NCBI RefSeq assembly: GCF_002305895.1 | Contig: NZ_CP022203.1 | Span: 7,226,001 to 7,290,000 of the forward strand | Source: Corallococcus macrosporus DSM 14697 | Lineage (GTDB): Bacteria > Myxococcota > Myxococcia > Myxococcales > Myxococcaceae | Length of the DNA: 64,000 nucleotides | Direction: 5' to 3' | Part shown: piece after piece, positions 1-64,000 of the stretch | Numbering within the stretch: position 1 is the stretch's first letter | How the letters are laid out: the number at the start of each line of letters is the position of its first letter | Program-made: the position numbers and the translations under genes | Notes under the pieces: model-generated | What the model was told of the DNA's origin: nothing | The model's input: only the letters and a program-made list of their open reading frames with translations | The model's database searches: none

Positions 1-918
1 CTCTTCACGCTGCTCGCGGCGGCGCTGTCCACCTTCGCCGTCGCCCAGCCCCTGCTCCAACGCCTGCGCGGGCTGCACCGGGCGGCGGGGATGCTCGGGG
101 CGACCGGGTATCGCTCCGCGGCGGATGGCCAGGACGATGAGCTGGGCGAGCTGTCACGGGTGCTCGACGCCACCCATGCCCGTGTCCAGGAGGACGCCAC
201 CCGCATCGAGGCCCAGAAGCACGCGCTGGAGCGGCACCTGGCCGACGTCGCGCACGACCTGAAGACGCCCATCGCCTCACTCCAGTTGTCGCTGGAGCTG
301 GCCTCGACGACGCCCACCGAGCCGGCCGCCGCGCTCCTCCGCCAGGGCCTCGAGGACACCGTCTACCTCACCTCCCTGGTGGACAACCTCCACCTCGCCT
401 GCCAGCTCGGAGAGGGCATTGACCCGACCGCGGGCGACCCGCGCGTGGAGCTGGGACAGACGATGGAGCGCGTCGTGCGCAGGCTCCAGCAGCTCGCGCG
501 GCTGCTGGAGCGGACCGTGGAGTGCGCCCGGCCCGACGAGGCGCTCTGGGTGCGCTGCAACCCCACGATGCTGGAGCAGGCCCTGAGCAACCTGCTGCAC
601 AACGCCGTCACGCACGGCGAGGCGGGGGGCCACGTCGTCGCCGTCCTCGAGGATGCGGAGCCCGGGCGCTTCCGGCTCACCGTGCTCGACGACGGCCCAG
701 GGCTCCCGCCAGGGGACCTCGAGCGCCTGGGCGAGCGCGGGTTTCGAGCGCAGGCCACGCGGCGGCGGGCGACCCGGGGCAGCGGCCTTGGACTGTCCAT
801 CGTCCGCGAGCTGTGCCACCGCGTCGGCTTCTCGCTCGCCTTCGCGCCCAACGTGCCCACGGGCCTGAAGGTGGTCATCGAGGGTCCTCGCGCGTCCGAC
901 GAGCGCGTGCCGCGCTGA
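1..918 (+). CDS. Sensor histidine kinase, C-terminal part (5' truncated by window edge)
   Basis: The reading frame is open from base 1 and ends at TGA 916-918, so the N-terminus lies outside the window. The visible start is a hydrophobic stretch that looks like the end of a membrane helix, followed by a HAMP-like linker (residues about 20-65 of the fragment). The HisKA motif VAHDLKTP places the phospho-accepting His near fragment residue 85. The HATPase domain shows an N box (EQALSNLLHNAVTHG), a G1 box (DDGPGLPPGD) and a G2 box (GSGLGLSIV). This is a membrane two-component kinase of the PhoR/EnvZ type. Its partner regulator is presumably upstream. Known of the family: autophosphorylates on His and passes phosphate to a receiver domain. 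The signal sensed cannot be told. Confidence 0.9.
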   Translation, partial: LFTLLAAALSTFAVAQPLLQRLRGLHRAAGMLGATGYRSAADGQDDELGELSRVLDATHARVQEDATRIEAQKHALERHLADVAHDLKTPIASLQLSLELASTTPTEPAAALLRQGLEDTVYLTSLVDNLHLACQLGEGIDPTAGDPRVELGQTMERVVRRLQQLARLLERTVECARPDEALWVRCNPTMLEQALSNLLHNAVTHGEAGGHVVAVLEDAEPGRFRLTVLDDGPGLPPGDLERLGERGFRAQATRRRATRGSGLGLSIVRELCHRVGFSLAFAPNVPTGLKVVIEGPRASDERVPR

Positions 919-1047
919 GCGCCGCGAACCCTCGAGCAGGCGGCGAGGCAAGGCCTCCACGGCCCGCCCCGAGGGCCCGGCGCCAGGCGTGGCGATTCGC
1001 GACGGCGGTGGGCACCGTCTTCGACGCGCCTCACCTTGGAGGCAGCC

Positions 1048-1950
1048 ATGGGCGTTGCCTGGAAGGACAACATCGACGTCGCGGATGCGCTGGAGCGCGT
1101 CGCGGACCTGCTGGAGGAGCAGGACGCGATGCCCTTCCGGGTCGGCGCCTACCGGAAGGCCGCGGACACCATCGCGCAGTGGCCCCAGCCCGTGGCGGAG
1201 CTGCTGGCGGAGAAAGACGAAGCGGGGCTGCGCGAGCTGCCCGGCGTGGGGAAGAGCATCGCCGCGGCGATGGCGGAGCTGATTCGCACGGGGCACCTGT
1301 CGCTGCTGCAGCGGCTGGAGACGGAGCACTCCCCGGAGCAGCTCCTGGCCAGCGTGCCGGGCATCGGTGCGGAGCTGGCCCGCCGCATCCACGACGAGCT
1401 GGGGGTGCGGTCGCTGGAGGAGCTGGAGCAGGCGGCGCACGACGGGCGGCTGGAGCGCGTGGAGGGCTTCGGCCCCCGGCGCGGCGAGCAGGTGCGCGAG
1501 CTGCTCGGCGCCAGGCTCGGCCGGGAGCGGCGCGGCGCCGCGCGACGGAGCGAGGCCCACGACGAAGGCCCCCGGCCCGACGTGGGCCTGATTCTCCAGG
1601 TGGACGAGGAGTACCGGCGCCGCGCGGACGCGGGCGAGCTGCGCCGGATCGCGCCGCGCCGGTTCAACCCTTCCGGCGAGGCCTGGCTGCCCGTGCTCCG
1701 CCGGAAGCTGGCGGGGTGGAACTTCCGCGTGCTCTTCTCCAACACCGCGCTGGCCCACCAGCAGGGGACCACCCGGGACTGGGTGGTCCTCTACTTCGAC
1801 CAGGAAGGCGACGAAGGTCAGTGCACCGTCGTCACCGCGCACGGCGGGCCGCTCGACGGCCGGCGCGTGGTGCGCGGACGCGAGGTGGAGTGCCTCGCGT
1901 ACTACGGCGTGGAGTCCGAGGAGGTCGAAGCGCCGCCGCCCGGCGCCTGA
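1048..1950 (+). CDS. Helix-hairpin-helix protein related to the N-terminus of family X DNA polymerases
   Basis: 300 residues. Residues 1-80 resemble the HHH_8 domain of PolX polymerases (ADALERVADLLE, AYRKAA, then hairpin PGVGKS at 65-70). A second hairpin PGIGAE lies at 104-109 and a third, GFGPRRGEQ, near 145. No polymerase palm with its Asp-x-Asp pair and no PHP domain follows. Instead there is a C-terminal domain (about 175-295) that I do not recognise, containing RRFNPSGEAWLPVL and TTRDWVVLYF. A DNA-binding, possibly repair-related role is inferred from the hairpins only. GGAGG at 1038-1042 sets the ATG at 1048. The 3' end overlaps the convergent lipase gene by 49 bases. Confidence 0.8.
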   Translation: MGVAWKDNIDVADALERVADLLEEQDAMPFRVGAYRKAADTIAQWPQPVAELLAEKDEAGLRELPGVGKSIAAAMAELIRTGHLSLLQRLETEHSPEQLLASVPGIGAELARRIHDELGVRSLEELEQAAHDGRLERVEGFGPRRGEQVRELLGARLGRERRGAARRSEAHDEGPRPDVGLILQVDEEYRRRADAGELRRIAPRRFNPSGEAWLPVLRRKLAGWNFRVLFSNTALAHQQGTTRDWVVLYFDQEGDEGQCTVVTAHGGPLDGRRVVRGREVECLAYYGVESEEVEAPPPGA

Positions 1951-3077
1951 GCCGCCAGCCCGCCTTCCTGCGTGGCGATGTAGTGGATGAGGGCGGCGTA
2001 GAACTCCGGCTCGTCGAAGGTGTCCGGCCCCACGCCCACCACGTCCACATGGTCCTGGGACACCACGCTGGACATCGACGTGCTCTGGAGGCGGGACGGC
2101 GCGTTCAGGCCGCTCAGCACCGGAATGGACGTGTCCTCCGTCACCGAGTCGAAGCCGAAGAACGCGTCGTGGTAGCGCAGCCGGCGGCCCATCTGCTGGG
2201 AGCTGATGCCCACCATGCCGTCGTCATCCGCCTCATCGTGCACGCCGTCGCCGCACCCGGCCGCGCCGTCGTTGTCACCGTCTCCTTCGCAATGCCCGTC
2301 CCCGTCGATGTCGAAGAGGAACTCCTTCAACAGGTACAGCGCCGGATTCACATTCACCCCATGCTGCGCGGTGATGAGCGACACGTAGCGCCCCGCGTAG
2401 AGGCTGCTCACCGGGTACTTCTCGTTGAAGACCTTCATCCCCGTGACGACGCCATCCGAAGCGGCGTAGTCGTCGTAGACGAGCTGCTTCGCCGCCGCGT
2501 AGGCGTCATTGCCCGGCGCGTACACGGAGTCGCCGTAGTACCGCGCCAGCGCCGCGACGACGCTGGTGACGCCTGGCTTCAAATCCAGGATGTACCTGGC
2601 CACGGGCGAGCCCCGGTGCGGCGAGGACACGCTCGCCAGCACCGCCACCGACGTGACGCCGCGCCGCTCACGCAGCACCCGCGCCGCCTTGCGCGCGTCG
2701 ATGCCGCCCTGCGAGTGGCCGATGATGCTCACCTTCGCCGCGCCGGTCGTGGCCATGAAGCCTTCGATGTCGTCCGCCAGGTCCAGCCCGCGGACCTCCG
2801 AGGACTGGAAGGCCGCCACCTGCGCCACGAAGGCGCGCTGCCCGCGGGCGAGGTCCCCGTTGCAATCCGTGTCGAGGCTCGACGCGCAGGCCTTGCCCAC
2901 GAAGGTGCCGTAGTCGTTCCCCCAATAGTCGAAGCCGAGCAGGTCATCGAACCCGCCCATGCCGTGGGCGAACACCACGGGGTACCGCGTCTTCGCCGCG
3001 CCCGCCCAGGCCGCCGGGGCCAGCCCCAGCACGCCAACGAACACTCCCGCCATGACCACCGCTTGAAGTCCCTTCAT
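1902..3077 (-). CDS. Secreted triacylglycerol lipase / alpha-beta hydrolase
   Basis: 391 residues with a signal peptide (MKGLQAVV... ending near AWAGA, residue 26). YPVVFAHGMGGFDD is the oxyanion-hole HG motif, IIGHSQGGIDAR the nucleophile elbow (GHSQG Ser), and QDHVDVVG near the C-terminus probably carries the catalytic His, the pattern of bacterial family I lipases such as Pseudomonas LipA. Between nucleophile and His is an Asp/Gly-rich insert (DIDGDGHCEGDGDNDG followed by further acidic residues) resembling thrombospondin type 3 or EF-hand-like calcium loops. An AGGGGGG-like ribosome site precedes the ATG at 3077. Expected to hydrolyse lipid esters outside the cytoplasm, consistent with a predatory organism. 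Calcium binding is inference. Confidence 0.87.
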   Translation of the reverse strand: MKGLQAVVMAGVFVGVLGLAPAAWAGAAKTRYPVVFAHGMGGFDDLLGFDYWGNDYGTFVGKACASSLDTDCNGDLARGQRAFVAQVAAFQSSEVRGLDLADDIEGFMATTGAAKVSIIGHSQGGIDARKAARVLRERRGVTSVAVLASVSSPHRGSPVARYILDLKPGVTSVVAALARYYGDSVYAPGNDAYAAAKQLVYDDYAASDGVVTGMKVFNEKYPVSSLYAGRYVSLITAQHGVNVNPALYLLKEFLFDIDGDGHCEGDGDNDGAAGCGDGVHDEADDDGMVGISSQQMGRRLRYHDAFFGFDSVTEDTSIPVLSGLNAPSRLQSTSMSSVVSQDHVDVVGVGPDTFDEPEFYAALIHYIATQEGGLAAQAPGGGASTSSDSTP

Positions 3078-3245
3078 GCGCCCCCCTTGTCTGCACGGGA
3101 GGGAGGATGGGGGCAGCGGACGCGCGGAGGGCCATGGCGAATGCGCGCCGCCATCGCGCAGGCGACACGCGGCCAGCGCCCTGTCCTCCAGGCCGCATCC
3201 GAAACCCCGCCCCGGCGACACACGCCTCCGGGGCGGGACACGCGC

Positions 3246-5426
3246 TCAAGGCGCGGGCGAATACAGTCCGGCCGAGGACAATGAGCCGCTGGGCCCCAGC
3301 CCCCCCGACACCAGCACGCGGCCAGAGCCCGCCAGCGTCACCACGCCCGCGCTCGTGAGCGCCGAGGGCAACGTCCCCGCGCCGTGCCACCGACCGCTGG
3401 CCAGGTCGAAGACCTCGGCCGAGGCCAGCAGGCCCACGCCGCCGCCCCCATCCCCCCCCAGCACCAGCACGCGGCCGGAGGGCAGCAGCGCGGACATCGG
3501 TCCGTAGCGCGGGTGCTGCATGGCGGCGAGCGACGTCCAGGTGCCCGTCGCCGGGTCATAGAGCTCCGCCGTGGCGAGCGCGCCCCCCGCGCCCCAGCCC
3601 CCCGCCACCAGCACCTTGCCCGACGGCAACGCCACCGCCGTGTGCCCATACCGCGGCCCGGACAGCGAGCCGGTGGGCATCCACTGCCCCGTGGACAGGT
3701 CGTAGAGCTCCGCCGTCGCCGTGTCGCCCTCCGGCGTGTTCCCGCCGACGACGAGCACCTTGCCGGACGGCAGCGACGTGGCCGAGTGATACTGGCGCCG
3801 CCGGCTCATCATCCCGGTGGAGGTCCACGTCCCCGTGGCGGCGTCATACAGCTCCGCGGTGGCCAGCATGCCGAAGAAGCTGGAGCTCATCCGGCCCCCC
3901 GCCACCAGCACCCGGCCGTCCGGCAGCGCCGTCGCGGTGTGGCGGGCACGAGGGCTCGCCAGCCCCCCCGTGGCGCTCCAGGTGCCCGTGGCCGCGTCGT
4001 AGAGCTCCGCCGAGGCGAGATAGCTGGACGACGTGCTCTGGCCCCCCGAGGCCAGCACCCTCCCATCCGGCAGCACCGTCAGGGTGTGCTGATAGCGCGC
4101 GCCGAGCAGCGCGCCCGACGGCGTCCAGGCGCCCGTCGCCTCGGAGTAGCGCTCCGTGCTCCCCAGGGCCGTGCTGCCATTGGAGGTGCCACCGGCCACC
4201 AGGACCTCTCCGGTGGGTAGCACCGTCACGCCGTGGTGGAAGCGCGCGGACAGCATGGCGTTCGCCGCGCGCCACGGGAGCGTGGGCGGGAGGTAGCGTT
4301 CAGCGGAGGCCGTGCGCAGGACGCCATCCGGACTTCCCCCCGCGACCAGCACCTCGCCCGTGCCCAGCAGCGAGGCGGTATGCCCCAGCCGGCTGATGCC
4401 CATGGACACCGTGGAGGACCACAGCGCGGTGACGGGGTCATACAGCGCCGCGCTCTGGAGGTAGGGCTCGCTCCCGTCAGAGCCCCCGGTGACGAGCACC
4501 TCGCCGGAGTGCAGCACCGTCGCCACATGGTGCGCGCGGTCGCTGGGCATCAGGTTCCCCGCGGAGCCCCAGACGCCCGTCTCCACGTCATACAGCTCCG
4601 CGCTGCGCGTCGCGGTGAGGTCATCCACCCACCCGCCCGCCACCAGCACCTTGCCATTCAAGAGCGCCGTCGAGGTGTGCCCCGCGCGTGGAGAGGCCAT
4701 GGGGGCGGCGGGAGCCCAGAAGCCCGTGACGGGGTCATACAGCTCCGCGGTCCGCAGGACGGAGCCCCAGGCGCTGGAGCGCCCGCCCGACACCAGCACC
4801 TTGCCGTCGGGCAGCAGCGTCGCCGCGTGGCCCAGGCGGGGCACGTTCATGCTGTGGGTGGCGGTCCAGGTCCCCGTGGCGACGTCATACAAACGCGCCG
4901 TCCTCAACGCGCTGCCCGTGCCGTCCTCGCCGCCCGTCACCATCACCTGGCCATTGAGCAGCAGCGTCGCGGTGTGTCCCGAGCGCAGGGAGTCCAGGCT
5001 GCCCGTGGCGGACCAGGCGCCGGTGGCCACGTCGTACAGCTCGGCGGTGCCCGTGGTCGCCGCGGTGGCGTCACCGCCCACGACCAGCACCTTGCCGGCG
5101 GGGAGCAGCGTCGCGGTGTGCCGGCGGCGCATGGCCACCATCTGTCCCGCGCCGAGCCACTGCGCGGTCGGCACGTCGTATTGCTCGGCGCTCGTGGAGG
5201 ACTGGCCACCGGCCACCAGCACGCGGCCATTGGGGAGCACGGTCGCCGTGTGGTCCAGGCGCTGCGTGGACATGCTGGGGGTGCTCACCCAACGGAGGGA
5301 GGTCAGCTCGGTCTCCTGGCTCCGCGTCGCATTCAGCGCATCTGCAAATTCCTCGTGTGAGCATCCCGCGAACACGAGCGACAACAAGAGCGCGGCCTTT
5401 CGGCCGAACCCGGCAGGTTCAAACAT
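3246..5426 (-). CDS. Kelch-repeat lipoprotein (14 repeats)
   Basis: 726 residues. The N-terminus has a lipoprotein signal peptide with lipobox FAGC (Cys about 21), so the protein should be lipid-anchored. The rest is built of about 14 repeats of roughly 48-52 residues, each with a core like HTATLLPDGKVLVAGG followed by AELYDVATGTW, the pattern of Kelch/galactose-oxidase-type beta-propeller blades. Fourteen blades would suit two seven-bladed propellers (inference). The start is the ATG at 5426, preceded by AAGGA about 10 bases upstream; earlier in-frame codons lack the lipobox context. Function unknown; such repeats usually mediate protein or glycan binding. The repeats at DNA level are about 150 bp long and GC-rich. 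Confidence 0.88.
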   Translation of the reverse strand: MFEPAGFGRKAALLLSLVFAGCSHEEFADALNATRSQETELTSLRWVSTPSMSTQRLDHTATVLPNGRVLVAGGQSSTSAEQYDVPTAQWLGAGQMVAMRRRHTATLLPAGKVLVVGGDATAATTGTAELYDVATGAWSATGSLDSLRSGHTATLLLNGQVMVTGGEDGTGSALRTARLYDVATGTWTATHSMNVPRLGHAATLLPDGKVLVSGGRSSAWGSVLRTAELYDPVTGFWAPAAPMASPRAGHTSTALLNGKVLVAGGWVDDLTATRSAELYDVETGVWGSAGNLMPSDRAHHVATVLHSGEVLVTGGSDGSEPYLQSAALYDPVTALWSSTVSMGISRLGHTASLLGTGEVLVAGGSPDGVLRTASAERYLPPTLPWRAANAMLSARFHHGVTVLPTGEVLVAGGTSNGSTALGSTERYSEATGAWTPSGALLGARYQHTLTVLPDGRVLASGGQSTSSSYLASAELYDAATGTWSATGGLASPRARHTATALPDGRVLVAGGRMSSSFFGMLATAELYDAATGTWTSTGMMSRRRQYHSATSLPSGKVLVVGGNTPEGDTATAELYDLSTGQWMPTGSLSGPRYGHTAVALPSGKVLVAGGWGAGGALATAELYDPATGTWTSLAAMQHPRYGPMSALLPSGRVLVLGGDGGGGVGLLASAEVFDLASGRWHGAGTLPSALTSAGVVTLAGSGRVLVSGGLGPSGSLSSAGLYSPAP

Positions 5427-5603
5427 GAGTGGGGGTCCTTTTTGGAACGGGGGGGGGTGCGCGGCGGAACCGCGCCCGGCGCCTTTACCCCACACATGTC
5501 CAGAGGGACCATCGCACCACTCAAAACTGAACACATTAAATACATGGGGCCGCAGACACCCACCGTGCGGGGTGAAAGACAAAGGCGGCCGCATCAGGCC
5601 AGG

Positions 5604-5626
5604 CAATTCACGTAATAAATGAATTG
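5604..5626. repeat. AT-rich dyad CAATTCA-N9-TGAATTG
   Basis: Perfect 7-base inverted repeat (5604-5610 and 5620-5626) around a 9-base AT-rich spacer, standing out in a GC-rich genome. It lies just upstream of the siderophore-binding remnant at 5638 and about 180 bases upstream of the Kelch gene start on the other strand. It could be an operator or a scar of the deletion that truncated the gene. Nothing else is recognisable between 5427 and 5637. Confidence 0.4.
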
Positions 5627-5637
5627 CGAGCGAGCGA

Positions 5638-5946
5638 ATGATGGCTCGGATTGAGACGCAGCCCGGTGCCGTGAACACCCGAGGCGAAGCCGCGGCCGCG
5701 CTGCTGAAGAAGGCCGTGGCCGCAAACCCGGACTGGCTGGTGGTGCTGGACCGCGGCGCGGCGACGGGCGGTGGCCAGAACAAGGCCCTGGAGACGCTGG
5801 GCAAGCACCCGGAGCTCAGCAAGACGGCGGCCTTCAAGGCGGGCCGCGTCATCGTGGTCGACGCGCCGAGCTGGTATCTGGTCGGCGGCCGCACCGCCAA
5901 TGTGACGCGAATCGTCCAGGACCTGACCCGCGCCGTGAAGCAGTAG
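5638..5946 (+). pseudogene. C-terminal remnant of a siderophore ABC-transporter substrate-binding protein
   Basis: The 102-residue frame matches the last third of FatB/CeuE-type ferric-siderophore binding proteins: NPDWLVVLDRGAATG, then KAGRVIVVDAPSWYLVGG. Family members are normally about 300-330 residues with a signal peptide and a first lobe; both are missing. An in-frame TGA at 5620-5622 closes the frame just upstream, and no matching N-terminal coding sequence is visible on either strand between 5427 and 5620. The ATG at 5638 has no convincing ribosome site. Most likely a truncated, non-functional gene whose permease and ATPase partners are absent here. The neighbouring ABC-2 genes belong to a different transporter class. 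Confidence 0.7.
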
Positions 5947-5966
5947 CCCCCGGCGAGCGGCCTCCC

Positions 5967-6001
5967 CTCCCCAGGGCCTCCTGAGTCAGCGCCCTGGGGA
6001 G
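5967..6001. terminator. Bidirectional hairpin between convergent genes
   Basis: CTCCCCAGGGC (5967-5977) pairs perfectly with GCCCTGGGGAG (5991-6001) across a 13-base loop. It sits between the stop of the remnant gene at 5946 and the stop of the ABC-2 permease at 6017. No T-run follows on either side, so it is a stem-only terminator or mRNA-end stabiliser. Confidence 0.6.
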
Positions 6002-6016
6002 CCGCCTCCCGGCGCG

Positions 6017-6823
6017 TCAGCTACTCGCCGACGTGTAGCGGCGGATGGAGCGCAGCCACACCTGGCGGGAGCCCCAGGCGAAAATCCCCGCGCCCGCCAC
6101 CGCCCCCAGCAGCGACTGGAACGGGAGCCGTCCCAGCATCGCCTGCGCGGGGAAGGTGGTCATCAGCGCCAGCGGAATGACATACGTGAACACCATCGTC
6201 AGCGCGCCGCGCCCCACGCCCTGGAACACGGAGGACGGCCAGCGCGCGAAGTCGAAGATGGAGGTGAACAGGTACGTCAGGTTGTCCACCCGCACCACGA
6301 AGAACGCCGCGCTCACCGTCAGAATCCACAGCGAGTAGAGCAGGAGCGTGCTCGTCCCCAGCAGCAGCACGGAGGCCAGCAGCCCCGTCACCGACGGCCA
6401 CCGCCCCAGGTGCGTGAAGGCGTAGACGAACAGGCCCACGCCCGTCAGCACGTTGAAGGCCCGCCACGGCTGGAAGCGCTGCGTGGACACCAGGAACTGC
6501 GCGTCCGCGGGCTTGAGCAGCACGAAGTCCAGCGTGCCCTTGCGGATGTGCTCCACCACGCCCGTGAGGCTGGGGTTGATGGCGCCCTCCAGGATGCCCT
6601 GGAGCAGCGTGAACCAGCCCACCACCAGCAGCGCCTCGCCGAAGCTCCACCCTTCGATGTTGGGGCGCTCCCCGTAGACGACGAACAGCGGCGCCAGCGC
6701 GGTGAAGGTCCAGAAGAGCGACGTCAGCCCCTCCGTGAAGAAGTCCGCGCGGTACTGGAGCGACAGCAGCCCCGACGCCTTGAGTTGAATGCCCAGGAGC
6801 CGCAGATAGCGCTTCAGATTCAC
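6017..6823 (-). CDS. ABC-2 type transporter permease (COG3694-like)
   Basis: 268 residues with about six hydrophobic segments (around residues 30-55, 60-85, 115-140, 145-175, 200-225, 230-250). The sequence LRKGTLDF-like stretch (here IRKGTLDFVLLKP) near residue 95-107 is typical of the uncharacterised ABC-2 permease family found in pairs with a sister permease and an ATPase. It is the third gene of a minus-strand set: ATPase (7625-8632), first permease (6825-7628), then this one, separated from the previous stop by a single base. Forms the membrane channel with its partner permease. The substrate is unknown. The family has been linked to export of antibiotics or lipids, but nothing here decides it. 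Confidence 0.88.
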   Translation of the reverse strand: MNLKRYLRLLGIQLKASGLLSLQYRADFFTEGLTSLFWTFTALAPLFVVYGERPNIEGWSFGEALLVVGWFTLLQGILEGAINPSLTGVVEHIRKGTLDFVLLKPADAQFLVSTQRFQPWRAFNVLTGVGLFVYAFTHLGRWPSVTGLLASVLLLGTSTLLLYSLWILTVSAAFFVVRVDNLTYLFTSIFDFARWPSSVFQGVGRGALTMVFTYVIPLALMTTFPAQAMLGRLPFQSLLGAVAGAGIFAWGSRQVWLRSIRRYTSASS

Positions 6824-6824
6824 C

Positions 6825-7628
6825 TCAGCCCCCGAACGCCGCGAAGCGCCGCACGCCCTGCTTCCACGTCACCGCCGCCAGCCCGCCCAGCACCGCCACC
6901 CAGGCCCACTGGGCCGCCAGCAGCCGCAGCGACTCCTGCCAGCCGTAGGCCCCCGTCAGCATCTCCACCGGCACGCCAATCTGATAGCGGAAGGGCAGCC
7001 AGTCGATGATGGCGCGCAGCGTGGGCGGCAGGAGCTCCACCGGATACATGTAGCCGGAGCACACGAAGAAGAGCACCAGCCACACCTCCAGCACCTTCTG
7101 GCTGCTCTCCAGGAAGAAGCACAGCGCGCCAATGGCCACGTTGGCCAGGAAGGCCACCGCCCACCCGCCAATCACCGACAGCACGAAGAAGCCCCACTGC
7201 CACGCGTGCTGGGGCACCGCCTTCTCCCCCACCAGCGCCACGCTCAGCAGGACCACCGGCACCGCGACCAGCAGGCGCATGGGGAAGGCGGCGATGCTCT
7301 CCACCGCGTAGGTCCACAGCGGTGAAATGGGACGGAGCAGGCGCATGGCCAGCGTCCCCTGCTTCACCTCCCAGTTGATGAGCCAGGCGGCCCAGGACGT
7401 GGCGAGCTGCCGCACCGCGAAGGTGGCCAGGAAGTAGCTGATGAAGTCCGCCTCGCCGAAGCGGCCCACCGGTGCCTCGCGTGACACCGCCATCCACAGC
7501 ACCATGTTGACCAGCGGCATGGTGGTGGACAGCACCCAGATGAGCATCTCCGCGCGGTAGGCCACCGCCTCCGCGAAGCCCACGCGCAGCAGCGTGGGGA
7601 AGGCGCGCAGCACCGTCCGGGCGCTCAT
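6825..7628 (-). CDS. ABC-2 type transporter permease (COG4587-like)
   Basis: 267 residues, six predicted membrane helices, with the family signature region WEVKQGTLAMRLLRPISPLW (about residues 85-105). It starts at ATG 7628, which overlaps the TGA of the ATPase gene (ATGA, 7625-7628), indicating translational coupling. The downstream permease begins at 6823, right after this stop. Together with the ATPase and second permease it should form a heterodimeric exporter. Substrate unknown. Confidence 0.88.
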   Translation of the reverse strand: MSARTVLRAFPTLLRVGFAEAVAYRAEMLIWVLSTTMPLVNMVLWMAVSREAPVGRFGEADFISYFLATFAVRQLATSWAAWLINWEVKQGTLAMRLLRPISPLWTYAVESIAAFPMRLLVAVPVVLLSVALVGEKAVPQHAWQWGFFVLSVIGGWAVAFLANVAIGALCFFLESSQKVLEVWLVLFFVCSGYMYPVELLPPTLRAIIDWLPFRYQIGVPVEMLTGAYGWQESLRLLAAQWAWVAVLGGLAAVTWKQGVRRFAAFGG

Positions 7629-8632
7629 GCGGGCACCGGCTCCGGCGCCGCCGCCCGGCGCGCCTTCGACTCCGCGAACAGCTCGCTCATCACCTCTTCC
7701 AGCGGCGCGTTCTCCACCGTGAGGTCCATCACCGGAAGCGTGGACAGCGCCCGGGTGATGGTGGCGTTGACGGCCTCCTGCTGCACCTGGAGCACCGCCG
7801 AGCCCGGCTCGTGCGTGACCACCTTGCCCAGCGGCGCCAGGCGCGCGGCGTCCACCTCCTCGGACAGTCGCAGCACCACGCGCTTCTCCGGCCGCACCCG
7901 CTGCACCAGCGCGTCCAGCCCGCCGTCATACGACAGGAGCCCCTTGTCGATGACGATGACGCGGGGGCACAGCGCCGCCACGTCGTCCATGTAGTGGCTG
8001 GTGAGGATGAGCGTGGCGCCGTACTTCTCGTTGTACTCCTTGATGAAGGTCCGCATGGTGGCCTGCATGGCCACGTCCAGGCCGATGGTCGGCTCGTCCA
8101 GGAAGAGCACCCGGGGCTGGTGGATGAGGGCCGCGGCCAGCTCGCACTTCATCCGCTCGCCCAGGGAGAGCTGCCGGGTGGGCTTGCCGATGAGGTCTCC
8201 GATTTCCAGGAGCTCCACCAGGTCCGACATCGTCTTCTTGTACTGGGCCTGGGGCACGTCGTAGATGGCGCGGTTGAGCTCGAACGTCTCCGCCGGAGGC
8301 AGGTCCCAGAGGAGCTGCTGCTTCTGCCCCATCACCAGCATGATTTTCTTGAGGAAGGCCTCCTCCCGCTTCTGCGGGACGTGGCCGTCCACCGTCACCT
8401 CGCCGTCCGAGGGGTAGAGCAGGCCGGAGAGCACCTTCAGCGTCGTCGTCTTCCCCGCACCGTTGGGGCCCAGGAAGCCCACCCGCTCCCCGGGGCGGAT
8501 GTCGAAGGAAATCCCATCCACGGCCTTCACCGTGGTGTAGCTACGGTGGACGAGCGAGCGGAGGGCCGCCTTCAGGCCCGGCGGGCGCTTGTGGACTTTG
8601 TAGTGCTTGCGAAGGCCGCGAACGGAAATCAT
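7625..8632 (-). CDS. ABC transporter ATP-binding protein (COG4586-like)
   Basis: 335 residues. Walker A GPNGAGKTTT (near residue 58-67), the Q-loop region VMGQKQQLLWDLP, signature LSLGERMKCELAAAL (ABC signature LSLGE), Walker B RVLFLDEPTIGLD and switch His in LTSHYMDD. The unusual LSLGER and DEPTIGLDV forms are characteristic of the ATPases paired with the COG3694/COG4587 permeases that follow. ATG 8632 is chosen because homologous proteins begin at ISVRGLRKHY and the upstream frame is GC-noise; the ribosome site is weak. First gene of the exporter operon, divergent from the methyltransferase at 8758. Confidence 0.92.
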   Translation of the reverse strand: MISVRGLRKHYKVHKRPPGLKAALRSLVHRSYTTVKAVDGISFDIRPGERVGFLGPNGAGKTTTLKVLSGLLYPSDGEVTVDGHVPQKREEAFLKKIMLVMGQKQQLLWDLPPAETFELNRAIYDVPQAQYKKTMSDLVELLEIGDLIGKPTRQLSLGERMKCELAAALIHQPRVLFLDEPTIGLDVAMQATMRTFIKEYNEKYGATLILTSHYMDDVAALCPRVIVIDKGLLSYDGGLDALVQRVRPEKRVVLRLSEEVDAARLAPLGKVVTHEPGSAVLQVQQEAVNATITRALSTLPVMDLTVENAPLEEVMSELFAESKARRAAAPEPVPA

Positions 8633-8757
8633 GTGCGGCCAGGGTTTAACGCGGTCTCCCCCTCCATGGCGACCTCCCCGTTGACGCCTTGGCGGGACGA
8701 CAATTGGTTGGAAACGGCCGCGGCGAAGCGCGGCTTCACAGGTGAAGGCTGGACCGG

Positions 8758-9978
8758 ATGAGCAACGCATACAGCAAGGACCTGGAGCGATGGATGCCGC
8801 GGCTCATCGCCGTCTGGCGCGCGTCCCGCGGCCGGGGTGGCGCCGGCGGACCGGAGACGCGCCTGACGCCCCAGGAGGTGAAGGAGGTGGCCGCCGGGGT
8901 CCGCCAGCTCTCCCTGGGCCTCACGCGGGAGCGGCAGCTCGCCGGCGCCCGCTACATGGATGACCCGAAGCTCCTGGGCGCCTACCTGCTCTTCTACTGG
9001 CCGGTGTCCTACGCGCAGGCCCGGCAGGTGCTCGGCGAGCTGCCGAGCCGCCCCCGGCAGGTGCTCGATTTGGGCAGCGGTCCGGGCCCGGTGGCCTTCG
9101 CCGCGCTGGACGCGGGCGGGGGCCAGGTCACCGCCGCCGACCGCAGCAAGCCCGCGCTCACCCTGGCGCGCAACCTGGCCGCCGAGGCCGGCGAGGCCCT
9201 GGCCACCCGCGACTGGGACCCGACGAAGAAGGGCGCCGCGCTGCCCGAGGGGCAGTTCGACCTGATTACGATGGGCCACGTCGTCAACGAGCTGTACGGC
9301 GCGGGCGACGCGGCCATCGCGCCCCGCGCCGCGCTGCTGGAGACGATTCTGGCGAAGGTGAAGCGCGGCGGCAGCCTGCTGGTGATGGAGCCGGCGCTGC
9401 GCGAGACGAGCCGCGGCCTGCTGCAGGTGCGCGACGCCATGGTGGCCAGGGGCTACGCCATCCGCGCGCCCTGCATGTACCGCGGCCCCTGCCCCGCGCT
9501 GGTGAAGGAGACGGACTGGTGCCACGCCGAGCGCGCCTGGCCCATGCCGCGCGTGGTGGAGGAGCTGGCGCGCGCGGCGAGCCTGCACAAGGAGTCGCTG
9601 AAGATGAGCTACCTGGTGCTGGCCCCCAAGGACGAGGCGTGGCCGGAGCTGACGCCCGGGCGGCTGTTCCGCATCGTCTCCGAGCCCCTGGAGGGCAAGG
9701 GCCGGCACCGCTACATCGGCTGCGGCCCCGAGGGGCGCGTGGGCCTGGCGATGCAGGAGCGCCACCGCAACGAGCGCAACGAGCGCTTCCTCAAGCTGAA
9801 CCGGGGCGACGTCATCTCCGTGACGGAGACGGAGCCCAAGGGTGACGGGCTCGCGCTCGACGAGCGCACCGAGGTGCGGATGGTGGCCCCCGCCGGCAAG
9901 CAGGTGCCGCCCCCACCGCCGAAGGAGGACGCACCGTCAGGCCCGGGAGCCGGCCCGCGCCCGGGCGCGCCCTCCTGA
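8758..9978 (+). CDS. Rsm22-like class I methyltransferase
   Basis: 406 residues. SAM-binding motif I VLDLGSGPGPVAFAA starts near residue 102; motif FDLITMGHVVNEL fits motif IV. A Cys-rich stretch, PCMYRGPCPALVKETDWCH (about 240-260), matches the conserved Cys/His cluster of the Rsm22 family (mitochondrial small-subunit-associated and bacterial relatives), thought to bind a metal or Fe-S cluster. The C-terminus (from about 300) has a basic segment and a Pro-rich tail. GGTGAAGG upstream serves as ribosome site for ATG 8758. The likely role is in small-ribosomal-subunit rRNA methylation or assembly; the substrate is inferred from the family. Divergent from the ABC exporter. Confidence 0.85.
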   Translation: MSNAYSKDLERWMPRLIAVWRASRGRGGAGGPETRLTPQEVKEVAAGVRQLSLGLTRERQLAGARYMDDPKLLGAYLLFYWPVSYAQARQVLGELPSRPRQVLDLGSGPGPVAFAALDAGGGQVTAADRSKPALTLARNLAAEAGEALATRDWDPTKKGAALPEGQFDLITMGHVVNELYGAGDAAIAPRAALLETILAKVKRGGSLLVMEPALRETSRGLLQVRDAMVARGYAIRAPCMYRGPCPALVKETDWCHAERAWPMPRVVEELARAASLHKESLKMSYLVLAPKDEAWPELTPGRLFRIVSEPLEGKGRHRYIGCGPEGRVGLAMQERHRNERNERFLKLNRGDVISVTETEPKGDGLALDERTEVRMVAPAGKQVPPPPPKEDAPSGPGAGPRPGAPS

Positions 9979-9999
9979 CAGCAGCCTGCCCATTTACGG

Positions 10000-10024
10000 T
10001 GCTCCCTTGCCGTGAAAGGGAGCA
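10000..10024 (+). terminator. Hairpin after the Rsm22-like gene
   Basis: TGCTCCCTT (10000-10008) pairs perfectly with AAGGGAGCA (10016-10024) around a 7-base loop, 22 bases after the stop codon at 9978. No T-tract follows, so termination efficiency is uncertain. Confidence 0.5.
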
Positions 10025-10186
10025 GTCATAGCTGGGGCGGGCGACATGCGCCGTAGGAAGTGGCTGAGGGACAAGGGCGGGGGCGTCAGCTGACGGGCGT
10101 GTGGGGAATCAGGCGGAGGAGAGGCCCGCTGCCGGGGATGGCCCATCTACGCGCGAAGAGGGTGTCCCATTCCACGCCATGTCCGG

Positions 10187-10640
10187 GGCCGCTGCCGACC
10201 GGCCTTCTGGGTGGAGGGAACGTTCATTCCACCGGGCCTCCATGGGGAGGGGCCCTCCGCCTTGGCATGACCGGAGGGGGGCCGCTGCCGACCGGCCTTC
10301 TGGGTGGAGGGAACGCTCATTCCACCGGGCCTCCATGGGGAGGGGCCCTCGCATTGGCATGACCGGCGGGGGCCGCTGCCGACCGGCCTTCCGGGTGGAG
10401 GGAACGTTCATTCCGCGAGGACCGACATGGGGAGCTTCCCTCCGCCTCGGCATGGCCGGCGGGGCCCACGGCCGGCTTCCTTCCGGTTGAAGGGAACGTT
10501 CATTCCGCGAAGACCGACATGGGAGCTTCCCTCCGCCTCGGCATGGCCGGTGGGGCTCACGGCCGGCTTCCTTCCGGGTGGAGGAAACGTTCATTCCGCG
10601 AGGACCAGATGGAGAGCGCGCCGCCTCCTTGCTCGAAATG
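10187..10640 (+). repeat. Tandem array: five direct copies of a palindromic motif, unit about 92 bp
   Basis: The core GGAACGTTCATTCC occurs at 10217-10230, 10310-10323 (GCTC variant), 10401-10414, 10493-10506 and 10584-10597 (GAAACGTT variant), spaced 93, 91, 92 and 91 bases. The intervening sequence is also conserved (for example CCGACCGGCCTTC before and CATGGGGAG or GACATGGGGAGCTTCC after the core), so these are true tandem repeats. In the first copies GGTGGA on the left and TCCACC on the right mirror each other around the 8-base palindrome GAACGTTC. The stretch 9979-10940 (over 900 bases) holds no gene I can support; the open frames across it merely reflect the periodic GC-rich repeat. Confidence 0.85.
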
Positions 10641-10692
10641 GACCTGCCGCCCCGCGAGGGTGCTCCCGCCCGGTGGTGCGGTCTCCCCCCTT

Positions 10693-10928
10693 GGAATGAA
10701 CGTTCCTTCCAGCGGGGCTGTGTCCCGGGAGCGTCACTCCCTCGTGGGATGGGCGCTCGATTTCCGGGCTTCCGACTTCGGCAGGGTTGGGTGTCCAGGG
10801 CTGGAATGAACGTTCCGTCCCAAAGGTCCGAGACTTGGGGGCGCGCCCCTCCGCCCGGAATGGACGTTCCGGTCCGGGGGGCCTTGGCGCTCACGGGGCA
10901 GGCTCCCTCCAGGTGGAATGGACGTTCC
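10693..10928 (-). repeat. Four inverted copies of the same motif
   Basis: The reverse complement of the core, GGAATGAACGTTCC, occurs at 10693-10706 and 10803-10816, and the variant GGAATGGACGTTCC at 10857-10870 and 10915-10928. Spacing is irregular (110, 54, 58 bases) and flanks are less alike than in the direct array. Orientation therefore flips around 10640, giving a five-against-four convergent arrangement. The last copy ends only 13 bases before the insertion sequence end. Confidence 0.82.
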
Positions 10929-10953
10929 ATTCCGGCGCGCCTCATAGCGCAGC

Positions 10954-11508
10954 TCAGATGGCCTGAGCGACAGAGTAACCGCAGTGGGCGAACCAGCCCG
11001 CTGCGTCGCTTGGGGAGATGGCCGCCAGGGCGAGGTGGATGCCCTGGCGCAGGGCGGAGCGGGTACGAAACCTCCACTTGCGCAGCCGCGCCTTGACCTT
11101 GCTCCATGCCAGTTCGATGGGGCTGAAGTCGGGACTATAGGGAGGCAGGAAGACGACCCGGGCGCCGCGCGATTCGATGACGTCGATGAGCGCTCGGCAC
11201 TTGTGGGCGGCCAGATTGTCCCAGACTTCCAGGCTGGTGCCCCCCTCGACTTCCATATGGGCTTCGATGCCCTGGTGCGTCAGCGCGCCGAGGACCGTGG
11301 TGACGCAGCCGCGGTTGCGCGGCACCGCCTCGCCCGTCAGGCGCTCTCCGGCAGGCGCCCGCCCGTGCGTGCGAGTCATGTCGGTGCGGCTGCCCATCTC
11401 ATCCACCACGACGAGCTTGTCGGGCGCCCCCTTCCTCATGCCCAGCGCGTACGCCCAGCGAAGGCCCTCTACTGCCTGGGTGTCGCGCTCGGTCGCGTGG
11501 AGGGATCT
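10954..11508 (-). CDS. IS630-family transposase, DDE catalytic part (frame -1)
   Basis: About 184 residues when read from the frameshift site at the A-run 11513-11508. It begins RSLHATERDTQAV, the linker typical of IS630 transposases, then carries the three catalytic acids: KLVVVDEMGSRT (first Asp), EVWDNLAAHK (second Asp) and SPDFSPIELAWSKVK (Glu). An internal ATG at 11439 would give 161 residues that lack the linker. Ends at 10954, very close to the element end. With the upstream part it makes a transposase of about 300 residues. The catalytic residues are intact, so the element may still be active if frameshifting works. Confidence 0.85.
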   Translation of the reverse strand, partial: RSLHATERDTQAVEGLRWAYALGMRKGAPDKLVVVDEMGSRTDMTRTHGRAPAGERLTGEAVPRNRGCVTTVLGALTHQGIEAHMEVEGGTSLEVWDNLAAHKCRALIDVIESRGARVVFLPPYSPDFSPIELAWSKVKARLRKWRFRTRSALRQGIHLALAAISPSDAAGWFAHCGYSVAQAI

Positions 11509-11855
11509 TTTTTACGCGTCAACCCCATGCGCCGCAGCGCTCGATTCACCGTGGTGTGGTTGATGGCGCACCCAGCACGTACCGCATAGACGCGTGCCAA
11601 CTCCTCGTCAGTGGCGTCGGGACGCTCGCATACCAGGCGCCGTAGCACTTCTTCGCCCGCTGCATCCACCTTGCGAGGGGCCCCGCCCCCATGAGGACGC
11701 GCACGGACGCTGCCGGTTGTCTCGAAGCGAGCGATGTAGCGCCGCACCGGGGCATAGCCGAGCATGAAACGACGGGCGATGGCACTCTTGCCCTCGCCCT
11801 CTTGCCAGGCGGCGATGACACGCTCGCGCAGGTCAAGTGAATGGGTACTGGACAT
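11469..11855 (-). CDS. IS630-family transposase, DNA-binding part (frame 0)
   Basis: 128 residues with two helix-turn-helix units: a winged first one (SLDLRERVIAAWQEGEGKSA) and a second in PDATDEELARVY to HTTVNRALRRMGLTRKK. It runs past the A6 run at 11513-11508 and stops 12 codons later. Codons around the run are CGT AAA AAA GAT; a -1 slip leads straight into the catalytic frame, giving KKRSLHATERDT, as in uninterrupted family members. Start ATG 11855. Confidence 0.85.
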   Translation of the reverse strand: MSSTHSLDLRERVIAAWQEGEGKSAIARRFMLGYAPVRRYIARFETTGSVRARPHGGGAPRKVDAAGEEVLRRLVCERPDATDEELARVYAVRAGCAINHTTVNRALRRMGLTRKKDPSTRPSATPRQ

Positions 11856-11950
11856 GGCAGGCGACTCCGCCTGCTCCCGTCATCCACACCCCGCTATGAG
11901 TCAGGCACCGGGCTCCTGCCGCTTCGGGGCCGGTGCATCCGAAGTCCGGC

Positions 11951-12142
11951 TCAGTGCCGGACCTGGGAGTAGCCTCCCGTCAGCACGTCGCACATGTGGC
12001 GGAAGGCCTTCACGCCGTCCTTCATGGCGCCCACGGTACCCTGGGCCAGGACGGTGGCCTGGACGCGGACCAGCTTCAACCGGCGCGGCGCGCGCGCCTG
12101 GAGGGGGACAGTCACAGGACGGATGAGCGAAGCGATGTTCAT
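11951..12142 (-). CDS. Small basic hypothetical protein (63 aa)
   Basis: Begins MNIASLIRPVTVPLQARAP and ends GGYSQVRH. A GGAG ribosome site lies 7 bases before ATG 12142. Basic and amphipathic, no membrane segment or domain I recognise. It lies right next to the insertion sequence and could be part of the accessory segment. Coding is supported by the ribosome site and GC codon bias only. The stretch 12143-12371 upstream holds nothing else I can see. Confidence 0.5.
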   Translation of the reverse strand: MNIASLIRPVTVPLQARAPRRLKLVRVQATVLAQGTVGAMKDGVKAFRHMCDVLTGGYSQVRH

Positions 12143-12248
12143 GGCGTGCTCCGTGGGGTTGGGAGACAGCCGGAAGTCTCCACCCCGTCCGCGAAGTCCG
12201 CGTCGCGGCGCGGTGAACTCGCGGTCACATCGTCCGTGGCCTGCCTGA

Positions 12249-13340
<1,092 letters not shown>

Positions 13341-13356
13341 GCCGGCGCGCCGGGCC

Positions 13357-14190
13357 TCACGTCAGGCCTGGCGCCACCGACTCGCGCGCGGCCTCCACGC
13401 GGCGGAAGTACACGATGACCCACACGCTCAGGAGCGCGGCCACCGTCACCATGCCCTCGCCCGCGAGCGCCCCGAACCGCGTCCCCCACGCCGCGGTGGC
13501 CAGCTTGCCCACCACCACCGTCAGCGCGTTGAAGCTGGCGTGGGCCGCCACCGCGAACCAGTACCACCTCACCTCGCCGCGGAGAAAGCGCTGGAGCACC
13601 ACCACCGACAGCGCGATGTGCACCGCCATGGCGCCCAGCCGCTCGTAGGCGCCCAGCAGCGGCATCCACCAGTCCAGCGCGGCGATGGTGGCCTTGGCCT
13701 CCACCACCTGCGCCGCCTGCTCGGGCTTCAGCGACAGGGTGGACGGGTCCAGGGCCGACAGGACGATGACGTTGACCAGCCCCAGCACCGCCAGGCCGCC
13801 CACCAGCAGCGCCGACTCCAGGCCGCCGTGGCCCGCGCCGAAGCCCACCGCGTCACGCCAGCGGCGGAAGTCCTTCAGCGGCTTGCGGAAGGCCCACAGC
13901 CGCGCCGTCTCCTCGAAGAGGCCGGCGGTGAGGGACAGCACGGCAATCCAGGCGCCCAGGAGCACCGACGACGCCTTCAGCGCGTCCCGCATGAAGTACT
14001 GCGCCACCTGCACCATCGGCAGCCGGGTGAGCAATTGCGACAGCGCGAACGCCGCCGCGCCCCAGCCCACCACCTTCCACGACGCGCCCAGTCGCCTGCG
14101 CGCCCACAGCACCACGCCCACCGGCATCAGCACGTCGAAGGCGATGGCCACCGCGTAGCTGGCGACCAGCCTCGTATCCACAGCGTCCAT
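13357..14190 (-). CDS. YhfC/PrsW-like intramembrane metalloprotease homologue
   Basis: 277 residues with about seven hydrophobic helices. Conserved polar motifs inside helices are LFEETARL (Glu-Glu, about residue 95-102), FGAGHGGLES (His, about 122-131), MAVHIALSV and AAHASFNAL (His residues in later helices). This order of EE, H, H, H is that of the YhfC family in the CPBP/PrsW superfamily of membrane-embedded metal proteases. Start ATG 14190 has GAGAGG upstream. Substrate unknown; signalling or stress proteolysis is a general inference. Catalytic activity not proven for most members. Confidence 0.75.
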   Translation of the reverse strand: MDAVDTRLVASYAVAIAFDVLMPVGVVLWARRRLGASWKVVGWGAAAFALSQLLTRLPMVQVAQYFMRDALKASSVLLGAWIAVLSLTAGLFEETARLWAFRKPLKDFRRWRDAVGFGAGHGGLESALLVGGLAVLGLVNVIVLSALDPSTLSLKPEQAAQVVEAKATIAALDWWMPLLGAYERLGAMAVHIALSVVVLQRFLRGEVRWYWFAVAAHASFNALTVVVGKLATAAWGTRFGALAGEGMVTVAALLSVWVIVYFRRVEAARESVAPGLT

Positions 14191-14263
14191 GGGACCTCTC
14201 CCTCCATGCGGCCGCCCGCCCCCCCGGCGAGCCGTCATCCAGGGCCAGGGGAAGGCGCGGGCC

Positions 14264-15664
14264 TCAGGCCCGTGACGCGCTCAGCGCCTCGGCCAGCTCC
14301 GCGTAGAGGTGGATGGCGCTGCGGATGGACTTCTCCCAGTCGCCCAGGTGCAGGCTTTCATTCTCCGAATGGGCATACGTGTACGGGTCCTCCACGCCGA
14401 TGAGCAGCGCGGGCACGCCGCCCAGCTCCTTCGCGAAGGGCTCCACGAAGGGGATGGACGCGCCGCAGCCAATGGCCACCGCCTTCGTGCCATAGCCCTT
14501 CTCCAGCGCGCGGAAGGCCGCCTGGAACGCGGGGTGTGACGGGTCCGTGTACCACCAGCCAGACGCGCCCTCCGTGTCGAAGTGGACCTCCAGCCCCCAG
14601 GGGCACACCTCGCGCAGGTGCGCCTTCAAACGCTGCTCCACGTCGCTCGCCTCCAGGTCCGGGACGATGCGGATGCCCACGCGCGCCCACGCCGAATCAC
14701 AGATGATGTTGCGCGCGTCCTTGCGGCTGCTGGCCTGGATGGCGTTGATGGCGATGCTCGGCTGACGCCAGTTCATCTCCCACGGGTGCGTGCCGCCGCC
14801 CAGCACCTGCGCGCCCGGCAGCAGGCCGGACTGCGCGCGGAAGTGCGCCTCGTCACCGGGCAGCGCCTGGATGCTCTGACGCTCGCCTTCCGTCAGCGGC
14901 TTCACGCGCTCGCGGAGGCCCTCGATGGCGATGGAGCCGTCCGCGTGCGTCAGCGTGGCCAGCATGCGGCACAGCGCCATCACGGGGTCCGGCACCGGCC
15001 CGCCCCACATGCCCGAGTGCACCGCCTGCCGCAGCGCCCGGACCTCCACGTCCACCGTGACGAGCCCGCGCAGCGCGGTGGTGATGGATGGCAAGCCCGT
15101 GTCGAAGTTGGACGTGTCCGTGAGGACGATGGCGTCCGCCTTCAACAGCGCCGCGTGCTTCTGGAGGAAGGCGCCCAGGAAGTTGCTGCCAATCTCCTCC
15201 TCGCCCTCGATGATGACCTTCACGTTGAGCGGGAGCTGCCCCGCGCCCTTCAGCCACGACTCCACCGCGGACGTGTGCACCACGATGCCCGCCTTGTCGT
15301 CCGCCGAGCCGCGGCCGTACAGCCGACCGTCACGCTCCACCGGCTCGAAGGGCGGGCTCTTCCACGCCGCCTCGTCGCCCGCCGGCTGCACGTCATGGTG
15401 CGCGTAGAGCAGCAACGTGGGCCTGCCCGGCGCCTTGAGCACCTCGCCATAGACATAGGGATGCGTGCCCTCGATTTCGAGTAGCTGAACGTTTTCAAAA
15501 CCACGGTCCTTCAGCAGCCGCGCGGTGGCTTCCGCGCTGCGTCGTACCTGCGTCGCATCGAAGCCAGGAAATGAGACACTGGGAATGCGCACGAGGGACT
15601 TGAGGTCCTCGAGGTACGTCTGCTTCCGCGACTCGAAGTGTGAGAGAGCGTTGTCTGTGGACAT
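14264..15664 (-). CDS. M20 family metallopeptidase (dipeptidase-like)
   Basis: 466 residues, the usual length of M20 di/tripeptidases. Metal and catalytic residues: [11 protein letters not shown] (about 88-97), SADDKAG (Asp about 122), IEGEEEIGS (Glu-Glu), LTDTSNFD, and YAHSENES near the C-terminus. The dimerisation lid domain ([15 protein letters not shown] to SRKDARNI) lies in the middle. No signal peptide, hence cytoplasmic. ATG 15664 is preferred over GTG 15670 because AAGGGG stands 5 bases before the ATG. Probably cleaves dipeptides for nutrition, matching the neighbouring proline iminopeptidase. Confidence 0.93.
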
Positions 15665-15746
15665 GCTCACCCCTTAACCCAAAAAGGCGGGCAGGCGTGC
15701 CATGTCCCCGCGCGGATGTTGCGCGGTCCAAGTATCATCCGGAGCC

Positions 15747-16121
15747 ATGTCCGACACCCCGACCCTGCTGCTCGTCGATGACGACAGTTTCGTGCGCCGT
15801 ATCCTCAAGGACGTCATCGCCGACACGGGCATCGAGCTGCGCCTGCTCGAGGCCGCGGACGGCGAGGAAGGGCTGGCCGTCGCCGCGCGCGAGAAGCCCG
15901 CGGTGATGTTCCTGGACCTGTTCATGCCGAAGAAGAGCGGACTGGAGGTCCTGGGCGCCATCAAGGCGGTGTCGCCCACCACGCGAGTGCTGGTCATCAG
16001 CAGCATGGACGCGGAGCCCGTGGTGGAGCAGGCCATGGCGGCGGGCGCCGTGGGCTTCGTGGGCAAGCCCTTCCATCCGCTCGAGATCGCCTCGGCCGTG
16101 CGCCAGGCGCTGGCTCACTGA
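15747..16121 (+). CDS. Single-domain response regulator (CheY-like)
   Basis: 124 residues, receiver domain only. Acidic pocket LLLVDDDSF, phospho-acceptor Asp in MFLDLFMPKKSG (about 56), Ser/Thr switch in VLVISSMD, and Lys in GFVGKPFHP. No output domain, so it acts through protein contacts. The gene downstream starts 17 bases after the stop and encodes a PilZ-domain protein, suggesting co-transcription. Start ATG 15747 has GGAG unusually close (2 bases). Confidence 0.92.
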   Translation: MSDTPTLLLVDDDSFVRRILKDVIADTGIELRLLEAADGEEGLAVAAREKPAVMFLDLFMPKKSGLEVLGAIKAVSPTTRVLVISSMDAEPVVEQAMAAGAVGFVGKPFHPLEIASAVRQALAH

Positions 16122-16137
16122 CCTCCGGGGTGCCTGC

Positions 16138-17199
16138 GTGTCGTCTTCTGCTGTCAGTTACTGGGTCGCGGACAATCTCGGACGTGTGCTGGGGCCCCTG
16201 GCGCTCCAGGCCCTCCGGGAGCTGATTGCCTCCGGACGCTTGAAGGCCGCGGTGCGCGCCTCGCGGGACGGGACGAACTGGGTCGCCCTGCCGGAGCTGC
16301 CCGAGCTGCGGGACTTGTTCGCCAGCGCGCGGCCCACGCCCTCCGTGGAGCAGCAGCAGGCCGAGCGCCTGCGCGCGCAGATGCGCGCGATGCAGAGCCT
16401 GCCGGCCCATGAAGTCTTCGGCCTCAAGCCCACCGCCAACCTGGACGAGCTGCGCCTGGCCTACTTCCGCATGGCCAAGCGCTTCACGCCGGACCACCTG
16501 GCCCCGGACACGCATCCGGAGCTGAAGAAGGTGTCGGCGGAGATTTTCGATTTCCTCTCGCGCCGCATGCGCGACGCGGAGGCCACCTGGACGCAGGCGG
16601 CGCAGGCGCCCCGCCCGCCGCCGCCCGTCGTGGCCGCGGCGCCGAGGCCCGTCGTGCCCGCGCCGCCCCGGCCGCCCCCGGTGGTGCACGCGGCGCCCGC
16701 CGCCGTGGCCCCCGCCCCGCCGCCGCGCCCCGTGCAGGCCGCGCCGGTGATGGCCCGGGCGCCCATCGCGCCGCCCCCACCCGCCCCGCCGCCGCCCGCG
16801 CCGTCCACGCGACGGGCCGCGGCGGCGCCCACGTATTCCAGCGCGGAGTTCGTTGGCCTGGAGCGGCGCTCCGACGACCGCATCCACGCGGACGTGAAGG
16901 TGACCCTGCAGACCGCGGGCATCTTCACCGACCACCGCATCATCAACCTGTCGTCGGGCGGCCTGTTCATCGCCACCGACAAACCGCTGCGGCTGGGGAC
17001 GCTCGTCGAGCTGACGCTCCGCTTCGACGAGCCGCCCCGGGTGCTCACGCTGCGCAGCTCCGTCATCTGGGAGAATTCGCTGGAGGACGGAAAGAACCCG
17101 CGCGGCTACGGGTTGCGTCTGAGCCACCTTCGCCCGGAGGAGAAGGAGTTCGTCCAGAAGTACCTGGCTCGCGCCAAGGAGCTGAAGAAGAAGCCCTGA
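16138..17199 (+). CDS. GYF_2-like / degenerate J-domain / PilZ-domain protein
   Basis: 353 residues in three blocks. Residues 1-60 (SYWVADNLGRVLGPLALQAL, SRDGTNWVALPELPEL) resemble the GYF_2/DUF4339 domain. Residues about 85-150 (SLPAHEVFGLKP, DELRLAYFRMAKRFTPDHL) follow the DnaJ J-domain pattern, but HPD is replaced by TPD. A Pro/Ala-rich linker (about 155-230) leads to a PilZ domain (ERRSDDRIHADVKV, NLSSGGLFI, then LPL-type strands) in the last 115 residues. PilZ domains often bind cyclic-di-GMP; here the RxxxR pattern is ERRSDDR. Cytoplasmic, probably working with the response regulator just upstream. GTG start 16138. Confidence 0.8.
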   Translation: MSSSAVSYWVADNLGRVLGPLALQALRELIASGRLKAAVRASRDGTNWVALPELPELRDLFASARPTPSVEQQQAERLRAQMRAMQSLPAHEVFGLKPTANLDELRLAYFRMAKRFTPDHLAPDTHPELKKVSAEIFDFLSRRMRDAEATWTQAAQAPRPPPPVVAAAPRPVVPAPPRPPPVVHAAPAAVAPAPPPRPVQAAPVMARAPIAPPPPAPPPPAPSTRRAAAAPTYSSAEFVGLERRSDDRIHADVKVTLQTAGIFTDHRIINLSSGGLFIATDKPLRLGTLVELTLRFDEPPRVLTLRSSVIWENSLEDGKNPRGYGLRLSHLRPEEKEFVQKYLARAKELKKKP

Positions 17200-17207
17200 G
17201 GCGGCCG

Positions 17208-17318
17208 CTACAGAATCTGCCCCAGGAACACCGCCCCCATCAGCACGAAGGCCGCCATCACGGCCATCACCGACTTCAGCTCCAGGTCATCGCGGTCCAT
17301 CAGGTTCATGAAGTTCAT
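17208..17318 (-). CDS. Small single-span membrane protein (36 aa)
   Basis: A 36-residue frame from ATG 17318 to TAG 17208. A GGAGGG ribosome site lies 7 bases before the ATG, which is among the best in the window. The N-terminal half is MNFMNLMDRDDLELK (polar, acidic-basic), followed by a hydrophobic helix SVMAVMAAFVLMGAVFLGQ of about 19 residues. It fills the gap between two plus-strand genes and runs opposite to both. Function unknown; small membrane proteins often regulate a larger membrane complex. Codon bias fits coding. Confidence 0.7.
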   Translation of the reverse strand: MNFMNLMDRDDLELKSVMAVMAAFVLMGAVFLGQIL

Positions 17319-17437
17319 CGTCGTGCCCTCCGGGTGTCGCCCCTCGCCCTTCCCTACGGGGTGCGGGAAAACCCATTGCGTCCGCCGCTGCCAGCTCCGC
17401 GGGAGTCCGCTTGCGGAGGGTGTGACGGCCTCAGAGG

Positions 17438-19066
17438 ATGACCGCCGTGACCACTGCCTCCGCCGCGGACCGGCTGCTCGAAGCGATGCCCCTCCCCACC
17501 GCCATCCTCCGCGGCGAGCAGGTGCTACGGGTCAACACGGCGCTCGCCACCCTGCTGGGTGTTCCAGCGGCGGAGCTGGAGGCCCTGCCGCTCTCGGAGA
17601 GCATCCGCCGCTTCGTGCCGGAGGAGCGCGGCTGGGTGGAGCCGATGTACCAGACGCTCAGCCAGGGCGGACCGATACCCGAGCGGCCCGTCTGGGTCCG
17701 CGTCCAGCCGGCGCACGGCCCCCAGCGCACGTTGTCGGTGTGGCACGCGCCTGGGGCGCACGCGGACGAGCTGGTGGTGGTGCTGCTGGAGGCGGAGGCC
17801 GAGGACTCGGTGCGGCGCCTCACGGAGGCGCTGGTGGTGGCCGCCTCGACGATGCTGCGCTGCCGGGATGAGCGCTCGGTGCTGGAGACGGCCGTGGAGG
17901 CCATCTACCGCCAGGGCTTCTCCGTCTCCATCATGCGCGTGGAGGGGGACGCGTTCCGCTACGGGCCCGCGCGGCAGAGCCCCTTCAACGTCGCCGACGC
18001 CGAGGCCGTCTACGGCATGCCCCTGGACGCCGTGCGGATTCCCCGTCCGGCCCTGCCGCACCTGCTGGAGGTGCTCGAGCGGCGCAAGGCCGTCTTCCAC
18101 CACGACATGCTCGGCGTGGCCCGCTATCCGGACGCCCCCGACGGGGTGGCGCCCGTCCACCAGCTCCATCCACCAGACACGCGCGGGCTGGACGCGCCCG
18201 TCCTCGTGGAGGGCCAGCCGTATGGCGTGCTCTGCGTGCAGGGCCCCGCCCTCACGCCCGCGGGCGCCAGCACCCTGGAGCTGTTCGCGCAGCTCGTGGG
18301 CGGCGCGCTGGAGAACGTGCGTCACCACCAGACGTCCGCGGTGCGGCTGGAGGAGGTGTCCCGGCTCCAGGACGAACTGGTGGCGCGCGAGCGGCTGGAG
18401 GTGCTGGGCGAGGCCGCGGGCGTCGTGGCCCACGAGGTCCGCAACCCGCTGGGCGCCATCCTCAACGCGGTGGCGGTGCTGCGCCGCGAGGCGCACCTGG
18501 GCCCCACGGGCCAGGCCGCGGTGGGCATGCTGGAGGAGGAGGCCATCCGGCTGGAGGACATCGTCCGGGACTTGCTGGACGTGGTGCGCCCGCTGGAGCC
18601 GCGCCCCCGGCCCGTGCAGCTCGGCGAGCTGGTGCGCCGCGCGCTGGGACAGATGCACGGCCCGCCGGACGCGCCCACGCTGCGCTTCAGCGTGGACGAG
18701 GCCGCGGGGACGCCAGCGCTCGAAGGTGACGAGACGCTGCTCCAGCTCGCGGTGACGCACCTGGTGCGCAACGCCGTGCAGGCCTCGCCCGCGGGCGGCA
18801 AGGTGCGGATGACGGTGGAGCCCGCGGACGGCGGCGTGCGCCTGGTGGTGGAGGACGAAGGGCCCGGCATCCCGGACGTGGACCCGCAGCGCGTCTTCCA
18901 GCCCTTCTTCCTCACGCGCGCCAATGGCCGCGGCCTGGGGCTGGCCATCGTCCGGCGCGTGGTGCTGGCGCACGAGGGCAGCGTGCGCGCCAGCAGCCGG
19001 CCCCGGGGCGGCGCTCGCTTCGAGCTGTGGCTGCCGCTGGTGCCTAGCCGTATGTCTCCCGTTTGA
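17438..19066 (+). CDS. Soluble hybrid-sensor histidine kinase with PAS- and GAF-like domains
   Basis: 542 residues, no membrane helix. Residues 8-115 look like a PAS domain (LLEAMPLPTAILRGEQVLRVN), 130-300 like a GAF domain. HisKA motif VVAHEVRNPLGAILN places His near residue 331. HATPase boxes: LAVTHLVRNAVQASPAGG, VEDEGPGIPD and GRGLGLAIV. The HExRNP form is that of NtrB/AtoS-type kinases, which often partner sigma-54 activators. No regulator is adjacent, so an orphan kinase here. Its end overlaps the convergent reductase gene by 23 bases. Confidence 0.9.
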   Translation: MTAVTTASAADRLLEAMPLPTAILRGEQVLRVNTALATLLGVPAAELEALPLSESIRRFVPEERGWVEPMYQTLSQGGPIPERPVWVRVQPAHGPQRTLSVWHAPGAHADELVVVLLEAEAEDSVRRLTEALVVAASTMLRCRDERSVLETAVEAIYRQGFSVSIMRVEGDAFRYGPARQSPFNVADAEAVYGMPLDAVRIPRPALPHLLEVLERRKAVFHHDMLGVARYPDAPDGVAPVHQLHPPDTRGLDAPVLVEGQPYGVLCVQGPALTPAGASTLELFAQLVGGALENVRHHQTSAVRLEEVSRLQDELVARERLEVLGEAAGVVAHEVRNPLGAILNAVAVLRREAHLGPTGQAAVGMLEEEAIRLEDIVRDLLDVVRPLEPRPRPVQLGELVRRALGQMHGPPDAPTLRFSVDEAAGTPALEGDETLLQLAVTHLVRNAVQASPAGGKVRMTVEPADGGVRLVVEDEGPGIPDVDPQRVFQPFFLTRANGRGLGLAIVRRVVLAHEGSVRASSRPRGGARFELWLPLVPSRMSPV

Positions 19067-19934
19067 TGCGCTTGTCGTCGATGCCCAGCGCGTGGAGGTG
19101 GCCCAGCACCGTCTCCATGAAGCGCGGCGTGGAGGGCGTGCGCGTCTCCAGCGCCTTGCGCCGGTCCCACGGCGTAATCGCCGGGCCGCACGCGTACACC
19201 AGGCACGTGTCCCGGTCCTGAATCAGCTCCTCCAGCAGGGCCTGGTGGACGCGGCCCTTGCGCACGTCGGCGCCGAAGCGCGACTCGTCCGTCTCCCGCG
19301 TGAGGGTGTGCACCACGCGCACGCGGTCGGGGTGCGCACGCGCCAGCGCGGCCAGCTCGTCGCCGTACAGCACGTCCCCCCACGTCTTGTTGGAGAAGAG
19401 GAAGGTGTGGCGCAGCTTCAGCCCCCGGTGGAGCGCGTCCTTGAGGATGGCGAAGTTGGGCACCGCGCCGGAGCCGGCCACCAGGTGGACGATGTGGCCG
19501 GTGCGCGCCTCCACGTCCTCTGGCAGCACGTAGGGCCCCATGAAGGCCATGACCTTCAGCCGCGCGCCGGTGAGGCGGCCGTGCACCAGGTAGGGCGACA
19601 GCAGCGGCGGATAGCGGGTGAGGCCGGGGATGAACTCCTCGTCCTTCACGGTGATGGCCACCAGCGGCTCGTGCGGCGCGGAGGCGAGCGAGTAGGAGCG
19701 CTGCGGCTCCTTGCGCCCCTTCTGCTCCTGGAGATAGGCGGACAGGCGCGCCAGCGCGGGGAACTGGTGCGGGTCGATGTTGAGGAACTGCCCGGCCTTG
19801 TAGTCCAGCGGCACCCCGCCGAAATCCAGGAACAGCGTCGCCGTGTCGTGCGTGTCCATGCGCACGTGGTCGACGGTGACCTCGTACTCCACGGGCTTCC
19901 TGGCGCGCGACGCGCGGACTTCGACCAGACTCAT
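19044..19934 (-). CDS. Ferredoxin-NADP reductase-like flavoprotein
   Basis: 296 residues. FAD-binding motif QRSYSLASAP (RxYS type) near residue 87-96, and NAD(P)-binding stretch HLVAGSGAVPNFAILKDAL (GxGxxP) near 155-175. C-terminal CLVYACGPAITPWD is the CGP motif of the family. No 2Fe-2S Cys cluster is present, so it lacks the plant-type ferredoxin domain of phenol/benzoate reductases. Probably passes electrons from NAD(P)H to an unlinked acceptor. ATG 19934 is chosen for the GGGAGGG just upstream. Confidence 0.85.
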   Translation of the reverse strand: MSLVEVRASRARKPVEYEVTVDHVRMDTHDTATLFLDFGGVPLDYKAGQFLNIDPHQFPALARLSAYLQEQKGRKEPQRSYSLASAPHEPLVAITVKDEEFIPGLTRYPPLLSPYLVHGRLTGARLKVMAFMGPYVLPEDVEARTGHIVHLVAGSGAVPNFAILKDALHRGLKLRHTFLFSNKTWGDVLYGDELAALARAHPDRVRVVHTLTRETDESRFGADVRKGRVHQALLEELIQDRDTCLVYACGPAITPWDRRKALETRTPSTPRFMETVLGHLHALGIDDKRIKRETYG

Positions 19935-20158
19935 GCGCCCTCCCATAGCCAACCCGTGTGGAGGGTGGGAAGAGGGGAAGCAAAAACCGTCCCGCCCCCC
20001 AGTCCCACATGAGCGTTGGCTGTACGACGGCCTGCCCGGCAGACGAGGCGCCAGGACAGGAGAGGTGCTGACGCGCGACACTCATCGGAACTACATCTGC
20101 GGGTGGAGCGTTGAGGGCCTGGGACGACCGCCCCCCCCGAGCTAGAGGCGACCGACAC

Positions 20159-20911
20159 GTGCTGCGCATTCTCTTCTTCCTGATGTCGAAGCTGCCAGAA
20201 GGCGCCCGCCAGCAGGTGGTCCGCGCCCTGATGGATGGCGTCTGGGACACCCTGGCGAACGAGAGGGTCCTGGGGCGGGAGCACCTCCCGGACCAGCCCT
20301 GCCTCTTCCTTTGCAACCACCTGTCCAACGCGGACGGCTTCACGCTGGACCGGGCCTTCCGGCCGCGCAAGGTCGTCTTCCTGGCCGGGGTGAAGCTGAA
20401 GACCACGGTGATGACGCGCCTGGCCTCGGAGACGATGGAGACCATCGCCATCAAGCCCAACTCGCCCGACATCGAGGCGATGCGGCGCGCGCTGGAGACG
20501 CTCAAGGCCGGCAAGTCGGTGCTCATCTTCCCGGAGGGCGCGCGCAGCCGCACCGGCGCGCTCACCCAGGCGAAGAAGGGCCTGTCGCTGATTGCCAGGC
20601 GCGCGGGGGTGCCGGTGGTGCCGGTGGCGCTGCAGGGCACGGAGAAGCTGATGCCCATCAACGACTCGGACATGGGCGGCGAGCGGCTGTTCAAGGCCGA
20701 CGTCTTCGTGCGCTTCGGCCCGCCCTTCCGCGTGGAGGCGCTGGAGGCCGAGGTGGCGGGCGCCGAGGACCCGCGCCAGGCGCTGGTGGACGCGATGATG
20801 CGCCGGGTGGCGGAGCTGCTGCCGCCCGACTACCGCGGTGTCTATGCGGATGTCCCCGCTCCGCCAGCCCCGTCGCCGGACTGGGAGCGGCCTTCCGCGC
20901 CCGCGTCCTGA
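20159..20911 (+). CDS. plsC: 1-acyl-glycerol-3-phosphate acyltransferase family (PlsC)
   Basis: 250 residues. Motif I NHLSNADGF (HX4D, near residue 52), motif III FPEGARSRTG (near 125), motif IV VPVVPVALQGT. Makes phosphatidic acid at the cytoplasmic membrane face, or acylates a related lipid. The GTG at 20159 is taken as start (AGAGG 10 bases upstream); GTG/ATG-like codons further up would add 16 residues with little similarity. Followed after 35 bases by RNA-modification genes on the same strand. Confidence 0.88.
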   Translation: MLRILFFLMSKLPEGARQQVVRALMDGVWDTLANERVLGREHLPDQPCLFLCNHLSNADGFTLDRAFRPRKVVFLAGVKLKTTVMTRLASETMETIAIKPNSPDIEAMRRALETLKAGKSVLIFPEGARSRTGALTQAKKGLSLIARRAGVPVVPVALQGTEKLMPINDSDMGGERLFKADVFVRFGPPFRVEALEAEVAGAEDPRQALVDAMMRRVAELLPPDYRGVYADVPAPPAPSPDWERPSAPAS

Positions 20912-20946
20912 ACTGAGGCATTGCGGCGCGCGCCGGGACGCGGACA

Positions 20947-22104
20947 ATGGGCGCCCTCGTGACGCGCGCCCCCACCGACGAACAGCTCTTTGTCTCCACC
21001 CTCCCCGGCCTGGAGCCCGCCCTGGAGGCCGAGGCCTCCGCGCTGGGCTGGAGGCCCCACCGCGTGGAGGGCGGGGTGGCGCTGGAGGGCCCCGCCGGAC
21101 TGCACCAGGACGCCAACCTGCGCCTTCGCTGCGCCAGCCGCGTGCTGCTGCGCGTGGGCAGCTTCCGCGCGGGTGACTCCGACGCGCTCGCGGACCGGCT
21201 GGCCGGACTGGATTTGTCTCACGTCTGGGATGGGCGGCTTCCTCCGAAGCTGTCGGTGAGCCTGCACCGCTCGCCGGTGCCCGGGCCGGACGTGGTGCTC
21301 TCCGCGGCGGCGTATGCGTGGGGGGTTCCCTCGGTGGAGCGCGCGGGGCCGCTCGACGAGGAGGGCGGAGGCCCGGGGCTGACGTTGCTGGTGCGCGTGG
21401 AGGGGGACGCCTTCACCGTGAGCGCCGACACCAGCGGAGAGGCCCTGCACCGGCGCGGCTACCGGCAGGAGGTCAGCCGCGCGCCGCTGCGTGAGACGCT
21501 GGCGGCGGGCATCCTCCGGCTGGCCGGCTACGACGGCACGCAGCCCCTGGTGGACCCCATGTGCGGCTCGGGCACGTTCCTGGTGGAGGCCGCGTGGATG
21601 GCCATGCACCGGGCACCGGGGCTGCTGCGCGCGTTCGCCTTCGAGGCCTTCCCTTCCTTCGACGCCGAGGCCTGGAGCCAACGCAAGGCGCGCGCGGAGG
21701 CGGAGGCCCTGCCCGCGCCCACGGCGGCGCTCCATGGCTATGACCTCAACGCGGGCTCGCTGGGGACGGCGCGGCGCAACGCTCGGCGCGCGGGCGTGAC
21801 GCTCGCGCTGGAGCGGCAGGACGCGCGGACGCTGAAGGCGCCCGTGGCGGGTCCGGGGCTGGTGGTGGTGAATCCGCCCTATGGCAAGCGCGTGGGCGAA
21901 GCCGAGGATTTGCCCGCGCTGTACCGGGCGCTGGGGAACACGCTGCGCGGCGGCTTCGCGGGGTGGCGCGCGGCGGTCATCCTTCCGGACGAGGCGGCCC
22001 TGGTGAAGGCGCTGGGACTCGCGGGCGCGCGGAGCCTCCCGGTGAAGAACGGCGGGCTCCGGTGCCGGTTGCTGCTGACGGAGCCCTCGGCGGGACGCTC
22101 GTGA
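20947..22104 (+). CDS. THUMP-type RNA methyltransferase (RlmL/Trm14-like)
   Basis: 385 residues. N-terminal THUMP-like region (about 10-170, GLEPALEAEASALGW and HRRGYRQEVSRAPLRETLAAG), then a Rossmann methyltransferase with DPMCGSGTFLVEAA (about 200-213) and the catalytic NPPYGKR (about 312). This is the UPF0020/RlmL N2-guanine methyltransferase layout. Likely target 23S rRNA or tRNA. The stop codon overlaps the GTG of the pseudouridine synthase gene (GTGA), so the two are translationally coupled. Confidence 0.9.
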   Translation: MGALVTRAPTDEQLFVSTLPGLEPALEAEASALGWRPHRVEGGVALEGPAGLHQDANLRLRCASRVLLRVGSFRAGDSDALADRLAGLDLSHVWDGRLPPKLSVSLHRSPVPGPDVVLSAAAYAWGVPSVERAGPLDEEGGGPGLTLLVRVEGDAFTVSADTSGEALHRRGYRQEVSRAPLRETLAAGILRLAGYDGTQPLVDPMCGSGTFLVEAAWMAMHRAPGLLRAFAFEAFPSFDAEAWSQRKARAEAEALPAPTAALHGYDLNAGSLGTARRNARRAGVTLALERQDARTLKAPVAGPGLVVVNPPYGKRVGEAEDLPALYRALGNTLRGGFAGWRAAVILPDEAALVKALGLAGARSLPVKNGGLRCRLLLTEPSAGRS

Positions 22105-23810
22105 GCGCGGGCGGTGGGCCGCACCTCGCCGCCGGACCGTGGTTCACGCCCTTCGAGCCGCAGCCCCTCGCGGACGAGCTCCCGGAGCGCTTCCCGAGCC
22201 CCTTCGACGAGGGGGCGCCCCACGCGCTGGCATGCCGGGCGGCGGAGTGGCTTCAGCGCGAGCTCCGGGCGGGCCGGCTCGCGCCCGGGCTTCCGGCCTC
22301 GTGTCTCGACACCACCGCCGGTGGGAAGATGTTCGGCGTCCTCGCCGTCCGAGCGCCTGACGGACGCATCGGGTTCCTCCGCGCCTTCTCTGGGATGCTG
22401 GAGGGTCGTTGGGACCTGCCTGGCTTCGTGCCTCCCCTCTTCATTCGTGACGCGCGGGAGCAACTGGAGCCCTCGGGCGAGGCCTTGGTGAAGCGCCTGA
22501 TGGCCCGCGAGGAGGCTTTCCGGCAATCGCCCGAGCGTGCCGCCCTCCTCGCGGAAGATGACGCGTTGGTGGCGCGCCACGCGGAGGCTCGCGCGGCGCT
22601 GCGTGCCACGCACGACGCCCGGAAGAAGCAGCGCCACGCGCGGCGCGCGGATATCGCGGCCTCGGCAGGACTGAGTGAGGACGCGAGGCGGGCGGCGGTG
22701 CATGCGCTCGACCAGGAGAGCCGGAGGGACAAGGCGGAGCTGCGCGGGCTGGAGGCGGAGCACGACGAGGCGCGACGGACGCTCTCACCGCTGCGGGCCC
22801 GCCTGGAGCGGCGGCTGCGCGCCATGGAGCGGCTGCGGCGCATCGTCTGCCGTGCACTGATGAAGCGCCTGCACGACACCTACGTGGTGCCCAACGCCCG
22901 GGGCGAGCGCCGTCACCTGCGCGACCTCTACGCGAGCGACGAGCCCCCCTCGGGCGCGGCGGACTGCGCCGGCCCCAAGCTGCTGGCACATGCCCTCACT
23001 CAAGGCTTCCAGCCCCTGGCGCTCGCGGAGTTCTGGTGGGGCGCACCGCCTCCCGCGGGAGGCCGGGCCGCCGGCGCGTACTACCCTGCCTGCAAGGACA
23101 AGTGCGGGCCGCTGCTGCCGTACATGCTGGAGGGACTTTCCGTCGCCGCGCCTCGCCCCTTCATGGTGCCTACGCTGCCACCCCGGCCACTGGACATCGT
23201 CTTCGAGGACGAATGGCTCGTGGTGGTGGACAAGCCGGAGGGCCTGCTCTCCGTCCCCGCGAAGGACGTCTCGGTGGAGGACTCGGTGCTGGCCCGGCTG
23301 CGCGCGCGCGCTCCCGGCGCGACGGGGACGATGCTCGCGCACCGGCTGGACCTGGACACGTCGGGGCTGCTCGTCGCCGCCAAGGACGCGCGCACCTACG
23401 CGGCGCTGCAACGGCAGTTCGCGGGGCGCGAGGTGCACAAGCGCTACGTGGCCTGGGTCGAAGGCAGCGTCCGGGGCGAGCGTGGCACCATCGACTTCCC
23501 CATGCGCGTGGACCTGGACGACCGGCCCCGCCAGATTCACGACCCCGTGCACGGCAAACCCGCGGTGACGGAGTGGCACGTGCTCGAACGCAGCCAGGGC
23601 CGCACGAAGGTTGCCCTCTTCCCGCTCACCGGGAGGACGCACCAGTTGCGCGTCCATGCGGCCCATCCGCTCGGCCTGGGCGCGCCCATCGTCGGTGACC
23701 GTCTCTACGGGCATCCGGGCTCCCGGCTGCACCTCCATGCGGAGGCCCTGTCGTTCCAGCACCCCGCCACGGGACAGCGCCTCACCCTGGAGCGGCCGGC
23801 GCCCTTCTGA
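22101..23810 (+). CDS. RluA-family pseudouridine synthase with long N-terminal extension
   Basis: 569 residues from the GTG at 22101 that overlaps the preceding TGA. The C-terminal 220 residues are a RluA-type synthase: VVVDKPEGLLSVPAK, catalytic HRLDLDTSGLLVAAK (Asp), GRTHQLRVHAAH and GDRLYG. The N-terminal half (about 1-340) contains a charged helical, coiled-coil-like segment (about 125-245) and a Cys-containing linker YYPACKDKCGPLLPYML. This long form occurs in several gammaproteobacteria and myxobacteria and is larger than ordinary RluA (about 220). Converts uridine to pseudouridine in rRNA or tRNA; exact site unknown. Confidence 0.9.
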   Translation: MSAGGGPHLAAGPWFTPFEPQPLADELPERFPSPFDEGAPHALACRAAEWLQRELRAGRLAPGLPASCLDTTAGGKMFGVLAVRAPDGRIGFLRAFSGMLEGRWDLPGFVPPLFIRDAREQLEPSGEALVKRLMAREEAFRQSPERAALLAEDDALVARHAEARAALRATHDARKKQRHARRADIAASAGLSEDARRAAVHALDQESRRDKAELRGLEAEHDEARRTLSPLRARLERRLRAMERLRRIVCRALMKRLHDTYVVPNARGERRHLRDLYASDEPPSGAADCAGPKLLAHALTQGFQPLALAEFWWGAPPPAGGRAAGAYYPACKDKCGPLLPYMLEGLSVAAPRPFMVPTLPPRPLDIVFEDEWLVVVDKPEGLLSVPAKDVSVEDSVLARLRARAPGATGTMLAHRLDLDTSGLLVAAKDARTYAALQRQFAGREVHKRYVAWVEGSVRGERGTIDFPMRVDLDDRPRQIHDPVHGKPAVTEWHVLERSQGRTKVALFPLTGRTHQLRVHAAHPLGLGAPIVGDRLYGHPGSRLHLHAEALSFQHPATGQRLTLERPAPF

Positions 23811-23818
23811 CCTCGCCT

Positions 23819-23839
23819 GCGCAGGCCACCCACCTGCGC
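23819..23839 (+). terminator. Hairpin after the pseudouridine synthase gene
   Basis: GCGCAGG (23819-23825) pairs with CCTGCGC (23833-23839) over a 7-base loop, 9 bases past the stop. No T-run. Confidence 0.4.
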
Positions 23840-23909
23840 GGCATGCGGCACCGCGGCGCCCGCGGCGGAGCACCCGCGAGGAGGGCCCCGGGGCGAGCCT
23901 CAGACCTTG

Positions 23910-23965
23910 CTGTTTGGAAATGTCGGGGGTTTTGCGCCTGGAAATGTCCCGACATTTCCGAACAG
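23910..23965. repeat. Large inverted repeat built on GGAAATGTCGGG
   Basis: CTGTTTGGAAATGTCGGG (23910-23927) is mirrored by CCCGACATTTCCGAACAG (23948-23965), 17 of 18 positions pairing, around a 20-base loop. A third, direct GGAAATGTC copy at 23940-23948 makes a nested palindrome with the right arm. It lies between two convergent genes, so it may act as a terminator, yet the GGAAATGTCGG core recurs in a promoter-side intergenic region at 62061-62071. Confidence 0.7.
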
Positions 23966-24034
23966 CGAGCGCTCCGAACGCGCCCCAGGCCCTGCCCATT
24001 CAGCCCAGGGCGTACACCTGCGCAGCGGCGTGGC

Positions 24035-25069
24035 TCACGCCTCGGAGCCGGCGGAGGCCGGCGCTGGCTCGGACGAAGCAGGTCCAGGGGACTCCGGCGC
24101 CTCCGTCGAGGAGACGGTTCCCCCGGCCGCCGCCGTGGGCTTCACGCCCAGCTCGCGCGTCAGCTTGGGCGTCACGCCGGTCTCCGCCAGCAGCCGCTCC
24201 AACTGCGCGCGCGCGCGCCGGTTCTCCCGGTGCACCCGGCGGCCCAGGATGAGCTCGTTCTTCAACGAGTGCTCCCAGCCCGTCAGCTCCGTCACCGTCA
24301 CCTGGTAGCCGAAGGCCTCCAGCGTCAGCGCGCGGATGACGTTCGTCAGGTGCGAGCCGAACTCGCGCCGGTGCCACGCGTGCGCGTACAGCAGCGACAT
24401 GGAGCCACTGCTGGCCACGACGGGGCGCTTCTCCTTGAGCTGCGCGGCCACCTCCGCCTGGCAGCACGGCACCACCGCCACGTGGTCCGCGCCATGGCGG
24501 ATGGCCGCGACGAGCGCGTCATCCGTGGCCGTGTCACACGCGTGCAGCGCCATCAGCAGGTGGATGCGCTCCGGGTACGTCGCCGTGTCGATGTGCGCCG
24601 TCTGGAACTGCATCCGCGTGAAGCCCAGCCGCTGGGCGCGGCCCTGGGCCCGCTCCGTCAGCTCCGGCCGGCCTTCAATGGAGAGCAGCGCGCCGCTGTC
24701 CGCGTTCTTGAGGAACAGCTCGTAGAGGACGAAGCCCAGGTAGGCGTTGCCGCTGCCCGCGTCCACCATCACCGCGTTGGGGTGGCGCGCCTGGACGTCC
24801 TCCACGGCGGGGCGCAGGAGGCCCATCAGGTGGTTCACCTGCTTGAGCTTGCGCAGCGCGTCCGCGTTGAGGTGCCCCTCGCGCGTGAGCAGGTGCAGCT
24901 CGCGCAGCAGCGCGGGGGACTGGTCCGGCAGCAGCTCCCGCCGGACCTGCGAGGCCTTGACGTTGCGCCTCAGACGGACACCACTTCGAGCACCTCGGGA
25001 ATCATCTCCCGCAGGCGCCCCTCGATGCCCATCTTCAGCGTCGCCGTGGACGACGGGCAGCCCGCGCAC
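24035..25069 (-). CDS. SAM-dependent methyltransferase (Methyltransf_32-like); start uncertain
   Basis: Up to 344 residues. SAM-binding motif VMVDAGSGNAYLGFVLYE, then LMALHACDTATDDALV and VPCCQAEVAAQL, as in the Methyltransf_32 family (related to glutathione S-transferase C-terminal-domain proteins and tRNA/rRNA methyltransferases). A Pro/Ser/Glu-rich tail ends the protein. Similarity begins around KASQVRRELLPDQ (codons near 24965), but no ATG, GTG or TTG stands close by: the nearest upstream start is GTG 25069, which lies 100 bases inside the nfuA-like gene. Either that overlap is real or a CTG near 24974 is used. The two genes are in any case one transcript. Confidence 0.75.
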   Translation of the reverse strand: MRGLPVVHGDAEDGHRGAPAGDDSRGARSGVRLRRNVKASQVRRELLPDQSPALLRELHLLTREGHLNADALRKLKQVNHLMGLLRPAVEDVQARHPNAVMVDAGSGNAYLGFVLYELFLKNADSGALLSIEGRPELTERAQGRAQRLGFTRMQFQTAHIDTATYPERIHLLMALHACDTATDDALVAAIRHGADHVAVVPCCQAEVAAQLKEKRPVVASSGSMSLLYAHAWHRREFGSHLTNVIRALTLEAFGYQVTVTELTGWEHSLKNELILGRRVHRENRRARAQLERLLAETGVTPKLTRELGVKPTAAAGGTVSSTEAPESPGPASSEPAPASAGSEA

Positions 25070-25536
25070 GAGCCCTTCATGTGCAGGTAGACGATGCCGT
25101 CCTCGAAGCGGTCCAGGGTGATGTCACCACCGTCCATGGCCACCGCCGGGCGGATTTCGCTGTCCAGGATGTCCTGGATGCGCCCCTCCACCGAGCCACC
25201 CGCGCCCTGCCCGGCCGCCTCGCGGGCCGCCGCCAGCGCCGCCTCGTCCACCACCGGCTCGTTGGCCGTCAGGTGCGTGTCGAGCGTGGCCATGACCTCG
25301 TCATTGAGCTCGTCCCACTCCCCCTCCTCCCCCTTCGTCACCGTCACGAAGTTGGTGCCAATCATCACCGCCGTGACGCCACGCACGTCCATCAGCTTGC
25401 GCGCCAGCGGGGACTTCACCTGGGCATCGTCGCGGTTCGTGATGTTCACCGCGCCGCCCGCCAACAACCGCCGGTCCACCACGTACTTCAGCGTGCTGGG
25501 GTTCGGGGTCCACTCGAGCTGGATGTTCACCGACAT
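24970..25536 (-). CDS. nfuA: Fe-S cluster scaffold/carrier, NfuA-like
   Basis: 188 residues. Residues 1-90 form an Nfu N-terminal domain (IQLEWTPNPSTLKYVV, VTAVMIGTNFVTVTK). Residues 110-188 are the NifU C-terminal domain with PAVAMDGGDI and the cluster-binding CxxC in GSCAGCPSST. Delivers Fe-S clusters to apoproteins in the cytoplasm. Perfect AAGGAG ribosome site before ATG 25536. This layout is shared with mitochondrial NFU1 and alphaproteobacterial homologues; classical E. coli NfuA has an A-type N-domain instead. Confidence 0.92.
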   Translation of the reverse strand: MSVNIQLEWTPNPSTLKYVVDRRLLAGGAVNITNRDDAQVKSPLARKLMDVRGVTAVMIGTNFVTVTKGEEGEWDELNDEVMATLDTHLTANEPVVDEAALAAAREAAGQGAGGSVEGRIQDILDSEIRPAVAMDGGDITLDRFEDGIVYLHMKGSCAGCPSSTATLKMGIEGRLREMIPEVLEVVSV

Positions 25537-25700
25537 TCAATTCTCCTTGGACGTCTCCTCTAAGGCGCTCGCGGCCCCATAGCAACCCGGCTCGCGGGCT
25601 GGCAATCGCCCCGCGCCCCCGCGCCTCCCCTCCTGGTCGGCATCAACCTGGAATACAGGAAATACATGAACTCATAGTGGATTTCGCGTAGACTCCTGGC

Positions 25701-26237
25701 ATGCCCCCTCCCATGCCTCGCATCCCCGCCAGCGTGTTCGAGGGACTGTTCGTGCGGGGGCTCCAGGCGGACGCCGCCCTGCTGCGGGAGCTGGAGACGC
25801 TGGGGTACGACAGCCGGAAGCCGGAGCTGGACTACCCCATCACCCTCTGGCAGCGGGCGGTGGCCCTGGCGCGGCGGGAGCGCTACGCGGAGCTCGGTGA
25901 CGAGGACGCCTACCGGCGACTGGGCCGCCAGAGCGTCCTTGGCTTCGCGCAGACGTTGGTGGGCCGCATGACGGCGGTGGCCCTGCCCCTGATTGGCCCG
26001 GCGCAGACGCTGGAGCGGGTGCCTCGCTACCTGGCGATGATGGGCCGCTCGGACCTGGACGTCTCGATGTCCCCCGAGGGCGAGCGGGGTCGCCGCATCT
26101 CCATGTCGGACCGCTTCAACCGGCCCGAGCTGATGGCGGGGGGCCTGGAGGCCATGTTGGAGCTGGCCAACGCCCGGCCTCGAATCACCGTGGAGGAGCG
26201 CAGCAGCGAGGGGTACCGTCTGCTCGTGCGCTGGTAG
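25701..26237 (+). CDS. DUF2378 family protein (TIGR02265, myxobacterial paralogous family)
   Basis: 178 residues with the family pattern: FEGLFVRGLQ, LETLGYDSRKPELDYPITLWQRAV, then YRRLGRQSVLGFAQTLVGR. The family is known only from myxobacteria, with many paralogues per genome and no established function. Cytoplasmic, alpha-helical. The 60 bases before the ATG are unusually AT-rich. A TAGACT hexamer (25689-25694) sits 7 bases before the ATG at 25701, close enough to permit a leaderless transcript. Confidence 0.88.
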   Translation: MPPPMPRIPASVFEGLFVRGLQADAALLRELETLGYDSRKPELDYPITLWQRAVALARRERYAELGDEDAYRRLGRQSVLGFAQTLVGRMTAVALPLIGPAQTLERVPRYLAMMGRSDLDVSMSPEGERGRRISMSDRFNRPELMAGGLEAMLELANARPRITVEERSSEGYRLLVRW

Positions 26238-26264
26238 CCCACCAGCCCCGCCCCGGAGCTCCGC

Positions 26265-26705
26265 GTGCCCTACCCGCCCAGACTCGCCCACCTCGCCACC
26301 CGCGCCGTGGTGGTGGCGAAGCTCATGCCCACCTACGCGCAGGCGCACCACATCGACGAGGAAGAAGCGGCGCAGCGGCTGTCCAGCGCGCTCTCGGGGC
26401 GGATGCTGCCCTCGCTGCTGGAGGCCGCGTGGGACGCCATGCGCGGCAAGGCGAAGCGGCTCACCGATGACGGGCTGGTGGAGAAGGTGGCCACCACCTT
26501 GAGTGAGCGGCCCCTGCGGCCGGGGCGCATGGCCCCCATGAGCCCGGCGCTCAGCGCCTTCTTCATCCTGGTGGACCTGGAGGTGGGCACCGCGGGGGAC
26601 GCCGCGCGGCGGGTCATGGAATCGGACGAGGGACGCCGCCGGGGGGCGGAAGGACTGGCGGAAGCCGGACGCTTCCTCGCCGCGGAGCTGACCCGCGGGA
26701 AGTAG
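26265..26705 (+). CDS. Hypothetical protein, alpha-helical, 146 aa
   Basis: GTG start with GGAG 7 bases upstream, 27 bases after the DUF2378 gene, so probably the same operon. Sequence MPYPPRLAHLATRAVVVAK to the C-terminal RFLAAELTRGK is charged and helical, without membrane segment or motif I recognise. Coding is supported by ribosome site and codon bias. Confidence 0.7.
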   Translation: MPYPPRLAHLATRAVVVAKLMPTYAQAHHIDEEEAAQRLSSALSGRMLPSLLEAAWDAMRGKAKRLTDDGLVEKVATTLSERPLRPGRMAPMSPALSAFFILVDLEVGTAGDAARRVMESDEGRRRGAEGLAEAGRFLAAELTRGK

Positions 26706-26772
26706 CGCCCGGACAGCCGTGGCAGCAGCGGGTACGCATCGTTATAGGCTCGCCCTGGCCCAGGCTCCGACG

Positions 26773-27933
26773 ATGTCCACCCCGCTCCCCACCACGCTGC
26801 GCATCCTGCGCTCCCTCACCGAGCTCCCCCGCGCCACGTGGGACGCGCTGGTGGACGCCCGGGCCACGCCGTTCCTGGAGTGGACCTTCCTCGCCGCGCT
26901 GGAGGAGAGCGGCTGCGCGGCGCCGGAGCGGGGCTGGCACCCCCGCCACCTGACGCTCTGGCGCGGCTCGCGCCTGGTGGCCGCCGCGCCCGCCTATCTC
27001 AAGGACGACAGCGACGGCGAGTTCGTCTTCGACAGCCCCTGGGCCACCGCCGCCGAGCGCGCCGGCCTGCGCTACTACCCGAAGCTCGTCCTCGCGGTCC
27101 CCTTCACCCCCGCCACCGGGCGCCGCGTGCTGGTGGCCCCGGGCGAGGACCGCGCCGCGCGCGAGGCGGAGCTGCACGCCGCCGCCCAGGAGTTCGCCCG
27201 CGCCGAGCGCCTGTCCGGCGTCCACGTCCTCTTCCCCACCGAAGAGGAGCTGCCCGTCCTGGAGGCCCAGGGCTTCGCCGTGCGGCTGGGCGTGCAGTAC
27301 CACTGGCGCAACCGGGGCTACCGGACGCTGGAGGACTTCCTCGCCCGCTTCCACGCCAGGCGCCGCCACCAGCTCCGCCGGGAGCTGCGGGCCCTGTCCG
27401 AGCAAGGCATCTCCGTCCGCACCCTGCGGGGGGAGGCCCTGGCCAACGTGGACCCGGACACCGTCTACCGCCTGTACGCCGCCACGGTGGACAAGTACCC
27501 GTGGGGCCAGCGCTTCCTCACCCCGGACTTCTTCGCCCGGCTGCTCGCCCGCTTCCGCCACCGCTGCGAGTGGGTGGAGGCCCGCCGGGAAGGCCGGCTG
27601 GTGGCCGGTGCGTTCAACTTCACTGGTGCCAACGTTCTGTATGGCCGTTACTGGGGCTGCTTCGAGGAGCATCCCTTCCTTCACTTCAACGTCTGCCTGT
27701 ACCACCCCGTCACGGAGGGCATCGCCTCCGGCCTGGAGCGCTTCGAGCCGGGCGCGGGCGGGGAGCACAAGCTCACCCGGGGCTTCGAGCCGCGCCTCAC
27801 GTACAGTGCGCACCTGCTCCTCCACCCGGGCATGGACAGGGCCGTGCGCGGCTTCCTGGCCCACGAGCGGGCAGCCGTCGAGGGGGGCCTGCCCCAGTGG
27901 CGGGCGGAGACTGGTTTCAAGGAGGGGGAGTGA
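26773..27933 (+). CDS. GNAT/FemAB-fold protein (COG3146, peptidogalycan biosynthesis-like)
   Basis: 386 residues. The motifs FLEWTFLAALEESGC, RHLTLWRGSRLVAAAPAYLK, FDSPWA, and near the C-terminus YGRYWGCFEEHPFLHFNVCLY and THGFEP-type HKLTRGFEP are those of the COG3146/DUF482 family, predicted N-acyltransferases of the FemAB superfamily. Annotated widely as peptidogalycan biosynthesis protein, but no reaction is proven. ATG 26773 is chosen over GTG 26719, whose extra 18 residues are not conserved-looking. Followed by clpS after 39 bases. Confidence 0.82.
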   Translation: MSTPLPTTLRILRSLTELPRATWDALVDARATPFLEWTFLAALEESGCAAPERGWHPRHLTLWRGSRLVAAAPAYLKDDSDGEFVFDSPWATAAERAGLRYYPKLVLAVPFTPATGRRVLVAPGEDRAAREAELHAAAQEFARAERLSGVHVLFPTEEELPVLEAQGFAVRLGVQYHWRNRGYRTLEDFLARFHARRRHQLRRELRALSEQGISVRTLRGEALANVDPDTVYRLYAATVDKYPWGQRFLTPDFFARLLARFRHRCEWVEARREGRLVAGAFNFTGANVLYGRYWGCFEEHPFLHFNVCLYHPVTEGIASGLERFEPGAGGEHKLTRGFEPRLTYSAHLLLHPGMDRAVRGFLAHERAAVEGGLPQWRAETGFKEGE

Positions 27934-27972
27934 AAATCCCCCGTCCGTTCAGCAAGGGAGTCCGAACGACTT

Positions 27973-28296
27973 ATGGCGCAGAAGCATGAGCACGATACCT
28001 CCGTCATCACGGAGACCGCCCCCAAGCAGAAGCTCAAGAAGCCGCCGCTCTACAAGGTGCTCCTGCACAACGACAACTACACGACCCGCGAGTTCGTCGT
28101 GGCCGTGCTCAAGGAGGTCTTCCACAAGTCGGAGACGGATGCCGTGCAGATCATGCTGCACGTTCATTACAACGGTGTCGGGGTGGCCGGCGTCTATACG
28201 TACGACGTCGCCGAAACGAAGATTCAGACGGTGGAGGCCGCGGCGCAGGAGAACGACATGCCGCTGCGGCTCTCCATGGAACCCGAGGAAGGTTGA
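27973..28296 (+). CDS. clpS: ATP-dependent Clp protease adaptor ClpS
   Basis: 107 residues. Core motifs YKVLLHNDNYTTREFVV and VQIMLHVHYNGVGVAG form the N-degron-binding pocket (HNDN, HxHxxG). The first 25 residues are the flexible arm that enters ClpA. Binds proteins with bulky N-terminal residues and delivers them to ClpAP. The clpA gene starts 4 bases after the stop, the classic clpS-clpA pair. Confidence 0.97.
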   Translation: MAQKHEHDTSVITETAPKQKLKKPPLYKVLLHNDNYTTREFVVAVLKEVFHKSETDAVQIMLHVHYNGVGVAGVYTYDVAETKIQTVEAAAQENDMPLRLSMEPEEG

Positions 28297-28299
28297 AAC

Positions 28300-30591
<2,292 letters not shown>

Positions 30592-30620
30592 CCCTGCCCG
30601 CGCTGGCCGCGGACATGACG

Positions 30621-30655
30621 AGGCCCCGGTCCCCTACGCCAGGGAGCCGGGGCCT
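30621..30655. terminator. Strong bidirectional terminator between clpA and mcp
   Basis: AGGCCCCGG (30621-30629) pairs with CCGGGGCCT (30647-30655), with an inner TCCC/GGGA pairing in the loop. TCGTCTTT follows on the plus strand. Serves convergent clpA and the chemosensory operon end. Confidence 0.85.
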
Positions 30656-30676
30656 TCGTCTTTCCAGCGGGCCGCG

Positions 30677-32272
30677 CTACTCCACGCGGTAGCTCTTCAC
30701 CGCGCTGGAGAGCTGCTCGGAGATGATTTGCAGCGTGGTGGCGGCCTCGCCGGTGGAGCCGATGCGGGCCACCGTCTCGTCCATCATCTTGGACAGGTCA
30801 TTCACCGCCAGCGTGATTTGGTTGATGCCCACGTTCTGCTGGCTGACGGCGGCGGCAATCTGCCGGACGGCGGCGGCGTTGTCCTGGACGATGGACGACA
30901 GCTCGCGGAGGTTCTGCCCGCTGGTGCGCACCTGGGCCAGGCCCGACTCCATGCGCTCGGCGCCGCGCTCCGTGATTCGCACCGCCACCGTCACCTGGTT
31001 GGCGATGTCGTCCAGCAGCTCGCGCACGCGCGTGGTGGCTTCGATGGACTGGTCCGCCAGGGCGCGGATTTCACGCGCCACCACGCCAAAGCCCTTGCCG
31101 TGCTCGCCGGAGCGGACGGACTCGATGGCGGCGTTGAGCGCCAGCATGTTGGACTGGTCCGCCAGGTCCTTCACCGTCTGGGTGATGCCGCCAATCTGCT
31201 GCGTGCGCTCGCCCAGCTCGACGATTTTCTGTGCAATCTCCCCCACCTGGGCGCGGATGTCGTTGAGCCCCGCCATGGTGAGCTCAATCGAGGCCTCGCC
31301 GGACTTGGCCAGCGTGTCGGCGCGCTCGGCCACCGACAGCACGCTCTCCGCCTTCTGCGCGGCCAGCATGGAGGTCTGCTTGATTTCCTGCGCCGTCACC
31401 TGCGTCTCCTGCAGCGCCGCGGCCTGCCGGGAGATGGTCTGCGCCTGCTCCGTGGAGGAGGCGTTGAGGTGCTCGGTGGACTGGGTGAGGGCCACGGCCG
31501 CCTGCTGGAGGTTCACCGTCACCTCGCGCAGCCGCGCCACCATCTGCGAGAAGGAGCTGGCCAGCCGGCCCACCTCGTCCCCGCTCTTCACCTGGATGGG
31601 GCGGGTGAGGTCGCCGGACTCCACGATGTGGCCGGCCACCTCCGTCAGGCTCTTCAGCGGCCCGACGATGCTGCGGCCGAACAGCGCGGACACCGCCACG
31701 CCCAGGGCCACCAGCAGCGCCGCGAAGCCCACCATGCGCACGCGCAGCGCGGACACCAGCCCGTCGATGTGGTCCCAGGACACGCCCACGTGCACCGCGC
31801 CCAGGCGGCCGCCGGCCACCGGCGCCACCACGTCCATGGCGCGCAGGCGGCGTCCCCCGGCGTCCGCCTCCAGCACCGCGCCCGCGCCCGCGGTGGCCAC
31901 CGCCTCCTTCAGCGCGTCCGGGAAGCCGTCCGGGAAGGTGTGGGCCACCACGTTGCCGGCTGAGTCCTGGATGAAGGCATAGGCCAGGTCGGAGTGGCCC
32001 ACGCTGGCGTCCAGCATGGGCTGGAGCGCGCTGGCCCCCGTCGCCACGCCCTGCTCCGCCGCCACCGCCAGGCCCCGGGCCACGTGCCGCCCGGCGCCCA
32101 GGTAGCTGTCGGCCAGGTCGCTCTCCAGCCGCCGCGTGGCGACGCCGGTGAGCAGCGTGGCCGCCGTCGCGCTGATGAGCGCCGTGACGAGCACGAACTT
32201 GGGCGCCAGCCCCAACGACTGGCGGAACTGCTGCGACAACTGGGTGGCGAAGGACTGTTGCGGGAGGCTCAC
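30677..32272 (-). CDS. Methyl-accepting chemotaxis protein
   Basis: 531 residues. TM1 about 24-46, periplasmic sensor of about 130 residues (50-178, sCache-like with AYAFIQDSAGNVVAH), TM2 about 180-203, HAMP (GRSIVGPLKSLTEVAGHI) and the cytoplasmic signalling helix pair with hairpin tip KDLADQSNMLALNAAIESVRSG region (about 385-410). Ends without an NWETF-type pentapeptide. Last gene of the che operon, 73 bases after cheB. The ligand is unknown. Confidence 0.93.
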   Translation of the reverse strand: MSLPQQSFATQLSQQFRQSLGLAPKFVLVTALISATAATLLTGVATRRLESDLADSYLGAGRHVARGLAVAAEQGVATGASALQPMLDASVGHSDLAYAFIQDSAGNVVAHTFPDGFPDALKEAVATAGAGAVLEADAGGRRLRAMDVVAPVAGGRLGAVHVGVSWDHIDGLVSALRVRMVGFAALLVALGVAVSALFGRSIVGPLKSLTEVAGHIVESGDLTRPIQVKSGDEVGRLASSFSQMVARLREVTVNLQQAAVALTQSTEHLNASSTEQAQTISRQAAALQETQVTAQEIKQTSMLAAQKAESVLSVAERADTLAKSGEASIELTMAGLNDIRAQVGEIAQKIVELGERTQQIGGITQTVKDLADQSNMLALNAAIESVRSGEHGKGFGVVAREIRALADQSIEATTRVRELLDDIANQVTVAVRITERGAERMESGLAQVRTSGQNLRELSSIVQDNAAAVRQIAAAVSQQNVGINQITLAVNDLSKMMDETVARIGSTGEAATTLQIISEQLSSAVKSYRVE

Positions 32273-32345
32273 GGAATCACCGCCGGGGAAACGACGTCAG
32301 GACGGCACCCGCGGGGGAGCGGGCAGGTGACACAGGGATTGGGGC

Positions 32346-33413
32346 TCACCGGGCGGGACCTCCATCCGGGCGCCCGCTTCGGAAGGGGGCGAAGGTACAG
32401 CTCTGCAGGATGAGCTCCGGCAGCGAGGACAGGGGCACGCCCTGGTCGGTGGCCTTCACTTCAATGGCGGCGCGCGGCATGCCGAAGACGACCGAGGACG
32501 CCTCGTCCTGGGAGTAGGTGACGCCGCCCGCCTTGCGGATGGCGAGCAGGCCCCGCGCGCCGTCCTCGCCCATGCCGGTGAGGACCACGCCGCCGCTGCG
32601 CCGGCCGAAGGCGGCGGCCAGCGACGCCAGCATCACGTCTCCGCTGGGGCACGGCCCGCCCCGGCTGGGCTGCAGCCGCGCCAGCCCGGCCGCGTCCACC
32701 AGCAGGTCGTTCCCGTCCAGCGGGAAGTACACGTGGCCCGGCTCCAGCCGCTCGCCGTCCTTGGCGATGGACACCGGCAGCGGCGTCACCTGGGACAGCC
32801 AGCGCACCATGCCCTGGGTGAAGCCCACGGTGATGTGCTGGGCCACGAGCAGCGGCACCGGCAGCGAGCGGGGCAGCTTGGACAGCACCTCCGCCAGCGC
32901 GGGCGGCCCGCCCGTGGAGGCCACCACACCGAAGATGTCCACCCGCGCGCCGGTGGGCGGCGGCGGGGCCGCGGTGGCGCGCGCCCGGCGGGAGATGACC
33001 GGCACCTCCGCCATGAGGCACACCGAGTGCGCCAGCTCCTTGCCCCAGCGGCGCAGCTCCTCCGCGTTCGTCACGTTGGGCTTGCCGATGAGCTCCAGCG
33101 CGCCGGCGCTCATCGCCTGGAAGCCCAGGTCCACGCCGCGCTGCTCCGCCACCGCGCTCACCACGAGGATGCGCGCGGGGGACTGGGCCATGATGGCCGC
33201 GATGGCCCCCGGCCCATCCAGCCCGGGCAGCAGCAGGTCCATGGTGATGACGTCGGGGCGCAGGAGCCGCGCGAGCTGCACGGCGCGGTTGCCGTCGCCC
33301 GCGCGGCCCACGACCTCGATGCGCGGCTCCTCCGTGAGGAGGGCCGTCAGCATGTTGGCCATGGTGGGCGAGTCGTCCACCACGAGGACCCGGATGGGCC
33401 GCTTGATGCTCAC
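32346..33413 (-). CDS. cheB: Chemotaxis response regulator protein-glutamate methylesterase
   Basis: 355 residues. Receiver domain 1-125 with VVDDSPTMANML and phospho-Asp in VITMDLLLPGLDG; methylesterase domain from about 160 with Ser in VASTGGPPAL, His in AQHITVGFTQGM and Asp in GMGEDGARGL, all three catalytic residues present. Removes methyl groups from the MCP. GTG 33413 overlaps the cheA stop (GTGA). Confidence 0.95.
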   Translation of the reverse strand: MSIKRPIRVLVVDDSPTMANMLTALLTEEPRIEVVGRAGDGNRAVQLARLLRPDVITMDLLLPGLDGPGAIAAIMAQSPARILVVSAVAEQRGVDLGFQAMSAGALELIGKPNVTNAEELRRWGKELAHSVCLMAEVPVISRRARATAAPPPPTGARVDIFGVVASTGGPPALAEVLSKLPRSLPVPLLVAQHITVGFTQGMVRWLSQVTPLPVSIAKDGERLEPGHVYFPLDGNDLLVDAAGLARLQPSRGGPCPSGDVMLASLAAAFGRRSGGVVLTGMGEDGARGLLAIRKAGGVTYSQDEASSVVFGMPRAAIEVKATDQGVPLSSLPELILQSCTFAPFRSGRPDGGPAR

Positions 33414-35566
33414 GCGCGACTCCCGCGGCGGCTCATCACGTCCAGCACCTCCGCCAGCAGCCGGCCCGCGGCGCACTCGCGCTTGCTGAGGTAGCCGTCC
33501 GCGCCCGCCTCCAGGCCCCGCTCGCGCGCCACCGCGCTGTCATGCGCGGAGACGAGGATGACGGGCAGCGACGCCGTCTCCGGGCGCTCGCGCAGCTTCG
33601 CGATGAGCTGCGTGCCGTCCATCTCCTCCATGTCCAGGTCGCAGATGACGACGTCGTAGGTGTCCGTGGCGAGCCGGTCCAGGGCCCGCGCCCCGCTGGC
33701 CGCCAGGTGCACCGTGAAGCCGCCCGCCTCCAGCATGGCCCGGTGCAGCGCCCGCGCGGTGAGCGAGTCGTCCACCACCAGCGCGCGCCGCTGCGCCGTC
33801 ACCTGCACCTGCGCCGTCTCCGTCACCAGCCAGTCCGGACGGCAGATGAGCAGCAGCTCGCCGCGGCTGAGCGTGGCCGCGCCCTGCCAGGCCGGCACGT
33901 CCCGCACCTCCGACGGCAGCGGGCGGATGACCAAATCACGGTCCCCCACCACCGCGTCCACCACCAGCGCCACGCGCTTGCCACCACTCTGGACAATCAG
34001 CAGCGGCTGCCCCTCGGTTGGCGGCGCCAGGGCGCGCAGGCCCAGCCGCGCCCCCAGGTCCACCACCGACAGGAGCTGCCCCTGGTACTCCAGGTGCGCC
34101 CGGCGCTTGCCCAGGCGCAGCGACTCCGCGCGCGCCAGCTGCGTGGCCTCCACCGCCAGCATCGGCAGGCCCACGAGCTGCTCCAGCACGCGCACCACCA
34201 GCACCGGCGAGCTGCCCAGGTCCGTGGGCAGCGTGAGCATGAAGCGCGTGCCCTGCCCCGGCGTGCTCGCCACCTCGATGCGTCCCTGCAGCCCCTCCAC
34301 CGACGCGCGCACCGCGTCCAGGCCCACGCCCCGGCCGGACGTGTCCGTCACGTCCGCGCGGGTGCTGAAGCCGGGCCGGAAGATGAGGTCGCGGAGCTGG
34401 TTCTCGTTGTAGCGCGCCGTCTCCTCCGCGGTGACGACGCCGCGCTGCTCGGCCACCCGGCGCACCGACTCCACGTCGATGCCCGCGCCGTCGTCGGACG
34501 CCTCCAGGTAGAGCAGGTTGCCCTGCTGCTCCACGCGCAGCGTGAGCGCGCCCTCGTGGTGCTTGCCCGCGCGCTCGCGGTCCGCCGGCAGCTCCAGGCC
34601 GTGGTCCACCGCGTTGCGGAGCAGGTGCACCAGCGCGCCCTGGAGCTTCTCCAGCAGGCGCCGGTCCAGCGACACCTCCGCGCCCACCACCGACAGCCGG
34701 GCCTCCTTGCCAAGCTGGCGGGACAGGTCCCGCACCATGCGCTGGAGCGGGTCCAGGATGGTGCGCACCGGGCGCGTGGTGATGGCCTTGAGGCCGTCCT
34801 CCAGCGCGTCGACGATGTCGCTCGTCTCCTCGCCGTCGGTGCGCAGCGAGCGCGCGGTGCCGGACAGCGCCGTGCGCGCCTCCGCCGTCTCCGCCAGCAG
34901 CCCCTGCTTCGCCAGCAGCTGGGCCACCCGCTCCAGCTCGCGGCCCCGCTCCTCCACGCGCAGGCGCACCTCGCGCAGGCGCTCCACCTCGCGCATCAGC
35001 GCCGTCACCTGCCACGACGACACCCGCCAGCCCGCGTCCGAGGACTCCGGCAGGGTGTCCGGCACGGACACGGGCTCCGCGGGGGGCTGGGGCGCGGCGG
35101 CGGCCGGCGCGGCGGCGGCCGGGCCTCCGGAGGCGCCGACCATGGCCGCGGCCTCCTCGGGCGGCGGCGCGTCCGCCACGAGCTGCGCCAGGGCGGCCGC
35201 CGGGTCCGGCAGCGCGTCCCCGCGCCCATCCGCGTGGGCCTGCGCGCGCAGCAGGAAGAGGTCCAGGCCGTGGAGGAGCACGTCCACCACGGGCCGGGGC
35301 ATCTTCTGCGGGTGGGCCTTCAGCGGGGCGAGCGCGTCCTCCAGCTTGTGGGCGATGTCGCTCAGGTCCTGCATGCCCAGCGAGGCGGCGCTGCCCTTGA
35401 GCGTGTGCAGGTGACGGCCCAGCCGGACGTAGAGCTTCGTGAGGGCGTCCGTCTCCAGGCCCTCGCGCTCCAGCTCCAGCAGGTCCATGGTGACCTTCTG
35501 GACGACCTCCTGGGCCTCGACGGCGAAGCCCGCGACGAGCCCCTGCAGCATCGGATCAACGGGCAT
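33410..35566 (-). CDS. cheA: Hybrid CheA histidine kinase with C-terminal receiver domain
   Basis: 718 residues. HPt domain 1-110 with HTLKGSAASLGM (His about 54), Pro/Ala linker (about 130-190), a dimerisation region, HATPase with LLRNAVDHGLELP, DDGAGIDVESV and GRGVGLDAVRASVE, a CheW-like regulatory domain (about 455-585), and a C-terminal receiver RALVVDDSLTARALH with phospho-Asp in VICDLDMEEMDG. The CheY-binding P2 domain seems absent. This HPt-kinase-CheW-REC form is that of FrzE and other myxobacterial CheA proteins. The fused receiver may act as phosphate sink. Confidence 0.94.
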   Translation of the reverse strand: MPVDPMLQGLVAGFAVEAQEVVQKVTMDLLELEREGLETDALTKLYVRLGRHLHTLKGSAASLGMQDLSDIAHKLEDALAPLKAHPQKMPRPVVDVLLHGLDLFLLRAQAHADGRGDALPDPAAALAQLVADAPPPEEAAAMVGASGGPAAAAPAAAAPQPPAEPVSVPDTLPESSDAGWRVSSWQVTALMREVERLREVRLRVEERGRELERVAQLLAKQGLLAETAEARTALSGTARSLRTDGEETSDIVDALEDGLKAITTRPVRTILDPLQRMVRDLSRQLGKEARLSVVGAEVSLDRRLLEKLQGALVHLLRNAVDHGLELPADRERAGKHHEGALTLRVEQQGNLLYLEASDDGAGIDVESVRRVAEQRGVVTAEETARYNENQLRDLIFRPGFSTRADVTDTSGRGVGLDAVRASVEGLQGRIEVASTPGQGTRFMLTLPTDLGSSPVLVVRVLEQLVGLPMLAVEATQLARAESLRLGKRRAHLEYQGQLLSVVDLGARLGLRALAPPTEGQPLLIVQSGGKRVALVVDAVVGDRDLVIRPLPSEVRDVPAWQGAATLSRGELLLICRPDWLVTETAQVQVTAQRRALVVDDSLTARALHRAMLEAGGFTVHLAASGARALDRLATDTYDVVICDLDMEEMDGTQLIAKLRERPETASLPVILVSAHDSAVARERGLEAGADGYLSKRECAAGRLLAEVLDVMSRRGSRA

Positions 35567-36104
35567 GACGGGCTCCCGTGCCGCGCGTGGCGGAGAACAG
35601 CCGCTTCAGGTCGATGAGGTGGATGAGCTGCCGGTCCTGCGTGAAGACTTCCATCACCGCGCCCTCCGCGCGCACCCGCGCGGCCTCCACCGCGCTCATG
35701 GGCAGCGTGGTGGGCCGGGGGATGGCCTCGCAGTCCAGCGCGCACAGCTCGCCGTCCCCGCGGTCCACCACCAGCAGCACCGCCGGGTCCTGCCGCCAGC
35801 CGTGGCCGCCCAGCAGCGACGCCAGGCTGAGCGCCGCCAGCACCTGGCCCTGGAAGCGCAGCACGCCCACGACGTGCGGCGAGGACAGCGGCACCGGCGA
35901 CACCATCTTCAGCGGCAGCGCGGCGCGCAGCGACTCCAGGGAGAGCGCGTAGCGCTCCTCGCCCAGGGGGAACTCGGCGATCCAGTGCACCGCCTCCTCG
36001 ACGGTGTTCTCGCCCTGCTCCCTCAGGCGGGCCGCGCGCCGCTCCAGCAGCTCACGCGCCTCGGCCTCCTGGGACTCTTCCAACGTCCGCGGAGTGACCT
36101 TCAT
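35556..36104 (-). CDS. cheW: CheW-like coupling protein
   Basis: 182 residues. After a charged helical N-terminus (1-45) a CheW domain follows: AEFPLGEERYALSLESLRAALPL, VVGVLRFQGQVLAALSLASLLGG, and C-terminal LIHLIDLKRLF. Links the MCP to CheA. ATG 36104 overlaps the cheR stop (ATGA) and its own end overlaps the cheA start by 11 bases. Confidence 0.9.
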   Translation of the reverse strand: MKVTPRTLEESQEAEARELLERRAARLREQGENTVEEAVHWIAEFPLGEERYALSLESLRAALPLKMVSPVPLSSPHVVGVLRFQGQVLAALSLASLLGGHGWRQDPAVLLVVDRGDGELCALDCEAIPRPTTLPMSAVEAARVRAEGAVMEVFTQDRQLIHLIDLKRLFSATRGTGARHAR

Positions 36105-37345
36105 TCGAGCGCCCCCTGGTTGAGGTAGGCGTCAGCGGACGCCTGGTAGAAGCGCGCGGGCAGGGCCTCCGGCCCCTCCACGAGCTGGTCGGGTGGAAGC
36201 CGCTCAGCGCGCGAGCGCAGGGCCCGCATCAGCGGCACCGCGCCCTCCCGCGCCCCGGAGCGCTCCCGCAGCAGGGCCAGCTCCAGCAGCCCCGGCAGGT
36301 AGTCCGGCGCCTGGCGGACCAGGGCCTCCAGCACGGAGGACGCGCCCACCTCGTCACCTTCCTCGATGCGCTCCAGCGCGTTCAGGTGCAGCCGCGTGGG
36401 CGGCGGCGGAGGCGCCACGGCCTCCTCCCGCGCGGGGACGGGTAGCAGCGGCGTCAGCGGACGGCGCGGCGGCGCGGCGGCCACCGGCCAGGCGCGGGCG
36501 GCGGCGCGGGACGCGGCGGCCTCGCGCGCGTGCAGCTCCTCCGGCGTGAGGAGGCGGAAGGCCTGCAGCTCCGGCGGCCCCTCGCGGACCATGCCCGCGG
36601 GGACGCGGTCCACCTCCACGGCGCCCAGGAACAGCCAGCCGCCGGGGTTGAGCGTGCGCGACAGGAGGGAGATGGCCGCGTCACGCGCGGCGGGGGTGAA
36701 GTAGGTCAGCACGTTGCGGCAGAGGATGAAGTCGAAGCGGCCGAAGCGCTCGGGCAGCGGCGCCAGCAGGTTCGCCTGGGCGAAGGTGGTGATGCGACGG
36801 ACGGGCGGGAGGATGGTGACCTCGCGCTCGCCCGTCTCCGAATAGAGCGGGAACAGGCGCGGCGCGGACTCGCGGCGGGACCACGTCCCGTAGGTGGCGC
36901 GGCGCGCCGACTCCAGGCTGGCCTCGTGGAGGTCCGTGCCCAGCACCTCCACCGGGAAGCCGTGGGGCACCGACGCCTGGAGGCACGCGGCCAGCGAATA
37001 CGCCTCCTCGCCGGACGCGCAGCCCGCGCTCCAGCCCCGCAGGGCCAGGGCGCCCCGCTGGAGCGCCGCGGGCACCGCCTCATGGGAGATGAAGCGGAAG
37101 TGCTCCGGGTGGCGGAAGAAGTACGTCTCCCCCACCAGGATGGCCTTCACCAGCGCGGTGCCCAGGTGGGAGACGGGGTGCAGCAGCTCCCCCAGGAGGT
37201 CCGCGGGGCCGCGCCCACGGCCCAGCTCCGCGCGCAGCACGCGCTCCACCGCCTCGGCGGCGATGGCGTCATTGCGAAACCCCGTGATGCTGGCCACCAC
37301 CTCCCGCGCGCGGGCGAGCAGCCGCGGGTCGAGCGCTCCGCTCAT
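36101..37345 (-). CDS. cheR: CheR methyltransferase with C-terminal TPR-like region
   Basis: 414 residues. CheR N-domain (1-75), then SAM-binding catalytic domain with VGETYFFRHPEHF, GWSAGCASGEEAYSLA, VLGTDLHEASLESAR and FDFILCRNVLTYF. A Pro/Ala linker (about 270-320) leads to a helical TPR-like tail (ALERIEEGDEVGASSVLEALV, YLPGLLELALLRE). Methylates glutamates on the MCP. CheR-TPR fusions are common in alternative chemosensory systems. ATG 37345 overlaps the stop of the REC-CheW gene. Confidence 0.93.
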   Translation of the reverse strand: MSGALDPRLLARAREVVASITGFRNDAIAAEAVERVLRAELGRGRGPADLLGELLHPVSHLGTALVKAILVGETYFFRHPEHFRFISHEAVPAALQRGALALRGWSAGCASGEEAYSLAACLQASVPHGFPVEVLGTDLHEASLESARRATYGTWSRRESAPRLFPLYSETGEREVTILPPVRRITTFAQANLLAPLPERFGRFDFILCRNVLTYFTPAARDAAISLLSRTLNPGGWLFLGAVEVDRVPAGMVREGPPELQAFRLLTPEELHAREAAASRAAARAWPVAAAPPRRPLTPLLPVPAREEAVAPPPPPTRLHLNALERIEEGDEVGASSVLEALVRQAPDYLPGLLELALLRERSGAREGAVPLMRALRSRAERLPPDQLVEGPEALPARFYQASADAYLNQGALE

Positions 37346-38208
37346 GCGTCCCGCCCGGCCTCCGCGGCCTCGAGCATGGCGGGCAGCTCCCGCAGGAGCC
37401 CCCGCGAGACGAACACCCGCGGGTCCAGGATGGGCAGCGAGCGCCCCCCCACCTTCAGCATGCCGATGAGCCCCTCGCGCAGCGGGCCATGTTCGGCGCC
37501 GCCCACGCGCTCGCGCCGGTCGATGTCCGCCGCCGCGTACTCCTCCGGGTCCTTCACCGCGTCCACGGCCAGCGCCAGCGACACGCCCTCCGCCTCGATG
37601 ACGACGAGCATGCGCTCCACGCGCGACAGCTTGTGCTCCACGCCCAGCCGGCGCGCCACGTCCAGCACGCACAGCGCCGCGCCCCGCACCTCCACGTATT
37701 CGCGCAGGTACACGGGCCCGGTGGGCAGCGGCCGGGTCGCCGGATGCAGCAGCACCTCCCGCACCGCGTCCAGGGGGATGGCGAACTCCAGCTCGCCCAC
37801 CGTCACGCGCAGCACCAGCAGCGAGCCCGTGCGCGCCCGCTGCCGCGCGCTCGCCATGGCCTCGCCCACCGTCTGCAGCAGCTCGTCCGCGCGGAACGGC
37901 TTGGCCAGGAACGCCTCCGCGCCCAGGCCCAGGCAGGCCTCCGCGCGGGACTTCTCCGAGGAGATGATGATGACGGGGATGTCGGCCGTGGCCGGGTCCG
38001 CCTTCATCCGCTGGAGGACCTCATCGCCGTCCATCTCCGGCATGGACAAATCAAGCAACACCGCCGCCGGACGCAGGCGCCCCACCTTCTCCAGGGCCTC
38101 GCGGCCGTTGCTGGCGGTGTGGATGGTGTAGTGGCCGGAGAGGATGGCCCGCTCCAGCGCGAGAATCGCGTCGCTGTCGTCGACGAGCAGCAGGGACGGC
38201 AGGCTCAC
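37342..38208 (-). CDS. REC-CheW fusion (CheV with inverted domain order)
   Basis: 288 residues. Receiver domain first (1-122: LLLVDDSDAIL, phospho-Asp in AVLLDLSMPEMDG, Lys in FLAKPF) and CheW domain second (about 135-275: LVLRVTVGELEFAIPLDAVREVLL, VEVRGAALCVLDVARRLG, LIGMLKVGGRSLPILD). Canonical CheV has CheW first. Probably a phosphorylation-controlled coupling protein. GTG start 38208. Confidence 0.9.
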   Translation of the reverse strand: MSLPSLLLVDDSDAILALERAILSGHYTIHTASNGREALEKVGRLRPAAVLLDLSMPEMDGDEVLQRMKADPATADIPVIIISSEKSRAEACLGLGAEAFLAKPFRADELLQTVGEAMASARQRARTGSLLVLRVTVGELEFAIPLDAVREVLLHPATRPLPTGPVYLREYVEVRGAALCVLDVARRLGVEHKLSRVERMLVVIEAEGVSLALAVDAVKDPEEYAAADIDRRERVGGAEHGPLREGLIGMLKVGGRSLPILDPRVFVSRGLLRELPAMLEAAEAGRDA

Positions 38209-38215
38209 GGGAGTC

Positions 38216-38602
38216 TCAAGCCTTGGTGAGGAACTGGCGGACCGTTTCCGTCAGCTCGTGGTGGGACACCGGCTTCTGGATGAAGGCGTTGGCGCCGGCC
38301 TCGGTACCGCGCTGACGCAGGTCCACGTTCTTCTCCGCCGTCAGCAGCAGGATGGGCACCGAGCGGACCTGCGGCATCGCGCTGGCCCGCACCTCCTTCA
38401 CGAAGGTGATGCCGTCCATGCCCGGCATGTTGATGTCCTCGATGACCAGGCTCACCGGCACCAGCCGGAGAATCTGCAGGCCCCGGGTCGCATCGTCGGC
38501 CTCGACGGTCGAGACCTTGAGGTTCATCAGGTAGATCTTGACGATGTTGCGGACCGTCGGGCTGTCGTCCACCAGCAAGACGTTGGTGCTGTGGGTGCTC
38601 AC
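38216..38602 (-). CDS. cheY: CheY-like response regulator
   Basis: 128 residues, receiver only. VLLVDDSPTVRNIVKIY, phospho-Asp in LVIEDINMPGMDG, Thr in LLLTAEKN and Lys in FIQKPVSHHEL. First gene of the chemosensory operon, with a GTG start at 38602. Output target unknown: motility or gene expression are both known for myxobacterial che systems. Confidence 0.93.
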   Translation of the reverse strand: MSTHSTNVLLVDDSPTVRNIVKIYLMNLKVSTVEADDATRGLQILRLVPVSLVIEDINMPGMDGITFVKEVRASAMPQVRSVPILLLTAEKNVDLRQRGTEAGANAFIQKPVSHHELTETVRQFLTKA

Positions 38603-38661
38603 TGTGCGGCGGCTCCTGCGCAGGCCCCGCGACGCGCGGGGAGCCCTGCGAAACGTTCACG

Positions 38662-38690
38662 ACTCTACCGTGAGGGCTCTCACGTGAGAA
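38662..38690 (-). promoter_or_regulatory. Predicted promoter and palindromic operator of the che operon
   Basis: On the minus strand, TTCTCA (38690-38685) and TAGAGT (38667-38662) stand 17 bases apart, each matching 4 of 6 of the sigma-70 consensus. The perfect 12-base palindrome TCTCACGTGAGA (38678-38689) overlaps the -35 element, a position expected of a repressor site. About 60 bases upstream of cheY. The sequence is only suggestive. Confidence 0.4.
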
Positions 38691-38786
38691 CTGGGGGCGG
38701 TCCGGCCCGGCATCCTTCCGGGCAGGCAGGTGTCGGATGACCTCGGAGGGCGGCCCCCTGGGTCAAGATGCTCCCGGGGGTGGGGG

Positions 38787-39605
38787 CTACTCGCCGGCCG
38801 GCTTGGGCGGCAGCTCGTCCGCGTCGGGCGTCACCGGGGGGGCGCCAATGGCGTGGTAGCCACCGTCCACGTGGATCATTTCGCCCGTGGTGGAGGGCAG
38901 CCAGTCCGACAGCAGGGCACACGCGGTGCGGGCCACCAGGTCGTGGCTGTCCTTGGCGCTCCAGCCCAGGGGCGCCTGGGTGCCCCAGCCGCGCTCCAGG
39001 GCCTTGAATCCCGGGATTCCCTTGGCGGCGATGGTGGACAGGGGGCCGGCGGCCAGGGCGTTCACCCGGATGCCCCTGGGGCCCAGATCCCGCGCCAGGT
39101 AGCGCACCGTGGCCTCCAGGGCCGCCTTGCACACGCCCATCCAGTCGTAGATGGGCCAGGCGACGCGGTTGTCGAAGTCCAGCGTGACGATGGAGCCCCC
39201 CTGCGTCATCAGCGGCAGGCACGCCACCGACAGCTCCTTCAGCGAGAACGCGGAGATGCGGAACGCCGTCTGGACGCTCTCCCAGGGCGTGTTGAGGAAG
39301 TTGCCACCCAAAGCATCTTCGGGCGCGAAGGCGATGGAATGCAACACACCGTCCACCCGGTCCCAGCGCTGGCGGAGCGCGTCCGTCAGCGCCGGGAAGT
39401 GGGCGGGGTTGGTGACGTCCAGCTCCAACACGTCCAGCCCCGGCTTGAGGCGCCTGGCGCTCCGCTCGGTGAGGGACCTGGCCCGGCCGAAGCCGGTGAG
39501 GAGCACCTCGGCCCCCTGTGCCAGCGCGTGCTCGGCGATGCCGTAGGCCAGGGACTGGGGCGTCAGCACCCCGGTGATGAGCAGCTTCTTGCCTTGGAGC
39601 AGCAT
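38787..39605 (-). CDS. fabI: Enoyl-[acyl-carrier-protein] reductase (InhA-like FabI)
   Basis: 272 residues. NADH-binding start KKLLITGVLTPQSLAYGIAE, substrate region LHSIAFAPEDALGG, and YDWMGVCKAALE carrying the Tyr-x6-Lys pair (Tyr-Asp-Trp-Met-Gly-Val-Cys-Lys), close to mycobacterial InhA (YNWMTVAK). Ends with VDGGYHAIG. Catalyses the last reduction of type II fatty acid elongation. Divergent from sucA. Confidence 0.92.
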   Translation of the reverse strand: MLLQGKKLLITGVLTPQSLAYGIAEHALAQGAEVLLTGFGRARSLTERSARRLKPGLDVLELDVTNPAHFPALTDALRQRWDRVDGVLHSIAFAPEDALGGNFLNTPWESVQTAFRISAFSLKELSVACLPLMTQGGSIVTLDFDNRVAWPIYDWMGVCKAALEATVRYLARDLGPRGIRVNALAAGPLSTIAAKGIPGFKALERGWGTQAPLGWSAKDSHDLVARTACALLSDWLPSTTGEMIHVDGGYHAIGAPPVTPDADELPPKPAGE

Positions 39606-39815
39606 GAGACGGCCTCGTTGCGAGAAGAGGAAAGTGAGGAAACGCGCTCTCTACCATTCCTGCCAGGCGGAACGGATGAAGTTGCGCTCACCCCCGGCAT
39701 GAATCCACCTGCTCCGCGGCAAGGGGTGCGGCTTATCGGCCAGCGTGCGGGCGCTACAAAAGTTGCTGCGAAAACCCCCCAACGGGGCGCCCATCCAGTA
39801 AAAGACGACACCGCC

Positions 39816-42690
<2,875 letters not shown>

Positions 42691-42701
<11 letters not shown>

Positions 42702-43887
42702 AATCAAAGTGCCCCCCCTGGGCGAATCCATCACCGAAGCCGTCGTCGGCAAGTGGAACAAGAAGCAGGGTGACGCCGTCACCGCCGACGAGCCGCTCGT
42801 CGTCCTGGAGACCGACAAGGTCACCATCGACGTGCCGGCCCCGTCCGCGGGCGCGCTGTCCAGCATCGCCTTCAAGGAGGGCGACAAGGTCCGCGTGGGC
42901 GAGGTGCTCGGCCTCATCGAGGCGGGCGCCGGCGCTCCCGCCGCGAAGCCCGCCGCCGCTCCGGCGCCTGCCGCCGCGCCCGCCCCCGCCGCCGAGGCGC
43001 CCGCGGCGTCCGACGCGCGCTCCACGCCCACCGCTCGCAAGGTGGCCGAGGAGAACCGGGTGGACATCTCCCAGGTGAAGGGCAGCGGCGCCGGTGGCCG
43101 CGTGCACAAGGACGACGTGCTGGGTCAGCTCAACCGCCCGGCCGCGCCCGCCGCCCCGGCCCAGCCCGCCGGCCCCCGTCCGAACGCCGCCCGTGAGGAG
43201 CGCGTGCGGATGACGCCGCTGCGCAAGCGCGTGGCCGAGCGCCTCATCCAGGCCCAGTCCACCGCCGCCATGCTCACCACCTTCAACGAGGTGGACATGG
43301 GCGAGGTGATGGCCCTGCGCAAGAAGTACAACGAGAAGTTCCAGCAGAAGCACGGCGTGAAGCTCGGCTTCATGAGCTTCTTCATCCGCGCCTCCGTCGA
43401 GGCCCTCAAGGCCTTCCCGCAGATCAACGCGGAGATTGACGGCGAGGACGTCATCTTCAAGCACTACTACGACATCGGCGTGGCCGTGAGCGGCAGCCGC
43501 GGTCTGGTGGTGCCGGTGGTGCGCAACGCGGACAAGCAGGGCCTGGCGGACCTGGAGAAGTCCGTGGGCGAGCTGGGCAGCAAGGCGCGCAACGACAAGC
43601 TGGCCCTGTCCGACCTGCAGGGTGGCACCTTCACCATCACCAACGGCGGCATCTTCGGCTCCATGCTGTCCACGCCCATCCTGAACCCGCCGCAGACGGG
43701 CATCCTGGGCATGCACAACATCGTCGAGCGCCCCGTGGCCCGCGACGGCCAGGTCGTCATCCGGCCCATCATGTACATCGCCCTCACCTACGACCACCGC
43801 CTGGTGGACGGCCGCGAGGCGGTGCAGTTCCTGGTGCGCGTGAAGGAGTGCATCGAGGACCCGGAGCGCCTGCTCCTGGACGTCTGA
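42691..43887 (+). CDS. sucB: Dihydrolipoamide succinyltransferase (E2)
   Basis: 398 residues. Lipoyl domain with lipoylated Lys in [12 protein letters not shown] (about 45), Pro/Ala-rich linker, peripheral-subunit-binding domain ([15 protein letters not shown] to GRVHKDDVL) and catalytic domain ending in [13 protein letters not shown] (His/Asp active site). With SucA and a dihydrolipoamide dehydrogenase encoded elsewhere forms the 2-oxoglutarate dehydrogenase complex. Confidence 0.97.
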
Positions 43888-43926
43888 CGTCAGGCCCGCG
43901 CTCCGGGCAAGCCTTGCATTCCTGGC

Positions 43927-43950
43927 GGCCGGCTGGACTTCCAGCCGGCC
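43927..43950 (+). terminator. Terminator after sucB
   Basis: GGCCGGCTGG (43927-43936), loop ACTT, CCAGCCGGCC (43941-43950): a perfect 10-base stem followed by GTTTCAC. Confidence 0.8.
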
Positions 43951-43959
43951 GTTTCACTA

Positions 43960-43982
43960 CAACTGGGAGTGTCTCCCGGTTG
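43960..43982 (+). promoter_or_regulatory. Hairpin in the cold-shock gene leader
   Basis: CAACTGGGAG (43960-43969), loop TGT, CTCCCGGTTG (43973-43982). In RNA all ten positions pair, one as U-G. About 60 bases before the cold-shock ATG and just after the sucB terminator, so it could be a leader structure of the cold-shock mRNA or a second terminator. No T-run follows. Confidence 0.5.
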
Positions 43983-44044
43983 TCGGGGGGCGGGAAGAAC
44001 GGGCGGCTCTCCTCGCGCCGCCCCGCAAGACTGAAGGAAGCGCA

Positions 44045-44251
44045 ATGGCAACCGGTACCGTGAAGTGGTTCAACGACGCGAAGGGCTTTGGCTTCATCAC
44101 CCAGGACGGCGGTGGTGAGGACGTGTTCTGCCACCACACCGCCATCAACATGGACGGCTTCCGCACCCTGGCCGAGGGCCAGAAGGTGGAGTTCGAAGTC
44201 ACCCGTGGTCCCAAGGGCCTGCAGGCGCAGAACGTCCGCGCCGCCGGCTAA
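44045..44251 (+). CDS. cspA: Cold-shock protein (CspA family)
   Basis: 68 residues. RNP1 [10 protein letters not shown] and RNP2 [10 protein letters not shown], the second with Cys-His-His where E. coli CspA has Val-His-Phe. Five-stranded OB fold that binds single-stranded RNA/DNA. GAAGGAAG ribosome site before ATG 44045. Strong flanking terminators suggest a monocistronic, highly expressed gene. Confidence 0.95.
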
Positions 44252-44290
44252 CGCGTCCGTCAGCCACTCCGTCCGGACTGGCCGATGAAA

Positions 44291-44337
44291 AGAGGCCCGG
44301 CCCCACCATCAGGGGGACCGGGCCTCTGGTTTCTTCA
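44291..44337. terminator. Bidirectional terminator between cspA and the DPP IV-like gene
   Basis: AGAGGCCCGG (44291-44300) pairs perfectly with CCGGGCCTCT (44328-44337), with an inner CCCC/GGGG pairing. GGTTTCTTC follows on the plus strand, and TTTTCATC on the minus strand. Confidence 0.85.
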
Positions 44338-44361
44338 GGGCCCCGGAGGGCCGCTCGCGGC

Positions 44362-46566
44362 CTACAGGTGGCGCTTGAAGTGGTCCATGACGCGCTCCCA
44401 CTGGCGCTCGGTGACGAGCGGGTCGGGCACCATGTGCGTCAGGCCGCTGAGCGGCAGCAGGTCGTGCGGCTTGCCGGCGCGGAAGAGCGCGTCGCTCAGC
44501 TTCAGCGTGTGGAAGAAGTACACGTTGTCGTCCGCGGTGCCGTGGATGAGCAGCAGCTTGCCCATGGGCTTGTCCTGCTGCGCGTACGTCAGCAGCGAGC
44601 TCTTCTCGTAGGCCTCCGGGCGCTGCTGCGGCACGCCCAGGTAGCGCTCGGTGTAGTGGGTGTCGTAGTCCAGCCAGTCCACCACCGGCGCGCCGGCCAC
44701 GCCGGCCTTGAAGATGTCCGGGCGCTTGAGCACGCCCAGGGCGGCCATGTACCCGCCGAAGCTCCAGCCGGAGATGCCCACGCGGTTCAAGTCAAGCTCC
44801 GGGACGACCTTGGCCAGCTCCTTGATGGCGTCCGCCTGGTCTTCGATGGTGACGCCGGCGAAGTCGCCCTTCACCTCGCGCTCCCACTTCGCGCCGCGCA
44901 GCGGGGTGCCGCGGCCGTCAATCTTCACGACGAGGAAGCCCTGGTCCGCCACCCACTGCGACATCAGGTGCGCGGCCATGCTCTGGTGGACCACGGTGGT
45001 GGTGGGGCCGCCGTACACCTCCACGATGACGGGCAGCTTCTTGCCGGGCTTGAAGTCGCGCGGGCGCACCAGCGAGGTCCAGAAGCGCCGCGGGCCCACC
45101 TGCCGCAGCTCCACGTTGGGCGTGTAGGGCGGCTCCTTGGCCACCGAGGGCAGCTCGCCCACGCGGGTGCCGTCACCGCGCACCACCAGCGTCTTGGGCA
45201 TGGACTTGAGGCCATGGGCGTTCATCACCACCAGCGCGCCGCGCTTGGACACCGCGCCCGACTCGATGTCACCGCCCGCCGTCACCTTCTCCGGGGCGCC
45301 GCCGTCCTTCACGCGCCACAGGTGGCTCTGCGTGGGGTTGGGGCCGCCGTTGAAGTAGAGCGTGCCGCTCTCCTGGACGTAGCGCGCCAGCGAGCGGAAG
45401 CCCGCGTCCGGCTTCACCAGGCTGCGCGCCAGCGAGCCGTCCGCCTTGCGCAGCTCCACCTCCGGGCCGCCGTTGCGCTCGGTGTACCAGAGGAAGCCGC
45501 TGCCATCGTCCAGCCACAGCGGGAAGGCCTGCTCCAGGTTGAGCCAGGCGCTGTCCGTCTCCGTCAGCAGCTCCCGCGACTTGCCCGTGCGCGGGTCCAC
45601 CGCGAGCAGCTTCTGCTCCGTCTGCTCCCGGTTCTGCACCAGCACGGTGAGCGGGCCGCGCTCGGGCCACCGCACGGTGGCCAGGTACGGGTACTTCGCC
45701 GCGTCCCACTGCGCCCACACGGTGCGCCCGCCCGTGACGGGCGTAATCCCCAGGCGCACCTTGGCGTTGGCCTTGCCGGGGCGCGGGTACGCGAAGTCCT
45801 CGCCGCCGCGCTCGGGGTGCATCACGTCGACGATGGTGAGCTTCTCCACCTCCGTCGTGTCCGCCTCCGTGTACGCGATGGACTTCGCGTCCGGGCTCCA
45901 CCAGTAGCCGGTGAAGCGGCCCATCTCCTCCTGGGCGACGAACTCGGCCACGCCGTGCGACTTCGCCTCGGTGCCGCCCTTGGTGACGCGCCGCTCGCGG
46001 TTGGCCGCCACGTCGATGCGGTACACGTCGTGCTCCCGCACGTACGCCACCTGCTTGCCGTCCGGGGAGAAGCGCGGGTCCAACGTGCCGGGGCCCGTCT
46101 TCAGCTCCGTCACCTTGTTGCCGGCGCGCTCCACCACGTAGAGGCGGCCGGACAGCGGCACCAGCAGGCGGTTGCCGTCCTCGGACACCTGGAAGCTGGT
46201 GAAGCCCCGGGCGCTGACGCGCATGCGCTCACGGCGGGCCTTCTCCTCCGGCGTGAGGGTCTCCTCGGCGCCCTTGAGGATGGCCTCGGGCGTGAGCAGC
46301 TCGCGCGTCTGTCCGCTCTCCACGTCGAACGCGTAGAGCGTCTGCACGTTGGACGTGGGCTGGGTGCGGAGGAAGAGCACGCTCTTCTCGTCGGGGGTGA
46401 TGCGCACGCCGCCGGGCCGGCCGCTCATGAAGCGGCGCGTCTCCGAGAACTGGCGCAGGAAGGGGTCTTGCGACCGCTGCGTCTTGGACATGGTCAGGGG
46501 CTTCTGCTCCTGGGCGAAGGACGAGGCGCTCGCAAGCAGGAGCGCGGCGGTGAGGACGTGGCGCAT
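44362..46566 (-). CDS. Secreted dipeptidyl peptidase IV-like S9 peptidase
   Basis: 734 residues. Signal peptide (MRHVLTAALLLASASSFAQ). Beta-propeller 50-470 with the Glu-Glu selectivity motif AEFVAQEEMGRFTGYWWSPD typical of DPP IV. Hydrolase domain with nucleophile GWSFGGYMA (Ser about 602), Asp about 679 (HGTADDNVYF) and His about 711 (LTHMVPD). Removes X-Pro dipeptides from peptides in the periplasm or outside. Fits a proteolytic, predatory lifestyle together with the proline iminopeptidase at 12.4 kb. Confidence 0.94.
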   Translation of the reverse strand: MRHVLTAALLLASASSFAQEQKPLTMSKTQRSQDPFLRQFSETRRFMSGRPGGVRITPDEKSVLFLRTQPTSNVQTLYAFDVESGQTRELLTPEAILKGAEETLTPEEKARRERMRVSARGFTSFQVSEDGNRLLVPLSGRLYVVERAGNKVTELKTGPGTLDPRFSPDGKQVAYVREHDVYRIDVAANRERRVTKGGTEAKSHGVAEFVAQEEMGRFTGYWWSPDAKSIAYTEADTTEVEKLTIVDVMHPERGGEDFAYPRPGKANAKVRLGITPVTGGRTVWAQWDAAKYPYLATVRWPERGPLTVLVQNREQTEQKLLAVDPRTGKSRELLTETDSAWLNLEQAFPLWLDDGSGFLWYTERNGGPEVELRKADGSLARSLVKPDAGFRSLARYVQESGTLYFNGGPNPTQSHLWRVKDGGAPEKVTAGGDIESGAVSKRGALVVMNAHGLKSMPKTLVVRGDGTRVGELPSVAKEPPYTPNVELRQVGPRRFWTSLVRPRDFKPGKKLPVIVEVYGGPTTTVVHQSMAAHLMSQWVADQGFLVVKIDGRGTPLRGAKWEREVKGDFAGVTIEDQADAIKELAKVVPELDLNRVGISGWSFGGYMAALGVLKRPDIFKAGVAGAPVVDWLDYDTHYTERYLGVPQQRPEAYEKSSLLTYAQQDKPMGKLLLIHGTADDNVYFFHTLKLSDALFRAGKPHDLLPLSGLTHMVPDPLVTERQWERVMDHFKRHL

Positions 46567-46684
46567 GCGTCGTCGAATCCCCGCGAAGGGCGGGGCTCCT
46601 TTCGTGGAAAGGTGCAGGGCAGCCTACACTCGGCGGCCGCGCGGCCGGAGCAAACGCCTGGCACGCTGGAGGATTCCCGACGCA

Positions 46685-47461
46685 ATGGAAACGCAAGACG
46701 ACGCCCCGCGGCACCTGCGCCTGGCCGGCGTCATCCGCCTGGGCCTGGGCGGCGGGCGGGGCCCCCAGGACGCCTATGTGTTCGACCCGCACCGGCTCGC
46801 CCTGCCCGCCTGGGCCTGCGCCCTGGGTGACACGGGAGGCCCCGCCCTCCTGGTGAGCCTGGACCGGCACCTGGACACCGTGGTGCCCCGGGCCCCCGCC
46901 GCCGTGCCGGACCGCGCGGCCGGGCTGCGCGCGCTGGACGAGCACGCCCGCTATGCGTTGGACGTCCGCAACTATGACCACATCCTCGCGGCCATGGAGG
47001 CGGGGCTGGTGGGGGACGCGCTGCTCATCGCCCGCGCCCGCCCCCGCGGCGCCTTCGCCGGGGACACCTACGTGGACAGCCGCGGCCGGCCGCACCGGCT
47101 GGTGGCGGTGCCCACCGTGGACCGGGCGGCGGAGGCCTACAGCCGCCCGGCCCCCGGCGACGCGGTGCGCGACGTGCTGGACGCGGCCGGGCGGGTGCTG
47201 CTGGACGTGGACCTGGACTGCTTCACCTCGCTGAGCGACGCGGACCCGACCACCGTGCTGCCCTGGCCCCAGCAGGTGATTCGCGAGTTCCTGCTCCCGG
47301 AGGACTCGGAGCCCTTCTGGGACGCGGTGCTGGGCAAGACGGTGGCGCTGACGCTGGCGCGCGAGCCGCACCACTGCGGCGGGCTGCTCGCGTCCGGGGC
47401 GCTGTTCCGGGACGCGGCCCAGGTGCTGTTCCGGGAGCTCCTGCGCACCGAGCCCCCGTAG
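46685..47461 (+). CDS. UPF0489 family protein
   Basis: 258 residues. Motifs LLVSLDRHLDTV, NYDHILAAM, LLDVDLDCFTSL and REPHHCGG follow the UPF0489 family (related to eukaryotic C5orf22), whose His/Asp clusters recall metal-dependent ureohydrolases (arginase fold). No reaction is established. Cytoplasmic. Divergent from the DPP IV-like gene with 118 bases between. Confidence 0.8.
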   Translation: METQDDAPRHLRLAGVIRLGLGGGRGPQDAYVFDPHRLALPAWACALGDTGGPALLVSLDRHLDTVVPRAPAAVPDRAAGLRALDEHARYALDVRNYDHILAAMEAGLVGDALLIARARPRGAFAGDTYVDSRGRPHRLVAVPTVDRAAEAYSRPAPGDAVRDVLDAAGRVLLDVDLDCFTSLSDADPTTVLPWPQQVIREFLLPEDSEPFWDAVLGKTVALTLAREPHHCGGLLASGALFRDAAQVLFRELLRTEPP

Positions 47462-47479
47462 GCCCCAACATCCTGCCCG

Positions 47480-49255
47480 CTACAGCGGCGTCTCCATGAA
47501 GTTGGGCCGCACGTCCGTCATCTGCCCGCCCGCGAAGGAGAAGCGGCTGCCCACCGGCGGCCGGGAGTCGTTGAGCACGTAGCCGAAGTCCACGCGGAAG
47601 GGCAGGACGTTGAACTGAGGGAAGAGCAGCCGCAGGCCCGCGCCCACCGTGTGCACCATGGCCGGCCTGTCGTTGAAGGCGCTGCCCGAGTCCCAGAAGA
47701 GCACGCCGCCCAGGTGCACCGTCTTCACCACGACGGGCCGGCTGCGGTACTCCAGGTTGAAGAGCAGCAGCCGCCGGCCGGAGTACGCGTCCGCGCCCGC
47801 GCCGCGCAGGCCGTTGGAGCCGCCCAGCAGGTGGATGCGCTCGAAGAGGTCGTCGATATTCACGTCCAGCAGGCCGCGCGCCACGAAGCGGCCGCCCAGC
47901 ACCTTGGGGGACACCTCAATCAGCTCCGCCGCCCAGCGCCGGTTGGTCCATGCCCCGCGGGGCCCCAGCGGCCGGCGGATGGCGCCCGACAGGGACGCGG
48001 TGGTGAGCGTGTCCCCCAGCCGCAGGCGGTAGCGCAGCGCCAGCCCGCCCTCCACGAAGTGGCTCTGCTCGCCGAACACGGGCGGCGCGTAGCGCAGGGT
48101 GGCGGACACCCAGTGCCCCATCTGGAAGTCCTCGGCCAGGACGTACGAGTCCACGTCCCGCAGCACCTCGTAGCGCGCGTCGAAGGCGCGCAGGCTGAGG
48201 CCCACGTAGCCGGCGTCCTCCGCGCGCGGCAGGTAGTTGCGGTTGAACCACTCCGACTGCTCCGGGGAGAGCCCGGAGGACAGCGGCGCGCCATAGCCGT
48301 AGTGGTACGCGCCCACCGTGCCGCCCACGTTCCACTTGTAGCGGGTGCCCAGCGAGCGCGTGTACGAGAAGCCGCCCACCACCTCTTCGGTCCGGTAGAC
48401 GTAGGGCACCGCGGGCCCGCCGGGGAATGGCAACTGCCAGATGGAGGCGCCCCGGTAGACGCGGTTGGTCTCCACGTTCCACGCCACGGAGGCGCTGGCG
48501 CTCCACGGCGTGGACAGCGAATACAAGGGCCGGCTCACCGCGAGGTTGCCGCGCGAGCCCTCCGTCTTGCCCGTCTCCCGGCCCTGGATGACGGCGATGG
48601 ACTCGCTGAGCGACCAGCGGCTGCCCAGCACGCGCGGGTCGGTGTAGCTCTGCCCCAGGCTCAGGGTGTCCTGCCGCAGCACGAAGTCCACGGCGATGCG
48701 CTTGCCGCGCCCCAGGAAGTTCTGCTCCGTGCCCTGCAGCTTCAGGTACTGGAGCAGCGACCCCACCGCCGCGAAGTCGCTGTTGAGCCGCAGCGACCAG
48801 ATGTCCTTGGTGACGGCCATCAGCGCCACCGTGTCCGGCGTGCGGCCCTTCACCGGCACCAGGCGCACCATGGAGAACAGCCGCAGCCCCCGCAGGTTGC
48901 GCGCCGTCTCCTGGGCGAGCTGCTCCGAGTAGGGCTTGCCCACCTCCAGCAGCACCTCGCGCCGCACGACGTCGTCCCGCGTCCGCGCATGGAAGATGTT
49001 GAGGAAGTCCGGGAAGGGGTCTATCTCCGCCACCACGTCCTCGGTGGCCACCAGCACCTCTTCCAGGACCTTGCCGTCCGGAGACGGCTCCAGCTCCCGC
49101 CCGTGACGGGCCAGGGCCTCCTCAATCAGCGCGTCCTCGTAGTTGTCGATGGCCGATTCGACCCCCTGCGCGGGCGCGTCGGAGGCGCCCTCCGTGGAGG
49201 AAGGCGCGGCCGCGAGGGACGTGGCAACGAGCAGCGCAGGCAGCGAAAGCGGCAC
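47480..49255 (-). CDS. Omp85/TamA-like outer-membrane beta-barrel protein
   Basis: 591 residues. Signal peptide (MPLSLPALLVATSLAAA), a POTRA-like region at about 80-165 (DFLNIFHARTRDDVVRREVLLEVGKPYSEQLAQETARNLR is its core pattern, starting near 84), then a barrel of aromatic-alternating strands to the end. The conserved barrel motif LLGGSNGLRGAGADAYSG corresponds to the VRGF/Y-type L6 motif of Omp85 (here LRGAGADAY). With one POTRA domain it is not BamA but an accessory Omp85 protein of unknown substrate. GTG start at 49255. Confidence 0.78.
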   Translation of the reverse strand: MPLSLPALLVATSLAAAPSSTEGASDAPAQGVESAIDNYEDALIEEALARHGRELEPSPDGKVLEEVLVATEDVVAEIDPFPDFLNIFHARTRDDVVRREVLLEVGKPYSEQLAQETARNLRGLRLFSMVRLVPVKGRTPDTVALMAVTKDIWSLRLNSDFAAVGSLLQYLKLQGTEQNFLGRGKRIAVDFVLRQDTLSLGQSYTDPRVLGSRWSLSESIAVIQGRETGKTEGSRGNLAVSRPLYSLSTPWSASASVAWNVETNRVYRGASIWQLPFPGGPAVPYVYRTEEVVGGFSYTRSLGTRYKWNVGGTVGAYHYGYGAPLSSGLSPEQSEWFNRNYLPRAEDAGYVGLSLRAFDARYEVLRDVDSYVLAEDFQMGHWVSATLRYAPPVFGEQSHFVEGGLALRYRLRLGDTLTTASLSGAIRRPLGPRGAWTNRRWAAELIEVSPKVLGGRFVARGLLDVNIDDLFERIHLLGGSNGLRGAGADAYSGRRLLLFNLEYRSRPVVVKTVHLGGVLFWDSGSAFNDRPAMVHTVGAGLRLLFPQFNVLPFRVDFGYVLNDSRPPVGSRFSFAGGQMTDVRPNFMETPL

Positions 49256-49398
49256 GCAGGCATCCTGTCATGAGCCCCGGCATTGCCCCTGGACAATGCC
49301 GCGCTCTGTTACATCGCTGGATTTCCCGTTTTCACGGTCGCGTCAAAAATATCCATGGGGGAAGCAACCGCGAAGCCCACCGGGTGGATAATGGCGGC

Positions 49399-50661
49399 AT
49401 GACCAGCGTCGTCGGCCCCCGCCGCTCGCCCCTCCTCGCTCGCCCGACCACCGAAACCGCCCGTGAGACGGCGTCCTCCCCCCGGACGACCGCTGCCGCG
49501 GGCACCAGCTCGTTCCAGCCCGCGCGGCCGGGACTCGGGGGCGCCACGCCCTCGATGCTGACGAAGCTCGGCGCGGAATTCGTTCCCCAGACGCCCTCCG
49601 CCACGCAGGCGGCGGCGGCCAACCTGAAGGCCGCGGTGGGCGCACGCGCGGCGTCGCTGGTCCACAGCACCACGCCCAACGCGGACATCAAGGACCACAC
49701 CACCATCGAGAGCACCATCGACGTCCCCGGGGACGCCACGGTGGAGTCGCTCAAGCTGAACCTGGACATCGAGCACACCTACCGGGGCGACCTGAAGGTG
49801 ACGCTGACCGCGCCGTCCGGCAAGAGCGCGGTGGTGTCCAACCGTCAGGGAGGTTCGGCGGATGACCTGGCGGGCGCCTTCGACCTGTCCGCGTTCAAGG
49901 GCGAGCCCACGAAGGGCGCCTGGACGCTGGAGGTGCAGGACGCGGCGCGCGGCGACACCGGCACGCTGAAGTCCTGGGGCCTGGACATCACCCCCGAGAC
50001 GCCCGTCACCGAGCCGGAGGAGCCCGAGGAGCCCGAAGGGGGCCTCTTCGAGGGCCTCCGCGACGGGGCGCTGCTGGACGCGCTCCAGGACTACTCGTCC
50101 GGCAAGAGGACGGTCAGCTACAACGAGGCCCGCCGGCTGATGTTCTCCAGCCTGGACGTGAACGAGAGCGGAAACGTCGTCTGCGTCTACACGGGCGCCG
50201 AGGTCAAGGGCGGCAAGATTCCCAACAACTCGGTGATGAACACCGAGCACACCTGGCCCCAGTCGAAGGGCGCCACGGGCTCCGCCAAGAGCGACCTGCA
50301 CCACCTCTACCCCACCGACAGCAAGGCCAACTCCCGCCGCGGCAACTTCCCCTTCGGCGTGGTGGTCAACGAGCGGTGGAGCCAGAACGGCGCGAAGTTC
50401 GGCACCGACGCGCGCGGCAACATGGTCTTCGAGCCGCCCGACTCCCACAAGGGCAACGTGGCGCGCGCGATGTTCTACTTCTCCGCCACGTACAACAAGT
50501 CCATCTCCAACGACGAGGAGGCGGTGCTCAAGGCGTGGAACAAGCTCGACACGGTGGACTCCGCCGAGGTCGAGCGCAACCGCCGCATCTCCGACATCCA
50601 GGGCAACTCCAACGCCTTCGTCGAGGACGCGGCGCTGGCCGACCGCATCAAGGACTTCTAG
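49399..50661 (+). CDS. Endonuclease I-family nuclease with P-domain
   Basis: 420 residues. After a low-complexity Thr/Ala/Pro N-terminus, residues about 85-205 form a proprotein-convertase P-domain (IDVPGDATVESLKLNLDIEH, DLSAFKGEPTKGAWTLEVQD). An acidic Glu/Pro linker leads to the endonuclease I domain with NTEHTWPQSKG (catalytic His) and SDLHHLYPTDSKANSRRGN. Cleaves DNA/RNA, in relatives outside the cell. No standard signal peptide is visible at ATG 49399, so the export route is unclear. Ends in a 4-base overlap with the convergent gene. Confidence 0.88.
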   Translation: MTSVVGPRRSPLLARPTTETARETASSPRTTAAAGTSSFQPARPGLGGATPSMLTKLGAEFVPQTPSATQAAAANLKAAVGARAASLVHSTTPNADIKDHTTIESTIDVPGDATVESLKLNLDIEHTYRGDLKVTLTAPSGKSAVVSNRQGGSADDLAGAFDLSAFKGEPTKGAWTLEVQDAARGDTGTLKSWGLDITPETPVTEPEEPEEPEGGLFEGLRDGALLDALQDYSSGKRTVSYNEARRLMFSSLDVNESGNVVCVYTGAEVKGGKIPNNSVMNTEHTWPQSKGATGSAKSDLHHLYPTDSKANSRRGNFPFGVVVNERWSQNGAKFGTDARGNMVFEPPDSHKGNVARAMFYFSATYNKSISNDEEAVLKAWNKLDTVDSAEVERNRRISDIQGNSNAFVEDAALADRIKDF

Positions 50662-51527
50662 GCCCCCGCCGAGCGCAGCTCCCCGGCGCGCAGGGGCGGC
50701 AGCTTCTCGCCCCGCGCCACCGCCGCCACGATTCGCGCCAGCCGGTCCACGCCGTCCGACAGGGCGGCCGGCCCCGGCTGGAGGATGAGCGAGCTCTTCA
50801 CCTCGTAGAGCTGGTCATCCACCACCGCCCGGACCCCGGCCCACCCGGGGCGGGCGGCGATCTTCTCCCGCTTCGCCTTGCGTCCGCACCAGCTCGCGAT
50901 GACGCCCTCGGGGTCGCGCCGCGCCACCTCCTCCGGCGTGAAGATGCGCCCCTGCGCCCCCTGCGAGGCGCGCGACTCCCGGCACACGTCCACGCCGCCC
51001 ACCAGCTCCACCAGCTCCGAACACCAGCGGATGCCGGAGATGAGCGGCTCGTGCCACTCCTCGAAGAAGATGCGCGGCCTTCGTGGCAGCGACTCCGCCG
51101 CGTCCGCGTGCCGCTCCAGGTTCGACGTGAGCTCGGCCGCCAGCGCCTCGGCGGCCTCGGGCCGCCCCACCAGCGCGCCCGTCAGCCGCACGGCCTGGAG
51201 GATTTCGGCGATGGAGCGCTGGTTGAACAGGTAGACGGGCACGCCCCGCTTCGCCAGCTCGCGGCCGATGTCCGCCTGCAGGTCGGAGAAGCCCAGCACC
51301 AGGTCCGGCTTCAGCTCCAGGATGCGCTCGAAGTTCGCGTCCAGGAACGAGCTGACCCGCGGCTTCTTGCGCGCCTGGGGCGGGCGCACGGTGAAGCCGG
51401 ACACGCCCACCACCAGGTCCTCCGCGCCCAGCCGGTAGAGCACCTCCGTCGTCTCCTCGGTGAGACACACCACGCGGCGGGGATGAGGGGGCGCTTGGGA
51501 CAGCAGCTCGGACAGGCGGGCGTTCAT
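50658..51527 (-). CDS. Cobalamin-type ABC substrate-binding protein (BtuF-like), no signal peptide
   Basis: 289 residues. Peripla_BP_2 fold: RRVVCLTEETTEVLYRLGAEDLVVGVS, LELKPDLVLGFSDLQADIGREL, and SSLILQPGPAALSDGVDRL. The motif set suits BtuF/cobalamin binding. ATG 51527 gives a cytoplasmic N-terminus (MNARLSELLSQAPPHPRR); the alternative GTG at 51539 adds four residues and no leader. No permease or ATPase gene is near. A cytoplasmic sensor or storage role is possible. Divergent from the kinase operon. Confidence 0.85.
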   Translation of the reverse strand: MNARLSELLSQAPPHPRRVVCLTEETTEVLYRLGAEDLVVGVSGFTVRPPQARKKPRVSSFLDANFERILELKPDLVLGFSDLQADIGRELAKRGVPVYLFNQRSIAEILQAVRLTGALVGRPEAAEALAAELTSNLERHADAAESLPRRPRIFFEEWHEPLISGIRWCSELVELVGGVDVCRESRASQGAQGRIFTPEEVARRDPEGVIASWCGRKAKREKIAARPGWAGVRAVVDDQLYEVKSSLILQPGPAALSDGVDRLARIVAAVARGEKLPPLRAGELRSAGA

Positions 51528-51699
51528 GAGGGGCCGCACCCTAACGCGCTACGTGCCCGTAGCATCCAGCAGCGCGCCGGGAACGGACTTTCACCGCACT
51601 CCCAGTCACGCCGTGTCTGGTGTGTGTCACCTGTGAAACGTTGTCGCGCCCGAGCCGGATTCTCGGCCGGTGGCGCACTGCGCCAACCCGGCGGGTCGC

Positions 51700-51729
51700 T
51701 TGGGAGGTGGAGGATTGCAGTGCTAGCAT
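51700..51729 (+). promoter_or_regulatory. Possible promoter of the kinase operon
   Basis: TTGGGA (51700-51705) and TAGCAT (51724-51729) with 18-base spacing, each 4 of 6 matches to the sigma-70 consensus. A 16-codon frame begins at ATG 51738 and ends in a TGA (51786-51788) overlapping the kinase ATG at 51785. Confidence 0.3.
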
Positions 51730-51784
51730 CGGCCCCCATGTTCGACCGGCGTGTCACGTGCCTTACCGGTCGGTGGGGGCAGTC

Positions 51785-53419
51785 ATGATGGAGAGCAACG
51801 CCCCGACGAATGGCGCCCCACCCGACGTCGCGGACCCCATGCTGGGCCGGGTCCTGAACGAGCGCTTCCGCATCCTGGAGACGCTCGGCGCCGGAGGCAT
51901 GGGCCGCGTCTACAAGGCCGTGCAGTCACCGCTGGACCGGCTGGTGGCGCTCAAGGTGCTCAACCCGCAGTACGGCGAGGGCAAGGACCCCGGCTTCCAG
52001 AAGCGCTTCTTCCTGGAGGCCAGCGTCACCGCGAAGCTGCGCCACCCGAACACCGTCACCGTCATCGACTACGGCAAGACGGACGACGGCATCTACTACA
52101 TCGCCATGGAGTACCTGGAGGGGCTGACGCTGGGCCAGCTCCTCACGCAGGTGGGCCCCCTGCCGTGGCCGCGCGCGCTCAACATCACCCAGCAGATCGC
52201 CCGCTCGCTGCGCGAGGCGCACAAGGTCGGCCTCATCCACCGCGACCTCAAGCCCGCCAACGTCATGGTCCTCAACCAGGAGACGGACCACGACGTGGTG
52301 AAGGTGCTCGACTTCGGCCTGGTGAAGTCCTTCATCGGTGACGCCGCGCCCATCCCGCAGGACACGTCGATTACGCAGGCGGGCATCATCCTGGGCTCGC
52401 CGCAGTACATGGCGCCGGAGCAGGCGCGCAACGTCGCCGACCCGCGCAGTGACGTGTACAGCCTGGGCGTGGTGCTCTATCAGATGCTGATGGGGCGGCC
52501 GCCCTTCCTGGCGGCGCAGAGCATCGACGTCATCGTCAAGCACATCAACGAGCTGCCGCCCGCCTTCGGCGCGCTCTACCCCGGCCATGGCATCCCCGGC
52601 GAGGTGGAGGCCCTGGTGATGAAGTGCCTGGCCAAGTCCCCCCCGGACCGCTACCAGTCCATGGACGAGGTCATGGAGGCCATGCGCCGCACCCTGTCCA
52701 CGGTGGGCGTCAGCGGCGCCTTCAGCGGCGCGCGCTTCGCCGGCATCAGCGGCGTCGGCGGCGTCGGGGGCAGCGGCCCCATCAGCGGCCCCCACGGCAG
52801 CGGTCCCCACGGCGCGGCGGGCTCCGGCCCCGCCACCATGGCCCTGGACATCTCCGTGGAGGAGGCGCCGGAGAAGGGTGGCCGCAAGCCGCTGGGGCTG
52901 ATCCTCGGCGGCGGCGCGCTGCTGGCGGGCCTGGGCGCGGCGCTGGTCGTGGCGCTGCGCCCCGCGGCCCCCACCGGCAGCCCGCCCACCCTGACTCCGC
53001 CCCCCGCGTCCCGGGCCGCGCCCGAGGCCGCCCCGCGGGAAGCCGCCGTGGCCGCGAGGCCGCCGGACGAGTCCGTGGCGGAGGCGTCCGACGAGGAGCT
53101 GGCCCTGGCGCCGCTGAGGCGGCGCACCGTGGAGCCGGTGCGCTTCCTCGTCGTCAGCGAGCCCATGGGCGCGCGCGTGACGTACCAGGGCAAGGACCTG
53201 GGCGAGACGCCCCTGAACCTCGAGGTGGCTCCGGCGGAGGGCGGCGTGGCGGAGGCCGTGCTGTTCTTCACCCTGGACGGCTACCAGCGCGCCCGCGGCG
53301 TCGCCAAGGGCGCGGGCCCCGAGGAGCGCTTCACGCAGAAGCTGCTGCCCAAGAAGAAGGCGAGCACGCGGCCCGCAAAGGCCCCAGACTCGTCGCCCTA
53401 CAAGGACGACCCGTACTAG
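51785..53419 (+). CDS. Transmembrane Ser/Thr protein kinase with PEGA domain
   Basis: 544 residues. Kinase domain 27-300: GAGGMGRVY (P-loop), Lys57 in VALKVL, HRDLKPANV (Asp154), DFG (Asp176), APE-type YMAPEQARN. Gly/Ser-rich juxtamembrane stretch (305-350), one TM helix (369-391) and an extracytoplasmic PEGA domain (about 455-515, VVSEPMGARVTYQGKDLGETPLN), ending in a basic tail. Hanks-type kinase of the PknB group. TAGTG overlap with the next gene couples it to the TonB receptor. It probably senses something in the periplasm through PEGA. Confidence 0.93.
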   Translation: MMESNAPTNGAPPDVADPMLGRVLNERFRILETLGAGGMGRVYKAVQSPLDRLVALKVLNPQYGEGKDPGFQKRFFLEASVTAKLRHPNTVTVIDYGKTDDGIYYIAMEYLEGLTLGQLLTQVGPLPWPRALNITQQIARSLREAHKVGLIHRDLKPANVMVLNQETDHDVVKVLDFGLVKSFIGDAAPIPQDTSITQAGIILGSPQYMAPEQARNVADPRSDVYSLGVVLYQMLMGRPPFLAAQSIDVIVKHINELPPAFGALYPGHGIPGEVEALVMKCLAKSPPDRYQSMDEVMEAMRRTLSTVGVSGAFSGARFAGISGVGGVGGSGPISGPHGSGPHGAAGSGPATMALDISVEEAPEKGGRKPLGLILGGGALLAGLGAALVVALRPAAPTGSPPTLTPPPASRAAPEAAPREAAVAARPPDESVAEASDEELALAPLRRRTVEPVRFLVVSEPMGARVTYQGKDLGETPLNLEVAPAEGGVAEAVLFFTLDGYQRARGVAKGAGPEERFTQKLLPKKKASTRPAKAPDSSPYKDDPY

Positions 53420-55938
53420 TGAAAACCCTGACAGCCTTCAAACGAGCGGGACTCCTCGCGATGTGTCTGTGCGCGGGGGAGGCCCTGGCGGACGCCCGCC
53501 TCGAGGCCCGCCGCCACTTCCGAAGTGGCATGAGCCTCATCGAGAAGAAGCAGTACGACGCGGGCATCGCGGAGCTCGAGGCCGCCTACGCCATCAAGCC
53601 GCACCCCAACGTCCTCTTCAACATCGCCCGCGCGTACCAGGACTCGGGCCGGCCCAGGGAGGCGCTGGAGCTGTACCAGCGCTACCTCGCCAGCAACCCG
53701 CCGGACGCGGCCACGGTGCTGCCCACCGTGGCCGCGCTGGAGGAGAAGCTGAAGACGGAGGAGGCGCAGGCCGCCGCGCAGGAGCCGTCATCGCTGCCCA
53801 TGCCGCCGCCTCCGGCCGGCATGCAGTCGCAGCAGCAGCTGGGCGCCCTGCTGGAGCGGCTGGAGAAGGCCATCGAGCGGGCCGAGGCCATGCCGGTGGG
53901 CCCCACCGCCATCCCCGGCCTGACGCCCACCGGCGGCGCGCCCGGCGGCACGGACGACGCGGCCGGCGACACGGACCTGGGCGCGGTGCCCTACGAGGAA
54001 CGCGTGGTGACGGCGAGCCGCCGCGCGCAGTCCTCGCTGGACGCGCCCAACGCCACCACCGTCATCACCGCCGAGGACATCCGCCTGTCGGGCGCCACCT
54101 CGCTGCCGGAGCTGCTGCGGCGCGTGCCGGGCGCGGACGTCATGGCCCTGGGCGTGGGCAGCGCCAACGTGTCGCTGCGCGGCTTCAACCAGCGCATCGC
54201 CAACAAGGTGCTGGTGCTGGTGGACGGCCGCACGGAGTACCAGGACTTCCTCGGCCTCACCATCTGGTCCTCCATCCCCATTGGCCTGGAGGAGATCGAG
54301 CGCATCGAGGTCATCCGCGGCCCGGGCAGCGCGCTGTACGGCGCCAACGCCATGCTGGGCGTGGTCAACATCATCACCCGCGCGCCCGGCACCGGCCCGC
54401 GCGCGCAGTTCAGCGTCACCGGCGGCACCGGCAACACCGCCGCGGGCTCCTTCATCAGCCATGGGGGCTCGGGCGCGCTGCGCTACCGCGCGGCGGCGGG
54501 CTACTCGCAGACGGACAAGTGGAGCCGGGACTACGCCAGCGGCCTGCCGGACGTGACGCTGCGCGGCCCCGACCCGGACCTGGGCGCCCGCGGCGCGCGC
54601 GCCTCGCTGTCCGCCGTGTACAGCTTCACGGAGGGCCGCCAGGTGGGCCTGTCCGGCGGGGTGAACCGCTTCACCACGGAAATCTATCCGCCGGGCCTGC
54701 TGCGCAACTACTTCATCGACGGCCTCAACGCCTTCGCCAAGGGCGACGTGGAGCTGGGGCCGCTGAAGGTGAAGACGTTCTGGAACCACATCTCCAGCGA
54801 CGCGGGCCCCCAGTACGAGGCCACCGGCCAGCGCTCGCTGGTGACGGCGCTCAGCTCCAACCTCTTCGGCGCGGAGCTGCTCTTCGCGCGTGACTTCGAG
54901 CTGGGCGGCACGCACCAGCTCAACGTGGGCGTGGAGGGCCGCCTCAAGCGCGTGGCCTGGGGAGACTACCTGGGCCCGCTGCGCGAGCAGGTGCACGCCG
55001 CCTTCTTCGTGCAGGATGAATGGCGCATCGTGGAGCCGCTGGCGCTGGTGGCCAGCTACCGCGTGGACCGGCACCCGCTGCTCGACCAGGGCACCCCGGG
55101 CCTGGCGCACTCGCCGCGCATCTCCGCGCTGTTCAAGCCCTTCGAGAACCACGCCTTCCGCGCCAGCGCGGCCTCCGCCTTCCGCGAGCCCACCTTCCTG
55201 GAGAGCTACACACAGCTCACGGTGCCCGTGCCGGGCATCAACGGCGTCAGCACGCTCACCACCGGCAACCCGCGGCTCCGCCCCGAGCGCCTCACCGCCT
55301 TCGAGCTGGGCTGGCGCGGCGAGTCCCCGGAGCTGGGCATCGACCTGGACGTGGCCCTGTACCAGAACACGGTGAGGGACCTCATCGGCCTGTCCGGGGT
55401 GACGCGCCTGCCGCCGGGCCAGTCGTATGACCCGGGCACCGGCTCTTACCTGCTGGGCAGCTCGTCCTTCACGAACGAGGACGCCGTCTACACCGCGCGC
55501 GGCGCCGAGGCCGGCGTCACCCTGGCGCCGGTGGACGGCCTGGGCCTGAAGCTGAGCGCGTCGCTGCAGGACGTGACCTCGGACCGCGAGGCGGAGGCCG
55601 AGTGCGGCCCCTGCAACCAGGCGCCGCAGTTCCGGCTGTACGGCGGCCTCACCTACCGCTCCCGCGCGGATTTGGAGTTCGGCGTGGACGCGGCCTACAC
55701 GTCCGCCTCCACGTGGATTGAGCGCGAGCCCGCCGCGGCGGACCCCACGCGCATCGACCTGGTGTCCAACCCGCTGCGCGCCTACACCGTGGTGAACGCG
55801 CGCGTGGGCTACATGGCCGTCAAGGACACCGTCACCGTCGCGCTGGTGGGCAGCCACCTGGGCGGCGCGCACTCCCAGCACCCCTTCGGCAATCGCATCG
55901 AGCGGCGCGTCTACGCGACCCTGACGGTGACTCCATGA
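53419..55938 (+). CDS. TonB-dependent receptor with N-terminal TPR domain
   Basis: 839 residues from the GTG sharing a base with the kinase stop. Signal peptide (MKTLTAFKRAGLLAMCLCAG to ALADA). Residues about 30-110 form TPR-like helices (SGMSLIEKKQYDAGIAELEAAY, NIARAYQDSGRPREALELYQ), then a Pro/Gln linker with coiled coil, the plug (about 195-330: PYEERVVTASRRAQSSLDAP, DVMALGVGSANVSLRGFNQR, IEVIRGPGSALYGANAMLG) and a 22-strand-type barrel ending KRVYATLTVTP-like. Usual receptors lack the TPR part. Takes up a large nutrient across the outer membrane using TonB energy; substrate unknown (siderophore, haem, cobalamin or glycan). Confidence 0.93.
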   Translation: MKTLTAFKRAGLLAMCLCAGEALADARLEARRHFRSGMSLIEKKQYDAGIAELEAAYAIKPHPNVLFNIARAYQDSGRPREALELYQRYLASNPPDAATVLPTVAALEEKLKTEEAQAAAQEPSSLPMPPPPAGMQSQQQLGALLERLEKAIERAEAMPVGPTAIPGLTPTGGAPGGTDDAAGDTDLGAVPYEERVVTASRRAQSSLDAPNATTVITAEDIRLSGATSLPELLRRVPGADVMALGVGSANVSLRGFNQRIANKVLVLVDGRTEYQDFLGLTIWSSIPIGLEEIERIEVIRGPGSALYGANAMLGVVNIITRAPGTGPRAQFSVTGGTGNTAAGSFISHGGSGALRYRAAAGYSQTDKWSRDYASGLPDVTLRGPDPDLGARGARASLSAVYSFTEGRQVGLSGGVNRFTTEIYPPGLLRNYFIDGLNAFAKGDVELGPLKVKTFWNHISSDAGPQYEATGQRSLVTALSSNLFGAELLFARDFELGGTHQLNVGVEGRLKRVAWGDYLGPLREQVHAAFFVQDEWRIVEPLALVASYRVDRHPLLDQGTPGLAHSPRISALFKPFENHAFRASAASAFREPTFLESYTQLTVPVPGINGVSTLTTGNPRLRPERLTAFELGWRGESPELGIDLDVALYQNTVRDLIGLSGVTRLPPGQSYDPGTGSYLLGSSSFTNEDAVYTARGAEAGVTLAPVDGLGLKLSASLQDVTSDREAEAECGPCNQAPQFRLYGGLTYRSRADLEFGVDAAYTSASTWIEREPAAADPTRIDLVSNPLRAYTVVNARVGYMAVKDTVTVALVGSHLGGAHSQHPFGNRIERRVYATLTVTP

Positions 55939-57176
55939 GCCGCCCCACCCTGTCCTCCTGGAAGCAAGCCGCGGGGGGCCTCGCCCTCGCGTCCGTCATC
56001 GGCCTGGGTTGCGAGTCCCCGCCCGTGGTGCCCACCGCCGACGTGCGGCAGAACACGCGCTCGGCGCGCATCGACGGCAGCCTGGTGGTCCAGTCGCGCG
56101 CGCGTGGCAACGCCATCGTGTTCCTCTACGACGCGGACCGCCCGCCGCCGCCGCAAGGCACCGGGCGGCCCATCACCTTCACCGTCGTCCCCGCCGCACA
56201 GCTCTTCGGCCCGGCGCTGACCAGCGACACGCCCGGGCCCTTCGTCGCGCCCTTCAGCTTCAGCCTGGTGCCCACGGGCCGCTACATGCTCCGGGGCTTC
56301 ATCGACACGGACGGCTGCGCGACGGACGCCACCGAAGGCTGCCGCCGCTCCGACTTCAACCCCTGGTACGGCGTCACCAACGAGCCCAACGCGGGAGACG
56401 TGGGCGGCGCGGCGCTGGACGCCACCGGCAGGCCGCTCACGCTGGAAGTCGTGGCGGACGCGGACGGACAGCCCCAGCCCGTCAGCGGCGTGGCGGTGAG
56501 CGTCTCTGACACGGCGCGCGTGGTGAGAGACAGGCCCACGTTCCAGGTGGTGCAGGGCGACGGGCTGCTGGGCGGCGCGCCCAGGCAGCTCCGCCTCCAG
56601 CCGCTGGCCCTCCACGACGGCGTGGTGGACCAGCGCCCGGACGGCTTCGCGGTCAGCTACCTGGACGCCGACAACGACGGTGTCCCCGACGACGCCAACC
56701 AGGACGACAAACCCGATGGCCTCTGGCCGCGCGTGGTGGTGCGCAAGCTGGCGGACGACGCCAGCAACCTGGTGGACGAGAACGACCTGGACCGCGACGG
56801 CGTCCCGGATGACACCGGCGTGGATTACGCCCACGCCGATGGGACGCAGGACGGCCAGCCGGACGTCGTCGTGCTCGCCGCGCGCCTGGTGCCCGACAGC
56901 ATCATCGCCGCACTGACGGATGAGAACGGCGACCCGCGCATGGAGGGCGCCGTCGTTCCCGAGCTGGTGGTGGAGGTGTTGCCTCAGGCCTTGGATGCCC
57001 GGGTATCAACGAACCCCGTGCCGCTGCGTGAGCTGCCCCGAGGTCGCTACGCGGTGGTGCTGATCCAACCCAGTGGACAGACATGGCGTGTGCCCAATGA
57101 ACTGGCGCCCGCCCTCGCGTCTGGACTGGGACTTCCCGCTGTGGAAAGTCAGGCTTTCGTATTGGAAGTTCCCTGA
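55935..57176 (+). CDS. Lipoprotein with Asp-rich calcium-type motifs
   Basis: 413 residues. Lipobox in SVIGLGCES (Cys about 26). Residues 45-130 resemble a carboxypeptidase-regulatory/Ig-like beta domain (GRYMLRGFIDTDGC). Then Asp-rich repeats YLDADNDGVPDDANQDDK and DLDRDGVPDDTG, matching thrombospondin type 3 calcium loops. Overlaps the receptor gene by 4 bases (ATGA). Probably a surface or periplasmic partner of the receptor. Confidence 0.82.
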   Translation: MSRPTLSSWKQAAGGLALASVIGLGCESPPVVPTADVRQNTRSARIDGSLVVQSRARGNAIVFLYDADRPPPPQGTGRPITFTVVPAAQLFGPALTSDTPGPFVAPFSFSLVPTGRYMLRGFIDTDGCATDATEGCRRSDFNPWYGVTNEPNAGDVGGAALDATGRPLTLEVVADADGQPQPVSGVAVSVSDTARVVRDRPTFQVVQGDGLLGGAPRQLRLQPLALHDGVVDQRPDGFAVSYLDADNDGVPDDANQDDKPDGLWPRVVVRKLADDASNLVDENDLDRDGVPDDTGVDYAHADGTQDGQPDVVVLAARLVPDSIIAALTDENGDPRMEGAVVPELVVEVLPQALDARVSTNPVPLRELPRGRYAVVLIQPSGQTWRVPNELAPALASGLGLPAVESQAFVLEVP

Positions 57177-57263
57177 GTGGCGGTGCTTTGACTTCGGACG
57201 CTCCATCCGCCAACATGCCCAGTGTTCCCCGGGGAACTGCCCACACTTGAGGTTGATGATCCG

Positions 57264-57743
57264 ATGAAGGCCGGAACCCTCCCCGAGCCCCTCCCCCTCC
57301 GCACCACGACGACGGAGACGACCCGTCCCCTCGGGGCGCGCCCCGCCGCGGGCACGGCTCCGCAGCGCGTGCTGCTGGTGGATGACAGCCGCTCCATCCG
57401 CACGCTGTTGAAGATCTACCTCATGGCTCGCAACTTCGAGTTCCTCGAAGCCGAGTCCGCCGAGGAAGGCCTGAAGGTGTCGGAGGCGGAGCCGGTGGAC
57501 CTGGTCCTCACGGACTTCCACATGGATGGGATGAACGGCGCGGACTTCGCCGCGCAGATTCGCGCCAGCGCCAACCCGCGGCTGGCCAAGGTGCCCATCC
57601 TGATGATGACGGGCGACCCGAACGTGGCGGAGGTGCGCGCCCTGGGTCAGAAGGCGGGCATCAGCGCCTTCGTCCGCAAGCCGGTGAGCTGCGCGCAGCT
57701 CATGACGCTGGTGGACACCATCCTCCCGCTGCCGCGCAAGTAG
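57264..57743 (+). CDS. Single-domain response regulator
   Basis: 159 residues. Low-complexity N-terminus (1-33), receiver domain 35-155 with VLLVDDSRSIRTLLKIY, phospho-Asp in LVLTDFHMDGMNG, Thr in LMMTGDPN and Lys in FVRKPVSCAQL. Similar in order of motifs to the CheY at 38.2 kb. Stands alone, 88 bases after the lipoprotein gene. Confidence 0.9.
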   Translation: MKAGTLPEPLPLRTTTTETTRPLGARPAAGTAPQRVLLVDDSRSIRTLLKIYLMARNFEFLEAESAEEGLKVSEAEPVDLVLTDFHMDGMNGADFAAQIRASANPRLAKVPILMMTGDPNVAEVRALGQKAGISAFVRKPVSCAQLMTLVDTILPLPRK

Positions 57744-57771
57744 CGCGCCGCGCCCCTGGGCGCCGCTTCCC

Positions 57772-58398
57772 TCACGCCGGGTTCCGGGCCGCCGCCGCGG
57801 CGCGGGCCCGGCGTTTTCGCATCGCCTCACCCACGCGGATGGCCATGAGCAGCGCCAGCACCGCGCCATAGATGACCGGCTCGGTGAGGTCCTTCTTCAC
57901 GCGCCACACGAAGTGCACCACGCCCAGCGCCGCGGCCAGGTAGGCCAGCCGGTGCAGGCGCTGCCAGCGCGGAAAGCCCAGCCGCCGCACCCAGCCCTTC
58001 GTCGACGTCACGGCCAGCGGCACCAGCAGCACCAGCGCGGCGAAGCCCACGGTGATGAAGGGGCGCTCGGTGACGTCCGCCCACAGCGTGCCCCACGCCA
58101 GCCCCTGATCCAACACCGCGTACACCCCGAAGTGCGCCACCGCGTAGGTGAAGGCCAGCAGGCCCAGCGTGCGCCGCACACGCGCGGGCCACGTCCACCC
58201 CGCCACCAGCCGCAGCGGCGTACACGCCAGGGAGGCCAGCAGCAGCACCAGCGCCAGCAGCCCCGTCTGGTGAAGCGCGGCTTCAATGGCGTTGGGCCCC
58301 AGTTCCCCCCGGGGCCCCTGCACGGCGAGCGTCAGCAGCGGAGACAGGCCCCCCACGACGAGCGCGGGGTTGAGCCAGGGATGGGGAGATGAGGCCAT
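57772..58398 (-). CDS. msrQ: Heme-binding membrane subunit MsrQ
   Basis: 208 residues. Six membrane segments, with His residues in TYAVAHFGVY, RWQRLHRLAYLAAALGVVHF as heme ligands. Passes electrons from the respiratory chain to MsrP. Lies 12 bases after msrP. Confidence 0.92.
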   Translation of the reverse strand: MASSPHPWLNPALVVGGLSPLLTLAVQGPRGELGPNAIEAALHQTGLLALVLLLASLACTPLRLVAGWTWPARVRRTLGLLAFTYAVAHFGVYAVLDQGLAWGTLWADVTERPFITVGFAALVLLVPLAVTSTKGWVRRLGFPRWQRLHRLAYLAAALGVVHFVWRVKKDLTEPVIYGAVLALLMAIRVGEAMRKRRARAAAAARNPA

Positions 58399-58409
58399 GG
58401 TGTGGGGGC

Positions 58410-59399
<990 letters not shown>

Positions 59400-59432
59400 G
59401 GCCCCTGTATAACGGCCCGGGCCGCCCGTGCG

Positions 59433-60221
59433 TTACCGGGCAGTGCCTTCCTGTCCCGGGAGCGTCCCGGCGCCCTGCGCCAGCGCGGCCTCGCGGGCCC
59501 GGGCGTCCTTCAAGCGCCACAGCCGCCACCAGGGCGTGCCCGGGGACTCGTGGTGCTCCCAGTGGTAGCCGAAGAAGAAGCACGACAGCAGGGCCCACAG
59601 GTGGTTGCGCGGCAGCGTGCGCGCGTGGTGCGGGGCCATGTCCGGCGTCTCCGGGCGCCGGTGCGGCAGGTAGGTGCCGAAGTAGAAGAGCTGCAGGGTG
59701 CCCAGCACCGAGGGCAGCACCCAGAAGACGAGGATGCGCGGCTGGGAGACGCCCAGGAAGAGCAGCACGTTGAACTTGGCCGCCATCACCCCAAGCTGGG
59801 GCAACGTCGTGTAGCGGGCCATGAAGGTCCCCAGCCAGGGCCAGAAGGACTGGCTGTGAGTGGAAAAGTCGGGGTCCTCCTCGCTCGTGGGGTGGGCATG
59901 GTGGGCACGGTGATTCACCACCAGCCGCCGGTAGGACAGCCCCGCGAAGAGGAAGCAGGCGACCGTGCCCACGGCCTCGTTCACCCAGCGCCGGCCGGAC
60001 ACCGTGCCGTGCATGGCGTCATGGCCGGTGATGAAGAGGCCCGTGCAAAGCCAGGCCTGGAGGGCGACGTGCAGCCAGGTGAGCGGCTCCACCCACGGCA
60101 GCGCCGCCCGTGTCAGCGCCCAGGCCAGGTGCGCACCCCAGGCGCCCATGACGATGAGCGCGATGACGACGCCCCAGGCTCCGGGCGGTGCGGGACGGCG
60201 GTGGCCGGCGGAAGTCTCCAT
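59433..60221 (-). CDS. Fatty-acid-hydroxylase/desaturase superfamily, CrtW-like beta-carotene ketolase
   Basis: 262 residues. Four hydrophobic segments and the histidine boxes TGHDAMHGTV, NHRAHHAHPTSEEDPDF, FGTYLPHRR and YHWEHHESPGTPWW. The last three match CrtW carotenoid 4-ketolase more closely than acyl-CoA desaturases. Would add keto groups to carotenoids at the membrane. Myxobacterial carotenoids include ketolated forms. No other crt genes are nearby. Confidence 0.75.
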   Translation of the reverse strand: METSAGHRRPAPPGAWGVVIALIVMGAWGAHLAWALTRAALPWVEPLTWLHVALQAWLCTGLFITGHDAMHGTVSGRRWVNEAVGTVACFLFAGLSYRRLVVNHRAHHAHPTSEEDPDFSTHSQSFWPWLGTFMARYTTLPQLGVMAAKFNVLLFLGVSQPRILVFWVLPSVLGTLQLFYFGTYLPHRRPETPDMAPHHARTLPRNHLWALLSCFFFGYHWEHHESPGTPWWRLWRLKDARAREAALAQGAGTLPGQEGTAR

Positions 60222-60300
60222 CTCTCCTGCTTTCTGGTCATCCCGGGCCCGCCGCGCATGGGGAAAGTCCAGGCGGCGGGGCGGGGCCGCGAGCTGGCGC

Positions 60301-61995
60301 CTACTTCTTCACGTCGCGTACCAGCTCCTCCGCGGTGACGTAGCGGGGCGCGATGTCCACCGGCACGTCCTTGAGGCGCTCCAGCACGCGCTGGACGGGG
60401 GGACGCACCACGCCCTGCTTCGCCAGCAGCGCCTCGGCGGCCTTGCGGTCTCCGCGGCCCTGAAGCTCCATGAGCTGCTTCGTCAGCGAGATGACGGCCG
60501 GCTTCATCTTCGCCGGCACCACGGAGAAGGTGCCGTCCGCGTTCACCTTCACCGCGCCGGTGTCCAGGAAGTGGTTGAGCTGCACGGCGATGCCCTTGCC
60601 ATGCGCCTCATCCACGCCGAAGCGGATGGAGCGGAAGGCGGAGGCCAGGAACGTGGTGTACATGGTCCGCTCCAGCGACTTGTCGATGACGCCGGTGTCC
60701 ACCAGGCGCTGGAGCGCCCACAGGCCGGAGATGTCCGCCTTCGCCTCTTCAATGGCGCTGGAGGCCGCCTGGAGCTCCTTGCGCACGGTGGTGGCCTTGC
60801 CGCCCACGGTGATGTTGCTGGGCCCCAGGCCGTGCATCAGCTCGTGCATCAGGATGTGGGTGAAGAAGGCCTCGAAGGACACGTCCTTCTGGTCCGCCGG
60901 GGTGAGCGCCACCTTGGCGATGGGCAGCAGCACGCGCTCGAACTTGGCCTCCTGCACGTTCTTCAACATCACGCGCTTGGAGCCCATCTTCTCCGACACC
61001 CGCTCGTCGTTGGGCAGGTTGAAGGCGGCCGTCTGCACGCCCCGGTTGCCGTCACCGGAGGAGAACAGGCTGTTGATGACGCGGATGGGCGCCAGCGCCC
61101 CCAGCTTCGCGTTGCGCAGCTTCGGGTCGATGGGGAGGTTGTCCTCCAGCCCCTGGAGCTGGCCGCTGAACTTCGCCAGCTTCCGCGTCTCCGCGTCGTC
61201 GCGCAGGCCCACGAAGGCCTCGAAGGCGGCCTTGTAGTTGAACCACTCGTCCTCGTAGACCTCATAGGGCCCGATGGTGGGCTCGATGCTCGCGTCCAGC
61301 TCCATCCACGCCACCTCGCTGGCGTAGTAGTCGTTGGACAGGAACGCGTCCGCGCGCGACGTCAGGAACGCCTTCAGCGTGGGCTGCTTCGTGAGCGCGG
61401 CGGCCTCGCGCAGGAGCGCCGCGGCCCGCGCCAGCTCCCCCTGGTACTCCACGCTGTAGGGCACGGCGATGAAGCGGCCATCCGTGCCGCGACGGATGGT
61501 GGTGTAGAAGCCCGTGGCCTCCTTCTGCCGCGCCTCGGGCAGCGACTTCACCCACGCCGCCACCTGCGCCTGGGTGGCCCCGGCCGGGTAGAAGTTGGCG
61601 GACGCGGGCTTTGCCGGCACGCCGGGGATGAAGGGCCGCGCCTCGTCGAGGCTGCTCCACGGCCCCTTGTCCAACAGGAACGCGTGCAGCCGCGCGCGGC
61701 CCAGCGGCGTCTCGTCCTTCACCAGGTCCAGCAGCAGCGGCTCGTTGCCTGCCCACCGCTGGCGCAGGAAGAGCGTGTCCATCAGCTTCGAGGCCTGGAC
61801 GATGCGGGCCAGGGCCTGGCGCTCGGACTCCGGCAGCGCCTTCAGGTCCACCCGGAGCTCCACCGGGGCGAAGCGCGCCGTCTGACGCTGGAGCTCCGCG
61901 GCATCCGGGAAGCGCGGGGGCGGCGTCTTCTCCGCGGCGGGGGCGGCGCCCGACAGCAGCGCCGCGCCGAGCAGGGACAGGAGGGTACGGTTCAT
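60301..61995 (-). CDS. Secreted M49-like (dipeptidyl peptidase III-related) metallopeptidase
   Basis: 564 residues. Signal peptide (MNRTLLSLLGAALLSGAAPA). Zinc site HILMHELMHGLGP (HELMH) and EEAKADISGLWAL (Glu ligand). True DPP III has a six-residue HEXXGH; here HEXXH is canonical in length. The overall layout (zinc motif near residue 395 and EExxAD about 50 residues later) fits M49-like proteins. ATG 61995 has AAGGGGG just upstream. Confidence 0.75.
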   Translation of the reverse strand: MNRTLLSLLGAALLSGAAPAAEKTPPPRFPDAAELQRQTARFAPVELRVDLKALPESERQALARIVQASKLMDTLFLRQRWAGNEPLLLDLVKDETPLGRARLHAFLLDKGPWSSLDEARPFIPGVPAKPASANFYPAGATQAQVAAWVKSLPEARQKEATGFYTTIRRGTDGRFIAVPYSVEYQGELARAAALLREAAALTKQPTLKAFLTSRADAFLSNDYYASEVAWMELDASIEPTIGPYEVYEDEWFNYKAAFEAFVGLRDDAETRKLAKFSGQLQGLEDNLPIDPKLRNAKLGALAPIRVINSLFSSGDGNRGVQTAAFNLPNDERVSEKMGSKRVMLKNVQEAKFERVLLPIAKVALTPADQKDVSFEAFFTHILMHELMHGLGPSNITVGGKATTVRKELQAASSAIEEAKADISGLWALQRLVDTGVIDKSLERTMYTTFLASAFRSIRFGVDEAHGKGIAVQLNHFLDTGAVKVNADGTFSVVPAKMKPAVISLTKQLMELQGRGDRKAAEALLAKQGVVRPPVQRVLERLKDVPVDIAPRYVTAEELVRDVKK

Positions 61996-62060
61996 GCCCC
62001 CTTCCCTACTCCAACCCAGGCCCACCCTCCCAGTGCTCCGCACACCCGAAAACCCAACCT

Positions 62061-62071
62061 CCGACATTTCC
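62061..62071 (-). repeat. GGAAATGTCGG element
   Basis: Minus-strand GGAAATGTCGG followed by AGGTTGGGTTTTCG, resembling the 23916-23935 sequence (GGAAATGTCGG GGGTTTTGCG). Located in the divergent intergenic region, about 66 bases from the peptidase ATG. Confidence 0.5.
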
Positions 62072-62159
62072 CCGCAAGTCGTGCCCACCCGGGAGTCAGG
62101 GGCGTGTGCCACCATGCGCGCGCCTGGATTGCCCCAGGCGTCCATCTTCGAGGCCCCTC

Positions 62160-62975
62160 ATGACGCCCGCTTCCCACGCCCCCGCCGCATCCCCCTTCCG
62201 CTGGCAGGCCCTGCTCGGCGCGCTCGCCGCGCTGGCCCTGGGCTTCGTGGCCACCCCGGCCCGGGCCGGTGAGGAGATCCGGGTCCAGAAGGCGGTCAGC
62301 ACCGTGAGCAGCCGCTATGGCCAGTCGTGGCAGGACGTCTCCATCACCCTGCTGGTGAAGAACCTCGCGTACCACAAGGAGGTCTCCGTCAGCATGAAGC
62401 AGCCGGACGGCACCTGGGCGGACCTGGCCGCGTCCTACGTGGGGCCCGCGGGCAGCGGCCTCTCCGGCCATGAAATCTGGAAGGTGACGCGCATGTACGC
62501 GAGCTGGGGCGTGGACCCGCAGCCCTCGCGCGACCTGGAGTTCGTGGCGAAGTACACCGTGGCGGGCCAGACGTACTGGGACACGAACGATTTCAACCAC
62601 CACCGCGTGGGCCGGGGTGACGGGCCGTACCAGCCCTACAACCCGGTGCTGGTGGCCGCCAGCTTCTGGCGGGACAACGGCGACCTGGACGTCAGCATCG
62701 ACGTGAAGAACCTGGCCTACGCCAAGAACGTGACGGTGGTGTACTCCACGGACGGCTGGGCCACCGCCCACGAGGCCCCCGCGGCCTATGTCTCCGGCTA
62801 CACCTCCGGGTACGCCTACATCTCCAGCCCCAACGTCCAGGGCGTGGAGCGCTGGCAGGCCCACATCCCCGCCCTGCCCGGCAACGTGGTGCTCTTCGCG
62901 GTGCGCTACGAGGTGGGCGGCCAGACGTTCTGGGACAACAACTTCGGCGTGGACCACCAGCACACCCGGCCCTGA
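62160..62975 (+). CDS. Secreted protein with two CBM21-like modules
   Basis: 271 residues. Long signal peptide (cleavage near ATPARAG, about 37). Two tandem domains, about 40-155 and 165-270, each with the pattern VKNLAYHKEV/VKNLAYAKNVTVVYSTDGW and ending in TYWDTNDFNHH or TFWDNNFGVDHQH, typical of carbohydrate-binding module 21 (the starch/glycogen-binding module of glucoamylases and PP1 regulators). No enzyme domain attached. Binds alpha-glucan by inference. Confidence 0.82.
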   Translation: MTPASHAPAASPFRWQALLGALAALALGFVATPARAGEEIRVQKAVSTVSSRYGQSWQDVSITLLVKNLAYHKEVSVSMKQPDGTWADLAASYVGPAGSGLSGHEIWKVTRMYASWGVDPQPSRDLEFVAKYTVAGQTYWDTNDFNHHRVGRGDGPYQPYNPVLVAASFWRDNGDLDVSIDVKNLAYAKNVTVVYSTDGWATAHEAPAAYVSGYTSGYAYISSPNVQGVERWQAHIPALPGNVVLFAVRYEVGGQTFWDNNFGVDHQHTRP

Positions 62976-63074
62976 GCGGGCGGGCGGACGGTCCGGGCTC
63001 GACAAGCCGGTTTCCATGGTTAAGGGAAAGCGACGCTGGCGCCCCCTCCGGGCGCCCCGGAGGCCCCTGTCACC

Positions 63075-64000
63075 ATGACCGTCGAAAACGCCCCCCAGCG
63101 GGAGACCCACGCCTTCCAGGCGGAAATCAACCAGCTCCTCAGCCTGGTCATCAATTCGCTCTACAGCCACAAGGAGATTTTTCTCCGCGAGCTGGTGTCC
63201 AACGCGTCCGACGCGCTCGACAAGCTCCGCTTCCGTGCCATCACCGAGCCGGAGCTGCTCGCGGACGAGCCCGCCCTGGAGCTGCGCCTCATCCCCGACG
63301 AGGCCAAAGGCACCCTCACCATCGAGGACACCGGCATCGGCATGACGCATGACGAGCTGGTGAAGAACCTGGGCACCATCGCCCACTCCGGCTCGCGGGA
63401 GTTCCTTGAGGCGCTGGCGCAGAAGGGCCAGCAGAAGGACATGCAGCTCATCGGCCAGTTCGGCGTGGGCTTCTACAGCGCCTATCTGGTGGCGGACCGC
63501 GTGGAGGTGGTCAGCCGCGCCGCGGGGAAGGACCCGGCCGCCTGGCGCTGGACGTCCGAGGCCAAGGGCTCCTTCACGGTGGAGCCGGCCGAGCGCGCCG
63601 CGCGGGGCACCTCCATCACCCTGCACCTGAAGGAGGACCAGAAGGAGTTCCTGGGCGAGTGGCGGCTGCGCTCGCTGATTACGCAGTACTCCGACTACGT
63701 GGGCCACCCCATCAAGCTCCAGGTGAGCAAGACGACGGGCACCGGCGACGACGCGAAGACGGAGACCTCGCTGGAGGTGGTGAACAAGGCCAGCGCCCTG
63801 TGGCAGCGCGCGAAGTCCGAAATCACCGACGAGCAGTACCAGGAGTTCTACAAGCACCTGACGCACGACTGGGAAGCGCCGCTGGCGTGGACGCACTTCA
63901 AGGCGGACGGCAACACCCAGTTCACCGGCCTGCTCTTCGTGCCCAAGCAGCCCCCGTTCGACCTGGACGCGCAGCAGCAGCGCGGGGTGCGGCTGTTCGT
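63075..64000 (+). CDS. htpG: Chaperone protein HtpG (Hsp90), 3' truncated by window edge
   Basis: First 308 residues. GHKL ATPase motifs: [39 protein letters not shown], and [15 protein letters not shown], followed by the start of the middle domain. Stops not reached at base 64000. Folds client proteins in the cytoplasm. No obvious heat-shock promoter or inverted repeat is visible in the 99 bases before the ATG. Confidence 0.97.

Follow-up and report, generated by a model that had tools for sequence, protein, structure and literature searches.

The locus raises the question of what a cluster of palindromic motifs, laid out in both orientations in a stretch without genes, is for. It lies in the chromosome of Corallococcus macrosporus DSM 14697, in a window of 64,000 nucleotides (the whole stretch of DNA that was analysed; NZ_CP022203.1, positions 7,226,001 to 7,290,000). 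A first-pass annotation had described nine copies, five direct and four inverted, in a gene-free stretch. All nine were found at the positions claimed. They span 10213-10933, with cores at 10217, 10310, 10401, 10493 and 10584 on the + strand and at 10693, 10803, 10857 and 10915 on the - strand. No overlapping ORF with coding-like GC3 was present over 10187-10942, and by codon composition the stretch is thus gene-free. The 20-bp unit of the array is a near-palindrome (TGGAAGGAACGTTCMTTCCA). The motif is symmetric as had been proposed, but the symmetric unit is slightly longer: 18 bp (GGAAGGAACGTTCMTTCC) in seven of the nine copies and a related 19-bp form (GGAAYGGAACGTCCATTCC) in the last two. 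The features of the array are as follows.

10213-10230, + strand: site 1, GGAGGGAACGTTCATTCC; the same sequence is found in the L011 copy
10306-10323, + strand: site 2, GGAGGGAACGCTCATTCC
10397-10414, + strand: site 3, GGAGGGAACGTTCATTCC
10489-10506, + strand: site 4, GAAGGGAACGTTCATTCC
10580-10597, + strand: site 5, GGAGGAAACGTTCATTCC
10693-10710, - strand: site 6, GGAAGGAACGTTCATTCC; one base off the palindrome of the TetR operator (see below)
10803-10820, - strand: site 7, GGACGGAACGTTCATTCC
10857-10875, - strand: site 8, 19-bp form GGACCGGAACGTCCATTCC
10915-10933, - strand: site 9, 19-bp form GGAATGGAACGTCCATTCC
10185-10624, + strand: five tandem units of 91-93 bp each, holding sites 1-5 (family D1)

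The five direct copies are spaced at 93, 91, 92 and 91 bp, in agreement with the 91-93 bp annotated earlier. The spacings of the inverted copies are 110, 54 and 58 bp, so the regularity is confined to one half of the array. When up to three mismatches were allowed, the window contained 17 matches against 2.4 expected, and none of 100 shuffled sequences reached 17. Spacers had been described as conserved. This applies to neighbouring units of the array, whose spacers are 64-99% alike, but not to the other arrays of the genome, which have different spacers. A CRISPR array was rejected because neighbouring spacers resemble each other to this degree and are not unique.

The core proved to be neither restricted to this locus nor present at chance frequency. 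The exact 14-mer has 33 copies in the chromosome (8,973,512 bp, single contig), 121 were counted with up to two mismatches as against 6 for the reversed control, and the core was found at numerous loci as well as in 14 genomes of the genus. According to a site map built from pattern searches, the chromosomal copies form about ten arrays plus single sites. Array periods in this chromosome are about 56, 60, 69-72, 78, 92 and 105-111 bp; period and spacer sequence differ from array to array, and the only common part is the palindrome TGGAMGGAACGTTCMTTCCA of about 20 bp. The densest array of the genome has approximately 20 sites in both orientations, with a 50-56 bp period, within one intergenic region (L015, 5249-6380). 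Another array (L012, 5007-5943) consists of 19-bp sites with a 69/72-bp period, 144 bp at a degenerate unit, and is open in several frames on both strands (e.g. repeats of AAWNGTSIPPAGAPEP). The earlier suggestion that the spacing would place the sites on one face of the helix did not hold: 47 array periods from several species, ranging from 44 to 108 bp, gave no sign of a 10.3-10.7 bp phase (Rayleigh p 0.5-0.67). A phage, plasmid or viral-contig origin was rejected: the array had no matches in phages, and the TetR protein described below had none in viral contigs, phages or plasmids.

Many of the sites fall in intergenic regions flanked by convergent genes or within coding sequences, among them those of sufD, argH and a kinase, a distribution that makes a promoter-controlled regulon less likely. 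Sites within different genes are read in different frames and strands, and most sites carry a conserved mismatch in one arm. In sufD and a second gene, comparison with eight genomes revealed the palindrome without any indel, indicating that it arose in place. The sufD palindrome (L016, 5151-5168) is perfect or nearly so, is kept in most M. xanthus-like species and is absent from genomes G060 and G066. These observations bear on the annotation as a REP/BIME-like array, according to which the palindromes would be small dispersed repeats or palindromic mobile elements spread by insertion, with the TetR genes described below having received one by chance. The sites are indeed dispersed, palindromic, arrayed and variable between species, and like the REP/BIME elements associated with RAYT transposases they form clusters of both orientations. 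However, the lack of an insertion relative to the outgroups inside the two genes is evidence against a mobile mini-element, no more than about 20 bp is common to the arrays, and the sites are tied to a TetR gene: the distance from operator to promoter-like block is fixed in most TetR copies and a variant palindrome goes with a variant TetR. The REP/BIME label was therefore dropped, intragenic sites arisen in place and the conserved arm mismatch being at odds with it, and we regard spreading by insertion as very improbable. Still harder to credit is that the repeats are kept for the peptide repeats they encode (GTFIP, NGTSIP). Some arrays (L012, L014) do have open frames, with periods that are multiples of three, and the sufD site reads GTFIP, but the periods of 91-93 bp in the window and 50-56 bp in L015 do not keep the frame, and frames and strands change from gene to gene.

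A candidate for the binding protein came from three loci of the C. macrosporus chromosome, at which the palindrome is located upstream of a near-identical TetR-family gene:

L013, chromosome 7.688 Mb: TetR-family gene preceded by the palindrome
L017, chromosome 6.373 Mb: the same
L019, chromosome 0.087 Mb: the same

With 80 further copies from 15 other genomes of the genus, the sample comprised 83 TetR genes, at 1-19 copies per genome. Among the 75 copies with enough upstream sequence, the palindrome was present in 66 at a match of at least 16/18 and in 73 at a match of at least 13/18, and it was retained even where the TetR proteins were only about 40% identical. Its centre precedes the start codon by 41-54 bp in most copies and by 92-164 bp in some. 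Upstream of the palindrome there is a conserved promoter-like block, TGTCAGMCCCnnnnGGTAGA. A strict pattern located it in 53 copies, and in 49 of these its start precedes the operator by 30 or 31 bp; at L019, for example, TGTCAGACCC-GGTAGACA (chromosome 87917-87938) stands at this fixed distance. The block possibly represents a special promoter class, and may resemble a damage-inducible promoter. A role as a general regulon signal was rejected, since in C. macrosporus it was found only at the three TetR genes and in two weaker matches. The order promoter, operator, regulator gene suggests the layout of a self-repressor.

The N-terminus of the protein matches PF00440 (TetR_N) above the gathering score (E 1.5e-10 to 3.4e-10). 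AlphaFold gave pLDDT values above 90 over most of residues 1-190, with about ten helices in TetR topology, and the top PDB matches were TetR-family regulators. The helix-turn-helix and the core are well conserved among the copies.

Palindrome and TetR gene also go together between genomes. In 27 genomes of the genus, both the TetR gene and the 18-bp palindrome were present in 16 and both were missing in 11. The odds of such a coincidence are 1 in 1.3e7 if the genomes are taken as independent, which they are not, as the 16 could represent one or two clades. TetR copy number correlated with the number of sites (rho 0.77, p 5e-4, with each genome treated as independent). Most M. xanthus-like strains have one TetR gene and seven to nine sites, while others have 19 genes and more than 100 sites; G060 and G066 have two TetR genes each and exactly two palindromes, that is, operators without arrays. 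In G067 and G057 a variant TetR subfamily is accompanied by a variant palindrome (GGAATGGAGCNTCCRTTCC), and its upstream sites are altered, to GCGGGAGGAGCGCTCCTTTC in most TetR copies of G067. The variant 19-mer GGAATGGAGCNNCCRTTCC has 102 and 52 copies in G067 and G057, respectively, and at most three in any other genome. In G067, arrays of the variant with a period of 92-98 bp lie directly upstream of TetR genes of the variant subfamily.

On these sequence comparisons we consider it likely (probability of roughly 0.78) that the motifs are operators of a genus-restricted, self-repressing TetR-family regulator, and that the arrays have grown by tandem duplication and have been kept by selection. 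The earlier idea of a myxobacterial protein-binding array is supported in this respect, and the protein can now be given a probable name, the multicopy TetR-family regulator. The TetR protein would repress its own gene through the palindrome behind the promoter-like block. At other places in the chromosome, base changes would create single sites, and duplication of a site together with its local flank would produce tandem arrays. The array in the window is a second-hand copy of such an array and was inserted, along with an IS630 element, past the end of an unrelated gene. TetR dimers would occupy the arrays.

The history of the window array could be followed by comparison with relatives. The gene ending at 9978 is present in all relatives, the downstream sequence of the window is absent there, and in the three relatives checked (L135, L136 and L137) position 9978 is joined directly to 11897. 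This identifies the intervening 1.9 kb, which the relatives lack, as an insertion with the following parts.

9979-11896: whole insertion; the gene end at 9978 adjoins 11897 in relatives
9978-10944, + strand: array copy, 88% identical to its source in inverted orientation; the source, which includes an array, is the intergenic region at 7614960-7615937 of the chromosome
about 10941-11900, - strand: IS630-type element bordering the array copy, with an HTH ORF (11469-11855), a DDE ORF (10954-11439) and the ends CTCATAGCG/CGCTATGAG

The transposase of the IS630-type element is split into these two ORFs and lies directly against the array copy; possibly it was the element that brought the array here. 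The number of palindromes at the source locus ranges from zero to two in the relatives, some of the single ones being imperfect, which argues that the array grew from a single site via tandem duplication. Between the window copy and the source copy, the nine sites diverge by 3.0% and the array spacers by 13.6% (odds ratio 5, p 4e-5). The sites thus look maintained, through selection or through exchange among sites, and gene conversion could account for their low divergence.

A TetR-family protein with many sites could also act in chromosome organization or division control, in the manner of SlmA or Noc, through scattered sites and its tail and not as a repressor. SlmA, a nucleoid occlusion factor, shares with the present system the TetR fold and many chromosomal sites outside promoters, and the conservation of the sites, their creation in place within genes and the long open tail in all copies are consistent with such a role. 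Here, however, the sites form tandem arrays whose place and number vary between close relatives, two species have no sites beyond the TetR operators, and the gene is multicopy and long-tailed. There was no family match, since the 22 bits that one of four proteins scored with the SlmA model NF007015 fall short of the cut-off, 120. We think a SlmA- or Noc-like function rather unlikely.

The operator reading leaves the long C-terminal part of the protein to be accounted for. Beyond the TetR core, all 80 copies examined keep frame 0 free of stops over 176 codons or more, whereas the other two forward frames are equally open in just 21 and 5 of the 80. The shortest ORF encodes 359 aa and does not fit the length usual in the TetR family, which at about 190-230 residues is typical and not strictly defining. 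The C. macrosporus paralogues lose homology at +589 to +619, yet every tail is open; the loss of homology indicates that their tails are unrelated. Where tails within one genome are homologous, the reading phase is kept in 166 of 167 windows and substitutions are almost evenly distributed over the codon positions. The one tail that was modelled was disordered (pLDDT below 50). Each TetR copy has a tail that is long and arbitrary and probably disordered, and the open frame, the kept phase and the even substitutions suggest that the tail is translated and needed but free in sequence. A programmed frameshift leading to an early stop past the TetR core was rejected, as stops in the other frames share no common place. 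At L017 the TetR frame continues in frame into a lipoprotein gene. The question raised is why all copies should hold the frame open far past the functional domain while the sequence of the tail varies.

The boundaries of homology also bear on the view that a TetR unit of about 700 bp is a selfish repressor module copying itself around the chromosome, with the arrays as by-products or as decoys relieving repression. The homology between paralogues in one genome runs from about -85/-112 to +590/+670 relative to the start codon and is lost thereafter, and there are up to 19 copies per genome. But the unit contains no transposase, no defined inverted ends were found, and longer flanks are common to many copies, so that segmental duplication could explain part of the pattern. 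A selfish module seems improbable.

If the arrays are operators, as we favour, what they are used for can be answered only tentatively. They might titrate the repressor and thereby leave its own genes partly active, a purpose to which we would give slightly less than even odds. Somewhat less probably, TetR dimers assemble across multiple sites into a nucleoprotein cluster that serves a structural function or silences genes, aided by the disordered tail. It is doubtful that stop-less TetR modules spread and gain new arbitrary tails, the proteins clustering on the arrays or being unstable because of their tails or non-stop translation, with repressor dose, site number and tail coevolving.

Regulators of the TetR, BetI, ScbR and FadR types likewise have an HTH domain, an all-helical core and a palindromic operator just upstream of their own gene. 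The present system differs from them in three respects: each genome has 1-19 copies, near-identical or paralogous; tens to more than 100 further sites lie in arrays; and the tail, at least about 170 residues long, is unconserved in sequence between insertions. Iteron-like or ParB/parS clusters are similar in that a short motif is clustered for one DNA-binding protein, but no plasmid or phage context was found here and the protein is a TetR, not Rep or ParB. Synthetic TetR operator arrays placed on chromosomes (FROS) also consist of TetR-type operators, and the present arrays differ from them in being natural and of varied spacing. No paper describing such arrays or such a TetR system was found in the literature. 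The findings point to a TetR system that is multicopy, self-regulated and equipped with natural arrays of operators, apparently undescribed so far in these well-studied predatory bacteria; Myxococcus xanthus itself has a copy. The system is relevant to the questions of how binding sites of transcription factors multiply and of whether bacteria make use of decoy operators or TetR-based clusters.

In a second genus (G001) two relatives of the TetR gene were found whose layout matches but whose palindromes are others, GTGGACGAAACGTTTCGTCCAC and GTAGAAGCAACGTTGCTTTCAC. This agrees with the operator reading, whereas the lack of arrays in the 785 kb sampled (11% of the genome) counts against it. The two genes of G001 (L154 and L155) have long open tails, one of them with tandem repeats.
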